Shown here: in pieces, positions 1-41,603 of the stretch | How positions within the stretch are numbered: position 1 is the first letter of the stretch | Layout of the letters: the number at the start of each line of letters is the position of its first letter | Origin: Candidatus Bipolaricaulis sp. | GTDB taxonomy: Bacteria > Bipolaricaulota > Bipolaricaulia > UBA7950 > UBA9294 | Direction of reading: 5' to 3' | Assembly: GCA_028713635.1 (NCBI GenBank) | Contig: JAQTNX010000003.1 | Span: forward strand, 6,099-47,701 | Length of the DNA: 41,603 nt | Notes under the pieces: generated by a model | The model's database searches: none | What the model was told of the DNA's origin: nothing | What the model saw: only the letters and a program-made list of their open reading frames with translations | Program-made: the position numbers and the translations under genes

Positions 1-342
1 TTCTCGATCTGCGAACACCACCTGCTCCCGTTCATGGGAACGGCCGACGTCGTCTACATTCCCCAGGGACGGCGCATCGTCGGCGCGAGCAAGCTCGCGC
101 GCGTCGTCGACATCGCGGCGGCCCGGCCGCAGCTCCAGGAGCGCCTAACGTCGCAGATCGCCGACGCCCTGGTCCAGCGCCTCGATCCGCTCGGAGTCCT
201 CGTGCGCCTCGAAGCGACCCACCTGTGCATGACGCTGCGCGGCGTCAAGAAGACCGGCTCGACGATGGTAACCTCGGCGCTCCGTGGGAGCTTCCACAAG
301 AACCCAGCGTCCCGACAGGAAGCGTTCTCCCTCATCATGTAG
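1..342 (+). CDS. folE: GTP cyclohydrolase I, C-terminal part (5' end outside window)
   Basis: The reading frame is open from base 1 and ends with TAG at 340-342, so only about the last 113 residues are present. They contain the zinc-site signature [10 protein letters not shown] at the very start, the [10 protein letters not shown] segment, and a second zinc cysteine in THLCMTLRG, followed by the usual [14 protein letters not shown] tail. This family converts GTP to 7,8-dihydroneopterin triphosphate, the first step toward folate or pterins (and queuosine precursors in some bacteria); it is cytosolic. It converges on the PP-loop gene, with only 12 bases between the two stops. The start and N-terminal helical region lie outside the window. 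Confidence 0.95.
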
Positions 343-354
343 GGCAAGGCGTGT

Positions 355-1407
355 CTACCCGCCGAGTCGCCACCCGGCGATGCGTGGGTCGGCCGGATCG
401 AGTGGAACGGCGTCGAGGAGCGTCTCGGACCCGGATCGGAGGACCCTCCATTGAATCGGGTCACGCCCGGCGTGGTCGCAGTAGCGGGATGCGAGCGCCG
501 CGACGAGCGCGAGGTCGTCCACGCTCGGCAAGCCCTCGACGAGGACCGTCGGCCCCATGACCTCGACCGGTTCCATGCGAACTCGACCCCCGGCGAGCCG
601 TGTCAGGGCCGCGTTCTCACCCTCGTCCCGGCCGACGATGACCTTGAAGTCCTCGGAGAGGCGGAAGTGCCGGCCGACGCCGAGAAGCTCGAACTCCTCG
701 GCTCCGACGTTGTCCTTGCCGACGTGGGCGAACGCGTCGCGCACCCGCGTCGCGTAAACCCTTTCCGTGAGCAGGCACCCGCCGGCGGGTTGAGGGTAGT
801 CACGGATTCCCAGGCGCTCGGCGAGCGCCTGCTGGGCGTCCCGTCCGCGCCCCTGGATGGACAGGAGGTCTTCGCGCCGCAGCCACCCACGCTCGACGGG
901 AAGGGTGTCCGGGAGGAGGTTCGCTGACAGCGGCCGGACAAGGCGACTTCCGAGCCCGCTCTCCTCCGCGACCTCGAGCAACGCCTTGTAGTGCTGCGAC
1001 TTGGGCCGCTGGCCGAGGACCTCGCCCGTGACGACGAAGTGCGCTCCCTCCTCCTCCATCAGCCGCTTCGCAATCTTGAGCATGAAGATGTGACAGTCGA
1101 CGCACGGGTTCACTCCGGCGCCGTAGCCGTGCTTGGGATGTCGGACGACGTCCAGGTGGTCGACCGAGGCGTCGACGATCCGAAGGGGGAGGCCGACCCG
1201 ATCCGCCGCCGCGCGGAGCCTCTCCTCGGCTTCCCGTCCGCCGCTCCACAGGTGCTTGACGTGGAGGAGGAGGACGCCGATGCCCGTGCGGTGGACCAGC
1301 GTGGCGGCCAGAGTGCTGTCGAGGCCGCCGGAGAACGCGGCGATCGCTCGGATGGACGTGCGTTCTTCGGACGCGGGTCCACTGGCGTGCCGGGAGTCCT
1401 TCACCAT
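355..1407 (-). CDS. PP-loop ATPase, MnmA/ThiI-like tRNA thiolation-type enzyme
   Basis: A 350-residue protein with the PP-loop signature SGGLDST at residues 26-32, which binds ATP for adenylation in the MnmA/ThiI/TtuA superfamily. A CxxC pair (Cys102, Cys105, in NPCVDC) and a third cysteine (Cys211, in PAGGCLLT) are placed as expected for a sulfur-transfer or Fe-S thiolase. After about residue 225 comes a second domain (VGRHFRLSEDFKVIVGRDEGEN...) found in many proteins loosely annotated as tRNA (5-methylaminomethyl-2-thiouridylate) methyltransferase. The likely role is ATP-dependent sulfur insertion into tRNA uridine; the exact position cannot be read. It is transcribed away from htrA and toward folE. 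The start is the ATG at 1405-1407. Confidence 0.75.
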   Translation of the reverse strand: MVKDSRHASGPASEERTSIRAIAAFSGGLDSTLAATLVHRTGIGVLLLHVKHLWSGGREAEERLRAAADRVGLPLRIVDASVDHLDVVRHPKHGYGAGVNPCVDCHIFMLKIAKRLMEEEGAHFVVTGEVLGQRPKSQHYKALLEVAEESGLGSRLVRPLSANLLPDTLPVERGWLRREDLLSIQGRGRDAQQALAERLGIRDYPQPAGGCLLTERVYATRVRDAFAHVGKDNVGAEEFELLGVGRHFRLSEDFKVIVGRDEGENAALTRLAGGRVRMEPVEVMGPTVLVEGLPSVDDLALVAALASRYCDHAGRDPIQWRVLRSGSETLLDAVPLDPADPRIAGWRLGG

Positions 1408-1479
1408 CCGTTCACATTCCTTTCTACAGTGAGTAGGGAGTGGTCATTCTCGAACGACTATACACGGAGGAGGAATCCC

Positions 1480-2994
1480 ATGCGCAAGAGACTCCTAGCA
1501 GGATTGCTTGCCCTCGCAGCCGTGGGCTGCGGACTCACCGTCGCCTGGATGACGGCGTCCGACGTCGCCGTCGCAGTTCAACCGATCACCGCGGTTGCCG
1601 CGAACAGCGCCACCGCTCTATCGCTGAACCAATCGATCGCCGATTCCGGTCAAGCCGCCGTCAAGGCGGCGATCGCCGCGGCCGGTCCGGCCGTTGTCCG
1701 CATCGACGTGACGGCGACCGTCACCGCCAACAACCCCTACGCGGACCTGTTTGGGGACCGTTTTTTTCAGTACTTCTTCAACACGCCGCAGGGCACGACG
1801 CCCCAGGAGCGCGAGAGCCGGGCGATGGGGTCGGGCGTCGTCATCGCCTACGGCGACGAGAAGCTGATCCTGACCAACGCTCACGTGGTGGCCCAAGCGA
1901 ACACCATCACCGTGACCGACGTCTCGGGGAACGAGTGGGAGGCCGACGTCGTCGGCTCCGACGAGATGCTTGACGTCGCGGTGCTCCGGCTTCGCGGGGA
2001 CACGGCCGGGCTTGCCGTGGCAACGCTCGGCGACTCCGATGCGATCGAGATCGGCGATTGGGCGATCGCGATCGGCAACCCGCTGGGGCTCTCCTACACG
2101 GTCACGATGGGGATCATCAGCGCCGTCGGCCGGGACATCACGAAGCCTGAGGGAACGGGACGCTACTACAACCTAATTCAGACCGACGCCGCGATCAACC
2201 CGGGCAACAGCGGCGGCCCGCTCGTCAACGCGCGAGGAGAGGTCATCGGACTCAACACGATGATCGCCCGGTCGTCCGGGGCGGGCGTTTCGATCGAAGG
2301 GATCAACTTCGCGGTCGCTATCAACGGCGTCAAAGACGTGCTGGGTCAGCTGGTGGCATCCGGCGCTGTTGTCCGCGGATGGCTCGGCGTCGCCATCACC
2401 AACGTGGGTCCGCAGTCCGTCAAGGAGTTCGGGATCGACCCGAGTATCCCCGGCGCTGTCGTGGCCCAGGCCTTCCCCGGCGATCCTGCGGACAAGGCGG
2501 GGATCAAGACGGGCGACGTGATCGTACGCGTCGGAGATGCCGCGATCGCCTCCGCCGACGACCTATCGAGGACCGTGGCGCTGCTGCGCGTCGGCTCCAC
2601 GGTAGAGGTCGAAGTCGTGCGGTCGGGAGAACGCCTCGTGCTCCAGGCCACCCTGGCCGAACGTCCGGACGAGGAAACCCTGGCGAACTACCAGGGGAAC
2701 GTTCCGCAGACCGAGGCGACGACGGCTCTCGGCCTGACGGTCGGACCGATCACGCCGATTGTCGCTCAGCATCTGGGATTGAATTCGACAGACGGCGTGG
2801 TCATAATGAGCGTTGCCGCCGACAGCCGCGCCGGCAAGGCCGGACTGACCGAAGGGGACGTCGTCCTCGAGGTCAATCGCCAGCCGATCTCGTCGGTCGA
2901 GGACTGGAACAAGGCCGTCGCGGAGTTGAAGCAGGGTACGAAGGTCATCCTGACCGTACTCCGCGAAGGGCGCGTCGGGTTCATCGCGCTCTAG
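1480..2994 (+). CDS. htrA: HtrA/Deg family periplasmic serine protease with two PDZ domains
   Basis: A 504-residue protein. An N-terminal signal or anchor (MRKRLLAGLLALAAVGCGL...) is followed by a trypsin-like domain with the triad His135 (TNAHVV), Asp165 (MLDVAVL) and Ser244 (NPGNSGGPL), then two PDZ domains at about residues 300-390 and 405-500. Cys17 could be lipidated, though the lipobox is poor. Family role: ATP-independent degradation and chaperoning of misfolded envelope proteins. The frame stays open far upstream to 991, but the ATG at 1480 is preceded by the strong Shine-Dalgarno GGAGGAGG (1468-1475 region) and begins the signal peptide, so it is the start used. Downstream, GGCCAC/GTGGCC forms a small hairpin before tRNA-Pro. 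Confidence 0.93.
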   Translation: MRKRLLAGLLALAAVGCGLTVAWMTASDVAVAVQPITAVAANSATALSLNQSIADSGQAAVKAAIAAAGPAVVRIDVTATVTANNPYADLFGDRFFQYFFNTPQGTTPQERESRAMGSGVVIAYGDEKLILTNAHVVAQANTITVTDVSGNEWEADVVGSDEMLDVAVLRLRGDTAGLAVATLGDSDAIEIGDWAIAIGNPLGLSYTVTMGIISAVGRDITKPEGTGRYYNLIQTDAAINPGNSGGPLVNARGEVIGLNTMIARSSGAGVSIEGINFAVAINGVKDVLGQLVASGAVVRGWLGVAITNVGPQSVKEFGIDPSIPGAVVAQAFPGDPADKAGIKTGDVIVRVGDAAIASADDLSRTVALLRVGSTVEVEVVRSGERLVLQATLAERPDEETLANYQGNVPQTEATTALGLTVGPITPIVAQHLGLNSTDGVVIMSVAADSRAGKAGLTEGDVVLEVNRQPISSVEDWNKAVAELKQGTKVILTVLREGRVGFIAL

Positions 2995-3035
2995 GCTCGG
3001 CGAGCAAGAGAGCTGGCCACGATAAGGTGGCCGCA

Positions 3036-3110
3036 CGGAGAGTGGCGCAGTCTGGTTAGCGCGCAGCGTTCGGGACGCTGAGGCCGCCGGTTCGAATCCG
3101 GCCTCTCCGA
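3036..3110 (+). tRNA. tRNA-Pro (CGG)
   Basis: Cloverleaf with acceptor arms CGGAGAG/CTCTCCG (the C1-G72 pair is typical of bacterial tRNA-Pro), a D-arm of GCGC/GCGC, anticodon stem CAGCG/CGCTG with loop TTCGGGA (anticodon CGG) and T-arm GCCGG/CCGGC with loop TTCGAAT. Discriminator A3110; CCA is not encoded. First of five co-oriented tRNAs. Confidence 0.95.
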
Positions 3111-3117
3111 TTTGGCC

Positions 3118-3188
3118 GCGGGAGTAGCTCAATGGTAGAGCGCTGGCCTTCCAAGCCGGTGATGCGGGTTCGATCCCCGTCTCTCGCT
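3118..3188 (+). tRNA. tRNA-Gly (TCC)
   Basis: Acceptor arms GCGGGAG/CTCTCGC with one G-T pair, D-arm GCTC/GAGC, anticodon stem CTGGC/GCCGG with loop CTTCCAA (anticodon TCC), and T-loop TTCGATC. Discriminator T3188, as expected for Gly. It starts only 7 bases after tRNA-Pro, so the two are surely co-transcribed. Confidence 0.95.
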
Positions 3189-3251
3189 CTGCCGGGTCCG
3201 GTGGATTCGTCCCAAGCCCGCGGGCGCGCTAGAATCCGACTCGCCAGGGAA

Positions 3252-3422
3252 GGCGGCAGGTTGTCGTCTGCCGGCGATCCTGGAGCTTCGGAGTTCGTCA
3301 AGCGAACTCCGAAGCAAGCGGATGACGAGACTGCAGTTCCGCCCACAAGCGCGGAACTGCCGAGCGACTCGATCTAGCACGAGTTCGGCGTAGCCGAACT
3401 CGCGAGCAACCCGAAGGGTTGC
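3252..3422 (+). repeat. Hairpin cluster I between tRNA-Gly and tRNA-Arg
   Basis: The spacer is almost wholly made of consecutive perfect stem-loops. CTTCGGAGTTCG (3286-3297) pairs with CGAACTCCGAAG (3303-3314). GCAGTTCCGC (3333-3342) pairs with GCGGAACTGC (3351-3360). CGAGTTCGGC (3380-3389), loop GTA, pairs with GCCGAACTCG (3393-3402). GCAACCC (3406-3412), loop GAA, pairs with GGGTTGC (3416-3422). A weaker CGGCAG/CTGCCG stem precedes them near 3254. None is followed by a T-run, so these are not ordinary terminators. The last pair (GTA-loop stem, then GAA-loop stem) matches the architecture of the insertion at 39951-39991. Confidence 0.85.
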
Positions 3423-3427
3423 CCCCT

Positions 3428-3500
<73 letters not shown>

Positions 3501-3507
3501 CATCGAT

Positions 3508-3581
3508 GGGGAGCGTGGCGCAATGGCTAGCGCACTGGGTTGTGGTCCCAGGGGTTGCGGGTTCGAGCCCCGTCGCTCCTC
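3508..3581 (+). tRNA. tRNA-His (GTG)
   Basis: Anticodon stem CTGGG/CCCAG with loop TTGTGGT (anticodon GTG), D-arm GCGC/GCGC and T-loop TTCGAGC. The acceptor carries the extra 5' G (G3508) that can pair with C3581 at position 73, the hallmark of tRNA-His. C-C-A follows directly at 3582-3584. Confidence 0.95.
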
Positions 3582-3646
3582 CCAGAGAATGGGCACGTAG
3601 TCTGTGACCCGTAGCAAGTGGGACGCCCCACACAGGTCAATGAAGA

Positions 3647-3779
3647 GGAGTTCGCACAGCGAACTCCTTGGCTGTGATCGGATGAAGAAGGAGTCTGGGT
3701 GGCAGACTCCCGAGCGGTCGGATCAAGGAGAGGAGTTCTGCGCGGAAGCGCGGAACTCCCGAGCAACCCGAAGGGTTGC
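3647..3779 (+). repeat. Hairpin cluster II between tRNA-His and tRNA-Arg (TCG)
   Basis: Four consecutive stem-loops. GGAGTTCGC (3647-3655), loop ACA, pairs with GCGAACTCC (3659-3667). GGAGTCTG (3690-3697) pairs with CAGACTCC (3703-3710). GGAGTTCTGCGC (3732-3743), loop GGAA, pairs with GCGCGGAACTCC (3748-3759). GCAACCC (3763-3769), loop GAA, pairs with GGGTTGC (3773-3779). Stems starting GGAGT and ending ACTCC recur here and in clusters I and III with different inner sequence, so pairing is preserved while sequence drifts. No T-tracts follow. Confidence 0.85.
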
Positions 3780-3784
3780 CCCAT

Positions 3785-3858
3785 GCGCCCGTAGCTCAAC
3801 TGGATAGAGCATCGGTCTTCGGAACCGGGGGTTGGGGGTTCAAGTCCCTCCGGGCGTA
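3785..3858 (+). tRNA. tRNA-Arg (TCG)
   Basis: Acceptor arms GCGCCCG/CGGGCGT, D-arm GCTC/GAGC, anticodon stem TCGGT/ACCGG with loop CTTCGGA (anticodon TCG), T-loop TTCAAGT, discriminator A3858. Its last 19 bases recur exactly at 3982-4000. Last tRNA of the array; a strong terminator follows at once. Confidence 0.93.
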
Positions 3859-3895
3859 AAGCGAGCGAGGGGTCCATAGGGCCCCTCGCTCGCTT
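3859..3895 (+). terminator. Strong stem-loop terminator after the tRNA array
   Basis: A perfect 14-bp stem, AAGCGAGCGAGGGG (3859-3872) with CCCCTCGCTCGCTT (3882-3895), on an 8-base loop. It begins directly after the discriminator of tRNA-Arg (TCG) and is followed by a short TCTGTCT stretch. It probably ends the tRNA transcript and may set the 3' processing point. Confidence 0.75.
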
Positions 3896-3922
3896 TCTGT
3901 CTGGAGTCACCTTTGATCCTCT

Positions 3923-3973
3923 GGAGTTCGCGACCTGTCGAACGGCGAACTCCCGAGCCGCACGAAGTGCGGC
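3923..3973 (+). repeat. Hairpin cluster III downstream of the tRNA terminator
   Basis: GGAGTTCGC (3923-3931) pairs with GCGAACTCC (3945-3953). It is followed after CGA by GCCGCAC (3957-3963), loop GAA, and GTGCGGC (3967-3973). The second stem occupies the place of the GCAACCC-GAA-GGGTTGC hairpin in clusters I and II but has a different stem sequence, while the GAA loop and pairing are kept. Confidence 0.8.
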
Positions 3974-3981
3974 CAGGGGTC

Positions 3982-4000
3982 TCAAGTCCCTCCGGGCGTA
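3982..4000 (+). repeat. Duplicated 3' end of tRNA-Arg (TCG)
   Basis: TCAAGTCCCTCCGGGCGTA is an exact copy of bases 3840-3858, the T-loop, T-stem and acceptor 3' strand of tRNA-Arg (TCG). It is again followed directly by a GCGAGCGAGGGG terminator stem. The rest of the tRNA is absent. This could be an att-type direct repeat left by tRNA-targeted integration, or the remains of a duplicated tRNA plus terminator. Confidence 0.85.
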
Positions 4001-4002
4001 AG

Positions 4003-4036
4003 GCGAGCGAGGGGGCACTCCTGCCCCCTCGCTCGC
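4003..4036 (+). terminator. Second terminator-like stem, paralog of the one at 3859
   Basis: Perfect 15-bp stem GCGAGCGAGGGGGCA (4003-4017) with TGCCCCCTCGCTCGC (4022-4036), 4-base loop. The GCGAGCGAGGGG half matches the first terminator. It sits directly after the copied tRNA tail, so tail and terminator were duplicated together. Confidence 0.65.
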
Positions 4037-4064
4037 TTCACGTTCGAAGCCACCTTGACCTCCC

Positions 4065-4150
4065 GAGTTCGCAACCTCTCAAGCAGCGGACTCCGTCGCC
4101 ACCCCATGGGTGGCCGCCGTCCGCACAGCGGCCGTTCGCTTCGGACGGCC
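4065..4150 (+). repeat. Hairpin cluster IV next to the decayed transposase
   Basis: GAGTTCGC (4065-4072) pairs with GCGGACTC (4086-4093) with one G-T pair. GCCACCC (4098-4104), loop CAT, pairs with GGGTGGC (4108-4114). GGCCGTTCG (4130-4138), loop CTT, pairs with CGGACGGCC (4142-4150) with one G-T pair. This continues the tRNA-spacer hairpins as far as the transposase remnant. Confidence 0.7.
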
Positions 4151-4214
4151 GGGGTTACAGGTCCCCCCGCGCCGCGTCCGTCAAGGTGGTGTATCGGCTC
4201 GCTTCGGTGAGCGG

Positions 4215-5396
4215 TTACGCGACGAGCTGCGCGACCAACGCGGGTTCCTCCTTTGCCGGTGTGCTTGAGGTCCGACGTGCTGTCGCCTGAGCCAGTGACT
4301 CCTGCGTCATGCACGTCCGACTGACCGCCCACTCGTCGGTCTGCTCGGCGAGGACAGCCCCGACGAGCCGGATGATCGCTGCTCGGTTGGGGAAGATGCC
4401 CACGACGTCCGTCCGCCGCCGGATCTCGCGGTTCAACCTCTCTTGCGGGTTGCTCGACCGGATCTGCCGCCATACCGCCTTGGAAAACGTGCTCAACGCC
4501 AGGATGTCCTCCGCGGCATCTTCCAGAGCTTTGGCTGCCTTCGGGAAGCGAGGCCGCAGCTTGACGACCCGACCCAGTTGAGCCCGCACCTCGTCGGCCG
4601 CTGGCGGCGCGAACACCGAGCGAATCAGCGTCGCAACAAGGTCCTGAGCTGGCTTCGGTACCTTTGCCAACACGTTGCGCATGAAGTGGGCTCGGCGACG
4701 TTGCCAGGAGGTCCCGGGCAGTTCCTTCGCCAGAGCGGCTTTGAGGCCTGGTGGTCGTCGGAGATCACAAGGTCGACGCCGTCGGGGCCCCGCTCGACGA
4801 GCTATCCGAGGAACGCCTCCCACCCGGCGCCGTCCTCGCTCGTCACGATGTCCACTCCCAACACTTCGCGACGTCCGTCGGCGTTGACGCCCGCCGCCAC
4901 GACCGCGACGACGTCCACGACTCGGCCCCTTCGCGGCAGCGTTGCGTGACCGCGTCCAGCCCCAGAAGTGGCCCGAGCGGTCAGTCAGGGAAGTACGAGC
5001 CCTTGCGTAGACGCGAAACGACGAAGTCAATCGCGCCAACTCGCGTGTCCCACCGCCGCTCACGGTACCCCGTGCGCTGGTTCGTGCGCGCTCGGGGGAC
5101 GCCTGGCGGTAGACAGCGCTGCACACGGCGTCCGCATCGGCGCTCATCAGTTCCTCGACAACGGCCTTCACGAGCTCACGCAACAGGTCGTTGTCTTCTG
5201 TCTCCAGCTGCTTGCGCAGCCACGCCAGGTTGCCTACCTTCTCTCTGACCGTCGCTTCCCCCGCGGCGCCGACGTGCGTCGGCCCGTTTTTCCTAGAACC
5301 GAAGATCGAGGCGATGGTCGCTTCTTGTCGACTCCCTTCGCGGTCAACCACCCCGCAACCACACCCGCGGACTCCAACCGGCCCAACCCCGGGCAC
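4215..5396 (-). pseudogene. Decayed IS256/Mutator-type transposase
   Basis: The C-terminal half is a good IS256-family match: SWQRRRAHFMRNVLAKVPK, then RSSNPQERLNREIRRRTDVVGIFPN and a final LAEQTDEWAVSR. Homology starts near 5250 with LRELVKAVVEELMSADADAVC. Just after SPER the frame shifts: the expected TGYRERRWDTRVGAIDFVVSRLRKGSYFPD lies in another frame of the same strand and soon meets a stop. The part that should follow, including the start of the DDE domain, is missing; homology resumes at RRGRVVDVVAVVAAGVNADG in a third frame with a further stop. The 393-codon open frame is therefore a chance read-through of a gene with two frameshifts and an internal deletion. It cannot make a working transposase. 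Confidence 0.88.
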
Positions 5397-5402
5397 AGCC
5401 AG

Positions 5403-5660
5403 TCATGAGGTGTGATGTGTCGACATCCCTCCGGGGCTAGGTCGTCTGGGCCTCTTGTACAGGCTCTCTTCTCGGCCGAGGATATCGGGCTTGTGAACTT
5501 CCTCGTCCCACCTACCCGGCGGTATCTCCTCGATGGCCAGCGAGACCGCATCCTCGCTGCAACCGGCAATGCTGGCAACGTCCTTGACGATAGCGTCAGC
5601 CAGCTGCCTCTTCTTCTCTTCGCTTCGTCCCGGATGCATCTTGACAATGACGTGCGGCAC
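5403..5660 (-). CDS. 4-oxalocrotonate tautomerase family protein
   Basis: An 85-residue protein that starts at a GTG (5658-5660) behind a GAGG motif. After the initiator, Pro2 becomes the N-terminal catalytic base typical of this superfamily (PHVIVKMHPGRSEEKKRQLADAIVKDVASI). The later segment SLAIEEIPPGRWDEEVHKPDIL matches the larger tautomerase subgroup, which ends ...LYKRP. The substrate is unknown; members tautomerise enol acids. The last dozen residues, after RRPSPGG, look unusual and may have been altered near the neighbouring transposase remnant. MITE copy A lies 26 bp upstream of the start, so its native promoter may have been displaced. Confidence 0.85.
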   Translation of the reverse strand: MPHVIVKMHPGRSEEKKRQLADAIVKDVASIAGCSEDAVSLAIEEIPPGRWDEEVHKPDILGREESLYKRPRRPSPGGMSTHHTS

Positions 5661-5686
5661 CGATGGCCTCCCTCAGCGGTAGACGA

Positions 5687-5797
5687 CTAGTGTCGCGTCC
5701 CGTCAATGGCTGCGCGCAAGAGCTTGAGCGATTCCGCCATTGTCCGGAATCTGTCGACATCATCGTCCGTTCAGCGACTTCGCGGACGCGACACTAG
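5687..5797 (+). mobile_element. MITE-like element, copy A (111 bp)
   Basis: Perfect 14-bp terminal inverted repeats CTAGTGTCGCGTCC and GGACGCGACACTAG. Related full-length copies lie at 15586-15697 (inverted) and 24324-24435. Shared internal blocks include GGCTGCGCG, CGATTCCGCC and CTGTCGACATCATCGTCCGT. CAATGGC (5704-5710) can pair with GCCATTG (5736-5742). There is no coding capacity for a transposase. The CTAG ends resemble the targets used by IS630/Tc1-mariner or IS5-type transposases, so a non-autonomous element mobilised in trans is likely. Confidence 0.88.
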
Positions 5798-6214
5798 CTC
5801 GGACCTCTCTCATCTCGGCTCCCGGACACTGCCTCTGGCGGGGAGCCCCGGTGCCCCGGATCTTCCCACCAGCTCCATGTGGCATCTTCCGCAACTCCTC
5901 CTTCCCGACAGCGGTTCTGGATTCCGGGAGGGCACGGGCGGTCGGGCGACCGAAGGCGCTCCCGCTGTCTGAAGCCTGGTTCATACCTTGACGTCCCGCC
6001 CGCCTGGACCTCGATCTCGCGACAACCGGCTCTCGCCAGGCACGCGCTCTCCCTAGCAGTTGCGGTCATATGCTCGCACCATACTCGCACATGCTCCACC
6101 GCCCCAGCATCCTTCCCCATAGCGAGAAGGGGCTTGCCTGCCGGCGACACTCAGCCTTCCCCTCAAAAGCAATCCTGTGTCCGCCGTGCCCGGCAGAAGC
6201 TGCGGCCTACACCG
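5798..6214. other. Intergenic, no gene recognised (417 bp)
   Basis: This lies between MITE copy A and the stop of the S9 peptidase. Short open frames exist on both strands, but none has a recognisable domain, ribosome site or family motif. I see no tRNA and no clear terminator for the long leftward cluster that ends at 6215. Confidence 0.5.
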
Positions 6215-8167
6215 CTAGAGGTGGCTGTCAAACCAGGTGACAATCTCTTCAAGCCTCCGCACACGATTGGCCGGCCGACCGTCTCGAGAGAGCCCATGGC
6301 TCTCTCCATGGAACATGACCATCCGGCTGTCCACACCGTGGTAGCGCACGGCAGTGAACATCTGGATTGCCTCGGTCACGCAACAGGAGTAGTCGTACTC
6401 CGACTGCAGGAACAGAGTCGGAGTCTTCACACGGTCGGCATAGCGGAGAGGAGACGCCCGCCACAGCCGATCGCCGGCGAGATCGCTCCAGGGGGTATCT
6501 CTGATCTGATCCGGCGCGTGGTAGTACCCAATCCCCGAGGTGCAGAACATGTGAATCCAGTTGGAGATCGAGCGAGCGGAGACAGCGGCGCGGAAGCGAT
6601 TGGTATGACCGATGATCCAGTTGGTCATGAAGCCTCCATAGGAGCCTCCGGTTACTCCCAGCCTGTCCGAATCCACAAACGGATAGACCGTCACCACGTG
6701 ATCGACGACGCTCATCAAGTCGTCGTAGTCGATCTCCCCGTAACGTCCTCGCAGCTCCGCGAAGTCATCCCCGTACCCGGCCGATCCATGGGGGTTGCAG
6801 TAGACGACGACGTACCCCCGTGCGGCCAGAACCTGGAACTCGTGGAAGAACACGCCGCCGAACGCTGCCTTCGGCCCACCGTGGATCTCCAGGATCGCGG
6901 GGTACTTCTTGTGCTCCACGAACCCGGGCGGCTTGATCAGCCACGCGTCGATCTTCCTCCCGTCCTTCGCCGCTACCTCGAAGCGCTCAGGAATTGCGAT
7001 CGTCTGCCCAGAGAGGGCGCCGTCGTTGAGGTGCGTAAGCTGGTGCTCAACTCCCTCCCGCGATACGAACAACTCCTGAAGCGCATCGGAACGGAGGGCG
7101 ACATACACGACCTTTCCGTCCCGCACATCGTAGGAGTCGATTGTCCCGTCCAGCGCGACCACGCTGCGGACGTGGCCGTTGCCGTCGACCGAGTACAAGG
7201 GAGACGTCCCCTTCTCCGAAACCGTGAAGTAGAAGGCCCCGCCATCGGCTCGGCTCATCGGGCCGGCACCGAAGCGGCAGTCCGAGCCGACTCTCTGAAA
7301 GCCCGGAGTCCCCAAGTGATGTTCGCCCCAATCAGGCGATGGGGTGATCACCGTCCCCGTCCGAAGGTCGAACACGAGCACATCCCAGGACTGGCTCCAT
7401 CCTCGCTTCTTCATGTCCGTGCCGAGCATGGCCACGGAGTCCTGAGAGAGGAAGACCGGCGTGGGGGTCCCGTTCACCCCGGAGAAAGCGAACTGATCCC
7501 GGGACAGACACGTCCGGCTTCCCGTGTACGTATCCAGGACCCACAGCTCCTCAGTGAGTGGAGCCTTCTCGGAGAACTCCTTGCCCGAATAGACGATCCG
7601 ACGGCCCTGGCAGCTGAAGGCCGAGACATCGAAAAGCCCGCCCACCAGCTCACGTTCCACACCTGTCCGGACGTCCAGACAGTGCAGGTGCCATCGCTGC
7701 TTGTTCGTGAATCCCTTCCCCTCGCGCCAGAACGGGATCTCGTCGAGGACTTCGCAGTCCCCGCCGGAGAACCGGCCGACCTCCTGGCACCGCACACGAA
7801 CCATGTAGATGACGGCATCCTCGCCGAAGGCGGTGAGCTTCTCGATCCTGAACGGAACACTGGCAAGCTCGGCCATCTCGCCGCTACGTACGTCCACTCG
7901 GCGGAGAGACGAACCCTCCTTGTGCGGCACGGCCGCGAGAATGGCTTTGCCCCCTTCCCCCCAGCAGAAGGAGCCGACGTTTCCCAACGACGTCAGGCAA
8001 CGAACCCCGCGTCCGTCAAGGTCTGCGAGGTAGACTTCCGTACTGTACTTGTTTTCCACGATGCGCATTCGGCTGACCGCAAAGGCGGCGCACGTGCCAT
8101 CGGGCGAGATCGCCACGTCGGATAGGAACGCGTATCGCTCTAGATCCCTGATGCCTACGGTCTTCAT
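6215..8167 (-). CDS. S9 family prolyl oligopeptidase-type serine peptidase
   Basis: 650 residues. The N-terminal 370 or so residues are WD/beta-propeller-like (DLERYAFLSDVAISPDGTCAAF and repeated strands). The C-terminal alpha/beta hydrolase domain has the nucleophile in GVTGGSYGGFMTNW, the aspartate in LFLQSEYDYSC and the histidine in FHGESHGLSRDGRP. The family cleaves short peptides or removes acylated N-terminal residues (acylaminoacyl-peptidase, DPP-like). No signal peptide is seen, so it is probably cytosolic. The ATG at 8165-8167 is preceded by GGAGGT with proper spacing; a longer in-frame start at 8194 is less likely. It is the last gene of the leftward peptide-type import cluster and fits the breakdown of imported peptides. 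Confidence 0.92.
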   Translation of the reverse strand: MKTVGIRDLERYAFLSDVAISPDGTCAAFAVSRMRIVENKYSTEVYLADLDGRGVRCLTSLGNVGSFCWGEGGKAILAAVPHKEGSSLRRVDVRSGEMAELASVPFRIEKLTAFGEDAVIYMVRVRCQEVGRFSGGDCEVLDEIPFWREGKGFTNKQRWHLHCLDVRTGVERELVGGLFDVSAFSCQGRRIVYSGKEFSEKAPLTEELWVLDTYTGSRTCLSRDQFAFSGVNGTPTPVFLSQDSVAMLGTDMKKRGWSQSWDVLVFDLRTGTVITPSPDWGEHHLGTPGFQRVGSDCRFGAGPMSRADGGAFYFTVSEKGTSPLYSVDGNGHVRSVVALDGTIDSYDVRDGKVVYVALRSDALQELFVSREGVEHQLTHLNDGALSGQTIAIPERFEVAAKDGRKIDAWLIKPPGFVEHKKYPAILEIHGGPKAAFGGVFFHEFQVLAARGYVVVYCNPHGSAGYGDDFAELRGRYGEIDYDDLMSVVDHVVTVYPFVDSDRLGVTGGSYGGFMTNWIIGHTNRFRAAVSARSISNWIHMFCTSGIGYYHAPDQIRDTPWSDLAGDRLWRASPLRYADRVKTPTLFLQSEYDYSCCVTEAIQMFTAVRYHGVDSRMVMFHGESHGLSRDGRPANRVRRLEEIVTWFDSHL

Positions 8168-8221
8168 CCTTACCTCCTGCCGCTTACTCCCCACCCCATT
8201 CGCGTCGCGACACCTGCTTCC

Positions 8222-9373
8222 CTACGATGCGATGGTCCCGATGGCAAAGGCATACGAGCCGAGCTGTTCTGCCTTTGTGGGTTTGCCGTTGACGACGTCG
8301 AGCAGACATGACACCAGCCGTTCCCCGCACTCCGCCAACGTCTCGGTTCCTTGGATGACCGGAGACGCGTCGAAGTCGAGGCTATCCTGCATGGCCGCTA
8401 CGGTATCCGGAGTCGCGGCGATCTTGATCACGGGCCCAAGGGGCGATCCCATAGGGTTTCCTCCGCCTGTCGTGTAGAGCATGACCTGGGCGCCGCCGCA
8501 CAGCATGTCTGTGCTGACGTGCGTGCCCAAGCCAAGGCTTGTATCCATGATCCAGAGACCCTTTCCACAGACCCGTTCGGCGGGGCGAACCACCCCTTTG
8601 ATGGGGGTGGTTCCGGCCTTTCGAATGCCGCCCAACGATTTCTCTACCAGTGTCGTCAGGCCCCGCTCGATGTTTCCCGGAGTAGGATTGGCCTCCCGGA
8701 GGCTTCGCCCCATGCGCGCGTAGTAGCGCTCGATGTTGTCCGTGATCTCGAGGATCCGCGCCGCTGTGTCCGGGGTGGCTGCCCGCTCGGCCAGGACGCC
8801 GGCTGCTCCATACAGACTCGGCGTCTCGCCCAGGATGACGGTTCCCCCCGCATGGACAACCCAGTCTGCCACGATCCCAACGGCAGGGTTCGATGCGATC
8901 CCGGCCGCCGTATCAGAACTCCCACACTGCGTCGCGACCACAAGCTCATCGAGTCCGGCACGCTCTCGGGCGCGTCCTTCGATCTCCTTCGACAGTGCGC
9001 GAGCCAGCTTGATCCCCACCGCAATCGCCTTCGTTGTGCCGCCTGTCGCTCGGATGTCGATCCAGCGGACCGGCTTCCCGGCCTCCGTCTCCGCCAATCG
9101 TCGGGCCGACACCTGTTCGCACCCGAGCCCAACGACGAGGGCCGCCCCAATGTTCGGGTGTCCGATCGCGTTGCGCAGCACCAGCTCCGTGTGAGCCTTC
9201 GTGTCACCCAGCTCAAGGCACCCGCGCTCGTGAGTAATCGCCACCGCGCCGGTCTGTCGCGCGATCTCCTCCGCCACGTGGCGGCTGCACAAGACGGTCG
9301 CGATCACAGCCACGTGGTTTCGGACGCCGATTGTCCCATCCTTTCTCCAATACCCCAGTACGCTCGTCTTCAT
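8222..9373 (-). CDS. UxaA-type dehydratase, large subunit
   Basis: 383 residues matching the C-terminal catalytic domain of altronate/galactarate dehydratases: RKDGTIGVRNHVAVIATVLCSRHVAEEIARQ, GLGCEQ, VATQCGSSDTAAGIASNPAVG, LGETPSLYGAAGVLAERAA, and the ending ETLAECGERLVSCLLDVVNGKPTKAEQLG. In UxaA the SAF and catalytic parts are fused; here they are two genes, as in sulfolactate sulfo-lyase (SuyA/SuyB) and related enzymes. The reaction class is removal of water or sulfite from a 2,3-dihydroxy or sulfo acid; the substrate cannot be read. Its ATG overlaps the stop of the small subunit (ATGA), so translation is coupled. Confidence 0.88.
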   Translation of the reverse strand: MKTSVLGYWRKDGTIGVRNHVAVIATVLCSRHVAEEIARQTGAVAITHERGCLELGDTKAHTELVLRNAIGHPNIGAALVVGLGCEQVSARRLAETEAGKPVRWIDIRATGGTTKAIAVGIKLARALSKEIEGRARERAGLDELVVATQCGSSDTAAGIASNPAVGIVADWVVHAGGTVILGETPSLYGAAGVLAERAATPDTAARILEITDNIERYYARMGRSLREANPTPGNIERGLTTLVEKSLGGIRKAGTTPIKGVVRPAERVCGKGLWIMDTSLGLGTHVSTDMLCGGAQVMLYTTGGGNPMGSPLGPVIKIAATPDTVAAMQDSLDFDASPVIQGTETLAECGERLVSCLLDVVNGKPTKAEQLGSYAFAIGTIAS

Positions 9374-9672
9374 CGGGCATCCCTTCGGACTTCATCGACA
9401 ATGTCCTGCACATTGTGGATGTGCACGTGCTCTCCTGGCCGGATGTTCGACGTGGCGCGTCCAATGCGCGCCCCGTACTTGACGATGTACGTTCCCTTCG
9501 GAATCGCCGTGCGAGCGAATTTGTGCCCGAAAGCGATGGGGTCTCGGAGCTCCACCCGTTCCTCCTCCGAGATCCGGACCATCTCTCCCGCAGGGAGATC
9601 GCAGATCGCCGTCACGACGTTGTCCTCACAAGCCATGACCACTGCCCGTTCCACTGCCATGCTTCGCTCCAT
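9370..9672 (-). CDS. UxaA-type dehydratase, small (SAF-domain) subunit
   Basis: 100 residues covering a SAF domain (VTAICDLPAGEMVRI ... KGTYIVKYGARIGRATSNIRPGEHVHIHNVQD), the N-terminal module of UxaA/GarD and the SuyA subunit. GEHVHIHNV is the usual strong motif. It overlaps the large-subunit start by 4 bases. Two starts are possible: ATG at 9672, or ATG at 9660 with GGAG just upstream, which may be the real one. The partner protein and the FadR-type regulator suggest catabolism of a hydroxy acid released from the imported substrate. Confidence 0.85.
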   Translation of the reverse strand: MERSMAVERAVVMACEDNVVTAICDLPAGEMVRISEEERVELRDPIAFGHKFARTAIPKGTYIVKYGARIGRATSNIRPGEHVHIHNVQDIVDEVRRDAR

Positions 9673-9788
9673 CCTTGCATTCCTTCAAACGCCCAGACAC
9701 CGGTCTACACCGATCGCGTCTGCCCCACGGAAACACAAGGCCGTCGGGGAAGCTCTCGCCGTCGGACAGCCGCGCCAGACCGCCCGCC

Positions 9789-10982
9789 CTAGAGCATGAT
9801 CAGCTCGTTCACCCGGTAGTCCGTAAGAAGTTCACAGCCGGTCTTCGTCACGAGGTATGTGTTCGAGTTGCCGACCCACCCATACTCCTCAAAGGACAGG
9901 GCCGGCTCCACGGAGACCACCATGTTCTCCTGCAGGATCGTGTGGTCGGTCAGGGCGAAGGAGAATCCTTCGTGTCCAGATAGGCCGATCGAGTGCCCGG
10001 CACGCGCTGGCACGTTCCCCGAGTAGCCGCGCTTCTCGTAGATGTCGGCTGCCGCCTGGGCCACCTCCGCGCAGGACGCGCCTGGCCGAATCCTCGGCAG
10101 CATGGCACGCGTCGCCTCCAGGTGAGCCTCAAAGGCACGTACCTTGTGCGGAGCAGCCCCACCGACGATTGGCGTACGCTCGTTCTCCGCGTGGTACCCG
10201 TTCACCGTCGCCATCACGCCAATGAATGGGTTGTCGCCCGCCGTCAGCCTCCGCGAGGTCGGCGAGTCCAAGGCAACCGTCCCCCGCTTCGACGTGCACA
10301 GGCACCACAGCTCATTGAACGCCCATCCCTCGCCCCCCCCGAACCCCGCCACCTCATCGTCCGGGCAGTTCGCCATCCAGAACTCTTGCATTGCCGCCAT
10401 GGCCGCGACCGCGATCTCGATCTCCGACGCGCCGATCCTCGTCTTCCCAAGCGCTGCTCTCATCCCTACGTTCGTGATCGCGGCGGCCTTGCGGGTCATC
10501 TCAATCTCCTCCGCATCCTTGACCATCCGGATCTGGTCGAACATCGGCGCAACATCAGCAAAGCGGGCGGAGGGGAGGATCTTCTGTACATCCCTCCACA
10601 TGTTGAGCGTGAGGTAGTCTCTCTCCACTCCCACTGTTCCGTCCGCAACACCGCGTTCCTGAAGAACGTCTCGGAGCAGTTCGTAGGGGTCACTCGCCAC
10701 CGTCGAAGGAGCGTCAGACAGTCGGATCTTGTGATACGCGCGGATGTCTCGAATCCGGGATTCGGACTTGGCGTGGTCCACTCGCAGTCTGGGCACGATC
10801 AGGCATGGCTCGTCATTCCGGGTGACCACCGCGATAACGTGGCGGCTGTAGATGAGCGCGTTGAAGTGACTGAGGTAGAACGTGTTCTGAGGCTTGTAGA
10901 GGATCATCGCATCCAGGTCGCGCTGCGCCATCTCCCGCTGGACGCGAGTCACTCGGCTCCGGTAGGTCTGTTCTCCGTTCAC
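9789..10982 (-). CDS. M24 (creatinase / Xaa-Pro peptidase-like) hydrolase with degenerate metal site
   Basis: 397 residues with the two-domain pita-bread layout: an N-terminal creatinase domain (RVQREMAQRDLDAMILYKPQNTFYLSHF) and a C-terminal M24 domain (MTRKAAAITNVGMRAAL...). The GTG at 10980-10982 follows GGGAG. In metal-dependent M24 peptidases the ligands are D, D, H, E, E. Here the first two Asp positions read GVMATVNGYHAENERT, with no Asp, and the last Glu position reads VGNSNTYLVT. His (GHSIGLSGHE) and one Glu (VSVEPAL) remain. Loss of three ligands is typical of metal-free members such as creatinase and relatives that hydrolyse C-N bonds in small compounds. Creatine or ectoine-like hydrolysis is therefore as likely as peptidase action. 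Confidence 0.85.
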   Translation of the reverse strand: MNGEQTYRSRVTRVQREMAQRDLDAMILYKPQNTFYLSHFNALIYSRHVIAVVTRNDEPCLIVPRLRVDHAKSESRIRDIRAYHKIRLSDAPSTVASDPYELLRDVLQERGVADGTVGVERDYLTLNMWRDVQKILPSARFADVAPMFDQIRMVKDAEEIEMTRKAAAITNVGMRAALGKTRIGASEIEIAVAAMAAMQEFWMANCPDDEVAGFGGGEGWAFNELWCLCTSKRGTVALDSPTSRRLTAGDNPFIGVMATVNGYHAENERTPIVGGAAPHKVRAFEAHLEATRAMLPRIRPGASCAEVAQAAADIYEKRGYSGNVPARAGHSIGLSGHEGFSFALTDHTILQENMVVSVEPALSFEEYGWVGNSNTYLVTKTGCELLTDYRVNELIML

Positions 10983-11309
10983 ATGGTCTCCCTTCGCTTC
11001 CTGCCGTCATCCTCTCTACGTCGATCTGCGGGCGCTCCGATCCGACAGTGAGGGTCCCGGGGTGGTTTGCCCAGCAAGAGCTGATGCAGCTCCTGCAGTT
11101 GCACTGCTCCGCAAGCACCTGACCCGCGGGACACCCCTCGCCATCGGTATTGCGCTTCCGCCCAGCCCCTGAGGAGGGCTCGGTGTGCTCTTGCATCCAG
11201 CATCAGTCTCGTGGCCACGCTCCCCACCGTCCGCCGCCTGTACGTCCATGGCAGCCATCCGGCCGTGCGCTGTGATGTAGCGTTCTGTCCGGACGACCAG
11301 AATGCTGGC
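10983..11309. other. Intergenic, no gene recognised (327 bp)
   Basis: An unusually long gap inside an otherwise tight leftward cluster. Small open frames of about 80-127 codons cross it on the minus strand, but none shows a known domain or a convincing ribosome site. It may hold a promoter, a processing site or a decayed gene; I cannot tell which. Confidence 0.45.
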
Positions 11310-12170
11310 TCACTTGCGCCATCGTGGATCGAGGAGGTCCCTCACCCCGTCCCCAATCAGGTTGCAGCTCAGCGCAGTCAGCATGATCATCACGCCCGCG
11401 AAGACCGTCGGTCCCCAAGAGACCAACATGTACGGGCGCCCTTCACTTAGGATCCCGCCCCACGAGGGCGTCCCAGGGGGGACCCCAACCCCCAGGAAGC
11501 TCAACGTCGCCTCGCTGAGAATCGCCGCCGCGACACGGAATGAGGCAATGACGATCACGGATGACATCACGTTAGGGACAATGTGTCTCGCGATGATGCG
11601 TCCTCGACCCGCTCCGATCGCGCGAGATGCCTCGACGAATTCCCTCTCCTTGACACCCAAGACCTGGGCGCGCGCTACGCGGGCGTAAGGAACCCAACTG
11701 GTCAGCCCGAGCACAATGATGACTTTCGACAGACCTGACCCGAGCATAGCCATCAAGACCAACGCGATAAGAAGGAAGGGAAACGCGAGGAACACATCGA
11801 CAATCCTCATCAGCAGTGCGTCGATTGCTCCACCCCAGTACCCGGCGACGATGCCAACACCTGTCCCGAGCAGCCCCCCAATGATGACCACCGTAACGCC
11901 AACGAGCATCGAGATCTGGGCACCGTAGATGATGCGACTCAACAGATCTCGTCCTAGCGCATCGGTCCCCAGGAGGTGGTATCCCCGCGCACCTGATGAC
12001 AGCGGCGGGAGGAACCGGTCGGAGAGGGTCTGCTCGTTGGGAGGGTGCGGCGCGATGAGCGGAGCCGCTATCGCAAACGCTAGCGGCAGTACGGAGAGCA
12101 AGACGCCCACGACGAGCAGTCGACTCCGGCAGAGTCGTCTGATCACGATCACAGCTCCTCCACTACTCAT
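11310..12170 (-). CDS. Dpp/Opp-type ABC transporter permease (DppC-like)
   Basis: 286 residues from the ATG at 12168-12170, whose start overlaps the end of the DppB-like gene; the frame extends further upstream but only inside that gene. Domains: an N-terminal OppC-type helix (RLLVVGVLLSVLPLAFAIAAPLIAPHPP), HLLGTDALGRDLLSRIIYG (the DppC signature), about five more membrane segments, and the EAA loop EFVEASRAIGAGRGRIIARHIVPNV, which contacts the ATPase. It forms the inner-membrane channel with the DppB-like protein and is fed by the family 5 binding protein. No ATPase gene of the transporter is in the window. Confidence 0.92.
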   Translation of the reverse strand: MSSGGAVIVIRRLCRSRLLVVGVLLSVLPLAFAIAAPLIAPHPPNEQTLSDRFLPPLSSGARGYHLLGTDALGRDLLSRIIYGAQISMLVGVTVVIIGGLLGTGVGIVAGYWGGAIDALLMRIVDVFLAFPFLLIALVLMAMLGSGLSKVIIVLGLTSWVPYARVARAQVLGVKEREFVEASRAIGAGRGRIIARHIVPNVMSSVIVIASFRVAAAILSEATLSFLGVGVPPGTPSWGGILSEGRPYMLVSWGPTVFAGVMIMLTALSCNLIGDGVRDLLDPRWRK

Positions 12171-13080
12171 ACCTGATCCTCGGATCGACGAAACCGTAGA
12201 CGAGATCAACCAGGAGGTTGATCGCGAGAAACGCAATGGCGAGGACCAGTGCGGCTGCCTGGATCAGGGGGTAGTCCCTGCGTTCGATAGCCTGCAGGAG
12301 AAGGCGCCCCGCGCCCGGCCACCCGAAAACGCTCTCAACAACCACTGCGCCTCCAATCAGGGCTCCAAACTGCAAGCCAATCATCGTAATCGTGGGGATC
12401 AGTGCGTTTCTCACCGCGTGCTTTGAGACTACGACGGAACGGCGAAGCCCCTTAGCCCAAGCCGTTCGCACGTAGTCCTGCGAGAGAACGTCCAGCATGT
12501 CCGCTCGCATCAACCGGGCCAGGATTGCCATCATCCGGATTCCCAGCGCGCACGCAGGCAAGACCAGGTGCTCGACCCCTCCCCGTCCGGAGATCGGCAG
12601 CCAGCGCAGAGACACCCCAAACCACAGGATCAGGATCATCCCAAGCCAGAAGTCCGGCATCGACATTCCTAGGACGGAGACAACGCTCACCGCCGTGCTA
12701 ACCACGGAGTTGCGTTTCACTGCCGCACAGATTCCTGCGGGGATCCCGAGCACGATCGCGATGAGGAGCGCCGCCAATGCCAACTCGATCGTAGCGGGGA
12801 GCCTCTGAAGGACGATGCCAAGGGCAGGTTGGTTCAGCCAGTATGACGACCCAAAGTCGCCTCGCAACGCGTTCCGCCAATACCCGATGAACTGCTGGCC
12901 GAGCGGCTTGTCGAACCCGAGTGCTTCCTCGAGCTGATGGTACTGCTCTTCCGATGCTTCGGGGGGGAGGAGCGCAGCAATCGGGTTCCCAATGGCATGC
13001 GTCATGATGAATACGACGCACACCACGCCGAAGAGCGCAGGGATGCATTGCAGGAGTCGGCGAATCACGAATTTCGTCAT
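12163..13080 (-). CDS. Dpp/Opp-type ABC transporter permease (DppB-like)
   Basis: 305 residues, six predicted membrane segments. FVIRRLLQCIPALFGVVCVVFIMTH at the start and LGFDKPLGQQFIGYW are DppB/NikB hallmarks. The EAA loop reads YVRTAWAKGLRRSVVVSKHAVRNALIPTITMIG, and the protein ends YGFVDPRIRYE. Partner of the DppC-like permease, with which it overlaps by 8 bases. It lies 72 bp downstream of the binding-protein gene, so this is one transcription unit. Confidence 0.93.
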   Translation of the reverse strand: MTKFVIRRLLQCIPALFGVVCVVFIMTHAIGNPIAALLPPEASEEQYHQLEEALGFDKPLGQQFIGYWRNALRGDFGSSYWLNQPALGIVLQRLPATIELALAALLIAIVLGIPAGICAAVKRNSVVSTAVSVVSVLGMSMPDFWLGMILILWFGVSLRWLPISGRGGVEHLVLPACALGIRMMAILARLMRADMLDVLSQDYVRTAWAKGLRRSVVVSKHAVRNALIPTITMIGLQFGALIGGAVVVESVFGWPGAGRLLLQAIERRDYPLIQAAALVLAIAFLAINLLVDLVYGFVDPRIRYE

Positions 13081-13152
13081 TCGATCAGGAAGTGGAGCCT
13101 CTGGTCACACCGCGAAAACGTAGGACGCAACCAGAGGCCCCCGGCTCCGAGA

Positions 13153-14673
13153 CTACTTCCCCACCCCTCCTGCCGGAACCGCATCGTATACGTAGATCCG
13201 CTCATCCACTCGCGGTGTCCACGAGATGCGGTTGCTCACTGCGTAGATGTTTTCAAGGTAGTAGAGAGGAACGTAGTAGGCCTCTTCCCGTATCAAGGCC
13301 TGTAGCTCCTTGTAGAGCGCCGACCGCTTCTCCGCATCCATGCAGAACCGCGCGTCGAGGATCATCGCGTCGAGGGTCGGATCATCGATCATGTTGCTGT
13401 ACGTGTCGGAGTAGTACAGGCCGAACATGACGATGTCCGGATCGTTGAACCAGGTTTTCCAGTTCCAGCAGTACATGGGAGAGATCGACTTGTCTGTGTA
13501 CAGGCGCTGGCGCAGCGTCGCGAAGTCCATACTCACGATGCTCGCCTGAATCCCGACCTCCCCGAGTTGGAAGGCAATCGCCTGCGCCACTTCCGCGTAG
13601 CTCGAGCCACCAACCCCGGAGGAGATCGCGAAGTCTACCTTCAGTCCGTCCTTGTACCCTGCCTCGGCCAGGAGCTCTCGCGCTTTCGCTGGGTCGTACG
13701 GGTACGGTAGAACATCGGGGTTGAACCCGAAATCGGAGGGGTGGATCGGCGTAGCTTGATGGTGGGCATAGCCTCCAAGGATCGCCGAGATGATGGACTC
13801 GATGTCCAGCGCGTAGTTGACTGCCTGACGGACTCGCTTGTCCGAGAACGGAGCGATGTCCGGACGCAATCCAACCACCTGATTCTGAGCGCCGGGAGCC
13901 ACGGCAATGTGCGCTACCCCCGAAGCCTCGATCTTTGCGATGAACTCCGACCGGACCTGCTCGATGATATCTACCCCGCCGACGAGAAGCTCGGCAATCT
14001 GCGAGGAGGCATCCGGAATCTCACGGAAGACCACCCGGCTGAAGGCGGGCGCTCCCCGGAAGTACGTCTTGTTGGCACGCAGGACAATGCGCTCTCCCTT
14101 GATCCACTCGACGAACTCGAATGGACCCGTTCCGACAGGGTGGGCGTTGAACTGGTCGCTCTTCGGGTTTCCTACCATGCTCGCGGGACCCACGAACAGG
14201 CCCGACACCTTGTACGGCATGAGGGGATCCGGCCTCACGGTGACGACGTCGATCGTGTAGTCGTCGACTACACCGTAGCTCACGATCGAACTGAAGAAGT
14301 AGCTCGCCCGAGGTTCCTTGGGATCCAGCATGCGAGCGATGTTTTGCTTCACTACCTCTGCTGTGAATTGCTCGCCATTGTGGAACGAGACATCATTCCT
14401 CAGGTGGAACCGCCACGTCGTCTCATCGACGGCTTCCCAGCTCTGCGCGAGCGATGGACACAGCTCTCCGTCGGTATTGAGCCGCGTAAGTCCGTCGAAG
14501 ACCGCCATCAGAGGGTATGCCGCGTTGCCTGGGGGTCTGTGAGGATCGAAGTGGTCTCCGAGAACAGTGATGGCTACTACGAACTCCTGGTCCGAAGTCC
14601 CTGCGCTGCCGAGCACAGAGAAGCTACAGATTCCCAGCAAGATGAGAAAGGATACGACTATCAAGCGACGCAC
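13153..14673 (-). CDS. ABC transporter substrate-binding protein, family 5 (DppA/OppA-like)
   Basis: 506 residues. It starts at a GTG (14671-14673) behind GGAGG. The signal peptide is roughly residues 1-23 (RRLIVVSFLILLGICSFSVLGSAG). The SBP family 5 core is clear: LTRLNTDGELCPSLAQSWEAVDETTWRFHLRNDVSFHNGEQFTAEVV, then GTGPFEFVEWIKGERIVLRANKTYF and KRVRQAVNYALDIESI. This periplasmic or anchored receptor captures peptides or other amphipathic nitrogen compounds for the two permeases. Ligand type cannot be read; the neighbours (S9 peptidase, M24 hydrolase, dehydratase) suggest a modified peptide or amide whose product is a hydroxy acid. Confidence 0.92.
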   Translation of the reverse strand: MRRLIVVSFLILLGICSFSVLGSAGTSDQEFVVAITVLGDHFDPHRPPGNAAYPLMAVFDGLTRLNTDGELCPSLAQSWEAVDETTWRFHLRNDVSFHNGEQFTAEVVKQNIARMLDPKEPRASYFFSSIVSYGVVDDYTIDVVTVRPDPLMPYKVSGLFVGPASMVGNPKSDQFNAHPVGTGPFEFVEWIKGERIVLRANKTYFRGAPAFSRVVFREIPDASSQIAELLVGGVDIIEQVRSEFIAKIEASGVAHIAVAPGAQNQVVGLRPDIAPFSDKRVRQAVNYALDIESIISAILGGYAHHQATPIHPSDFGFNPDVLPYPYDPAKARELLAEAGYKDGLKVDFAISSGVGGSSYAEVAQAIAFQLGEVGIQASIVSMDFATLRQRLYTDKSISPMYCWNWKTWFNDPDIVMFGLYYSDTYSNMIDDPTLDAMILDARFCMDAEKRSALYKELQALIREEAYYVPLYYLENIYAVSNRISWTPRVDERIYVYDAVPAGGVGK

Positions 14674-14753
14674 TGCAACCTCCTTCAGAGAAGGACCAGC
14701 TACTGACTACCCAACCTCCTAGATTGCGTTATGCCTTCCCTCCTTTTGTATGG

Positions 14754-15584
14754 TCAAACTGGGCCTCTTCTCCTTTCCTGCTCCGAGCCGCTTGTTCTGG
14801 CAGATGCGCAAGAGCCGCCTTGCCCTGGCCAACCTCGGGCAATGGCTTCCATGTAGAGGGCTCTCGATCGAGATAGGTGGTGGGCCATGATGCTGCGCAT
14901 CTGCTCAGGATCTCCATTGCGCAGACCTTCAATCATCTGTTCTCCGAGCTGAAGCGTCTCTGCCGACGAAAGCGGAAGGCTGCGCATCTTGTCGACGATG
15001 ATCGGCATGATGGTTTCCATGAGGAGAGCGAAGACAGCGTTGTGCGTAGCCTTGGCGAGACCGTAGTGGAGTTTGACAGTGTGCTCGATCGTCGGCCCGT
15101 TCGACGCAACCGCGAGCTGGACCTCATGGTACGCATCCTCGAGGTACGCTATGTCCGACGGCTCAGCCCGTTGAGCAGCCAGCTCTGCAATGCTGAGCTC
15201 TAGGTACATACGTGCCTCCATGAGGTCTATGAACAGAGACTCCGTTGCCACGAATTGGGCAAGGTTTTGTTGCACACTTCCCGGGAGCCGCTTGACGAAG
15301 TAGCCCTTTCCAGGACACGACTCAAGAATGTCAAGCGCGACAAGGGCGCGGAGCGCTTCGCGTACTGTAGACCGCCCTACAGCAAGAGCTCGCATCAGCT
15401 CGCGTTCAGACGGGATGGCCTGCCCTGGCTTGATGTCGCCCGAGTCTAGGTAGTGTGCGAACTGCTCAATCACAACTTCAGTCAGGCTGCGTCTTTGCGC
15501 GGGAGAGAAGCCCTGGATCGTGGCGGCCGGCGGCGTTTCATCTGGTCTGATAAGCTGCTCATCTGCTGACATAACGAGCAGCAT
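14754..15584 (-). CDS. FadR-subfamily GntR transcriptional regulator
   Basis: Up to 276 residues. An N-terminal winged helix (LTEVVIEQFAHYLDSGDIKPGQAIPSERELMRALAVGRSTVREALRALVALDILE) is followed by an all-helical FCD effector domain (LMEARMYLELSIAELAAQRA ... LHYGLAKATHNAVFALLMETIMPIIVDKM). FadR-type regulators usually sense organic acids or acyl compounds and repress adjacent catabolic genes, so it probably controls the downstream transporter and dehydratase cluster. Starts at 15584 or at the second ATG 15572 are possible. MITE copy B ends one base before the start codon (15586), so all upstream control DNA has been replaced. The C-terminus after GWPGQGG is short and basic. Confidence 0.9.
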   Translation of the reverse strand: MLLVMSADEQLIRPDETPPAATIQGFSPAQRRSLTEVVIEQFAHYLDSGDIKPGQAIPSERELMRALAVGRSTVREALRALVALDILESCPGKGYFVKRLPGSVQQNLAQFVATESLFIDLMEARMYLELSIAELAAQRAEPSDIAYLEDAYHEVQLAVASNGPTIEHTVKLHYGLAKATHNAVFALLMETIMPIIVDKMRSLPLSSAETLQLGEQMIEGLRNGDPEQMRSIMAHHLSRSRALYMEAIARGWPGQGGSCASARTSGSEQERRRGPV

Positions 15585-15585
15585 G

Positions 15586-15697
15586 CTAGTGTCGCGTCCT
15601 CGAAGTTGCTGAACGGACGATGATGTCGACAGGCTCCGCCTGATGGCGGAATCGCTTCAGTCTCTTCCGCGCAGCCACTAACGGGACGCGACACTAG
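15586..15697 (-). mobile_element. MITE-like element, copy B (112 bp)
   Basis: Perfect 14-bp terminal repeats CTAGTGTCGCGTCC/GGACGCGACACTAG. In reverse orientation it aligns with copy A along its whole length (for example CTGTCGACATCATCGTCCGT is identical). The stem equivalent to CAATGGC/GCCATTG reads AGTGGC/GCCATC. Its left end touches the GntR regulator start. Confidence 0.88.
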
Positions 15698-16079
15698 CAC
15701 GTCATCATGCGCGTGTCAACCGTCCGCGTTGCCTCGTTGTAGTGATTACCGAAAGGGGATTGGTTCCTCGTAGGTTGGGTCACCGAAGAGAAACGGGAGT
15801 AGAGTCTCGGGACGTGGTGTAGATTCGCCGGCGACGATTCGCTGACGGCTGCTCCCCGAGCCGATTTCCGTTGTCTGCGCGTTCAGGTCGAGTCCTCCTG
15901 CGCGTGTGCTCTGGAGAGAGCCTGATTCCCGGGAACGACCGCCCGCGCACAGGCTTGCGTCGGAATGGTGAAGCTCACGCGGTCTGGGCTGGCGGTTCTC
16001 CGAGCACGATCTCGCTTCGAGGTTCCCGGGCGCATACACTCACGGCTGCCAGGGCGTACGCCGGAGCGAGGGAGGCCAA
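15698..16079. other. Intergenic between MITE copy B and znuA (382 bp)
   Basis: No gene recognised. It contains one arm of a dispersed repeat (15799-15847). The stretch before znuA (about 15960-16079) should carry the zinc importer promoter, but I find no clear Zur-type palindrome or good -35/-10 pair. Confidence 0.5.
15799..15847 (+). repeat. Dispersed 49-bp repeat, copy X
   Basis: Starts GTAGAGTCTCGGGACGTG and ends CGATTCGCTGACG. The reverse complement of 40677-40725 matches at 44 of 49 positions by my count, and all five differences are transitions. The other copy lies just outside an IS3 end, so this may be a remnant of a further mobile element. No coding sense recognised. Confidence 0.75.
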
Positions 16080-16973
16080 GTGAGAGGGTGGGGAGTCGCG
16101 GTCGTCGCGGGAACACTTCTCGCAGCCTCGGCAGCCGCCTTCGGCGATGTGCGCGTCCTCTGTACGACGACGATCGTCGGCGACGTCGTGGCTCATGTTG
16201 CAGGAAGCGACCTCTCCGTTACCGTCCTCCTGCCGGTGAACGCAGATCCGCACTCGTTCGAGGCGACGCCGAGCGATCTTGTCGAGATCGCCCGAGCCGA
16301 CGTGATCTTCGCGAACGGCGCGGGACTCGAAGCGTTCCTCGCCCCTCTCCTCGAAACCGCCACAGCACGCGTCGTCGACCTCTCGGCAGGCCTCACGCTT
16401 CGTGTGCTCTCGCCGGAAGACGGCCACGATGGCGGTGGGATCGATCCCCACGTTTGGTTCGACCCCACGAACGTCATCGCCTGGGTCGACCTCGTCGCGA
16501 CGGTCCTCGGAGACGTGGATCCCGATCACTCGGTCGGATATCGGGAACGCGCTGCGACCTACACGCAGTCCCTCCGGACACTCGATGCCTGGATCTCCGA
16601 GCAGGTCTCCCGGCTCTCCCCCGCACGCCGCAAGCTCGTGACCGATCACGACTCGTTCGGCTACTTCACCGACCGGTACGGATTCGAGCTCGTCGGGACG
16701 GTTCTTCCGGGATTGAGCGCAATGTCCGAGCCGTCGGCGCGCGAGGTCGCCGCGTTGGAGACCTCAATCCTCGCAGCAAAGGCCCCCGCCGTCTTCGTCG
16801 GAACAACCGTGAATCCCGCGCTGGCTTCCCAGGTGGCCGCCGACACCGGCGCGCGGCTCGTCGTCTTGTACACCGGCTCCTTGAGTGACGCCGACGGACC
16901 TGCGCCGACCTACGTCGACCTTCTGCGCTACGACGTTCTACAGATCGTGGCCGCCCTGGAGGACTCGCCTTGA
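16080..16973 (+). CDS. znuA: Zinc ABC transporter substrate-binding protein (ZnuA/TroA family)
   Basis: 297 residues from a GTG (16080-16082) preceded by GGGAGG; signal peptide about residues 1-22. Likely metal ligands are His in NADPHSFEATPSD, His in GIDPHVWFDP, His in TDHDSFGYF and the Asp near the end (TGSLSDADG). A histidine rather than glutamate at the third site favours zinc over manganese. Only a short acidic/His loop (PEDGHDGGG) is present, in place of the long His-rich loop of enterobacterial ZnuA. It delivers metal to the ZnuB-type permease. The stop overlaps the start of the ATPase gene, so the operon is tight. Confidence 0.92.
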   Translation: MRGWGVAVVAGTLLAASAAAFGDVRVLCTTTIVGDVVAHVAGSDLSVTVLLPVNADPHSFEATPSDLVEIARADVIFANGAGLEAFLAPLLETATARVVDLSAGLTLRVLSPEDGHDGGGIDPHVWFDPTNVIAWVDLVATVLGDVDPDHSVGYRERAATYTQSLRTLDAWISEQVSRLSPARRKLVTDHDSFGYFTDRYGFELVGTVLPGLSAMSEPSAREVAALETSILAAKAPAVFVGTTVNPALASQVAADTGARLVVLYTGSLSDADGPAPTYVDLLRYDVLQIVAALEDSP

Positions 16974-17812
16974 TTCCCCCACGATCGATCATGGCGAGAC
17001 CCGGACGGCGGACGACCGAAGCCGTCCACGATCCGAGCGCCCCGGCTCTGCGGATCCGGGACCTTCATGTCTCCTACGGAGAGCGTCTCGCGTTGGAGGC
17101 CATCACCTTCGACCTTCCGGTTGGATCACGGCTGGCCGTCGTCGGTCCGAACGGTGCAGGGAAGAGCACGCTGCTCAAGGCCGTCGCCGGGATCGTCCGA
17201 TGCGCCGACGGCTCGATCGCCGTTCACGGCGTCGTCCCCGAGGGACACACCTGCATCGCATACCTTCCCCAGCGAAGCGAGGTGGACTGGCGGTTTCCGA
17301 TCACTGCCTTCGATGCCGTCATGATGGGGCGCATCGGTCGGCTCGGACCGCTGCGTCGTCCGAAGGAGCGGGATCGCTCCGTCGTGCGCGAGGCGCTCGC
17401 CCTCGTCGGCCTTGAGGACCGCGGAAAGCGAAGGATTGGAGAGCTCTCCGGCGGCGAGCAGCAACGGATGTTCATCGCGAGAGCGATCGCTCAAGAAGCG
17501 GAGTTGGTGCTCTTCGACGAGCCGCTCGCCGGCCTCGATATCTCGTCGCGGAACGAGGTCCTCGACCTGCTCGCGCAACTCAGGAAGGCGACGATCCTCG
17601 TTGCTTTGCATGACCTCGGGATCGCCGCGACCCACTTCGACTTCGTTCTCCTGTTGCGGGGGCGAATGCTCGGCTTCGGCCGGCCGGTCGACGTGCTTCA
17701 GCCGGAGACCCTTCGCGAGGCCTACGGCGGGGCGCTACGCATGGTGAGCACAGAAAGCGGCATTCTCGTCGTCCACGACACGGCCTGCACGGCGGAGGAT
17801 CGGTGTCCGTGA
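16970..17812 (+). CDS. znuC: Zinc ABC transporter ATP-binding protein
   Basis: 280 residues. Walker A GPNGAGKST, Q-loop YLPQRSEVDW, signature LSGGEQQRM, Walker B ELVLFDEPLAGLD and the switch His in LVALHDLG are all present. It powers the ZnuA/ZnuB importer from the cytosolic face. Start: a TTG at 16970 overlaps the znuA stop and has GGAGG about 8 bases upstream; an ATG at 16991 has no such site. The N-terminal 20 residues are non-conserved, so either is possible. It overlaps the permease start by 10 bases. Confidence 0.92.
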   Translation: MIPPRSIMARPGRRTTEAVHDPSAPALRIRDLHVSYGERLALEAITFDLPVGSRLAVVGPNGAGKSTLLKAVAGIVRCADGSIAVHGVVPEGHTCIAYLPQRSEVDWRFPITAFDAVMMGRIGRLGPLRRPKERDRSVVREALALVGLEDRGKRRIGELSGGEQQRMFIARAIAQEAELVLFDEPLAGLDISSRNEVLDLLAQLRKATILVALHDLGIAATHFDFVLLLRGRMLGFGRPVDVLQPETLREAYGGALRMVSTESGILVVHDTACTAEDRCP

Positions 17813-18690
17813 TCGACTGGCTGATCGCCCCTTTGCAGTACCCGTTCATGGTCCGGGCCCTCGCCGCGTCGGTCCTCGTAAGCGGCCTCTGCGCGGTGGT
17901 CGGCGCGTACGTCGTCCTACGGTCGATGGCCTTCCTCGGCGACGCGCTGGCCCACTCCGTCCTGCCCGGGATCGCCGCTGGCCTTCTCATCTCAGGGCGC
18001 GGCGATCGCCGCTCGTTGCTGTGGTGGGCACTCGGCACGGCGATCGCCGTCTCGCTCGGAATTGGGTGGATTGGCGAGCGCAGCAGAATCCGGGAGGACA
18101 CGGCGATCGGGATCGTCTTCGCGGGGATGTTCGCGTTGGGCGTCGCTCTGCTGTCGACGGTTCGGGGGTTCGCCGTCGACCTCGTCCACATCCTCTTCGG
18201 CAACGTGCTTGGCGTCTCGTCGTGGGACCTGGCCGTGATCGGAGGGTTCGGAGCCGCCGCTCTTTTGACCGTGTTTCTCTTCTACAAGGAGTTCCTCCTC
18301 GTGACGTTCGACCCGGCGCTCGCGTCGACGCTGCGAATCCGGGCGTCGTTCTACCGTCGCCTCCTCCTCGTCCTCGTGGCCGTCGTCGTGGTCGTGTCCC
18401 TTCAGACGGTCGGCCTTGGGCTCATGCTGGCCATGCTGATCACGCCGGCAACAACGGCGTTCCTTCTGACCCGTCGCCTGCCGTGGATGATGGGGATCGG
18501 CGCGATCCTTGGCATCGTCTCCGGCGTGCTCGGCCTGTACCTGTCGTTCTACTGGGGCATCGCCTCGGGCGCCGCCATCGTGCTTGTGGCCACCGGGTTC
18601 TTCCTCGTCGCCCTGCTTGTCTCACGTCGTCGAGACGTTCTCCGCTGGCGGCTCAAGCGACGCTCCGGCCGGCCGGTTGCGGCGGAGTAG
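17803..18690 (+). CDS. znuB: Zinc ABC transporter permease (ABC-3 family)
   Basis: 295 residues with about eight membrane segments. Hallmarks: MVRALAASVLVSGLCAVVGAYVVLRSMAFLGDALAHSVLPGIAAG, DLVHILFGNVLGVSSWDL, LQTVGLGLMLAMLITPATTAFLLT and GLYLSFYWGIASGAAIVL. The GTG at 17803 follows GGAGG and overlaps the znuC stop. It forms the membrane channel of the importer. The last 25 residues are basic and cytosolic. Confidence 0.92.
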   Translation: MSVIDWLIAPLQYPFMVRALAASVLVSGLCAVVGAYVVLRSMAFLGDALAHSVLPGIAAGLLISGRGDRRSLLWWALGTAIAVSLGIGWIGERSRIREDTAIGIVFAGMFALGVALLSTVRGFAVDLVHILFGNVLGVSSWDLAVIGGFGAAALLTVFLFYKEFLLVTFDPALASTLRIRASFYRRLLLVLVAVVVVVSLQTVGLGLMLAMLITPATTAFLLTRRLPWMMGIGAILGIVSGVLGLYLSFYWGIASGAAIVLVATGFFLVALLVSRRRDVLRWRLKRRSGRPVAAE

Positions 18691-18714
18691 GCCGCGTTGT
18701 ACCGTGGCTCCCCC

Positions 18715-19614
18715 ATGATCCGCATCCGAAGGGCGACGCAGCAGGACACAGAGCGAATTCTCGCCATCTCGGCCCAGGTGTGGGACGGCAACGACTACGT
18801 CCCGTCGATCCTTGCAGACTGGCTCGTCGACCCGAGCGGCGAGCTTCTTGTGGCCGAGGTCGACGACGCCGTCGCAAGCTTCGCGTACCGCACGTGGCTT
18901 CTCCCGGGACACGCGTGGCTGCAAGGAATTCGAACAGATCCGGCCTACCGCGGGCGTGGCGTGGGCAGGGCGCTGTCGCGCGCGCTCATCGATCGCGCGT
19001 GGAGGGCCGGCGCGGCGCGGATCTCCCTGTCAACGTACTTCGACAACACGCCGTCGATCCGCATCATTGAGTCTCTCGGATTCGAGCGCGTCGCTTCGTT
19101 CGTCTTCTTGGAGCGGACGGAAGAGGCGCCTCCCCTTCCGGCGACCGCAGATCCGGGCGTCGCGGAACCAACGCCGGACGAGGCCGCGCGGTTCATCCTG
19201 GCTTCCTCGAGCCTCGCGACGGCGCGCGGTTGGTACCCGTTCGAGTGGCTCTTCCTCCCCTTCGCCGCCCGCCCGGAGGCGTTCCTGGAGAAGACGCCCT
19301 ATCGAATCGGGGTTCGCTCGGGCGACGGATGGAGATCCCTTCTCTGTGCGTCACCCGGCCGGGGGGCGGGCGACGCGTCCTTCCTGTCGTTCCTCGACGG
19401 CGATTCGAGAGACTTCGCGGCGCTGGTCGCGAAGGCGTCGCGGGACCTCGCCACCACGACATGGGAATCCATGATTCCCCGGCGCGGCGAGGATGTCGCT
19501 CCGGCCCTCCCGTCTCTCCTCGAACTCGGGTTCAAGCCGTGGCAAGACGGAAGTGAGGACGTGCTCTGCTACGACCTCGTCGCGTCCCACCTCAAGGGGT
19601 GCTCCGACGCGTAG
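18715..19614 (+). CDS. GNAT family N-acetyltransferase
   Basis: 299 residues from ATG 18715; an in-frame TTG at 18697 is possible, but the fold begins MIRIRRATQQDTERILAIS. The acetyl-CoA loop is IRTDPAYRGRGVGRALSRALIDRAW (R-x-x-G-x-G), followed by the usual STYFDNTPSIRIIESLGFERVASF. The C-terminal 150 residues (EPTPDEAARFILASSSLATARGWYPFEWLFLPF...) form an additional domain seen in some double-length GNAT proteins. Substrate unknown. It is close behind znuB but probably functionally separate, and it converges on the isomerase gene. Confidence 0.88.
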   Translation: MIRIRRATQQDTERILAISAQVWDGNDYVPSILADWLVDPSGELLVAEVDDAVASFAYRTWLLPGHAWLQGIRTDPAYRGRGVGRALSRALIDRAWRAGAARISLSTYFDNTPSIRIIESLGFERVASFVFLERTEEAPPLPATADPGVAEPTPDEAARFILASSSLATARGWYPFEWLFLPFAARPEAFLEKTPYRIGVRSGDGWRSLLCASPGRGAGDASFLSFLDGDSRDFAALVAKASRDLATTTWESMIPRRGEDVAPALPSLLELGFKPWQDGSEDVLCYDLVASHLKGCSDA

Positions 19615-19641
19615 CACAAGCGGCTCCGGAGCGCGAACCGC

Positions 19642-20436
19642 CTAGGAACCGGACGCGGCGAAGAGCCGAACGGCGTCGCGGAACCCGTCGAGAGGGCTTT
19701 CTCCCCCGCGCTGCACCTCGAGGACGCCTCGGCCCGCATAGTGGATGTCCTCGAGAATGCTGAACAGGTCGCTCCAATCGATCCGTCCGCGCCCCGGCGC
19801 ATCGTGGCTGTCGTTCACGCCATCGGTGTCGTGGAGGTGTAGGTGAGCAAGCTGGCCTCGATAGCGCCGCAGGTAGTCGCGGAGAGGATGTCGCCCCGCG
19901 TCGGACGAGAGGAACGCGTGCCCGACGTCAATGCAGATACCGAGGTTGGACGTCGCCGGGTCGTCGCCGAAGTCGTCGAGGGCGCGATCGAGAGCCCACA
20001 TCGAGTTCGGGGTGTTCTCAAGCGCGATCATCACGCTCCGTCGCCGCCCGTGGTCGAGGATCCGCTCGATCTCCGGCACGTCGGGACGTCGACCCCGTCG
20101 GTCGAGCCCGAAGCTGCCCGGGTGAACGACCAACACAGGAGCCCCGATCCGCGAAGCGAAGTCGATTTCTGCACGCAGTCCCGCGGGGTTCCACGTCCAG
20201 TAGTCGCCGCGCGTGTGCGTCGTGACAAAGGCGGCCGCGGAGACCGCGCGGATGAGGTCGCTCTCTTCCCCCGGAATCGGCCCCGCGTCGGCGGGACCCT
20301 TCGACGCCCAAACCTCGACGCCAAGCCCGAGGTCTAGACCAACGACGGAACGAACGGCGTCGCCAAGCGACGGCCACGTCGAGACGTCGCGGCCGAAGTA
20401 GAAACCCCAGAGACTTGCCCCGAGCTCGAGTGGCAT
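19642..20436 (-). CDS. Xylose isomerase-like TIM-barrel (sugar phosphate isomerase/epimerase) protein
   Basis: 264 residues of the AP-endonuclease-2/TIM family. Probable metal ligands: Glu in IALENTPNS, Asp and His in GICIDVGHAF, His in LAHLHLHDTDGVNDSHDAPGRG, and Glu in GVLEVQRGG. Members isomerise or epimerise sugars and keto acids, or cleave inosose-type compounds. It is the last gene of the leftward operon with the two lysine-degradation genes, 13 bp after the saccharopine dehydrogenase stop. A link to lysine catabolism is not established; it may act on a product of that pathway or be a passenger. Confidence 0.8.
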   Translation of the reverse strand: MPLELGASLWGFYFGRDVSTWPSLGDAVRSVVGLDLGLGVEVWASKGPADAGPIPGEESDLIRAVSAAAFVTTHTRGDYWTWNPAGLRAEIDFASRIGAPVLVVHPGSFGLDRRGRRPDVPEIERILDHGRRRSVMIALENTPNSMWALDRALDDFGDDPATSNLGICIDVGHAFLSSDAGRHPLRDYLRRYRGQLAHLHLHDTDGVNDSHDAPGRGRIDWSDLFSILEDIHYAGRGVLEVQRGGESPLDGFRDAVRLFAASGS

Positions 20437-20449
20437 GATCGGGCCCCGT

Positions 20450-21769
20450 CTACGCGACGGTCGTGGTCTCGCGGAACTGCACGCCGAGCGCGGCGAGTTC
20501 CTTGAGGACCGGCTCGTAGATGGCGGGAACCGTCGGAACGTGAACGCCGGTCAGGTCGATCTCTCCCTGGAGAACCATCCGCGCTGCGATCGCCGCGGGA
20601 AGGCCGACAAGACGCGACATCGATGTGTCCCCGTTCGGGATGCCGTAGTCCACGAGGGTCGACGTAATCTTCTCCGTCCGATCGTCGTAGGTGACCACGA
20701 ACTCGTGCTGCATGACGAGGAGATCCCGCTCACCCGGCGCGTACTGCATCTTCTCCAGCATCCGCTGCGCCAGCACGTCGAGGTACGTGTTCGCACCCGC
20801 TGGAACGGGCTCACCGGACAGGACGCCGAGCCACTCGAGGTCGGAGACGGGTTTGGCGCCCGAGGAAAGGCCGAGGCGCCGCGCCAGGTCTGCGCGTGTC
20901 GCCTTGCGCGTCCCCCCGCAGAGCGTGCCGGTGACCTCGGCCAACGTCATCCCGGCGAGTTCCGGCCGCACCGTTTCGTCGAGCAGTCCGAGCTCCACGA
21001 TCTTCTTCAGGGTATCGCACCAGCCCGGGTAGCGGAGCGTTCCGCGGAACATGCTCGTGACCGTCGGGATGCCGTAGCTTTCGATGTACGGAAGCGAGTC
21101 GCGGTTCGGGTAGACCTCGAGGGTTCCGAACCCGACGATCGGACACGGCCAGTGGTGCGCGAACAGCTCCGGGCCGGGGATGTCGACCACGACGCCGTTC
21201 TTCAAGTAGCGGGCCGGGTTCTTCCCCGCCAGAACGACGCCGCGCGGCGCCCACGAGAACTTGTACCCCATCGGGTTGTCGTTCGCTTCCGGAGCCGGCA
21301 GTCCTCCCGTGTTCGAGGTGAAGGAGACGAGGGTTCCGCCCTCGTCCCGAATCCGGTCGATGACCTGCATGGCCGACATGTGGTCGATGCCGGGATCGAC
21401 GCCGATCTCGTTCAGGAGGATCACGCCCGCCTTGCGGGCCTCACCGTCGAGTGCCCGCATCGCATCCTTCACGTACGACGTCGTGACCATGTGCTTGCCG
21501 TGCTTCACGCACAGCCGCGCGACCACAGGATGGTAGACGTAGGGAAGAAGGCTGATCGACAGGTCGTTCTGGGCGATCAACGCCTCGAGCGCCCGCTCAT
21601 CTCCGACGTCGATCGCGCACGCCACGCCGTTCTCGGCGCGTCCAATCAGTTTCTCGGCCTTCTCCACCGTCCGCGTAGCCACCGTGACCTGGAACCCCTT
21701 CACCCCGAGCAGATAGCGGACCAGTGGACCGGACACCAAACCGGCTCCGAGGACCAGAACCTTGTTCAT
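20450..21769 (-). CDS. Saccharopine dehydrogenase (glutamate-forming type)
   Basis: 439 residues. An N-terminal Rossmann fold (KVLVLGAGLVSGPLVRYLL) is followed by LSISLLPYVYHPVVARLCVKHGKHMVTTSYV and GVILLNEIGVDPGIDHMSAM, which are close to the SDH half of eukaryotic alpha-aminoadipic semialdehyde synthase (AASS). The C-terminal half carries APEANDNPMGYKFSWAPRGVVLAG and YPNRDSLPYIESYGI, also SDH hallmarks. It oxidises saccharopine to glutamate plus 2-aminoadipate semialdehyde. It sits 25 bp downstream of the LKR gene and is surely co-transcribed; together they make the two-step saccharopine route. Confidence 0.92.
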   Translation of the reverse strand: MNKVLVLGAGLVSGPLVRYLLGVKGFQVTVATRTVEKAEKLIGRAENGVACAIDVGDERALEALIAQNDLSISLLPYVYHPVVARLCVKHGKHMVTTSYVKDAMRALDGEARKAGVILLNEIGVDPGIDHMSAMQVIDRIRDEGGTLVSFTSNTGGLPAPEANDNPMGYKFSWAPRGVVLAGKNPARYLKNGVVVDIPGPELFAHHWPCPIVGFGTLEVYPNRDSLPYIESYGIPTVTSMFRGTLRYPGWCDTLKKIVELGLLDETVRPELAGMTLAEVTGTLCGGTRKATRADLARRLGLSSGAKPVSDLEWLGVLSGEPVPAGANTYLDVLAQRMLEKMQYAPGERDLLVMQHEFVVTYDDRTEKITSTLVDYGIPNGDTSMSRLVGLPAAIAARMVLQGEIDLTGVHVPTVPAIYEPVLKELAALGVQFRETTTVA

Positions 21770-21794
21770 CAGCGTCTCCCTCCCTCTCAGCCCT

Positions 21795-23108
21795 CTAGGC
21801 CGAATTCAGATGCTGCTCCAAGTACCGGTAGTCGGGCGTGAGGCTCCCACGGTACGCAATCACGGCGCGCTTCAGCTCGAGTGGCAATTCGCAAGCGTCG
21901 AACGGCCCCGAGTAGTCGGCCGCGGCGATCTGCGGCACGAAGGCTTTCAGGATGTTGCTGAAGTAGGCGGACGCCTCACGCGGCAGCTCGCTCGGAAGGA
22001 TCTCCACCGCCATGATGACAGGCCCTGTTCCCCCCACGCCCGGCGTGGTGGTGCCGCGGGACGGGTCGTACACGTAGATCGGATCGTCCGGCTCCGTCGC
22101 GCGCACCGTGACCTCGATCGCCCCTTTGACGTCGCACGAGATGTCCCCGATCACGCGAAGGTTCGGGCGTTTGGCCTCGAACTGGTCCCGGACGTCCTGC
22201 CGAGTGACGAGCCGCGGATACTTCGGCTCCCAGTAGATGCAGTTCACAACCGTGTGAAGATGCGGCAGGTACTGTGCGAACGTCCCCCGATACCGCTCCG
22301 GGTGCTGGTAGTACTCTTGGAGGTCGAACGGCCTGCCCGCGACTTGAGGCGTCACGGTGTCCGACTCCTTGAACACCACCTTGACGATCGGCCGACCAGG
22401 GTCGACGGCGGGCATCCCCGCGAGGAGAGCCGCCGGCGAGACGTCCGTGAGCGGAAGCAGGTCGAGGATCTCCTGCGCTCCCCGGGAGACGTTCCCGTAC
22501 CCCGTCACACCGATCACGAGGGGAGAGATCGACTTCGGGAGCCCGCGCGTTCGGATCTCGTCCCCCACCGCGACAATCGCCGCCTTGGCCTCGGCGAGCG
22601 ACGCGTAGGAGGACGCCTGCCGTACCCGCTCAAGCGGCGTGGGAATCCCTTCCCACAAGAGCCGCTGCCCGAGCGTCCACAGCGTGTCGATCATCCCTGC
22701 GAGTCCGGCGTAGTTGCCGAAGAAGATGAGGCGCCGTCCCGAATCATCGACGATGCGCTCGTAGTCGATGACCGTTGCACCCAGATCCAGGATCCGCTTC
22801 AGCATCGCCATGTTGTGCGGCTGTCCCTTGATCGTGTGGGAGAAGAACACGTAGACCTTGTCCCGCTCGATGACGTCAATCGGGATCTCCTTCAGACCGA
22901 TGATGACCGAGCAGTCGGCCAGCTGATCTGTCACAGGAAGTCCCACGGCTCGGTACTCGTCGTCCTCAAAGACCCGCCGTCCCGAGGACTGGACGGTCAC
23001 GTCCAGCGGATGACGGTCGCACAGCTCGCGCACATGGTCCGGAATCAGCGGCGTACGCCGCTCCCAGACGTACATGTCTTCCCGGCGGATACCGATCTTG
23101 TGGCGCAC
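21795..23108 (-). CDS. Lysine-ketoglutarate reductase (LKR domain, stand-alone)
   Basis: 437 residues. The N-terminal alanine dehydrogenase/PNT-type domain reads HKIGIRREDMYVWERRTPLIPDHV, then VFFSHTIKGQPHNMAMLKRILDLGATVIDYERIVDD and FGNYAGLAGMIDTLWTLGQRLL. These match the LKR half of AASS (IRRE...WERRAPL, SHTIKAQ, GRYAGVAGMI). A Rossmann segment (VIGVTGYGNVSRGAQEIL) follows. The enzyme condenses lysine with 2-oxoglutarate and reduces the adduct to saccharopine. Start: GTG at 23106-23108 with GGAGG 6 bases upstream; the frame extends to 23201, but that part has no homology. First gene of the operon. Confidence 0.92.
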   Translation of the reverse strand: MRHKIGIRREDMYVWERRTPLIPDHVRELCDRHPLDVTVQSSGRRVFEDDEYRAVGLPVTDQLADCSVIIGLKEIPIDVIERDKVYVFFSHTIKGQPHNMAMLKRILDLGATVIDYERIVDDSGRRLIFFGNYAGLAGMIDTLWTLGQRLLWEGIPTPLERVRQASSYASLAEAKAAIVAVGDEIRTRGLPKSISPLVIGVTGYGNVSRGAQEILDLLPLTDVSPAALLAGMPAVDPGRPIVKVVFKESDTVTPQVAGRPFDLQEYYQHPERYRGTFAQYLPHLHTVVNCIYWEPKYPRLVTRQDVRDQFEAKRPNLRVIGDISCDVKGAIEVTVRATEPDDPIYVYDPSRGTTTPGVGGTGPVIMAVEILPSELPREASAYFSNILKAFVPQIAAADYSGPFDACELPLELKRAVIAYRGSLTPDYRYLEQHLNSA

Positions 23109-23156
23109 GGCGTTCCTCCATGATCGAACTGAACGGCCTCTCGGCCAAGCCAGCGG

Positions 23157-23185
23157 AGTATACCGAAGCGGAAATGTCCAAACAA
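23157..23185 (-). promoter_or_regulatory. Candidate sigma-70-type promoter of the LKR-SDH operon
   Basis: On the minus strand, TTGTTT (23185-23180) lies 17 bases before TATACT (23162-23157). Spacing is ideal and the -10 box differs from TATAAT at one position. The inferred start site is about 40 bases before the GTG of LKR. Confidence 0.5.
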
Positions 23186-23268
23186 CCCGAACTTTCGGCA
23201 CTGCCCTCCTCCCGAACTCGATGGACTAGTCAACCGTATCTCCTATCTGTTAGGATAAGATCATCAAC

Positions 23269-24327
23269 ATGAGGCGACGCGTCTGGACTCCCGAAAGTCG
23301 TTCCGTGGATGTGCGCCGGATCCTATTCTATGGAGCGGCGGCCGTCGCGTGCCTCGCCGCGCCTGGAGGGAGCGGGATCGGCGGATGGGACACCGTGCCC
23401 GCGGACGTCGTCATTCACGAGGTGTGCTGGGCCGGCACGAAGGCAAGCTCTGCCGACGAGTGGATCGAGCTTCGCAGCAACGTGGATCACGCCGTGTCGC
23501 TCTCCGGCTGGCGCCTCGCGGCGGAAGACGGAGTTCCGTCCGTTGCGCTCTCCGGAACCCTCGATGCGAACGGATTCTTCCTGCTCGAGCGAACCGACGA
23601 CTCCACCGTCGCCGACGTGTCGGCAGACGTTCTCTTCTCGGGAACGCTCGAGAACTCGGGAGAAACACTCTATCTCGTCGACTCGGCCGGTCGACTCATC
23701 GACTCGGCGGAGTGCGGCGGAGGGTGGTTCGCCGGCGAGTCCGCTCCATCGTACGCCACGATGGAACGGGTGAACTCGAGGCGGCCGGGCGTCGCCGCAA
23801 ATTGGCGTACCCACGACGGATCGGCGCAGAACGGACGCGACGCCGCCGGCCACCCGCTTCGGGGCACGCCACGGGCGGCGAACTCCGTGACGAAGCCTCC
23901 AATCGCCGACTTCGCCGCGTCGCTCGCGACCCCGACGGTCTGGGATGACGTGGAGTTCTGGGACCTCTCGACCGACGCCGACGGAGAGGTCGTCTCGAGA
24001 CTGTGGGATTTCGGGGACGGAACCGCAGCGGATGCCCAGTACGCCGTCCACCGCTTTCGGGCTCCGGGAACGTACTGCGTCGCCCTGACCGCAGCGGACA
24101 ACGACGGCCTCGTCGCGCGTCGCGAGCGGTGGATCGTCACGTCGACCGGACGGGGAGACCTGAACAGCGACGGACGGATCGACGTGATCGACGTTCGTCT
24201 CTGCCTAGAGCTCGCCCAAGGGATGGGCGGCGTCGCGACGGCGCGGGAAGGCGCCGACGTCGACCGCGACGGGGATGTCGACGTTGACGACGCGCGCCGG
24301 CTCGCGGAGTTCGTGCTCGGTCTCTAG
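23269..24327 (+). CDS. Secreted lamin-tail, PKD and dockerin-like protein
   Basis: 352 residues. A late-starting signal peptide (RRILFYGAAAVACLAAPGGSG, about residues 16-37) precedes a lamin-tail (LTD) domain at about 45-150 (VVIHEVCWAGTKASSADEWIELRS, LSGWRLAAEDG, GFFLLERTDD). A PKD domain at about 213-292 (LWDFGDGTAADAQYAVHRFRAPGTYCVALTAADNDG) is followed by a dockerin type I pair at about 293-352 (GDLNSDGRIDVIDVRLCLELAQ and ADVDRDGDVDVDDARRLAEFV). The two Ca2+ loops follow the D-x-N/D-x-D-G pattern. Probably exported and surface-associated. The stop TAG (24325-24327) belongs to the terminal CTAG of MITE copy C, so the protein may have been slightly shortened. Divergent from the LKR operon. 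Confidence 0.88.
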   Translation: MRRRVWTPESRSVDVRRILFYGAAAVACLAAPGGSGIGGWDTVPADVVIHEVCWAGTKASSADEWIELRSNVDHAVSLSGWRLAAEDGVPSVALSGTLDANGFFLLERTDDSTVADVSADVLFSGTLENSGETLYLVDSAGRLIDSAECGGGWFAGESAPSYATMERVNSRRPGVAANWRTHDGSAQNGRDAAGHPLRGTPRAANSVTKPPIADFAASLATPTVWDDVEFWDLSTDADGEVVSRLWDFGDGTAADAQYAVHRFRAPGTYCVALTAADNDGLVARRERWIVTSTGRGDLNSDGRIDVIDVRLCLELAQGMGGVATAREGADVDRDGDVDVDDARRLAEFVLGL

Positions 24328-24435
24328 TGTCGCGTCCCGTGGACGGCTGCACGGAGGAGCCCGAAACGATTCTGCCGTTGGCCGGAATCTGTCGACATGA
24401 TCGTCCGTTCAACGACTTCGCGGACGCAACACTAG
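24324..24435 (+). mobile_element. MITE-like element, copy C (112 bp)
   Basis: Left terminal CTAGTGTCGCGTCC, right terminal GGACGCAACACTAG (one mismatch to the other copies). Full-length relative of copies A and B: CTGTCGACATGATCGTCCGT is shared with one change. The internal stem reads ACGGC/GCCGT where copy A has ATGGC/GCCAT, a compensatory change. The left end forms the stop codon of the dockerin-like gene. Confidence 0.87.
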
Positions 24436-24445
24436 GTACCCGCCG

Positions 24446-25246
24446 TCAGCGGCCGGCCCACCGTTCGAACGCACTCTTCCCCTCGTCGCGGTGGAACGCC
24501 CACGCGATCAGGGCGCTGGTGTCATGGTGGAAGGTCTCGCCTCGCTCGTTGAGCCAGGCGTCGACCGTCTCAACCAGCCGCTTCGTCCGCTCGTGGGCAG
24601 GATCGCGGAACGTCGCCTCCATGTCCTGCACGAGGGCGGCGGGCACGCCGAGCAACCGCAACTCCTGCTCGACCCAATGGTGGGTCGCCGGCCACGACCG
24701 CGCGGCGAGGAAGAGAACCTTGACGAGAGCAGAGGCGGCGTCGCCCCGCAGAAGCCGAAGGTTGAGGTCTCGATTTCTACCACCCTGCGCTGTCTTCCGC
24801 GCCCGGCCGAGGGCGAAGCGAAACTCGAGGTAGTGCGCGCGCAGGCGATCCTGGCGGATCCCCTCGGGGAGCTCGGCAAGGCGTCGGATGACCGGGGCGA
24901 TTCTGCCGACGGGGTCATGGACGATGACGGCGTGCTGGTAGGGGTAGTGGAACAGGTCTTGGGTCGACGAGACGAGAGCAAGGAACTCGCTCCACGGCCG
25001 CAAGTAGAACTCGTAGTCAACGACCTTCGGCTCGCCGTCTCTGTACACGAACACCTGCCGCTCGGCGTCGGGAGTCTGCGCGTACGCCGCGTCGTCGAGG
25101 ATGACCTCGATGTCGTAGTCCGAGAGCTCGTCGCGCTGCGGGCGCGTCGCCGAGCCGACGACGTAGATGCCGATGACATCCTTTCTTGCCACGTACGGGC
25201 GGCTGAGATCCTTGGCACGTTGCACGGGAGGGACCTCCTCGAGCAT
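24446..25246 (-). CDS. Nucleotidyltransferase domain protein
   Basis: 266 residues from the ATG at 25244-25246; the longer open frame to 25348 runs through the tRNA-Val gene and is rejected. The polymerase-beta-like fold motif is GIYVVGSATRPQRDELSDYDIEVILDD (G-S followed by D-x-D). A helical C-terminal part (LRAHYLEFRFALGRARKTAQGG, LVKVLFLAARSWPATHHWVEQEL) resembles the substrate domain of aminoglycoside-type and other small-molecule nucleotidyltransferases. The substrate is unknown; a resistance function is not supported. MITE copy C ends 10 bp from its stop. Confidence 0.8.
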   Translation of the reverse strand: MLEEVPPVQRAKDLSRPYVARKDVIGIYVVGSATRPQRDELSDYDIEVILDDAAYAQTPDAERQVFVYRDGEPKVVDYEFYLRPWSEFLALVSSTQDLFHYPYQHAVIVHDPVGRIAPVIRRLAELPEGIRQDRLRAHYLEFRFALGRARKTAQGGRNRDLNLRLLRGDAASALVKVLFLAARSWPATHHWVEQELRLLGVPAALVQDMEATFRDPAHERTKRLVETVDAWLNERGETFHHDTSALIAWAFHRDEGKSAFERWAGR

Positions 25247-25306
25247 CCGAGAGGAAAGCGCCGCAGGCGTGCCCGCAGCGTCACACGCGGGCTCTCTGCG
25301 GCGTGG

Positions 25307-25379
25307 TGGGTGGTACAGGACTCGAACCTGTGGCCTCATGCACGTCAAGCATGCGCTCTCCCAACTGAGCTAACCACCC
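25307..25379 (-). tRNA. tRNA-Val (GAC)
   Basis: On the minus strand: acceptor GGGTGGT/ACCACCC, D-arm GCTC/GAGC, anticodon stem CATGC/GCATG with loop TTGACGT (anticodon GAC), T-arm ACAGG/CCTGT with loop TTCGAGT, and discriminator A. Confidence 0.95.
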
Positions 25380-25391
25380 TTGGGTTGGGTG

Positions 25392-25462
25392 AGGCGGCGA
25401 GCGGACTCGAACCGCTGATCAGGGATTTGCAGTCCCTTGCCTTACCGCTTGGCTACGCCGCC
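25392..25462 (-). tRNA. tRNA-Cys (GCA)
   Basis: On the minus strand: acceptor GGCGGCG/CGCCGCC, anticodon stem AGGGA/TCCCT with loop CTGCAAA (anticodon GCA), T-arm AGCGG/CCGCT with loop TTCGAGT, and the discriminator U typical of tRNA-Cys. It lies between atpD and tRNA-Val in the same orientation, so it may be read from the ATP synthase transcript. A 14-base palindrome (25533-25546) separates it from atpD. Confidence 0.95.
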
Positions 25463-25550
25463 GGCCGACTGATTATAGAGGCTGTCTCTGCGGCCATCAA
25501 TTCCCGCCGCAGATCCCAGCCGCATCCCTGCGCCGCGGCGCCGCGGGCTC

Positions 25551-27855
<2,305 letters not shown>

Positions 27856-27858
27856 GGC

Positions 27859-29439
27859 CTACGCTCCGAACCGCTTCTTGAACTCGGCGACGGCGATCTC
27901 GAGCTTGGCGCGGAACTCGAGGGTCAGCTCCTTCGTCTCGCGCAGCTCTCGCACGAGGTCCTCGCGCTTCTCGTGAAGGTAGCGCAGCCACTCCTCCTCG
28001 AAGCGCCGCACGGCCGAGACCTCGACGTCGGCCAGGTGATTCTTCACCGCGACGTAGAGCGAGAGAACCTGGTCTTCGACCGGCATCGGCTGGTACTGCC
28101 CCTGCCCGAGGACCTGCATCAGCCGGTCGCCGCGGGCAAGCTGGGCCTTGGACTCCTCGTCCAGGTCCGATGAGAACTCGGCGAACGCCTCCAGCTCGCG
28201 GTACTGCGACAGCTCGAGACGCAGCTCGCCGGCGATCTGCGACATGGCGCGGATCTGCGCCGCCCCGCCGACGCGCGACACGGAGTATCCGACGTTGATC
28301 GCCGGGCGAACGCCTTGGTTGAAGAGGTTCGTCTCGAGGTAGATCTGCCCGTCGGTGATCGAGATCACGTTCGTGGGGATGTACGACGTAATGTCGCCCG
28401 CCTTCGTCTCGATGATCGGAAACGCCGTCAACGAGCCCCCATGAACCCCGCGAGGGAGCGTTACGGCATGCCCGTTCTCGAACTCGGGCATCTCCTCCCC
28501 TGTTCCTCCCTCGCCGGGGCGATCGGCAAGTCGGGCCGCTCGCTCGAGGAGGCGCGAGTGGGTGTAGAAGATGTCGCCCGGGTACGCCTCGCGGCCGGGA
28601 GGACGCCGTAGGAGAAGCGCAATCTCCCGGTACGCCACGGCGTGCTTCGACAGGTCGTCGTAGACAATGAACGCGTCCTCGCCCCGATGCATGAAGTACT
28701 CGGCCATGGCGCAACCGGCGTAGGGAGCCAGGTACTGCATCGGCGTCGGAGAGTGGGCGTCGGCGACGACCACGATCGTGTAGGAGAGGGCGTCGTGCCG
28801 CACGAGCGTGTCCACGATTCGCGCTACGGTCGAGGCCTTCTGGCCGATGGCAACGTAGACGCAGTAGACACCCTTCCCTTTCTGGTTGATGATCGTGTCG
28901 AGGGCGATCGCCGTCTTGCCGGTCCGCCGGTCGCCGATGATCAGCTCGCGCTGCCCGCGGCCGATGGGCGTCATGGCGTCGACGGCCTTGAGTCCTGTTT
29001 GCAGCGGGGTGTCCACGGGCTGCCGATCGATCACGCCCGGCGCCTTGGCGTCGGTCGTGCGCCTCCCCGCCGCGGCGATCGGTCCGCTGCCGTCGAGCGG
29101 TCGGCCGAGCGGATCGACGACGCGGCCGAGGAAGGCCTCCCCAACGGGAGTCTCGAGGACGCGCCCGGTGCGGCGCACTTCGTCGCCTTCCTTCACCCGC
29201 TCGGTGTCGCCGAACAGGGCGACGCCGACGCTCTCTTCTTCCAGGTTCAGAACCAGCCCGTACACGTCGTCCCCGAAGGTCGTGATCTCCGAGAACATGA
29301 CGCGATCGAGCCCGTAGACGTGGGCGATTCCGTCTCCGACTTCGGCAACGACGCCGACCTCCCGCGTCTCCATGTCGTAGCGGAAGCCGCGCAGGTGCTC
29401 CTTCAGAATCGCGGCGATCTCGTCCTTGTGCGTCGTCAT
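27859..29439 (-). CDS. atpA: F-type ATP synthase subunit alpha
   Basis: 526 residues, a little over the usual 500-515 because of a longer C-terminal helix ([35 protein letters not shown]). P-loop [15 protein letters not shown]; the arginine-finger region [15 protein letters not shown] is intact. Non-catalytic nucleotide-binding subunit of F1. Its ATG overlaps the delta stop (ATGA). Confidence 0.97.
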
Positions 29440-29930
29440 GCCTCCCCCGATTGGCCAAGCGTGCGATGGAGCTGATCGAGCCTCGCCTTCAGCGTCCCAT
29501 CCAACGTTCGTCCCTCGATCTCAATCCGCGCTCCGGCCAGGACCGCCGGATCGACGTTCTCCTCCAGCTTGACCCAGACCTTCAAGGTGCGCTCGAGTTT
29601 CTCCGTCAGGTGCTTCCGCTCGTCGCCCGACAGCGGCCGGGCGGTCACAACGTGCACCCGAGCGATCCCCTCCGCCTCGGCGCGCACCGACAGGAATTCA
29701 CCGAGAACGAGGTCGCGGACCAGGAGTCCCATCAAGTGCCGAAACCCGCTGCTCGCGTCCGGAAACGCGGTCTTCACAAGCTCTGCGGCCCGACCGTCCG
29801 ATCGCGACGTCTCGTCGGTCGAGGCGGCGATCTGCCGAAGCTCCCGCTCCAAGGCGTCGGTCGTCTTCTCCTCGGCCGCGAGGGCGTAGAGGTCCTCGGC
29901 GATCTTCCGCGCGACGTCCCGGGATCTCAC
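29436..29930 (-). CDS. atpH: F-type ATP synthase subunit delta
   Basis: 164 residues, mostly helical. The OSCP/delta C-terminal motif is recognisable ([58 protein letters not shown]). It joins F1 to the b-subunit stalk. It overlaps atpF and atpA by 4 bases at each end. Somewhat short of the usual 175-180 residues. Confidence 0.93.
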
Positions 29931-30457
29931 CGCTTCTCCTTCACCCCGTCCAGCGCGACCTCATCGAGCTCCGCAAGCAACTGGTCGAGGAGCCGCCGGT
30001 GGTCCTCGACGCGCACTTCGCGACTCAAGACCCGTTCGGTTCCAAGGACAACCATCTCCGCGTACTGCGCCTTGAGGTCGGCCAACATCCGATCCCGCTC
30101 GTGCTCCATCTGGCTGCGCGCGTCGGCGAGGATGCGATCGGCCTCTTCCTTGGCGCGACGCTTGGCATCCTCGAAGCTCTTCTCGGCGCGCTCGCGGGCC
30201 TCTTCGAGGATCGCGACCGACTCCTTCTTCGCGGTCGCCAGCGCGGCTTCGCGCTCGACGACGAGTTCGCCCGCCTTCTCCTCGGACGTCTTGGCCGCCG
30301 CCATCCGCGACGCGATCAACTCACGGCGTTTGTCGATGTACTTGACCGCCGGCTTCCAGAGCAGCCATCGCAAGAGGACCAGCAAGACCGCGAACTGAAG
30401 AAGGTTGATGACCAGCGTCCAGTTGAAGTCGATGATCTTGCCCCACTCGGCACCCAT
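29927..30457 (-). CDS. atpF: F-type ATP synthase subunit b
   Basis: 176 residues from the ATG at 30455-30457, which follows GGGGAG. One N-terminal membrane helix (NWTLVINLLQFAVLLVLLRWLLWKPAVKYIDKRR) is followed by a long charged coiled coil (AAAKTSEEKAGELVVEREAALATAK...) that forms the peripheral stalk. The frame stays open to 30814, but that part overlaps atpE in another frame and is not coding here. Confidence 0.94.
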   Translation of the reverse strand: MGAEWGKIIDFNWTLVINLLQFAVLLVLLRWLLWKPAVKYIDKRRELIASRMAAAKTSEEKAGELVVEREAALATAKKESVAILEEARERAEKSFEDAKRRAKEEADRILADARSQMEHERDRMLADLKAQYAEMVVLGTERVLSREVRVEDHRRLLDQLLAELDEVALDGVKEKR

Positions 30458-30471
30458 GACTCCCCTTCCTC

Positions 30472-30750
30472 CTACTTCGCGACGAACAGAAGGATGATCG
30501 AGACAAGGAGCGCGTAGATCGCCGTCGTCTCGACGAAGGCGCACCCAATGATCATCGTGCTGAAGAGCGGTCCCCGCATCTCCGGCTGACGGGCCGTGCT
30601 GTCCAGCGCGTGGGCGACGACGTTTCCAATCCCGATGCCCGGCCCGAGCGACCCGATTCCCATGCACAGCCCGGCGGCAAGGAACTTCGCCACCTGGACG
30701 AGGTCCGCACCGCTGACCCCTCCCGCTGCCACTTGCGCTTCCTGAAGCAT
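30472..30750 (-). CDS. atpE: F-type ATP synthase subunit c
   Basis: 92 residues from the ATG at 30748-30750, behind AGGAGG. It is a hairpin of two membrane helices: AKFLAAGLCMGIGSLGPGIGIGNVVAHALDSTARQPE and MIIGCAFVETTAIYALLVSIILLFVAK. The ion-binding glutamate is in FVETTAIY. Na+-type rings carry a Gln in the first helix (GxGQG) as well as E-S/T-T-x-x-Y in the second. Here the second-helix T, T and Y are present, but the Gln place holds Ile (GIGIGN), so H+ coupling is more likely. The N-terminus (LQEAQVAAGGVSGAD) is longer than usual. Confidence 0.95.
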   Translation of the reverse strand: MLQEAQVAAGGVSGADLVQVAKFLAAGLCMGIGSLGPGIGIGNVVAHALDSTARQPEMRGPLFSTMIIGCAFVETTAIYALLVSIILLFVAK

Positions 30751-30758
30751 GAACCCTC

Positions 30759-31478
30759 CTAATGTTTCTCGATCGCGAGGTTGATGTAGGCGACCGTAAG
30801 GATCGTGAACACAAACGCCTGAATCAGTCCGAAGCCGATCCCGAAGATCGCGCGGAGGCCGATGGGGACGACGAACGGCTCCAGCTTCGCAAGGAAGATC
30901 GTGACGAGCACGAACTCGGCGAACACGTTGCCGAAGAGACGAAAGCCGTGCGACAGCGGCCGCGCGACGAGCTCCGACAGGATCTTGATCGGAGACAGCC
31001 ACCACGGGCTGAAGTACTCCTTGCCGAGCCCGCGCACGCCCTTCGTGCGCACCAGGTAGTAGTGCGACATGACGAGGACCAGAAGGGCAAGCCCGATCGT
31101 GACGTTGGGATCCGCCGTCGGCGCCTCCAGGCCCGGCAGAAGCGAGAGCCAGTTCGACGCGAGGATGTAGAGGAAGAGCGTGCCGATGAAAGGGAGCATT
31201 CGCGCTCCGAAGCCCGGCGAGCTGAAGTTTCCGAGCAGCTGGCTGTCCAAGAGATCCATCGCGATGTCGAGCGCCCCCTGCGTGCGGTTCGGCTTCTCTT
31301 CGATCGGTTGCCGCAGGGCACGACGCAGGAATAGGGCAAGGACGAGAACGAGGATGGAGGCAATCGTGGACAGGACGATCGTCTTCGGATCAACCTGGAT
31401 GGCGAAGCCGCCGATGTGCCACGTCGCGACTTCCTTCTGCCCGAGATGTTCAAGGAGTCTGCCGAGTTGCTCGCGCAC
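30759..31478 (-). CDS. atpB: F-type ATP synthase subunit a
   Basis: 239 residues, five or six membrane helices. The essential arginine is in PLSHGFRLFGNVFAEFVLV. The end, GFGLIQAFVFTILTVAYINLAIEKH, is typical. It forms the ion half-channels next to the c-ring. GTG start (31476-31478) overlaps the stop of the upstream subunit-I-like gene by one base. Confidence 0.95.
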   Translation of the reverse strand: MREQLGRLLEHLGQKEVATWHIGGFAIQVDPKTIVLSTIASILVLVLALFLRRALRQPIEEKPNRTQGALDIAMDLLDSQLLGNFSSPGFGARMLPFIGTLFLYILASNWLSLLPGLEAPTADPNVTIGLALLVLVMSHYYLVRTKGVRGLGKEYFSPWWLSPIKILSELVARPLSHGFRLFGNVFAEFVLVTIFLAKLEPFVVPIGLRAIFGIGFGLIQAFVFTILTVAYINLAIEKH

Positions 31479-31864
31479 TACGCCCCTCCCTCTGATCCGG
31501 ATCGCCTGAGGAGGAAGCTTATCTGCGCCGCGACCAATCCTCCACCCGCCCCGAGGAAGGTCTCCGAGCCGAGGAAAGCCGCGATCCCGCCGAGGGCGAC
31601 CCCAAGAAGGAGAAGCCGTGCGACACTGGACGCGGCCGCGAGGAATGGCGCGCCGTGCGGTGAGCCGCGACCTACGAGCGATTGGAGTGTGGCGTAGAGG
31701 AAGAACGTGTTGATGAGGAAGAGAAGAAGCCCAAGTCCGACTCCTACCGCGGCGGACGTGCGCCCAAGAGCGGCGAGGACTCCGGCCAGAACGCCGCAGA
31801 CGAGGACAGCGAAGCCAGGAGCGAGAATGCCCCGTGTTGTCTCGCTACGGCGCGGGATGGGCAT
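31478..31864 (-). CDS. atpI: ATP synthase subunit I-like membrane protein
   Basis: 128 residues with four hydrophobic segments (ILAPGFAVLVCGVLAGVLAALG; AAVGVGLGLLLFLINTFFLYATL; FLAAASSVARLLLLGVALGGIAAFLG; LGAGGGLVAAQISFLL). Position and topology fit AtpI, which helps assemble the c-ring and may move Mg2+ or Ca2+. Sequence similarity alone is weak, so the call rests mainly on position as first gene of the atp operon. The start ATG is at 31862-31864, 23 bp downstream of frr. Confidence 0.7.
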   Translation of the reverse strand: MPIPRRSETTRGILAPGFAVLVCGVLAGVLAALGRTSAAVGVGLGLLLFLINTFFLYATLQSLVGRGSPHGAPFLAAASSVARLLLLGVALGGIAAFLGSETFLGAGGGLVAAQISFLLRRSGSEGGA

Positions 31865-31887
31865 GGCGAAGGGAAGCCCTTTCCAAA

Positions 31888-32445
31888 CTAGATCGTCTGG
31901 ATCTGCTTCGACTTCTGCTCGATCAGGGTGTCGACTGTCTGCGAGGCCTCACGAACCGCTTCGTCGGTCTTGTCGCGGTAGCGGCGGTGGGCGTCCTCCG
32001 AGACCGTGCCGTCCTTCTTCATCGCGTCCAGTCTCTCATTCGCTTCACGGCGAACGTTGCGCAGGGCGACCTTCGTCTCTTCGCCGCGGGCCTTGATGAC
32101 CTTCGTCAACTCGCGGCGCCGCTCCTCGGAGAGCTTGGGTACTTTGATGCGAACGACGTTGCCGTCGCTCGCCGGGTTGAGACCGAGATCGGAAGCCAGG
32201 ATCGCCTTCTCGACGGCCGCGATCTGCGTCTTGTCGTACGGCTGCACGACGAGCAGATTCGCATCAGGGGCCGAAATCGTCGCCAGCTGCTTGAGCGGCA
32301 TCCGGGTCCCGTAGTAGTCGACCATGACGTCGTCCACCATCGCGGGGTTTGCCCGTCCGGTCTGTACTTTCGCGAGATGCTCCTTGAGGACGTCGAGCGT
32401 CCGCTTCATGTGCTCGGCCATCTCACGCTGCACTTGTTCTGGCAT
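31888..32445 (-). CDS. frr: Ribosome recycling factor
   Basis: 185 residues from the ATG at 32443-32445, which follows GAGGTG; an upstream in-frame start at 32487 lacks a site. Hallmarks: MAEHMKRTLDVLKEHLAKVQTGRANPAMVDDVMVDYYGTRMPLKQLATISAPDANLLVVQPYDK and IKVPKLSEERRRELTKVIKARGEETKVALRNVRREAN. With EF-G it splits post-termination ribosomes. It lies just upstream of the ATP synthase genes in the same direction, an uncommon neighbourhood. Confidence 0.97.
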   Translation of the reverse strand: MPEQVQREMAEHMKRTLDVLKEHLAKVQTGRANPAMVDDVMVDYYGTRMPLKQLATISAPDANLLVVQPYDKTQIAAVEKAILASDLGLNPASDGNVVRIKVPKLSEERRRELTKVIKARGEETKVALRNVRREANERLDAMKKDGTVSEDAHRRYRDKTDEAVREASQTVDTLIEQKSKQIQTI

Positions 32446-32513
32446 GCTCTGCACCTCAACGCCGAATTCTATGAACGCACGGCACATCCGTCAACGATAG
32501 GCTCGGTGGTCCG

Positions 32514-33185
32514 CTAGGCGTCCGGGCGCGCGACAAGTCGTTCGAGGTCGGCCTGCTGGTCCGGGCGAACGATCGCCAGGACCTCGTCGACCGGCTGAAG
32601 CACCGTGTCGGCGCGCGGAAGGATCAGGTCGCCCTTGCGGAGGATCGCAGAGAGAACGCAGTCGCACGGAAGATCCAGGTCCCGTACGGCCTTGCCGTCG
32701 GCGATCGATCCGGGCGCAACCTTGACCTCAATGAGCGAGTACTGGCCGCGGCGCAGCTTGAGGAGCGTCACCATGTCGCCGATCGACATCTCCTCGGCGA
32801 TCAGTTTGGCCATCAGATCGGCCTGGTTGAGGGCCACGTCGACGCCCATGTCGCGCGTGAACAGCCACGCGTTGTCGGGATCGTTCACGCGGGCGATGAC
32901 GCGCGGCACAGCGAACTCGAAGCGGGAGATCGTGGACACGACAAGGTTGTCCTCGTCGTCCGAGGTGACCGCGGCCACGACGTCGGCCTTCTTGATTCCC
33001 GCCTGGACGAGCACCTTCGGGTCGGCCCCGTCGCCCGTCAGGACCATGTCGCGCGGGAAGCGCTGCCGCAGAGGCTCGGTGATCTCAGGCCGCGGGTCGA
33101 CGATGACCGCTGTGTTTCCGCCGGCCAGAAGCAGTCCGGCGAGGTGCGCGCCCGTTTTCCCTCCGCCCACGATCAGGACGAACAC
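32514..33185 (-). CDS. RCK (TrkA/KtrA-type) K+ channel regulatory protein, second of pair
   Basis: 223 residues: a TrkA-N Rossmann domain (MFVLIVGGGKTGAHLAGLLL, acidic residue at the second strand in VIVDPRPE) and a TrkA-C domain (YSLIEVKVAPGSIADGKAVRDLDLPCDCVLSAILRKGDLILPRADTVLQPVDEVLAIV). Such cytosolic proteins bind NAD(H)/ADP/ATP and gate Trk/Ktr K+ uptake channels. No TrkH/KtrB membrane subunit is present in the window. It lies 14 bp downstream of a homologous gene and probably arose by duplication or acts as a heteromeric pair. Confidence 0.9.
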   Translation of the reverse strand: MFVLIVGGGKTGAHLAGLLLAGGNTAVIVDPRPEITEPLRQRFPRDMVLTGDGADPKVLVQAGIKKADVVAAVTSDDEDNLVVSTISRFEFAVPRVIARVNDPDNAWLFTRDMGVDVALNQADLMAKLIAEEMSIGDMVTLLKLRRGQYSLIEVKVAPGSIADGKAVRDLDLPCDCVLSAILRKGDLILPRADTVLQPVDEVLAIVRPDQQADLERLVARPDA

Positions 33186-33199
33186 GGTTGCCTCCTCTC

Positions 33200-33850
33200 C
33201 TACGCAATCGCCAGGAGACTTTCCAGCCGATTCCGCGACGTGGCGAGCACGCTGACGACCAACCGGTCACCGTCTTGGAACGTCGTCCCGGTGATCGGGA
33301 TGAACGTCTCTCCACGCCGTGCCACGCTGACCACGGAGATCTCCGACGGAACGATGACGTTGTTCACCGTTCGCCCCACCCAGTGAGGCGGGACCTCCAC
33401 TTCCACGAGTTCCACCTCTCCGGTGCCGAGGCTCGCGATGACATTGAGCTCCCGGTGCCCCAGGAGCTGGATGATGCGGCTTGCTCCCCACGCGGTGGAG
33501 GACACGGTCTGCAACCCGAGTCGCTGGTAGATCTCGGCGCGCCGGGGGTCGTACAGGCGCGCGACGATCTTGGGGACGTTGAACGTATTCCGAGCCACCC
33601 GCGCGATGATGATGTTCCGATTGTCCTTCGCCGTGACCGCGGCCAGAGCGTCGGCCTGCTCGGCGCCGGCGCGGGCGAGGACGTCGCGGTCGAGGCCGGA
33701 TCCGGTCACCGTCTTGCCCCGAAAGGCCGATCCCAATCGCTCGAAAACCCGAGGGTCCACGTCGACCACGGTCACGTCCTGGCCGTCCTCAAGGAGCTGA
33801 TGGGCCAGTTCCGACCCCATTCGCCCACAGCCGACAATGATGACTCTCAT
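33200..33850 (-). CDS. RCK (TrkA/KtrA-type) K+ channel regulatory protein, first of pair
   Basis: 216 residues with TrkA-N (MRVIIVGCGRMGSELAHQLLEDGQDVTVVDVDPRVFERLG; the G-x-G-x-x-G loop is complete) and TrkA-C (VELVEVEVPPHWVGRTVNNVIVPSEISVVSVARRGETFIPITGTTFQDGDRLVVSV). It is only moderately similar to its downstream neighbour. The pair and the upstream P2C pump suggest a local K+/Na+ homeostasis group. Confidence 0.9.
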   Translation of the reverse strand: MRVIIVGCGRMGSELAHQLLEDGQDVTVVDVDPRVFERLGSAFRGKTVTGSGLDRDVLARAGAEQADALAAVTAKDNRNIIIARVARNTFNVPKIVARLYDPRRAEIYQRLGLQTVSSTAWGASRIIQLLGHRELNVIASLGTGEVELVEVEVPPHWVGRTVNNVIVPSEISVVSVARRGETFIPITGTTFQDGDRLVVSVLATSRNRLESLLAIA

Positions 33851-34013
33851 AGCGTCCTCCTACCTCGGACGGCGCACTCGCTGCCCGCAAGGGTACTCGA
33901 TCAGTCTCGCGTTCGCGTGCGCCTGCGTCCTCCAGCCGCCGGAAACGAGCGTCCCCATCCTACCGCCCGGCTGACCTGGACAGCCAATCCGTCCTGCACC
34001 CTGTTCGCGCTCT

Positions 34014-36836
34014 CTATGCAAGAGGCACCTCCGGCAGCGCCGGCGCTGCGCTCCGCTTCCGCTCGATCCGGCGCATGACGGCCTTCCGCGCCTCCTCGGC
34101 AAGGAACATCACCGGCGGGTAGAGGAAGAGGACCGGCCAGTACCGAAGCGGGAGCGGCCCCTCTTCGAACAGGACCCTGAGCGGCGGGAGGTAGATCATG
34201 CACGCAATGAGCGCAAGCTCGAACGCGAACCCGACCAGAAGGAACCGGTTGCTCAGAAGCCCCGTTTTGAACACCGAGGTCCTCTCGGTCCGACACGCAA
34301 AGGCGTTGCCGATCTGCGTCGTGATGACGCCGGCGTGGAACATCGACGTTGCCATCACGTATACCATCCCGTCCCGCGTCAGGAGTCGATCGGCGTACGG
34401 CAGGAGGTCGGGCCTGGGAAGATGGAGCAGGTCGCGGTACCCCATCGTCCACCACAGGTAGAAGAACCCGGCGAAGCAGAGGAGCGTCTGGATGCTTCCA
34501 AGCCACAGGAACGCCCGCAGGATCAGCTTGCGATCGACGATGCGATCCTTCGGTCCGCGCGGCGGGCGATCCATGATCCCGGGTTCCGGCTTCTCCGTCC
34601 CCAACGCGAGGGCCGGCACGAGATCGGTGCCGAGATCCACAGCGAGAACCTGCATGACGACAAGCGCCAGGGGGACGTTGGCGACGATCTGGAGGATGAA
34701 CGGCCACGCCTCCGGCGTGTTGCTTGTGAAGATGTAGGTCGTGAACTTGCGAATGTTCGAGTAGACCGCCCGCCCCTCCTCAATGGCGTTGACGATCGAG
34801 GCGAAGTTGTCGTCGAGAAGGATCATCGACGCGGCCTCCTTGGCGACGTCGGTGCCCGAGATTCCCATCGCAACGCCGATGTGCGCCTTCTTGAGCGCCG
34901 GCGCGTCGTTCACTCCGTCGCCGGTGACGGCCACGATCTCGCCCATGCCCTTCAGCGCCGAAACGACGCGCAGCTTGTGCTCCGGGGCGGACCGCGCAAA
35001 GATGACCGGCTGCTTGAGCACTTCGACGAGATCCGCGTCGGTCAGCTCGTCGAGCTCGCCGCCCGTCACAAGCCGTGCCCCTTCGCCGACGATGCCGACA
35101 CGACGGGCGATCGACTCCGCCGTCAGGCCGTAGTCGCCCGTGATCATGATGATGCGAATCCCGGCCCGCCGACACTTGTCGACCGCGGCGGCCACCTCGG
35201 GGCGCGGCGGGTCCTGCATCGCCATCAATCCGAGGAAGGTGAGGTCCTGCTCGACCCAGTTCACCGTGTATCCGTTCGGCCGCGCCGGCAGGGCACGCCG
35301 AGCGATGGCGAGAACGCGCAACGCGCCGCGTGCATACGCGTCGTTCGCCGCCAGGATCTCCTCGCGTCGTGCGCCCGTCATGGGTTCGGTCCGCCCGTCC
35401 ATGAGAATCGACGAGCACAGCGCAAGCACCTCTTTGGGAGCGCCCTTGACGAAGGCCATCTCACCGTCGGCGTGTGGGTGGATCGTGCTCATTCGCTTTC
35501 GCACCGAGTCAAAGGGAAGCTCACGCAGGCGAGGCGTCTCGCGAACCGTGGCGGCCGCCGACACGCCGCCCTTCGCCGCCGCCACAACGAGCGCTGCCTC
35601 GGTCGGATCGCCGAGGATGCTCCATCCGTGGCCTTCGCTCGGAGGAACGAGCTTCGCGTTGTTGCAGAGCGCCGCCGCGAGGAGAAGCTCGCGCAGGTCT
35701 TCCGGCAAGACGGCCCGGCCGGCTCCCGAGGGTTTGAACTCGCCCACCGGCTCGTAGCCGACGCCGCTCACCGTCAGTCGGCGGCCGGCGACCCACGCTT
35801 CGCGGACGGTCATCTCGTTCTGCGTCAGCGTCCCCGTCTTGTCCGTGCAGATCACCGTACAGGAGCCGAGCGTCTCCACGGAAGAGAGCTTCTTGATGAG
35901 CGCGTTTCGCTTCGCCATCCGCTGCACGCCCATGGCGAGCGAGAGCGTCACGGTGGGAAGGAGCCCCTCCGGAACGAACGCGACCACCATCCCCACCGAG
36001 AAGATGAACCCCTCGGTCATCGGCCGCCCAATGACGAAGACCGACAACAGAAAGAGCACGACGCCGATTCCCATCGCCATCGCTGTGACAATCTTCGTCA
36101 CCCGGTTGACTTCCTGCTGCAGGGGCGAGAGGTCTTCGCCGACAGTCTGGGTCAAGCGCGCGATCTTGCCGAACTCCGTGCCCATTCCGGTCGCGAAGAC
36201 GACGGCCCTTCCAGTCCCTGCGCTCACCGTCGTTCCGGCGAAGACGAGGTTCGGGCGCTCCATCGCGGAGAGCCCGTCACGCAGAGACGCCTCCGCAGTG
36301 CGCCGCGCCGGGTTCGACTCGCCATTCAGGGTCGACAGGTCGACCCGCATCTCGTTCTCCTCGACCAGGCGCGCGTCGGCGCTGATGTGGTCGCCCTCGG
36401 CGAGGAGGATCACGTCTCCGGGGACGAGCTGTTCGGCCGGGATCCTCGTCTCGGTCCCATCGCGCAGGACCCGGGCGAACTGGGGCAGGAGCTTCTTGAG
36501 CGCGTCGGCCGCCTTCTCGGCGCGGAACTCCTGCCAGAACGAAAAGACGGCGTTGATGACGATGACGGCCCAGATCGCCCAGCCCAGCTGCGGCATCTTC
36601 CCGATGAACGCCATCGCTCCGCCTACCCACAGGAGAAGGGCCATCAGGTGCGTGAAGTTGGCGAGGAGCTTCCGCCAGAGCGGCTTCCCCTTGATCGTCT
36701 GAATCGCATTCGGGCCGTGCTGGGCGAGGCGCGCCTGGGCCTCCGCCGTCGCCAATCCATCCGGGGATGTGCCGGCGGCGCGATAGACATCAGGAATGGT
36801 AAGCGTGTAAGGACGCTGGGATTGATCGAGAGACAT
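34014..36836 (-). CDS. P2C-type cation-transporting P-type ATPase (Na+/K+-ATPase-like)
   Basis: 940 residues. The phosphorylated Asp332 is in DKTGTLTQ; TGDGVND and TGDY loops are present; the TGES loop reads NGES. The M4 motif is FVPEGLLPTVT, the P2C (Na+,K+/H+,K+) form, whereas Ca2+ pumps have IPEGLP. In M5-M6, TSNTPEAWPF and VDLGTDLVPALALGTEKPEPGIMDRPPR match the Na+,K+-ATPase segment SNIPE...DLGTDMVPAI, keeping the Ser, Asn, Glu and both Asp cation ligands. About ten membrane helices. An alpha-subunit-like pump for Na+ and/or K+ is likely; no beta subunit is seen. Start ATG at 36834-36836 has a weak ribosome site. Confidence 0.9.
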   Translation of the reverse strand: MSLDQSQRPYTLTIPDVYRAAGTSPDGLATAEAQARLAQHGPNAIQTIKGKPLWRKLLANFTHLMALLLWVGGAMAFIGKMPQLGWAIWAVIVINAVFSFWQEFRAEKAADALKKLLPQFARVLRDGTETRIPAEQLVPGDVILLAEGDHISADARLVEENEMRVDLSTLNGESNPARRTAEASLRDGLSAMERPNLVFAGTTVSAGTGRAVVFATGMGTEFGKIARLTQTVGEDLSPLQQEVNRVTKIVTAMAMGIGVVLFLLSVFVIGRPMTEGFIFSVGMVVAFVPEGLLPTVTLSLAMGVQRMAKRNALIKKLSSVETLGSCTVICTDKTGTLTQNEMTVREAWVAGRRLTVSGVGYEPVGEFKPSGAGRAVLPEDLRELLLAAALCNNAKLVPPSEGHGWSILGDPTEAALVVAAAKGGVSAAATVRETPRLRELPFDSVRKRMSTIHPHADGEMAFVKGAPKEVLALCSSILMDGRTEPMTGARREEILAANDAYARGALRVLAIARRALPARPNGYTVNWVEQDLTFLGLMAMQDPPRPEVAAAVDKCRRAGIRIIMITGDYGLTAESIARRVGIVGEGARLVTGGELDELTDADLVEVLKQPVIFARSAPEHKLRVVSALKGMGEIVAVTGDGVNDAPALKKAHIGVAMGISGTDVAKEAASMILLDDNFASIVNAIEEGRAVYSNIRKFTTYIFTSNTPEAWPFILQIVANVPLALVVMQVLAVDLGTDLVPALALGTEKPEPGIMDRPPRGPKDRIVDRKLILRAFLWLGSIQTLLCFAGFFYLWWTMGYRDLLHLPRPDLLPYADRLLTRDGMVYVMATSMFHAGVITTQIGNAFACRTERTSVFKTGLLSNRFLLVGFAFELALIACMIYLPPLRVLFEEGPLPLRYWPVLFLYPPVMFLAEEARKAVMRRIERKRSAAPALPEVPLA

Positions 36837-37064
36837 GCAGACTACGTACTCGCCGTGCTCGCGCGCGTACCGTTGCTCCTTGCTTGCCCAGAGAAGGGAA
36901 CGAGCCCACCCATCGGTGGGCCCCTTGAAGTCGATCCTTCTGTGCCGAGCATCCTACTGCCGCGAAGGTCAGGTGTCAACTGGCTCGCAGACGCTCGGCG
37001 ACGGCGAGCAGCGCCGCGGCCGGTGACTTCCTCGCGGAGGTGGAAGGAGTGACGGACGGCGCCC

Positions 37065-37379
37065 GTGGTCGTCCTCTTCGTGACGCCCCAAGGCAGGCTC
37101 GAACTGCAGGCTCGAACTGAGGAGGGTCTGGAGCTGACAAGAGCGGAGATGGTGATCGCGGAGTGGGTTCTCAGCCATGGCGAGGAAGCGGGGGCGGGAT
37201 CCGAGACGCCCTCGAGCACGTCCTACTACTTCATCCCCATGACGTCGGCGGAGACGATCGTCGGGGTCATCGGCCTCCGAAAGAGCGCGGCGAGCCTGCT
37301 TCCCGAGCAACGAAGGGTCCGGCGGTCGATCGCCGGGCTTGCCGCACTCGCAGCCTCTCGGTGGGTGACGGAACCGTAG
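37065..37379 (+). pseudogene. KdpD GAF-domain fragment
   Basis: 104 codons from a GTG. VVVLFVTPQGRLELQARTEEGLELTRAEMVIAEWVLSHGEEAGAGSETP...YYFIPMTSAETIVGVIGLR and LLPEQRR match the GAF domain between the membrane and kinase parts of the K+ sensor KdpD. The frame upstream is stopped at 37050, no KdpD universal-stress/ATPase part precedes it, and no histidine-kinase domain follows. It may be the remnant of a lost kdpD, or a small free-standing GAF protein. It is divergent from the P2C pump. Confidence 0.65.
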
Positions 37380-37883
37380 GGGATTGAGCCGCCAACGCCT
37401 ATCGGACAGGAAGAGAACCACTGCCTGGGCGATGGGCTCACGGAGGCATCCCTCAGGGGCCGTGCAGCTGCTGGAAGCTGATTGAGCGGGTGGAGGACTT
37501 CTCAGCGTGGAGCGATGCACTGCCTGGTGGTTTGGACATGCTGAGGTCCGGGGGCAACAGACCGGTCTCTCATCTTTGGCCTCGCCCCAATATGGGAATA
37601 GGGGCAAGACCGAGACGAGTTGATCTTGGGGCTGGATGACCCTACTGTATCATGGCTGAGGAGTAATTGGGCGCGAGGACCAGATATGCCAAGATGAGAC
37701 ATGGTCCACCTTGTGCCAACGATCCCCCGACCGGATCAGGCCGGCAGTCGAAGCAGGATGGCACTCGGCCGCTACTGGGAATCATCCGGGATCGCAGTTG
37801 TGGAAGCGAAGGAGGCAGGAAGCGGAACCCGTAGGGTGTTGGAGGGCGAATCGGATGCTGTCTGGGAGGCACAGGAGTCACGA
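37380..37883. other. Intergenic, nothing recognised (504 bp)
   Basis: No open frame has a recognisable domain. A stem near 37587-37610 (CTCGCCCC with GGGGCAAG) is imperfect. The base composition falls from the coding norm, suggesting decayed DNA at the edge of the mobile-element graveyard. Confidence 0.45.
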
Positions 37884-38084
37884 ATGACTACGACTGGTAT
37901 TCTGATCTGCGTCGGGGTAGTGGTAGCCCTTGTGCTCATCATTGCGGGAGTCTCTAGTACTAGAAGCAAGCCGCGAGGGCAGCGAAGGTGCACGGCATGC
38001 GGCATACCAACGATGCACTGGTCGCCGCAGCGCGGCTCCTATGTCTGTCATCGCTGCGATGGAACTTCATGGTACTGGGGGTGA
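37884..38084 (+). CDS. Small membrane-anchored zinc-ribbon protein
   Basis: 66 residues from an ATG with AGGAG 6 bases upstream. One membrane helix (ILICVGVVVALVLIIAGVSS) is followed by a basic stretch and a zinc ribbon: CTAC, 16 residues, then CHRC, ending DGTSWYWG. No family name recognised. A longer frame from 37701 lacks a ribosome site. It may be a small membrane adapter; the function is unknown. Confidence 0.55.
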   Translation: MTTTGILICVGVVVALVLIIAGVSSTRSKPRGQRRCTACGIPTMHWSPQRGSYVCHRCDGTSWYWG

Positions 38085-38475
38085 TAGGGCAGTCTGTGAG
38101 CACCCCGCCGCTTCGTGTAGTGAACTCGCCTAGATGCAATAGTCGCAGTCTCGAGAGAGCTTGCCTCATGACGTTGCAGTCACGTCGTGTGAGAAGGCGT
38201 CGGCAGGAGATGTCATCCGAAGGAGTTCATCGACGCCAGAGCCGCCGACGCTCTGGTCTGGATTGCCTCTCGCGCGCGATGCCAGCAGTTGAGGAACTTG
38301 AGGAATTGATAGCTTCGCTCGGCATCGGCTTCTGGACCACCCTCGCCGACTCCCGTGATTCCGTGATGCTCTCAATGCTCGAGGCACTTCGGGAGGGGGA
38401 GGGCTTGCGGAACGCGTGCGGGAGATGCCTGGTGCTCTACCGGCTGAGAGTGATGGGGAGACGCGTAGCCGTTGT
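38085..38475. other. Intergenic, nothing convincing (391 bp)
   Basis: A plus-strand frame covers it but has no recognisable motif or start. Probably decayed DNA upstream of the IS110 fragment. Confidence 0.4.
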
Positions 38476-38775
38476 TCAGTAGAGGTGCGAGGAGATGATC
38501 TGGAGCTGGCGGTTATTGACGCTGAACAGCCGGTAGCCCTTCTCCTGGACGAGGCGATCGAGAGGACGGGCGCAGCCGTTGTGCCCCTCCATCGCTACTG
38601 CGACCGGGAACCCGGACTCTGACCTTCGCTCCGCGACCCGGCGGAAGAACTGCCCAAAGCCGGCTTCGCTCTGCGAGATGCAGGACCCCTCGAGGATCGA
38701 GCAGTCGGGATCAGCGATCCCAACCCGATGTGCGTGGCAGCCGACATCAACGCCAACGCGAAGCCAGAGCTCCAT
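38476..38775 (-). pseudogene. IS110-family transposase, N-terminal fragment
   Basis: 99 codons. VGVDVGCHAHRVGIADPD carries the first Asp of the DEDD/RuvC-like fold, and AVAMEGHNGCARPLDRLV the Glu region of IS110 transposases. The fragment ends within the RuvC-like domain (YRLFSVNNRQLQ...). The rest of that domain and the serine-bearing Transposase_20 part are absent, so it cannot work. Confidence 0.85.
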
Positions 38776-38987
38776 CTGTGCCTCCTTGCAGCGCGAGTCC
38801 GCTCATCCACGCGATCTTGTCTACTGCGCAGAGCCACAGAGGGCACCATCCCTTCGGACTTCGCTGGATGGCCAAGGTGACGAGGCCGGCACTTCGGAGT
38901 CGAGCAGTCACAGACTGCGGACCCCAGGAGCCATACCCCGTCCCTGTGCGAATCCGACGGTAGACCCCAACACTACAAATGCTGTCG

Positions 38988-39257
38988 TCAGCCAGCTGTC
39001 TGGTCATTGGATGCAAGGCTCTGCATCGCAGACCGAAGTTCAAGTACCTCGATCGGGCACTCCGGCCAGTTGTCTTCCCAGCAAACGATGACATCGCATT
39101 GATCCGGATCGTGGCCGTGCTGGTGGAAGCTCCTGGACTGATACTCGAACTCAATTCGAACCCGCTGCCACATACCGGTCTTTCCGCGAACCCGACGCTT
39201 GGCCTCGCAATCGAGAAACCCAGGCTTGACGATCTGAGTGTGAGGGTCACGGAGTGT
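38988..39257 (-). pseudogene. C-terminal fragment of a nuclease-like hypothetical protein
   Basis: The frame contains WQRVRIEFEYQSRSFHQHGHDPDQCDVIVCWEDNWPECPIEVLELR. I recall the pattern FEYxSxxFxxHGHDPxxCDxIVCWxxDWP from uncharacterised proteins with a probable PD-(D/E)xK nuclease core, but cannot check this here. The 5' end is lost: codons before 39257 lie in the terminal repeat of the RAYT element, which probably interrupted the gene. Confidence 0.5.
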
Positions 39258-39262
39258 GAGGG

Positions 39263-40165
39263 TCAGGTCTTGCAATCACGCATCGTATTGCGGAGCCGTC
39301 GCCCATCGACGGCACGCACCCTCCGGCTGATGGTTGAGTAGTGAACGCCGAGGTGATCGGCGATCTCATGTTGTGTGTAGCGGTACTCAAGGTACGCGCG
39401 TGCGATGCCGGCGGCATCCTTCGGGTCGGTGACGAAGGCTGAGAGCGGCGGCCGACGGACCTGAACCTGGGTCTTCGGGATCTCGCGATCTGGAGCCAGC
39501 CCTGGCGCGTGTTCCTCGATGAACGCGTCGCTGCCGAGGTAGATCTGACCGCGGAGGTTCTCCCACACCGTCGCGCCACGGCCCTCGGAGACGAACTTCC
39601 GATAGGCTTTCTGCGCTTCCGCCTTTGATGCCGCGAACTGCTCGAGGATCCAGTCGGTGGTGAGGAACGAGGGCGCGTTCTCAAGACCGGCCGTGGCTCG
39701 GTAGCTTGACCATGGCCAGTCCTGAGTTCTGCGCACCATCTTGGCTCGCACCGGGTTCAGGATCACGTAGCGTGCCAGCTCGAGGAGATACGCGTCGCGC
39801 TCGACCAGGATGGCCTTGAACCGGCCTTGAAAGACGTGCCCCGTGCGCCGATGCCGCCGGTCGAACTCCTGCGTGTAGACGCCGTTCAGCTGTCGCATGC
39901 CGCGCGACAGCGTCGGATCGAGTGTCTCGATCAGAAGATGGTAGGTGGTTGGCGACGCTACGCGTCGCTAGTGGCGAACTGCGTTCGCCTTGGCGTTCTG
40001 GCAGTAGGCGTGGCACTGCCAGTTGAAGCGTTCGACGACCTGCGCAAGAACGTCAAGGAAGAGCTCTCGATCCGGGTCAACGAGAAAGACCTTCTCGCGT
40101 GCGTTGCCGCGGCAGGTCACGTGATAGACAGCTCCGGAGTACTCAACCCGAAGTGGACGAGCCAT
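39263..40165 (-). pseudogene. REP-associated Y1 transposase, broken in the HUH motif
   Basis: The N-terminal part (39968-40165) reads MARPLRVEYSGAVYHVTCRGNAREKVFLVD ... WQCHAYCQ. The rest (39263-39898 and just before) carries MRQLNGVYTQEFDRRHRRTGHVFQGRFKAILVERD, the catalytic-Tyr region ELARYVILNPVRAKMV, and a C-terminal helix-turn-helix (YTQHEIADHLGVHYSTISRRVRA). Between them the expected MPNHYHLL (HUH motif) is interrupted by a 41-bp hairpin pair (39951-39991) carrying a stop, and one extra base shifts the frame inside the motif. It is recently broken, since the remainder is well conserved. Confidence 0.88.
39951..39991 (-). repeat. 41-bp paired-hairpin insertion in the RAYT gene
   Basis: On the minus strand: GGCGAAC, loop GCA, GTTCGCC (39989-39973), then four bases, then GCGACGC, loop GTA, GCGTCGC (39968-39952). 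Both stems are perfect, 7 bp, with triloops. The design is that of the hairpin pairs in the tRNA spacers (for example the GTA-loop and GAA-loop stems at 3380-3422). The insertion point is the HUH codons of the transposase. Confidence 0.85.
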
Positions 40166-40211
40166 GGCCTCAGTCTAGCGCATTCGATGCGGCATTGCAA
40201 GACCTGACCCT

Positions 40212-40602
40212 ATCGCCTCGCCGCGCGCCAGCGGGTTTCGTCCACCAGAGCGATCATGGCGTGCAGTATCTGTCGATCAAGTACACCGAGCGGCTGGCGG
40301 AAGCGGGAATCGAACCGTCGGTGGGTAGCGTCGGCGATGCTTACGACAACGCCTTGGCGGAGACGATCATCGGCCTCTTCAAGACGAAGGTGATCGAGCA
40401 GCTGCGGCCGTGGCGCAACGCGATCGCAGTCGAGCTGGAAACGCTGAGTTGGGTCGAGTGGTTCAACAACCGGCGGCTTCTCGGACCGATTGGGAACATC
40501 CCGCCGGCGGAGTTCGAGGCGATGTACGATCAACAGGCGGCGAGTCTGGTCGCGGTGGCCGGACTCAGGTAACTCACCCTCCGGAAAACCCGGGGCGGTT
40601 CA
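40212..40602 (+). mobile_element. IS3-family transposase C-terminal fragment with right end
   Basis: FVHQSDHGVQYLSIKYTERLAEAGIEPSVGSVGDAYDNALAETIIGLFKTKVIE ... ELETLSWVEWFNNRRLLGPIGNIPPAEFE is the end of the IS3 OrfB integrase domain, with the second Asp (HQSDHG) and the Glu (NALAET) of the DDE triad. The first Asp part is missing: the RAYT element's right end at 40211 adjoins it. The stop is at 40570-40572. GGAAAACCCGGGGCGGTTCA (to 40602) has the TCA terminus typical of IS3 inverted repeats. Confidence 0.85.
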
Positions 40603-40676
40603 TCTCCTTTCCTGATCCAAACGAGAGAGATGTTCCCTCAACGGAACCCACCGGTGATCTTCTTGGAGATGCCGTT

Positions 40677-40725
40677 CGTCAGCGAGTTGTCGCTGGTGAA
40701 TCTACACCACGTCCTGAGACTCTAC
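40677..40725 (-). repeat. Dispersed 49-bp repeat, copy Y
   Basis: Reverse complement of 15799-15847 at 44 of 49 positions, all differences transitions. It lies about 75 bp beyond the IS3 end and just upstream of the dipeptidase stop. Origin unknown. Confidence 0.75.
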
Positions 40726-40740
40726 CGAAACACGAGCGAT

Positions 40741-41603
40741 CTACTGCCAGACCTGTTCCAGAACTCTCATGACGTTGCCTCCGATGACTGCCCTGATGTC
40801 ATGGTCCGAGTACCCGTGGTCAACTAGCGCCGCCACAACGTTGTAGAGAGTCCTGGGTGACTGCAATCCTTCAGTGTGCATGAGATCAACTCGCAGAGTG
40901 CTGTCGATAATCGCCACTTCTGGATACCGGACATTAAACTCCGCCATCTTCTCCTTTGTGTACTTCCGCTCGTCGCCGACGTCAGTGCCGATCCCAACGT
41001 GCTCGATTCCGACGAGATCCCGGACGTAGTCGATATGCGCGATGTAGTCGTCGAGAGTCGTACCTCGGGCTAGACCATCGGATCTGAGGAAACCTGACTT
41101 TGGGCCAATGCAGATGACTCCCCCGCGTTCGGCGCAAGCTCGAATCTCAGTGTCCGTCTTGTTGCGAGGAGTGTCACAGAGTGCTCTTGCAGCAGTATGG
41201 GTGATCACTACGGGGTGGCGAGAGTGTTCTATGGCGTCCAGCGTTGTCTGAATCCCAACGTGCGAGAGATCGATCACCATCCCCACGTCGTTGAGTCTTT
41301 CGACCAGTCTGATGCCGAACTTGCTGAGGCCACAGTCTGTACGCTCGCCGCACCCGTCACCGATAAGGTTCTTGTGCTGGTAGGTAAGCTGAAAGAACCG
41401 CACGCCCAGCTTGTAGAAGACGTCAACCATGTACAGCCTTCCCTCGAGGGCGTCCGGGTGCTGGAATCCAAGAAAGACTGCGACTCTTCCCGGGCGCTTT
41501 GCCTCTGCAACACTGCCAAGACCGCTGCCTAGGATGATCGCCTCAGGGTGCGCGCGGTAGACTGCCCACCACTTCGCTATGCACTCGAGAGCATCTAGTG
41601 CGG
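40741..41603 (-). CDS. Membrane dipeptidase (M19 family), 5' end outside window
   Basis: The frame is open from the right edge to the stop at 40741-40743 (about 286 codons). It carries RVAVFLGFQHPDALEGRLYMVDVFYKLGVRFFQLTYQHKNLIGDGCGERTDCGLSKFG, then the zinc-ligand segments MVIDLSHVG and VVITHTAAR, and HVGIGTDVGD near the C-terminal active site. M19 enzymes cleave dipeptides, often with D-amino acids at the C-terminal side. The end IRAVIGGNVMRVLEQVW is typical. An internal ATG at 41430 is not the start. This is consistent with the peptide-degrading theme of the 6-15 kb cluster, but it is separated from it by 25 kb. Confidence 0.9.
   Translation of the reverse strand, partial: ALDALECIAKWWAVYRAHPEAIILGSGLGSVAEAKRPGRVAVFLGFQHPDALEGRLYMVDVFYKLGVRFFQLTYQHKNLIGDGCGERTDCGLSKFGIRLVERLNDVGMVIDLSHVGIQTTLDAIEHSRHPVVITHTAARALCDTPRNKTDTEIRACAERGGVICIGPKSGFLRSDGLARGTTLDDYIAHIDYVRDLVGIEHVGIGTDVGDERKYTKEKMAEFNVRYPEVAIIDSTLRVDLMHTEGLQSPRTLYNVVAALVDHGYSDHDIRAVIGGNVMRVLEQVWQ

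Follow-up and report, generated by a model that had tools for sequence, protein, structure and literature searches.

The window, the whole 41,603-nt stretch of DNA analyzed here, contains a RAYT gene with a double hairpin inserted in it. The features of the gene and its insert are as follows.

39263..40165, minus strand: gene for a RAYT, a Y1 (HUH) transposase, whole apart from the insert
39260..39276, plus strand: terminal inverted repeat of the RAYT unit, GGGTCAGGTCTTGCAAT, read directly
40194..40210, minus strand: second terminal inverted repeat, exact 17-bp complement, read directly
39944..39997, minus strand: 54-nt stretch in place of 12 nt (ATGACGAACCAC) of the intact relative L023
39951..39989, minus strand: double-hairpin insert core, GGCGAACGCAGTTCGCCACTAGCGACGCGTAGCGTCGCC, 39 nt
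39973..39989, minus strand: hairpin 1, GGCGAAC-gca-GTTCGCC
39969..39972, minus strand: linker ACTA, which is the family linker CNA with one base before it
39952..39968, minus strand: hairpin 2, GCGACGC-gta-GCGTCGC
39968..39970, minus strand: in-frame TAG stop, made up of bases from the linker and from the hairpin 2 foot
39951, minus strand: final C of the insert core

The closest comparison was an intact RAYT (L023/L092) from genome G011, a member of another genus. It has no insert and shares 84% amino acid identity with the window protein over 286 residues. The L023 locus is above the Pfam PF01797 (Y1_Tnp) cut-off, and its HUH motif reads NHYHLL. The window copy is missing among the Pfam hits of its own genome. 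The 17-bp inverted repeats around the window gene have no relation to the hairpins; the flanks of other RAYT genes were judged by eye. A truncated integrase-core transposase ORF (40210-40572) adjoins the terminal inverted repeat, which looks as though that ORF had been the landing site of the RAYT unit.

Read on the minus strand from 39989 to 39951, the core is GGCGAAC-gca-GTTCGCC-ACTA-GCGACGC-gta-GCGTCGC-C. Both stems are 7 bp long without a mismatch, and the loops are GCA and GTA. Folded as single-strand DNA, the core had an energy of -16.4 kcal/mol (z = -5.1), which none of 200 shuffles equaled. Within 39944..39997 there are a few non-native bases in the left flank, then the double hairpin, and an extra C on the right. 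This C, together with left-flank bases that partly fail to match the intact gene, leaves the precise joints uncertain. The first-pass annotation had described a 41-bp block at 39951-39991. Its sequence, place, 7-bp stems, and loops stand; the core is 39951-39989, and by alignment the net gain over the intact L023 is 42 nt. The annotation had also named an assembly error as a way in which its reading could fail. This is ruled out, since the same block was found at the same codons in two further genomes. Alignment with the block-free L023 bears out the view of the block as a discrete unit, and we conclude that it is a real, discrete double-hairpin insertion.

In place of the MTNHYHLL of the relative, the window protein would have NAKANAVRH*RRVASPTTYHLL. 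The extra right-hand C turns NHYHLL into TTYHLL after the TAG. Judged from the reading frame, the HUH motif is inactivated by the stop and the lost histidine, in agreement with the earlier claim that the motif was lost. The dN/dS values of the two gene flanks were 0.05 (56 codons) and 0.12 (227 codons), and those between intact RAYT pairs were 0.13 to 0.18. Because the flank values are low, like those of intact pairs, the loss of function is recent.

The block was also retrieved from three further RAYT relics, where it lies before the same codons. These were L002 (genome G002), L003 (G011), and L004, which is a second RAYT copy in the window's own genome. A search of 100 genomes of the phylum with the 38-nt block pattern, allowing up to three mismatches, gave four matches. 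All were in RAYT genes at these codons, and the reversed control gave none. The empty site was seen in intact RAYTs, L023 among them. All genomes compared are draft MAGs.

The insert holds a TAG in all four RAYT copies and does not keep the reading frame open. L002 contains a TAA in addition to the TAG, and truncation or a frameshift affects both L003 and L004. The L003 insert adds 41 nt, compared with the net 42 nt of the window. L002 and L003 are identical over the 38-nt block, yet their flanks are mostly 55 to 77% alike. Hairpin 2 of the window copy differs from theirs on both sides of one stem pair. The extra C at the right joint is common to the window copy, L002, and L004 and is absent from L003. 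L002 looks mosaic, with a left side like L023 and a right side close to L003. In the L004 block, hairpin 1 is decayed (z = 0.09), as expected of an old pseudogene. A second double hairpin lies near the N terminus of the L002 (1242-1350) and L003 (169-300) relics, at the same place in both, diverged in sequence and antisense to the gene. A single hairpin after the QGR codons is common to L002 and L004.

A maximum likelihood tree was built from 330 flanking columns of the RAYT genes. The window copy groups with the insert-free L023 (96/88), and L004 groups with the insert-free L006 and L102 (96/97). The four carriers formed one group in 0% of bootstrap trees, and the supported branches need at least three changes. 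The flank tree thus rejects a single vertical origin of the insert, and since the carriers are not one lineage in it, the block moved between RAYT copies; homologous recombination among RAYT relics can mislead such a tree. We infer that the route was either the copying of short tracts or repeated insertion. The flanks of the carriers are no more alike beside the insert than farther away, so any copied tract would have to be shorter than about 70 bp. The first-pass annotation had counted intact relatives with the same block against its reading. Relatives with the block exist; every one is broken, and they do not form one lineage, which strengthens the case for mobility.

Double hairpins are also present in the tRNA spacers of the window.

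3380..3422, plus strand: double hairpin just 5' of tRNA-Arg(TCT), with loops GTA and GAA and linker CGA
3732..3779, plus strand: double hairpin just 5' of tRNA-Arg(TCG)
3923..3973, plus strand: double hairpin joined to a degenerate tRNA-Arg 3' fragment

These spacers and the RAYT insert have their architecture in common and differ in sequence, so that the two-stem layout pointed out earlier holds for both. At the orthologous place 5' of tRNA-Arg(TCG), G002 also carries a double hairpin, and its stem sequences are different. The double hairpin with the degenerate tRNA-Arg 3' fragment occurs once in the window (3923-4010) and twice in G002, including L134 (G002:C33). At about 9270-9520 of L134, the G002 versions of the tRNA-Pro and tRNA-Arg(TCT) from the window's cluster lack their 5' halves, and the hairpin spacer is also gone; this loss is either a deletion or an assembly fault.

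The architecture common to these elements is GG-hairpin 1-CC, a CNA linker, and GC-hairpin 2-GC, followed by C. The pattern GGAGTN{8,38}ACTCCCGAGC had 20 hits in the window's genome (G000) and 13 and 2 hits in the congeners G002 and G001, with none in their own controls. Elsewhere in the phylum, the GGAGT-pattern scan gave hits near the control level. The GGAGT form is nearly restricted to one genus of Bipolaricaulota. In a wider contig collection, the exact pattern occurred in 6 stretches from Bipolaricaulota and in 7 others of scattered origin, a number estimated to be close to chance. The matches in named genomes were a Candidatus Bipolaricaulota MAG from Lac Pavin sediment and one other. 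The HUH-site version has GGCGAAC as its foot and would be tied to the GGAGT family by architecture alone.

The stems are hypervariable but paired across elements. Stem positions 6 to 9, which lay outside what the GGAGT pattern fixed, were 86% paired, compared with 51% when the arms were dealt randomly (maximum of 66% in 2000 deals). In a scan of 674 kb, 34 distinct elements had GGAG or GGCGAAC feet; pairing among them is partly circular because the scan demanded stems, feet, and such a linker. Their linkers were CGA (26), CTA (3), CCA (2), ACTA (1), CCGA (1), and CCTA (1). The terminal C was present in 31/34, and the three-base loops were mostly GCA, GAA, or GTA. A loose scan of the 674 kb without the foot filter gave 44 hits, compared with 36 in the reversed control and 11 in the Markov control, and for that reason only the 34 distinct foot-bearing hits were kept. 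A strict scan (stems of at least 7, loops of 3 to 12) gave 13 pairs in 408 kb versus 3 to 5 in controls. These pairs are mostly chance, so the family is not a high-copy one. About 1.06 Mb of Bipolaricaulota DNA, part of which was chosen for bearing elements, contained 10 tight double hairpins (stems of at least 7, loops of 3 to 4, gap of 2 to 5); order-2 Markov controls contained 0.

Apart from tRNAs, the search for known RNA families gave two hits only, both under their gathering scores. The first-pass annotation had proposed looking for a target duplication. None was detected, the flanks matching no better within elements than between them at joints that are ambiguous. Four copies of a variant with the GGAGAAGCCA foot are packed into about 520 bp inside a long open frame (L123:7180-7700, G000:C41). 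One element (L063:1501-1554, G003:C84) is located between two ABC transporter genes, and its hairpin 2 contains a ribosome-binding-like GGAGG just before the next ATG.

An IS110-like transposase copy in the window's genome (L126:7967-8140, G000:C66) contains two elements near its 3' end. The copies on C4 (L048) and C40 (L205) of the same genome contain none. Filled and empty sites were therefore found for both RAYT and IS110. The C66 copy has a hairpin 2 whose left arm and loop look like native sequence and whose right arm is completed by five added bases. This hints that the hairpin may have been built by fold-back synthesis. In the gene for an M20 peptidase (dapE/argE-like), three genomes have palindromes, each different and each in frame, at one shared position in a surface loop (G000:C2:58292-59572 [L133, L155]; G002:C74 [L156]; G003:C8 [L159]). 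More distant relatives of this peptidase are much shorter at that position.

We consider it likely that the block is a small non-coding double-hairpin insertion element that recently entered and inactivated the RAYT gene. The double hairpin would have been inserted once at the HUH codons of a RAYT gene. It probably then spread mainly by short-tract recombination between RAYT copies; the extra C shared by 3/4 copies and the mosaic L002 favor copying. By architecture, the element belongs to a family of low copy number that is almost limited to one Bipolaricaulota genus; the HUH-site version is a subfamily found at that site only. What first mobilized it was probably a process at replication forks that acts on DNA in single-stranded form, as the fold and its feet are the sole conserved property. 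It is evident that such tiny hairpin elements spread and disrupt genes. The earlier suggestion that the hairpin pairs spread is thus upheld, by the same block in RAYTs of at least three backgrounds and by the empty and filled IS110 copies.

Each RAYT may instead have been entered independently, by a repeated site-specific (homing-like) insertion that recognizes the sequence around the NHYHLL codons. This is possible but doubtful. The same codons are occupied in at least three RAYT backgrounds, the block is at no other place in the 100 genomes, the flanks show no conversion, and the two-sided stem change between the window and L002/L003 also fits. Repeated entry does not account for the extra C common to three of the four copies or for the mosaic L002, and neither an independent source copy outside RAYT genes nor a candidate homing enzyme was found. 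It seems unlikely that the catalytic-motif codons of a transposase family are a repeated homing site for a non-coding double hairpin of 38 nt that lacks an enzyme and is kept in the product. Such an element would enter conserved codons as introns and inteins do, but unlike them it would encode no enzyme and would not be removed. HUH transposases of the IS200/IS605 and TnpAREP types are known to use hairpin substrates, and up to three sites in RAYT genes have been hit. It has been proposed for REPs that RAYT proteins mobilize them in trans; the same could hold for the double hairpins, with the window copy as a self-inflicted hit. We find this improbable. The 17-bp inverted repeats of these RAYTs are unlike the hairpins, and the GTAG/CGTC tag is absent. 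G030, G035, and G005 contain several RAYTs yet have 0 to 1 pattern hits. The first-pass annotation had placed the RAYT in a REP-moving family; movement of the hairpins by RAYT is not supported by G002, where there are 13 pattern hits and no RAYT above the Pfam cut-off.

Fold-back template switching (quasi-palindrome completion) might also produce the hairpins on the spot, with no transposition. The C66 hairpin, with its native-like left arm and loop and its five added bases, is consistent with this, as are stems that are hypervariable yet perfect and that differ at orthologous sites. A shared source is nevertheless needed for the feet, linker, and terminal C conserved over dozens of loci and for the identical 38-nt blocks of L002 and L003, which makes a purely local origin quite unlikely. 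Finally, it is highly improbable that the block is bypassed, spliced, or read through and that the RAYT still works. The net gain of 42 nt preserves the frame, the remaining ORF is intact and under purifying selection, and the UAG adjoins hairpins as it does in phage T4 gene 60. Continuous reading in frame would, however, give TTYHLL without the first HUH histidine. The gain in L003 is 41 nt, L002 has both TAG and TAA, and both L003 and L004 show truncation or a frameshift.

Most mobile DNA has its own or a borrowed enzyme that reads sequence. Here the fold and short conserved feet are kept and the stems are free, which points either to a mechanism that recognizes structure or to fold-back synthesis of DNA. 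With four block copies at one codon site in separate backgrounds, and with filled and empty IS110 copies in a single genome, it becomes possible to test how such elements originate and spread. The setting is an uncultivated phylum. A search of the open-access literature found no earlier description of Bipolaricaulota palindromes, which is not proof of absence.

Double-hairpin elements are present in fungal mitochondria. Sponge mitochondria contain repetitive hairpin elements that are intergenic (PMC2800124). The elements described here resemble mitochondrial ones in repeated invasion by structurally and compositionally divergent hairpins; those are organellar, and no homology is implied. Rickettsia palindromic elements are palindromic insertions inside protein genes (PMC3733652). 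The dapE-like gene keeps its reading frame as they do. They are usually in frame and tolerated, whereas the window RAYT copy has a stop that kills the motif.

REPs are defined by an unpaired GTAG or CGTC tag, and both stem variation within REP families and intragenic REP copies have been described (Di Nocera and colleagues, PMC3733652). Some RAYTs have flanking inverted repeats that are not REPs (PMC3733652). The elements are like the REP/BIME and RAYT systems (PMC3733652, PMC3116915) in having short paired palindromes, variable stems, dimers, intragenic copies, and a RAYT in the genome. Short palindromes, often dimers, are a REP trait that they share. They differ in that the unpaired tetranucleotide is absent from the linkers of the 34 elements, with no GTAG in the flanks, so the first-pass comparison with REPs fails at the tag. 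They are also low in copy number, in the tens (20 exact-pattern hits in the window's genome). Each consists of two unlike hairpins, always in the same order and joined by a 3-nt linker, and the window RAYT gene is not flanked by hairpins.

The small dispersed repeats (SDRs) of cyanobacteria described by Elhai et al. in 2008 are reportedly very small and structured, with compensatory stems. They are said to lie often inside tandem oligomer tracts and to be mobile without a known enzyme. By that description, the elements resemble SDRs as very small structured repeats with compensatory stems. SDRs differ in belonging to another phylum, in their length of 21 to 27 nt, and in being single structures. 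The elements are REP/SDR-like small palindromic elements without a GTAG or CGTC tag, and we file them as neither.
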